A stretch of 10,219 bases of DNA from Chamaesiphon sp. (GTDB taxonomy: Bacteria > Cyanobacteriota > Cyanobacteriia > Cyanobacteriales > Chamaesiphonaceae): contig JAGVCD010000089.1 of the NCBI GenBank assembly GCA_020059425.1, forward strand, positions 1-10,219. Direction: 5' to 3'. Both the position numbers and the translations under genes were made by a program. The notes under the pieces were generated by a model. The model ran no database searches and had not been told where the DNA came from. It worked only from the letters and a program-made list of their open reading frames with translations. Shown in pieces: positions 1-10,219 of the stretch (positions within the stretch are counted from its first letter, which is position 1; every line of letters begins with the position of its first letter).

Positions 1-329
1 CCAACGCCCTTAATTAAACCACTGCCCAAATATTTTTCAATTCCGGTTAGCGTTGCGGGTTTGGTTTCTTGGTAACGAGCCACCTGAAATTGTTGCCCAT
101 ACTGAAGATGTTCCCGCCAACTGCCCTGAACTTGCAGTGTTTGCCCAGCCTGGATTTGAGCAAAATTTCCGGTGATGGTTACTAAATCGTGACAGCGGGG
201 AACTTGCATTCGCGCGACTGTATAGCCCGTTTCCTCGGCATGAAAAGTAATCCGTTCTACCACCCCCGTCAGAGAAACATCTGGTAAAACTGTATAATCA
301 GCTGATCGAGATTTTCCAGGATTGGTCAC
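1..329 (-). CDS. recD2: RecD2-type (RecD/TraA family) ATP-dependent DNA helicase, N-terminal part, cut by window edge
   Basis: About 109 N-terminal residues are visible; the gene runs off the left edge. The translation contains the typical RecD2/YrrC N-terminal OB-fold start (SLTGVVERITFHAEETGYTV), then LVTITGNF, then QYGQQFQV, and enters the helix-hairpin-helix region with EKYLGSGLIKGVG, which matches the conserved segment of the family. RecD2 is a 5'-3' DNA helicase/ATPase that works in repair and recombination without RecBC; its Walker motifs lie outside the window. The reading frame is open upstream only to a stop at 342-344 and holds no ATG before residue 41, so the GTG at 329-327 is the likely start. 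No clear Shine-Dalgarno sequence is seen. The gene is divergent from the copper operon at 719, with a 389-bp spacer. Family assignment is firm from the motif match; the start codon is less certain. Confidence 0.88.
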   Translation of the reverse strand, partial: MTNPGKSRSADYTVLPDVSLTGVVERITFHAEETGYTVARMQVPRCHDLVTITGNFAQIQAGQTLQVQGSWREHLQYGQQFQVARYQETKPATLTGIEKYLGSGLIKGV

Positions 330-504
330 TGCAGAATTAAATCATCACGACATCTTGATGCTACACAAAGTAACAGATTTTGGCCAGACCAGGGAGGCAA
401 AGAGAAGTCAGGAGATCGATCGGCTTTATCACAGAATTAATCATGTATTCACCAAAATTGTCCACATAGTAAAAAATTGATGGAAAGCTTCCTGCAATTA
501 TCAT

Positions 505-518
505 AGAACATATGTTCA
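505..518. promoter_or_regulatory. Perfect palindrome GAACATATGTTC, candidate repressor operator (LexA-type or ArsR/SmtB-type)
   Basis: Positions 506-517 are a perfect 12-bp palindrome. It equals the GAAC-N4-GTTC LexA/DinR box of Gram-positive bacteria and differs from the cyanobacterial LexA pattern RGTACNNNDGTWCB at two positions. It also fits the core of ArsR/SmtB metal-sensor operators (TGAACA-N2-TGTTCA, with only the first base different). The neighbours support both readings: recD2 is a repair helicase whose start lies 177 bp to the left, and the copper operon starts 201 bp to the right. The palindrome is seen directly; the identity of the binding protein is inference. Confidence 0.4.
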
Positions 519-547
519 GCTGTAATTTTTCACAGTGATTTTACTAT

Positions 548-575
548 TTGCTGAAACAATGGTAATCAATATCAT
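548..575 (+). promoter_or_regulatory. Possible sigma-70 promoter for the copper operon
   Basis: TTGCTG (548-553) and TATCAT (570-575) are separated by 16 bp and give a moderate match to -35 and -10 boxes. The Fur-box-like sequence covers the spacer and the -10, which is where a repressor would act. The resulting leader to the ATG at 719 would be roughly 135 bases. This is a weak call by eye; other AT-rich hexamers in the spacer cannot be excluded. Confidence 0.22.
555..573 (+). promoter_or_regulatory. Fur-box-like sequence upstream of the copper operon
   Basis: The 19 bases match the classical Fur consensus GATAATGATAATCATTATC at 15 positions, including the uninterrupted TAATCA core and the TATC end. 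It lies about 145 bp before the DUF305 start and overlaps the candidate promoter. Cyanobacterial FurA boxes often match no better than this. Fur control of a copper operon is not the expected wiring, so an unrelated AT-rich coincidence or regulation of another transcript remains possible. Confidence 0.35.
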
Positions 576-591
576 TGGTAGCATCGAAACT

Positions 592-617
592 CATGTATTT
601 CCCCAGTCAGATACATG
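592..617. repeat. Inverted repeat CATGTAT / ATACATG with 12-base loop
   Basis: CATGTAT (592-598) and ATACATG (611-617) form a perfect 7-bp stem, followed on the plus strand by five T residues. It would sit inside the leader of the copper operon if the promoter at 548-575 is right. The left arm is part of TCATGTATT, repeated at 441-449. The element could be a weak hairpin (attenuator-like) or a regulator-binding repeat; its low GC content argues against a strong terminator. Confidence 0.3.
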
Positions 618-718
618 TTTTTACAACTGAATAGAACTGATCAAACCGATGGATACTTCAGCTTCAGTTGCCAGAAAATAAACATTCAACACATCATCAG
701 GAATAAAATCAACTAATC

Positions 719-1411
719 ATGCTAAAAAATTCAACTTCGTTGCACTGGAATATATCCAAAGTAATCGCTATTGTTGGATTGTTCTTAGCGACAGCTTGTT
801 CTCAACAAAATACTAGTAGCAAAGACTCGGCAATTGCTGCCAACAAGAATATTGCTCAGATAGATCACAGTGATATGAATCATGGCGGGATGAATCACCA
901 TATGAATGTGGGGCCAGCAGATGCCAACTACGATTTGCGCTTTATTGATAGTATGATTCCTCATCATCAGGGTGCATTGGTCATGGCTCAAGAAGCAATT
1001 CAGAAATCCAAACGACCCGAACTAATTAAACTGGCGCAAGGAATTGTTGCTGAGCAGAAAAAAGAAATAGCTCAGATGCAGCAGTGGCGGAAGCAATGGT
1101 ATCATAAAGCGTCAGCGACACCGATCATGTGGCACGCGGCCATGAATGGTGAAATGCCCATGACAGCTGAATATAAACAGTCCATGATGATGAACATGTC
1201 GTTAGGTAAAGCTGATGCTGGGTTCGATCGCCGGTTTCTAGATGGCATGATTCCCCATCATCAAGGTGCGGTGACCATGGGACAAGATTTATTGCAAAAA
1301 TCCCAACGCCCTGAAATGAAAAAACTTGCTCAAAATATCATTAAGTCTCAACAGTCGGAAATCGATCGAATGACTAAATGGCGGCAAGAATGGTATGAGA
1401 ATAAAAAATAG
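719..1411 (+). CDS. Periplasmic DUF305 lipoprotein with two copper-binding-type domains (CopM-like)
   Basis: The 230-residue protein starts with a lipoprotein signal: hydrophobic residues 15-26, then a lipobox-like ATAC with Cys27 as the lipidated residue. Next comes a Ser/Asn-rich linker and a His/Met-rich stretch (residues 50-62, DHSDMNHGGMNHHM). Two DUF305 domains follow, at about 70-128 and 167-226. Each carries the signature MIPHHQGA (79-86 and 177-184) and ends in a W-R-x2-W-Y motif. The segment between them is rich in Met (residues 137-160). DUF305 is a helical ferritin-like fold; the Synechocystis member CopM binds copper outside the cytoplasm. The tandem domains and the position directly before a Cu-ATPase gene support a copper-buffering role, which is inferred. 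The only nearby Shine-Dalgarno-like bases (AGGA at 699-702) are rather far from the ATG. It is the first gene of the copper operon, 78 bp before copA. Confidence 0.9.
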   Translation: MLKNSTSLHWNISKVIAIVGLFLATACSQQNTSSKDSAIAANKNIAQIDHSDMNHGGMNHHMNVGPADANYDLRFIDSMIPHHQGALVMAQEAIQKSKRPELIKLAQGIVAEQKKEIAQMQQWRKQWYHKASATPIMWHAAMNGEMPMTAEYKQSMMMNMSLGKADAGFDRRFLDGMIPHHQGAVTMGQDLLQKSQRPEMKKLAQNIIKSQQSEIDRMTKWRQEWYENKK

Positions 1412-1489
1412 TTAGCTAATATTTGCCCAAAACCCCAAATACTGGCGAGACAAGTCTGACAGCTGGAGATCCCCATCATTAGCAAAAAT

Positions 1490-3757
1490 ATGGAAGAGCT
1501 TAATCTAAAACTCCAGGGAATGAGTTGTGCTTCCTGCGCTAACAGCATTGAGCGGGCAATTCTGAATGTGTCCGGGGTCGTACACTGCAACGTCAATTTC
1601 AGTGCTGATCAAGCAACTGTCCGCTACGATGCTACCAAAACTAATGGCCATCTCATCTGCCAAGCTGTTACCGATATTGGCTACGCAGCTCAAATTATCT
1701 CAGCAGATCTGACTATTAGCGATGATGATACTGAAACTAGGCAACAACGACGACACGATCGAAATCTGCAGCGCCGAGTTTTGATCGGTGCAGTCCTCAG
1801 TTTCCTGCTAGTGATGGGAACATTGAGCCATTTCAATCTTAAACTTCCGGCCTTCCTATCTGGACTCGAAAGCCCTTGGATACAACTATCTCTGGCTACC
1901 CCGGTACAGTTTTGGGTGGGTCAGGAATTCCATCGATCGGCCTGGAAGGCATTTCGCCACCGGACAGCTGATATGAATACCCTGATTTCACTGGGCACCA
2001 ATATCGCTTTTTTCTATTCTCTGTGGGTTACGATCGATCCCCACTATTTTCAAGCCCAAGGATTGTCAGCAGCAGTCTATTACGAAGCGTCAGCCATGAT
2101 TGTGACGTTGACGCTATTGGGGCGGTGGTTAGAAAATCGGGCGAAGGGTGCTACCTCCACAGCCATCCGGGCGTTGATTGGTTTACAGGCCAAAACCGCG
2201 CGGGTGTTGAGAGATGAAGTAGAAATTGATATGCCGATCGAGCAAGTGGCGATCGATGACGTTGTAATAGTGCGTCCTGGTGAAAAAATTCCAGTCGATG
2301 GTGAAGTCGTATCTGGATTTTCCACTATCGATGAATCGATGCTGACCGGTGAAAGTTTTCCTGTCACAAAACAAGTTGGCGATCAAGTGGTGGGAGCGAC
2401 TCTCAACAAGATGGGTAGCTTGCAGTTTCGAGCTACCAAGATCGGCAAAGATACCGCCCTCGCGCAGATCGTCAAATTAGTGCAGCAAGCTCAAAATTCT
2501 AAAGCGCCCATCCAAAAACTAGCCGATCAAATTACTGGCTGGTTCGTACCCGCGATTATCGCCATCGCCATTACTATTTTTGTTGTGTGGTTTCTAGTAA
2601 CAGGGAATTTTACGATATCAATCGTAGCGATGGTTAGTGTTTTGATTATCGCTTGTCCCTGTGCTTTAGGATTGGCTACGCCCACCTCGGTTACCGTCGG
2701 TATCGGCAAAGGAGCGGAACATGGCATTTTGATTAAAGGCGCGGAGAGCCTGGAACTAGCTCGCCAAATTCAGACGATCGTCTTAGACAAAACCGGTACA
2801 ATCACCCAGGGCAAGCCGGTAGTGACGGATACCTCTTCCTTACTAGATATTATGCCTACCAGCCCTCATATTGTAAGTTCTCTGATGTTATGGCGATCGA
2901 TCGGTGCTTTAGAAAGTAACTCCGAACATCCCTTAGCCGAAGCATTATGCCAATATGCCAAGATTCAAATGCCCGGTTCCTCATTTCCGCCAGTACAGAA
3001 ATTTGCAGCGATCGCTGGTAACGGGGTCAAAGGTATTGTAGAAGGCCAGCAAGTATGGATTGGAACCCAACGCTGGTTCCATGAGATGGGCATCAATTCA
3101 TCCCCATTCCAAAGACAGCAAGAAAGCTGGGAAGATGACGGAAAAACTGTGGTTTTCGTGGCGATCGATAGTCACTTACAAGCTGCCATCGCAATAGCTG
3201 ATACGGTCAAACCTACTTCTGCTCAAGCGATTCACACTCTACAGAAAATGGGAATAGAAGTAGTGATGCTAACTGGCGATAATCAGCGTACCGCCCAAGC
3301 AATTGCCGATCGAGTGGGGATTCAGGGCGTTCTAGCCGAAGTCCGCCCCGACCAAAAGGCTCAGACCATTCGGGCTTTGCAAACCCAATCAAAAAAAGTT
3401 GTCGCCATGGTCGGCGATGGTATTAATGATGCTCCAGCTCTAGCTCAGGCTGATGTGGGGATGGCGATCGGCACTGGCACTGATGTGGCAATCGCGGCTT
3501 CTGATATCACGCTAATTTCAGGAGATCTACAGGGTATCGTTACTGCCATTCGGCTCAGTCGCGCTACCATGCACAATATTCGGCAAAATCTCTTTTGGGC
3601 AATGGCTTATAATGTGGTGGGTATTCCAATCGCTGCTGGGATTCTTTTCCCCCTGACCGGCTGGTTATTAAATCCAGCAATTGCTGGAGCTGCTATGGCC
3701 TGTAGTTCGATTTCGGTGGTGCTTAATGCTCTGAGATTAAAGGAGTTAAAGCTATGA
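1490..3757 (+). CDS. copA: Cu(I)-exporting P1B-type ATPase
   Basis: The 755-residue protein has the full P1B-1 layout. An N-terminal heavy-metal-associated domain (1-70) carries GMSCASC, with Cys13 and Cys16. After a basic segment, transmembrane helices begin near residue 95. The actuator loop has TGES at 286-289. The metal-site helix has CPC at 389-391. The phosphorylation motif DKTGTIT starts at Asp433, the nucleotide-binding domain has SEHPLAEA with His480-Pro481, then MLTGDN and the hinge GDGINDAP at 642-649. The last two helices carry Tyr707-Asn708 and Met736-x2-Ser739-Ser740, the residues that mark Cu(I)/Ag(I) specificity rather than Zn/Cd. It would use ATP to move Cu(I) out of the cytoplasm, or into thylakoids if it is a PacS equivalent. 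The length is normal for the family and nothing is missing. It follows the DUF305 gene by 78 bp without a terminator and overlaps the next gene by ATGA. The choice between copA, pacS and ctaA orthology cannot be settled from sequence alone; export is favoured by the DUF305 neighbour. Confidence 0.95.
3008..3015. repeat. HIP1 octamer GCGATCGC
   Basis: A full copy of the cyanobacterial highly iterated palindrome lies inside copA. The inner CGATCG hexamer recurs more than 30 times in the window by eye. It is absent from 6545-7527 and from 9161-9838. HIP1 abundance is characteristic of many cyanobacteria and is the best taxonomic clue here. Confidence 0.85.
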
Positions 3758-3963
3758 AGCTAGCGATAATTTTAGTCGGAATAATGATTTCGATTGCTCA
3801 AGCGAGCGAAGCATCTCCTATGCAAATGCCGCCTGCTGCCACCAGCCGCTCGTTTCAACAGATCGAGCAGCCTTGGCCAGTAAAAACAGGTGTTGTAATT
3901 GTCGGGCTAACAATTGTTGGCGCCGAACTATGGTGGTTTCTAGGACGCAAACAGCATAAATAA
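3754..3963 (+). CDS. Small exported or membrane-anchored protein of the copper operon
   Basis: The 69-residue protein starts at an ATG that overlaps the copA stop (ATGA), a sign of translational coupling. Residues 1-17 form a signal-peptide-like hydrophobic stretch ending in AQA, with a second possible cleavage site after SEA (residues 18-20). A short Met/Pro-rich segment follows (residues 21-27, SPMQMPP). A second hydrophobic helix at about 45-63 ends in WWFLGRK and a basic tail. If the N-terminus is cleaved, the product is a roughly 50-residue single-span protein with its Met-rich end outside the cytoplasm. The GxELWWFL-type end resembles membrane segments I recall from cyanobacterial cupredoxin-like proteins encoded near copper ATPases, but no cupredoxin domain is present. 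A role as an accessory factor of CopA is inferred only from coupling and topology. No family is recognised with confidence. Confidence 0.75.
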
Positions 3964-3983
3964 TCAACTATTGTGCGGTTGAT
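3963..3983 (+). terminator. Weak hairpin after the copper operon
   Basis: ATCAAC (3963-3968) and GTTGAT (3978-3983) form a 6-bp stem with a 9-base loop immediately after the last operon gene. No T-tract follows, so it is at best a weak or factor-assisted terminator. The 181-bp convergent spacer has no better candidate on either strand. Confidence 0.2.
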
Positions 3984-4144
3984 GGTGGTTACCGTCCCGA
4001 TCGCATCAATGTTATTGTCAATTAGCCTGGACAAATGTCGAGAGCTAGATATCGATCAATTCACTATTTTTTGGGAATTTTGCTTTAGCCACCAGGAGAG
4101 TGCGGATCATAACTATCTAAGCCATCCGAGTTGGCGATCCATTC

Positions 4145-6544
4145 TTAATTTGTCTCCACAAATCCGCCACTGCGAGCAAAGGCTTCTTCGGCAGGAGTAA
4201 AGTTAGGTAGCTGATCAACTAAGTTGGGGTTAAAAGAGTAAGTCTCGGAAAGAAAACCACCCAGCAGCACAGCTTCTTCCAATTCTCGAATATATTTTTG
4301 AGCAATGATACAAGTCTCGTTAATGCTTTCTTGATCACCAATCTCGATCAACTCAGCTAAGGTTGCCTTTACCCCGGCCAAACGGGAAGCTGGCTTGAGC
4401 GTACTATAAAGACGATGAATGCGATCGATATCAATGCTGATGTGTTGAAGGGCTTGGGCTCGGGCAAGTTCAGCATCGAGACTAGGCCAAAAGCGAGTAG
4501 TGTAGAGGGCTTGCTGGTCTTGGTGGTACCACTCCTCAGAGCGGGCAATGGAAGAAGAAACTGTATTGTGCAGTTTCCAGAAAAATAACCGCAAAGAGTC
4601 CCCATCGACAACGGTAGAAAGCTTGGCCTCCATGGATACCTCAAAATGAGTAGTACGCGGATCGCGTCCCAACAACAAATATTCCACTGGATACATCCCA
4701 ACTTCTTTGTTTTGTACCACATACATATTGAGATGATGGCGACAGTAAGGGCAGGGGTAGAGGGTGGCAAATCGCTGGAAAAATTCTTTAAAAAGTCCAG
4801 CGAGCCGGGTTTGCTCGGACGATGATTGCACACAAACAATCTCAGCAGTTGTGTGAAAAAAGCGCCAGACTGCCGGACCTAAGTAGTAGGGAAAACTCAC
4901 CCGCATCTGTTCATTTTTTACATCATGGCGCTGGACATGCAAGTCAATAAAAGTAACGTATTGTGAGAGCGCTCCCGATTCTCGCCCAAATTCTGCCCGT
5001 TCTCGTCGTTTTTGGACACCATTAAGATAGTGATAGGTGAGCTGCCAAGCCTGCTGGAGAATTAATTGCTGCGGCGGTGTACAGGTGGGGAAAAACTCGG
5101 CCACTTCTAAGCCATAGCTTCCAAATCCGCCTCCAGATTTGATAGATTCATACCATTGCTGCAGAGCGGTGGGGTCAGGGGTGGTTTGGGGTTGGATATC
5201 AGCAGCAGTACTCACACTGAAGGCGGCCAGTAATTTGGGCATAAAGTCTTCATACCAGTAAGCCACTGGCATCATGGCACCATCAATTTGCTCGGTAGCA
5301 TCTGTTAAAATCACGCGCTGCCATTGTTTCAGATAATCTTGGGGGGGTTCGTTTGCTGAGTGAGTTGGAACGGTAAATTCATTGTTTAGCTCCATTTTGC
5401 GTAGGCGATTCAGTTCATTAATCGCTAAAATGCCTTCAGTGACATCCCGAAAGCTCAAGCGTTTTTTGTTGAGGGTGATGGCAAATTCTACTCCGGCGGC
5501 AAACTTTTCCTTGACAGTTTCTGAAACTTGGCGTTTTTGGAGCATGACCGTTTCTTCAGTCAACATTGCTGGTGTTTTGGCTAGAGTTGGCCAGTTTTGA
5601 ATCCGGTGTTGAAGTCGATCGAACTCGGCAGTGATCGAATCTGTCACGGCATCTAAGACTGGATGGCAAGCTGGTTCTACGATACCTAAAGCTTTATATA
5701 GATCGATCGCCATCCGTACAAATTGGACAAAATCGGTAATAGTGTAGGGTAGGTTTTTGACCCGCAGATGAGTTTCATGATTGGCCGAAAAACTTTCCCG
5801 AAAGCAGCGATAAGCGGCTCCTTGAATCAAGCGAAAAAGGCCAATCTGCATTTGTAAGCGAGAGGTTCCTCGGGGTTTTTCCGGCTGAGGATGTTGGGCT
5901 AGCAGTTGTTGAAGTCGGAGTATTTCTGGATCTACTGCTGATCGATCGTTCGGGGGCATTGCCAATGGAACTAAGCCCAGATTATCGCTAGGCAAGACAT
6001 TGCTCGACTCCGTTGTCGAACTCGTCATCGCAACTGTCCCAAGCAGCGAGGCTGGCTGGAGAGTATTTTGATAACTGGCGATCGGTTCTTTTTCTTCTGG
6101 CACTAGAGTGCAAAATTCCGCAAAGTCAATCGCGGCATCCCCGTCATGATCTACCTCCTGAATCATGTCATTTAGCTCTTGTTCAGTCAGCCCAAACTGG
6201 TTCATCACACTACGCATTTCATTGACGGTGATGTGACCGCTATTATCTTCATCAAATACACTAAAAGCTAATTGCAAACGACTGTGCCGATCGCCCTGCT
6301 GAGCCAACATCAATGTCTGGAATTCAGCAAAATTAATCGTGCCCGATCGGTTAATATCCACTTCCTCGATCATTTCTTGTAGTTCGTTTTGACTAGGACT
6401 TTGACCCAGCGATTTTAGAACCAAACCCAACTCCTCAGCTGTAATACTACCACTGCCATCATTATCAAAAGTGGTAAATAATTGCCAGAGTTCTGCTACT
6501 TGGTCACGATTGAGTAAGTTGGTTGATGGTTGTTCAGAAATCAT
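4145..6544 (-). CDS. Calmodulin-like four-EF-hand protein fused to an Erv1/ALR-type sulfhydryl oxidase region
   Basis: The 799-residue protein has no signal peptide. Four EF-hand loops lie at 27-38, 63-74, 98-109 and 132-143. The first three are canonical (Asp1, Asp/Asn3, Ser5, Gly6, Glu12); the fourth has Ala instead of Gly at position 6 but keeps Asp1, Asp3, Asp5 and Glu12. Order and spacing are those of calmodulin, and the first pair is more than half identical by eye to calmodulin as I remember it. A Ser/Thr/Pro-rich linker (150-200) leads to a long helical region (200-545) that I cannot assign. Residues 553-665 resemble Erv1/ALR FAD-linked thiol oxidases: YYLGPAVWRFFH, LYPCPYCRHHL with the redox pair Cys598/Cys601, and FFWKLHNTV. 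The second structural disulfide of Erv1 is absent. Residues 686-799 are helical. The expected activity, disulfide formation with O2 under Ca2+ control, is inference from domains. It converges on the copper operon, with no other gene in its transcription unit. ATG at 6544 is the first in-frame ATG; no strong ribosome-binding site is seen. Confidence 0.85.
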   Translation of the reverse strand: MISEQPSTNLLNRDQVAELWQLFTTFDNDGSGSITAEELGLVLKSLGQSPSQNELQEMIEEVDINRSGTINFAEFQTLMLAQQGDRHSRLQLAFSVFDEDNSGHITVNEMRSVMNQFGLTEQELNDMIQEVDHDGDAAIDFAEFCTLVPEEKEPIASYQNTLQPASLLGTVAMTSSTTESSNVLPSDNLGLVPLAMPPNDRSAVDPEILRLQQLLAQHPQPEKPRGTSRLQMQIGLFRLIQGAAYRCFRESFSANHETHLRVKNLPYTITDFVQFVRMAIDLYKALGIVEPACHPVLDAVTDSITAEFDRLQHRIQNWPTLAKTPAMLTEETVMLQKRQVSETVKEKFAAGVEFAITLNKKRLSFRDVTEGILAINELNRLRKMELNNEFTVPTHSANEPPQDYLKQWQRVILTDATEQIDGAMMPVAYWYEDFMPKLLAAFSVSTAADIQPQTTPDPTALQQWYESIKSGGGFGSYGLEVAEFFPTCTPPQQLILQQAWQLTYHYLNGVQKRRERAEFGRESGALSQYVTFIDLHVQRHDVKNEQMRVSFPYYLGPAVWRFFHTTAEIVCVQSSSEQTRLAGLFKEFFQRFATLYPCPYCRHHLNMYVVQNKEVGMYPVEYLLLGRDPRTTHFEVSMEAKLSTVVDGDSLRLFFWKLHNTVSSSIARSEEWYHQDQQALYTTRFWPSLDAELARAQALQHISIDIDRIHRLYSTLKPASRLAGVKATLAELIEIGDQESINETCIIAQKYIRELEEAVLLGGFLSETYSFNPNLVDQLPNFTPAEEAFARSGGFVETN

Positions 6545-7127
6545 GGTTGCTCGGTTGAATTCTTGAAGGGTTTTGTAGTTGGCTTCTCTAATTTACCGCT
6601 TTCTTGAAGAAATTAAGCTTGAACTTTCAGTTGTGGCTTAACAAAGCAGTACTGAATAAGTGATGTTCATGGGGAGCATCCCAGCTATGCAATAAGTACA
6701 ATTGTACGATCAAATAAAAACCAGACCCAGTCACAATGGAAATGTGATTATATTGCCAAGTATCATGAATTCCAAAGATAGATACGAATAAAAGCTGTTG
6801 CGGCCATCCTAAATAACAATACACCTAGTGACCAGCTACAAGATTTTGAGAGCTTAGAACTGGCTGTAAGAGACCAATTATAAACTCATGTTCAGCCTGT
6901 TTTCGGAGATTTTTTTGGAAATTAGCACAGGAACAACAGCAGGAAGAAAAAGGGTAATAAAAACCTGTATAGGAGAATTGACTGTTAGCAAAAAACAAGC
7001 AAAATGCTGCAAAAGCGGGACTGTTTTTGCTGGAACACTTTGGGGTGAACCTCAGGGGTTTGCCTTGGATGGTGGCGCTTAATCTTTGTACAGTCGGCAG
7101 TCTGGATATTATGACTATGACCACTTC
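6545..7127. other. Gene-poor stretch behind the EF-hand gene
   Basis: Together with the DUF2887 remnant to its right, this is part of a 983-bp region without an intact gene. Short frames exist on both strands, for example a 64-codon plus frame at 6888-7082 and minus frames of 65 and 99 codons. None has a recognisable domain, and they overlap each other. There is an AGGAG-TTG pair at 6970-6980 that could start a 34-residue peptide, but nothing supports its being real. The stretch lacks the CGATCG hexamer that is frequent elsewhere. It probably holds the EF-hand gene promoter and decayed sequence. Confidence 0.5.
6695..6708. promoter_or_regulatory. LexA-box-like palindrome GTACAATTGTAC
   Basis: Positions 6696-6707 are a perfect 12-bp palindrome. 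With one flanking base on each side it satisfies all 14 positions of the cyanobacterial LexA pattern RGTACNNNDGTWCB described for Anabaena. It does not fit NtcA, whose GTA and TAC half-sites are separated by 8 bases (here 6). It lies 151 bp upstream of the EF-hand/ALR gene start and about 820 bp upstream of the resolvase-like gene, so the former is the more likely target. Binding is inferred. Confidence 0.4.
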
Positions 7128-7307
7128 TTAGCAGACCCCATTTCCTGATCTATGTGCTGGTGGAATAAACACTCCATCGATCCTAAACGAAGTTTCCTTG
7201 ACCTCCATCGAATCAAAAGTATATTCATCATGTCTTTCAGGTGGCTGTGGCAGCAACTCAAATAAGAGAGTTGGAGATTGTTGAAAAAAGATCGTATCTC
7301 GACGCAT
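7128..7307 (-). pseudogene. N-terminal remnant of a DUF2887 (Rpn/PD-(D/E)XK nuclease-like) gene
   Basis: A 59-codon frame from the ATG at 7307 to TAA at 7128 begins MRRDTIFFQQSPTLLFELL and continues with DEYTFDSMEVKE and FRIDGVFIPP. This is the conserved N-terminus of the DUF2887 family, which is very common in cyanobacteria and belongs to the Rpn/transposase-associated nuclease group. Intact members are usually well over 200 residues; here the frame ends after FIPP plus nine unrelated residues, so the catalytic core and C-terminus are gone. Relative to the family pattern I recall, about three residues also appear to be missing after DTIF. No continuation of the family was found in any frame towards 6545. 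It is most likely a decayed gene, though expression of a short peptide cannot be excluded. Such remnants mark sites of gene turnover. Confidence 0.72.
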
Positions 7308-7527
7308 GAGAATAAGTGGTACCTAATATCTCATTTATCGTACAACCAGATCGATTACAACCAACTGATATGCTAGGAAATCGATCCCAAGAATCAACCA
7401 TGACGATAAAAAAATTACCATCTCAATAAATTTTATAATCTAGGTTCTAAAGTATCATCATATTTTATACACTGATCAGATAGACCATTGAGATTCAACT
7501 ACAATCACCAACAAATAACTCCACATA

Positions 7528-9111
7528 ATGTTTAGAGAATCAATCATCCTGCACTACCGCCAACGCATTGCCCAAGGCGATCGATCCAAACTCTCCAAAT
7601 CCGAACTAGTTGATCTCATCGCTGACTTCATCGAACAATTGACCGCCGCCAAATCCAAATCCCAGATTGAAACCCTCTGCATCCAAGAAATTGCCCTACT
7701 AGAAGAAGGCTACCCCCCACCCACCGTTGGTAAAGTCTATCTACCCACATACCGTAAAGCCCTGAAAAAAGCGATCGAAGATGGTCAATTACCTCTAACA
7801 AAAAAAACAAGCCACTCATACTCATACTCCAAAAGAACTGGCGAAACCGGCACCACCACCGAACACTTTGCCCTCACCTACCTAAAATATGACACCGCCA
7901 CCTACGGCGAATTTGCCGCCACTTCAGCCGATCGCAACAACACCAAACAAGATAATCTCCAGGCCGTAGAATTAGACGCATTTTTAGCAGTAGCTAACAA
8001 TTTAATACAGTCTGCTAATCCTTTCGATTTAGCTGCTGGCATCGCCGCTACCACTGGTCGGCGGTTTTCAGAAGTAGTCGCCAAAGGTTCTTTCACTCTG
8101 GCGGAAGATCCCTATTGGCTCTTATTTGAGGGCCAACTGAAAAAAAGAACCAAGGCCGATCGCTTTCTCACCCCCTGCCTGTTACCCGCTGCCACTGTCT
8201 TAGCCGCCCTAAAACGTTTTCGGGCACATCCCCGCATTATCCAGCTCGCCCAAGGTACACCAGACGAACTGAATCGCAGTTTGGCTGACTCGGTAAAGCG
8301 ATCGGTAAAAACTAATTTTGGCGAGATTATTCCCATCTTGCCTGGCGAGAGAGCTGTTTCTGTCCATAATTTGCGTGGTGTTTATGCCCAGGTTTGCAAT
8401 TACTATTTTTGTCCACCCGATCGCACGACTGCTCGTTTCTTGCAAGAATGCCTCGGTCACGTTATTTCTAAAGAAGAACTAAAGAGATCGAACTCTTCAG
8501 CCACGCAATATTATTTTCACTACTATTTGGTAGATCAACTCGGTCATCACCTAGCGGCTAAGGGTGTGCTGCTAGGGCTAGAAGAGTCGGTGGAAGTCGC
8601 TTCGGAACCTGATGCTAATACTGTTGAGCAAAATGATGATGATCCGATCGCTGTTCTGCAGGCTGAAATTGGTCGGATGTGGACGCGGGTGAACCAGCCC
8701 TCTGCAGCCATAGTAGATTTAGCTGAAAAACTAGCAACAGCTAACAATCGGATTGCTGTTCTGGAATCAGCTCTGCAGGATACTCACCGTCGCATTGACC
8801 AACTCTTAACCATCGTTCAGCCACAGATTCCGCGCAATTCTAAGCAACGAACTCCGGCTATTTCTAAAATTTTGATGGCGATCGATGCCATCTATCTGTG
8901 GAACTTCCAGCAACCGCAAAAGTTTGCCGTCTCCCAAACCCTGCTACTCAAAGCCACTGGTTGCAATCGTCCGGCTATTCAACGGGTGTTAGTCGATTTA
9001 GCAGAAGAGATCGATCGACATCATGCTCAATTTTCGATCTCGCCACGCGGTCAAGCCAGAAACCTGGACGCGGTTCTGCAATTTATCAAAGAGAACATCA
9101 ACGATATTTAG
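7528..9111 (+). CDS. Telomere-resolvase-like (protelomerase family) tyrosine recombinase
   Basis: The 527-residue protein has an N-terminal helical region (1-140) and a catalytic domain of the tyrosine recombinase/telomere resolvase fold (about 145-345). Candidate active-site residues are Arg179 in TTGRRFSEV, Lys205 or Lys206 in GQLKKRTK, His280 and Arg283 in HNLRGVYA, His311 in CLGH, and the nucleophile Tyr329 in TQYYFHYY (T-x2-Y-x-H). After an acidic stretch (356-373), a coiled-coil-like segment follows (374-430), then a C-terminal tail (440-527) that includes a helix-turn-helix-like part, SQTLLLKATGCNRPAIQRVL. Characterised relatives (TelN, TelK, ResT, TelA) cut and reseal palindromic telomeres into hairpins; cyanobacterial homologues are named only by homology. 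It may instead be a recombinase of a mobile element. Nothing ribosome-binding-like precedes the ATG, which is the first in frame. It carries about nine CGATCG hexamers, so it matches host composition. A hairpin and a same-strand gene follow closely. Confidence 0.78.
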   Translation: MFRESIILHYRQRIAQGDRSKLSKSELVDLIADFIEQLTAAKSKSQIETLCIQEIALLEEGYPPPTVGKVYLPTYRKALKKAIEDGQLPLTKKTSHSYSYSKRTGETGTTTEHFALTYLKYDTATYGEFAATSADRNNTKQDNLQAVELDAFLAVANNLIQSANPFDLAAGIAATTGRRFSEVVAKGSFTLAEDPYWLLFEGQLKKRTKADRFLTPCLLPAATVLAALKRFRAHPRIIQLAQGTPDELNRSLADSVKRSVKTNFGEIIPILPGERAVSVHNLRGVYAQVCNYYFCPPDRTTARFLQECLGHVISKEELKRSNSSATQYYFHYYLVDQLGHHLAAKGVLLGLEESVEVASEPDANTVEQNDDDPIAVLQAEIGRMWTRVNQPSAAIVDLAEKLATANNRIAVLESALQDTHRRIDQLLTIVQPQIPRNSKQRTPAISKILMAIDAIYLWNFQQPQKFAVSQTLLLKATGCNRPAIQRVLVDLAEEIDRHHAQFSISPRGQARNLDAVLQFIKENINDI

Positions 9112-9116
9112 ATTAA

Positions 9117-9138
9117 TACCTGTTCTTTTGGACAGGTA
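9117..9138. repeat. 22-bp hairpin just after the resolvase-like gene
   Basis: TACCTGTTC (9117-9125) and GGACAGGTA (9130-9138) pair as a 9-bp stem with one G-U pair and a TTTT loop, starting 5 bases after the TAG stop. No T-tract follows, so it is not a standard intrinsic terminator. It may stabilise or punctuate the transcript between the two genes, or serve as a small DNA palindrome for the adjacent recombinase. It is shorter than known telomere-resolvase targets. Confidence 0.45.
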
Positions 9139-9181
9139 AATTGGGAATACTTTCACTATATTGATTAGTGTTTTGTTGCTC

Positions 9182-9838
9182 ATGAACAATTCCCAACAAG
9201 CTTTGTTCTTATTAGACATTGGAGAAGCAACTTACTCTGAGCTAGATTGTCTTGAAAATTTGTTGAATGGAGTCGAAAGTCCGGTAGATTATTGGTCTCT
9301 CATTCAACCAGATCATCTGCGCCAGATTATTAGTAATGCCGAAAAGCGATTGTTAAGTATTTGTTATCAATATATAACCCAAAGATTTAATTACTTAACT
9401 AGAATCAGTGCGAGACCGATGACAAGTCAGTTACAGCCTTCCTTAAAAATGATGTCTAAAGTAAAACGATTTATTGATGGTGATATTGATATAATTGGCA
9501 AGGAGTTCAGTCACTACGAATATAGTTATCAATTATTTATTAATTCTAAGCGGAAATACGAAGAATGTCTAATTCAAGTACATGGTGATCAAACTAATCC
9601 GGCCACAATCGTACAATCCTCAGCAACATTAATAAATCACAGGCGAAGTCTGGCGACGCTAAATCTAGCGCAGCTAGACTTTGAAAAACGAAATCAACAG
9701 CTCAATCAGCATTTCGCTAAAATTTTGCAAAAAACAGCTATTCATTTAGAGGGCATGGAGGAGCGCACTTTTCAGGCTATCTCCAGGTATGTAGAGAGGT
9801 TAGAGTCTGATGAGTTGGGGTTTTTAGGTTTAGACTGA
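9182..9838 (+). CDS. Uncharacterised helical protein downstream of the resolvase-like gene
   Basis: The 218-residue protein is not recognised. It has no signal peptide or membrane helix and looks almost entirely alpha-helical, with a charged, coiled-coil-prone stretch around residues 150-190 (for example LDFEKRNQQLNQHFAKIL) and an acidic end (RLESDELGFLGLD). There are no Cys-rich, zinc-finger or nucleotide-binding motifs. The ATG at 9182 is preferred; an in-frame TTG at 9161 would add seven residues, MISVLLL, and neither has a good Shine-Dalgarno. The gene lies 70 bp behind the resolvase-like gene on the same strand, so the two may be cotranscribed. It is AT-richer than its neighbours and contains no CGATCG hexamer, which hints at later acquisition, although its short length makes that weak. 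It could be an accessory factor of the recombinase; this is inferred only from position. Confidence 0.7.
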   Translation: MNNSQQALFLLDIGEATYSELDCLENLLNGVESPVDYWSLIQPDHLRQIISNAEKRLLSICYQYITQRFNYLTRISARPMTSQLQPSLKMMSKVKRFIDGDIDIIGKEFSHYEYSYQLFINSKRKYEECLIQVHGDQTNPATIVQSSATLINHRRSLATLNLAQLDFEKRNQQLNQHFAKILQKTAIHLEGMEERTFQAISRYVERLESDELGFLGLD

Positions 9839-9846
9839 TACTGGTT

Positions 9847-10219
9847 TCACTCTTGAATCTGAGCCACGATTGTGCGATGCCGGGGACTATTAGCTGTAAT
9901 GGTAGGTGCTTTGAATCCAGCTGTTTGCAGTGTGCGATCGATTTCCAAACTAAAGTATTGATCCAAATAGGGTTCGGTACTTTTGAGGAGCGTCAAAATA
10001 TAGGGCGGCATTTGGCCATAAATCTCGGAAGCCGGATTCATATCCATGATGGCAATGTGGCCACCGGGCTTAAGCAACCGGCGGGCTTCTTGAAAAATTT
10101 GCAGAGTGGCGGCTTGGGGTAACTCGTGACAAATCAGAAAGAGCGAAACCAAGTCATAGCTGGCCGCCGGTAAGCCCGTATTTTCAGCGGCAGCATGTAA
10201 CCACTTAATTTGAGGATGA
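9847..10219 (-). CDS. Class I SAM-dependent methyltransferase, C-terminal part, cut by window edge
   Basis: The frame is open from the right edge to TGA at 9847, giving about 123 C-terminal residues. The visible part starts ILKLKWLHAAAENTGLP, followed by SYDLVSLFLICHEL (end of strand 4 and its helix) and RLLKPGGHIAIMDMNP (motif around strand 5), the classical order of Methyltransf_11/25-type enzymes. The AdoMet-binding GxGxG motif lies beyond the window. It continues NPASEIYGQMPP and ends near RHRTIVAQIQE. The substrate is unknown. The first in-frame start-like codon inside the window is a TTG, but strong family similarity continues upstream of it, so the gene is partial at its 5' end. It converges on the preceding gene with an 8-bp gap and no visible bidirectional terminator. 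Confidence 0.88.
   Translation of the reverse strand, partial: HPQIKWLHAAAENTGLPAASYDLVSLFLICHELPQAATLQIFQEARRLLKPGGHIAIMDMNPASEIYGQMPPYILTLLKSTEPYLDQYFSLEIDRTLQTAGFKAPTITANSPRHRTIVAQIQE

Follow-up and report, generated by a model that had tools for sequence, protein, structure and literature searches.

The window, which is the whole 10,219-nucleotide stretch of Chamaesiphon sp. DNA analysed here, carries on its minus strand a gene for a 799-residue protein with a calmodulin-like module at its N-terminus and an Erv1/ALR-type domain toward its C-terminus. The gene and its parts are as follows.

4145..6544, minus strand: whole gene, 799 codons plus stop, ATG start; calmodulin-like module, linker, helical middle region, Erv1/ALR domain and C-terminal helices
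6095..6517, minus strand: calmodulin-like module with four EF-hands, residues 10-150 (Pfam PF13499, 1.6e-28)
6431..6466, minus strand: EF-hand loop 1, residues 27-38, canonical, ligand positions conserved
6323..6358, minus strand: EF-hand loop 2, residues 63-74, canonical, ligand positions conserved
6218..6253, minus strand: EF-hand loop 3, residues 98-109, canonical, ligand positions conserved
6116..6151, minus strand: EF-hand loop 4, residues 132-143, canonical, ligand positions conserved
5870..6094, minus strand: variable linker, residues 151-225, with helix 206-216 at its end and an LLAQHP-type motif
4910..5869, minus strand: middle region, mostly helical, residues 226-545, with many invariant polar residues
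4529..4876, minus strand: Erv1/ALR-type domain, residues 557-672; PF04777 above cut-off, ERV1 structures matched by profile
4742..4753, minus strand: redox motif C598-P-Y-C601, kept in 122/122 aligned copies
4559..4579, minus strand: W656-K-L-H659-N660-T-V662, presumed counterpart of the Erv HNxVN motif, the final N being S663 here
4148..4477, minus strand: C-terminal helical segment, residues 690-799, with no family of its own

Other genes of the window lie on either side. The plus strand, which converges with the fusion gene, encodes a DUF305 protein at 719-3757 and, after it, a P-type ATPase that carries a heavy-metal-associated domain. A telomere resolvase with the ResT/TelK catalytic domain (PF16684, E=1.4e-49) is encoded at 7528-9111 (plus strand) and is possibly a hairpin-telomere enzyme, judging by this domain. 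It adjoins an ORF of 225 codons at 9161-9838 (plus strand), for which no family scored above its cut-off.

The chain appeared soluble. No hydrophobic stretch was seen at the N-terminus, and across all 799 residues the Kyte-Doolittle mean over 19 residues peaked at 1.04; therefore neither a membrane segment nor a signal peptide was apparent, as judged by hydrophobicity rather than by a dedicated predictor. This agrees with the first-pass annotation of the DNA, which had proposed a cytoplasmic enzyme with no signal peptide. With the whole protein, every NCBIfam match fell under its cut-off. The best one covered the EF portion of a model for an effector family, with 64.5 bits where the cut-off is 120; we take this to reflect shared EF-hands and nothing more.

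The N-terminal module was calmodulin-like. Pfam assigned EF-hand_7 with E=1.6e-28 together with four EF-hand_1 stretches, and calmodulins matched residues ~10-148, the best single chain with E=1.6e-35 in phmmer. In a fold search with the full-length model, the best 50 rows consisted only of calmodulins and calmodulin-based constructs, 39-47% identical to the query. The four loops predicted earlier are in tandem, their starts separated by 36, 35 and 34 residues, and all passed the canonical-ligand test. We examined their conservation among the closer relatives, using 41 sequences with less than 85% identity that were reduced from 117 of the matches listed plus the query. The mean frequency of the major residue was 0.94 at the calcium-ligand positions, compared with 0.82 at the other positions of the EF module, and Asp, Asn, Ser or Glu filled 99% of the ligand-position cells. 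The module is a putative binder of Ca2+ that would change its conformation on binding, and calcium control is probably real in the window's copy.

The Erv1/ALR assignment of the C-terminal part was borne out at the level of sequence. The Evr1_Alr model PF04777 scored 40.5 bits with the whole protein (cut-off 27.6, E=3.7e-10), with its best stretch at residues 558-613 corresponding to profile positions 2-54 of 93, and 46.8 bits with the isolated domain. The isolated domains of the relatives matched the same model in 25/25 cases at E<=1, and in four of the family (P0213, P0215, L054 and L055) the match extended to profile position 82 of 93, beyond the HNxV motif. A profile built from isolated domains found the solved proteins ERV1 (2.7e-6), Erv1p (2hj3, 3.7e-6), Erv2 (1e-4) and ALR (6.6e-4). 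These matches, like the Pfam match in the window's protein, covered the CxxC half, and the HNxV half aligned with 2hj3 only insignificantly. The Pfam scores of the EF-hand and Evr1_Alr models lie far beyond chance.

The window's protein carries W560-x3-H564, YPC598PYC601 and W656-x2-H659-N660-x-V662. We take W-x3-H and HN-x-V to be the flavin motifs of Erv enzymes. Among 12 positions checked in the Erv region, W560, H564, Y596, C598, C601, H604, H659, N660, V662, R668 and W672 were invariant in 122/122 aligned copies. The twelfth, S663, was Ser in 120/122 and Asn in 2/122; at this position Erv enzymes usually carry the last Asn of HNxVN. The domain is predicted to bind FAD and to transfer electrons from thiols to O2. 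Some Erv enzymes bear a shuttle disulfide of their own, a feature of a subtype that does not define the family. Here only C598 and C601 were invariant and no second invariant Cys pair was present in the 122 aligned copies, the next most conserved Cys being C488 (104/122). With regard to the four-helix FAD-binding fold of ALR, whose absence the first-pass annotation had named as refuting its reading, a model of the core (pLDDT 86.1, pTM 0.89) showed helices at 557-571, 575-595 and 648-666, with the helix following CxxC broken. Foldseek with this model returned no Erv chain among 33 rows and nothing below E=1.2, and VIA-align gave none in the best 50 of 212 rows, a comparison in which only model residues 421-567 were well tested.

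The middle region, residues 226-545, had been left without a family in the first reading of the sequence, and the searches agreed. Pfam found no match in the window's copy. Over the middle regions of 27 members there were only weak, scattered matches, any one shared by at most 7 and the best with E 0.0014, the exception being PF04777 in the tail of P0270. Residues 205-799 had no NCBIfam match, and the best match of the middle region to PDB sequences had E=0.55. No known fold was found for it either; since model residues outside 421-567 were little tested, this absence is not evidence of a new fold. We also considered that the region might be a degenerate second Erv copy, and the profile comparison gave this a probability of 0.2%. 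In the cyanobacterial-type copies, conservation was 0.86 in the middle region, 0.84 in the EF module and 0.91 in the Erv domain. Residues 226-264 and 505-544 were about as conserved as the Erv site, and the region contains invariant Gln, Arg, His, Trp, Tyr, Lys, Glu and Asp residues. We found no free-standing middle region: 64 matches to the region alone looked mostly like pieces of family members, as judged by length, contig and Pfam content, with six sequences read. Two distant relatives, P0269 and P0270, keep the middle region at 31-33% identity and lack an N-terminal EF-hand. P0269 has an EF-like loop inside the middle region. P0270 continues into an Erv domain but ends shortly after CPYC, as could happen where an intron has interrupted the gene model. 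The two are possibly eukaryotic split genes.

The linker, residues 150-225, is the least conserved part of the chain (0.549), and its helix 206-216 was present in both models. An LLAQHP-type motif in the linker occurred in 102/115 copies with at least four EF loops and in 0/52 with 0-1 loop. For this count, 291 proteins were taken, 73 under 700 residues and 45 in which the core start was not found were dropped, and EF loops were identified by regular expression. The linker helix might be an intramolecular target of the calcium-loaded module, but we regard this only as a lead: each group corresponds largely to a clade of its own, and L024, L036 and L052 have 3-4 canonical loops yet lack the motif.

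The architecture is no one-off. It represents a widespread bacterial family that is already annotated automatically, under database names such as 'EF-hand domain-containing protein', 'thiol oxidase', 'ERV1/ALR-related protein' and 'Erv1/Alr family FAD-linked sulfhydryl oxidase'. The name 'histidine kinase' attached to some relatives found no support here. Residues 200-799 as the query retrieved 618 proteins; among the matches listed, 120/120 had PF04777 and 118/120 an EF-hand model. A Gemmobacter plasmid copy, 38% identical to the window's protein, retrieved 118 proteins, 114 with PF04777 and most of 730-825 residues, and in most of these relatives EF-hand models no longer score. A genome scan yielded 52 loci. 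Judged by record title, 46 were cyanobacterial and 6, all of them from MAGs, proteobacterial; these relatives point to a cyanobacterium as the host of the window's gene. PF04777 was present in 12/388 genomes from the class of a Nostocales cyanobacterium (L006) and in 1/398 from the phylum of an alphaproteobacterial MAG (L042), the one being L042's own, and it was absent from 14/14 control genomes. Because PF04777 is sparse across the sampled genomes, the family is patchy and rare, consistent with the earlier statement that Erv1 domains are rare in bacteria. The loci kept from the class and phylum searches all matched the query (11/11), three of them (L059, L063 and L064) lying on contigs already in the genome scan, and L061 matching only in two pieces. 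At L061:1240-2304 (minus strand), one ORF lacks residues ~168-531 and the C-terminal part lies in a separate ORF; it is probably a decayed copy. Searches for a phage or viral origin gave no candidate: the phage collection contained no match, and none of 24 pattern matches in viral contigs was a relative by tblastn.

The calcium sites varied widely over the family. Among the 122 aligned copies, four canonical loops were present in 26, three in 3, two in 6, one in 62 and none in 25. EF4 was the sole canonical loop in 61 of the 62 single-loop copies. (Counts by regular expression differ slightly from the aligned counts, for example in L042 and L047, and the aligned counts are preferred.) The Erv motif residues were nevertheless kept in the 87/122 copies with 0-1 canonical loop. 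Calcium control is therefore no general property of the enzyme, and the intact motifs of the 61 copies with EF4 only and the 25 with no canonical loop suggest that calcium is dispensable for the core. The calcium control proposed in the first-pass annotation is qualified to this extent. It is probably a lineage-specific layer over a thiol-oxidase core: likely in copies with intact loops, and diminished or missing in the others.

We built a tree from 51 core sequences; another 18 of the 69 selected had no core start that could be located and were omitted. One clade, which includes the window's protein, consists mostly of EF-intact copies. A second contains 26 copies with 0-1 canonical loop and preserved enzyme motifs; where named, these come from Gemmobacter, Jannaschia and Rhizobium, and the clade includes copies from four cyanobacterial-class genomes of 2.3-2.8 Mb (L054, L055, L060 and L062). 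The grouping of these four with a low-EF, partly alphaproteobacterial clade suggests gene transfer. The EF-intact clade also took in three sequences with partly lost loops, of proteobacterial type or unnamed, and the tree gave L042 and L045 no firm position. Distances over the EF module and over the core correlated closely, with Mantel r of 0.90 for 29 copies with 3-4 loops, 0.90 for the other 93 and 0.91 for all 122; permutations as high as observed numbered 0/2000 in each of the three sets. From this correlation it follows that the modules were inherited together, and by these sequence distances the fusion is old and passed on as a unit. Where the EF loops have decayed, that branch has probably given up some or all of its calcium control, leaving an enzyme independent of calcium; the root that sets this polarity rests on two very long branches and is unsure.

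The gene neighbourhood offered little guidance to function. We clustered 528 neighbouring ORFs of at least 80 codons from 54 loci including the window, many of the other 53 having short flanks. No widely conserved neighbour emerged across the 54 loci. The largest two clusters covered 9 loci each, of Nostoc or of Nostoc plus Microcoleus/Tychonema type. Six loci of Microcoleus/Tychonema type (L003, L021, L031, L034, L038 and L050) have one neighbour in common, which we assume to resemble a metal-sensing repressor. A functional link to the adjacent copper operon had been suggested for the window. It did not hold: the 7 ORFs that surround the gene in the window, which include those for the DUF305 protein, the P-type ATPase and the telomere resolvase, had no counterpart among the neighbours in the other 53 loci. 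The fusion gene seems to stand alone, and thus no operon partner names the substrate.

Compared with the Erv1/ALR proteins of known structure (4e0h, 1jr8, 2hj3 and 1oqc), the window's protein shares W-x3-H, YPCxxC, HNxV and profile homology. However, the solved chains found are 106-189 residues long, whereas the domain in the window's protein sits in a 799-residue chain behind the calmodulin-like module and the middle region. The family also differs in lacking a second invariant Cys pair and in having Ser for the last Asn of HNxVN. QSOX is a thioredoxin-Erv fusion and likewise places an Erv domain after a helical region in a long multidomain chain. The window's protein, in contrast, has no thioredoxin match at E<=1, and its middle region does not resemble a degenerate Erv domain.

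NOX5 provides a regulatory parallel. NOX5 enzymes, including the cyanobacterial csNOX5, are described in the covered part of PMC7317449 as having a calmodulin-like EF domain; once loaded with Ca2+, the C-lobe of this domain attaches to the dehydrogenase domain and turns on the formation of ROS. The similarities, so far as that part of the source goes, are that an O2-reducing flavin enzyme (predicted in our case) carries a calmodulin-like EF module at its N-terminus and that both occur in cyanobacteria. Unlike NOX5, which has transmembrane and dehydrogenase domains in the same account, the window's protein has no apparent membrane segment, Pfam gave it neither domain at E<=1, and its electrons would come from thiols. 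Bacterial calmodulin-like modules, cyanobacterial ones included, are reported fused to heme oxygenase, NOS, NADPH oxidase, thioredoxin, cytochrome and other domains (PMC7016017). These fusions resemble the window's protein in joining such a module to a redox domain, and the main text of that paper contains none of the terms erv1, evr1, thiol or sulfhydryl. According to PMC10598087, PF04777 occurs in Nostocales, Oscillatoriophycideae, Rhizobiales and Rhodobacterales; the term 'EF-hand' is absent from its main text, and the covered text of PMC10574481 does not mention erv1, thiol or sulfhydryl. Thiol oxidase genes occur in nearly all eukaryotic phytoplankton, according to the portion of PMC10128935 consulted. 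In the literature covered, which comprised titles and the starts of abstracts and included few subscription papers, we found no description of an EF-hand/calmodulin-Erv1 fusion. Nor did the literature on EF-hand or calmodulin together with Erv1, sulfhydryl oxidase or thiol oxidase contain a study of a cytoplasmic bacterial Erv enzyme.

Taken together, we predict that the window's protein is a soluble, cytoplasmic, Ca2+-gated flavin thiol oxidase, and we give this reading a probability of roughly 55%. Its support comes from the Erv homology, the invariant motifs, the conserved calcium ligands, the co-inheritance of EF module and core, and the NOX5 precedent. In copies like the window's, Ca2+ would fill the four EF-hands. 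By analogy with NOX5, the loaded module might then switch the Erv site, in whichever direction, by docking either on the linker helix or on the helices of the middle region. C598 and C601 would take electrons from a thiol, perhaps glutathione or a docked protein, and hand them on to FAD. The helices with W-x3-H and HN-x-V would hold this FAD, which would reduce O2 to H2O2. With a disulfide and H2O2 as its products, the enzyme would turn a Ca2+ transient into a redox signal. Substrate choice and the docking surface most likely reside in the middle region. The more specific proposal that these 320 residues are a new domain, on which the calmodulin module docks and which also binds a particular thiol substrate of the Ca2+-gated oxidase, is tentative and on balance doubtful.

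Several observations weigh against the predicted oxidase. The cytoplasm is normally reducing, an unusual site for a disulfide maker. The gating is called into question by the copies with EF4 only or no canonical loop that keep their Erv motifs. These copies would be expected if the oxidase were constitutive and the EF module served folding or docking, perhaps binding Ca2+ but switching nothing, so that its decay elsewhere was neutral. We consider such an enzyme unlikely: the window's relatives keep all four loops with ligands more conserved than the neighbouring residues, and the retention of EF4 alone in half of the aligned copies looks like selection on one calcium site. The case for oxidase activity itself is weakened by the missing second invariant Cys pair, HNxVS in place of HNxVN and the lack of a widely conserved gene partner. 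The matches to solved Erv proteins lie mainly in the CxxC half, Erv structures are missing from the Foldseek rows, and the model breaks the helix that follows CxxC. The absent shuttle pair, the altered motif, the broken helix and the fold search would also suit a redox sensor. In that reading FAD or a metal sits in the Erv-like site, and CxxC reports the redox state to the middle region with little O2 turnover. The near-complete invariance of the Erv region fits a kept catalytic site instead, and we judge a sensor to be still less probable than a constitutive oxidase. Least probable of all is that catalysis belongs to the middle region, which would then be a helical enzyme or cofactor domain of a new kind whose redox state the Erv site only maintains or reads. 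Its conserved ends and invariant polar residues, and its persistence in P0269 and P0270, would favour such a role. However, no free-standing copy exists among the matches, and no known active-site signature was recognised in it.

How bacteria use Ca2+ signals is described as poorly understood in the part of PMC9132961 consulted. In this family, one chain pairs bacterial Ca2+ sensing with a predicted cytoplasmic Erv enzyme, and its calcium-intact and calcium-decayed relatives permit a direct comparison. The family also exposes a conserved middle region with no family assignment. It could connect cyanobacterial Ca2+ transients to thiol and peroxide signals, in parallel to NOX5. If the predicted Ca2+-gated oxidase is correct, it would be a one-protein bacterial switch from Ca2+ to H2O2 and disulfide, with relatives bearing 4, 3, 2, 1 and 0 canonical sites in which the switch would have been lost and the enzyme kept.
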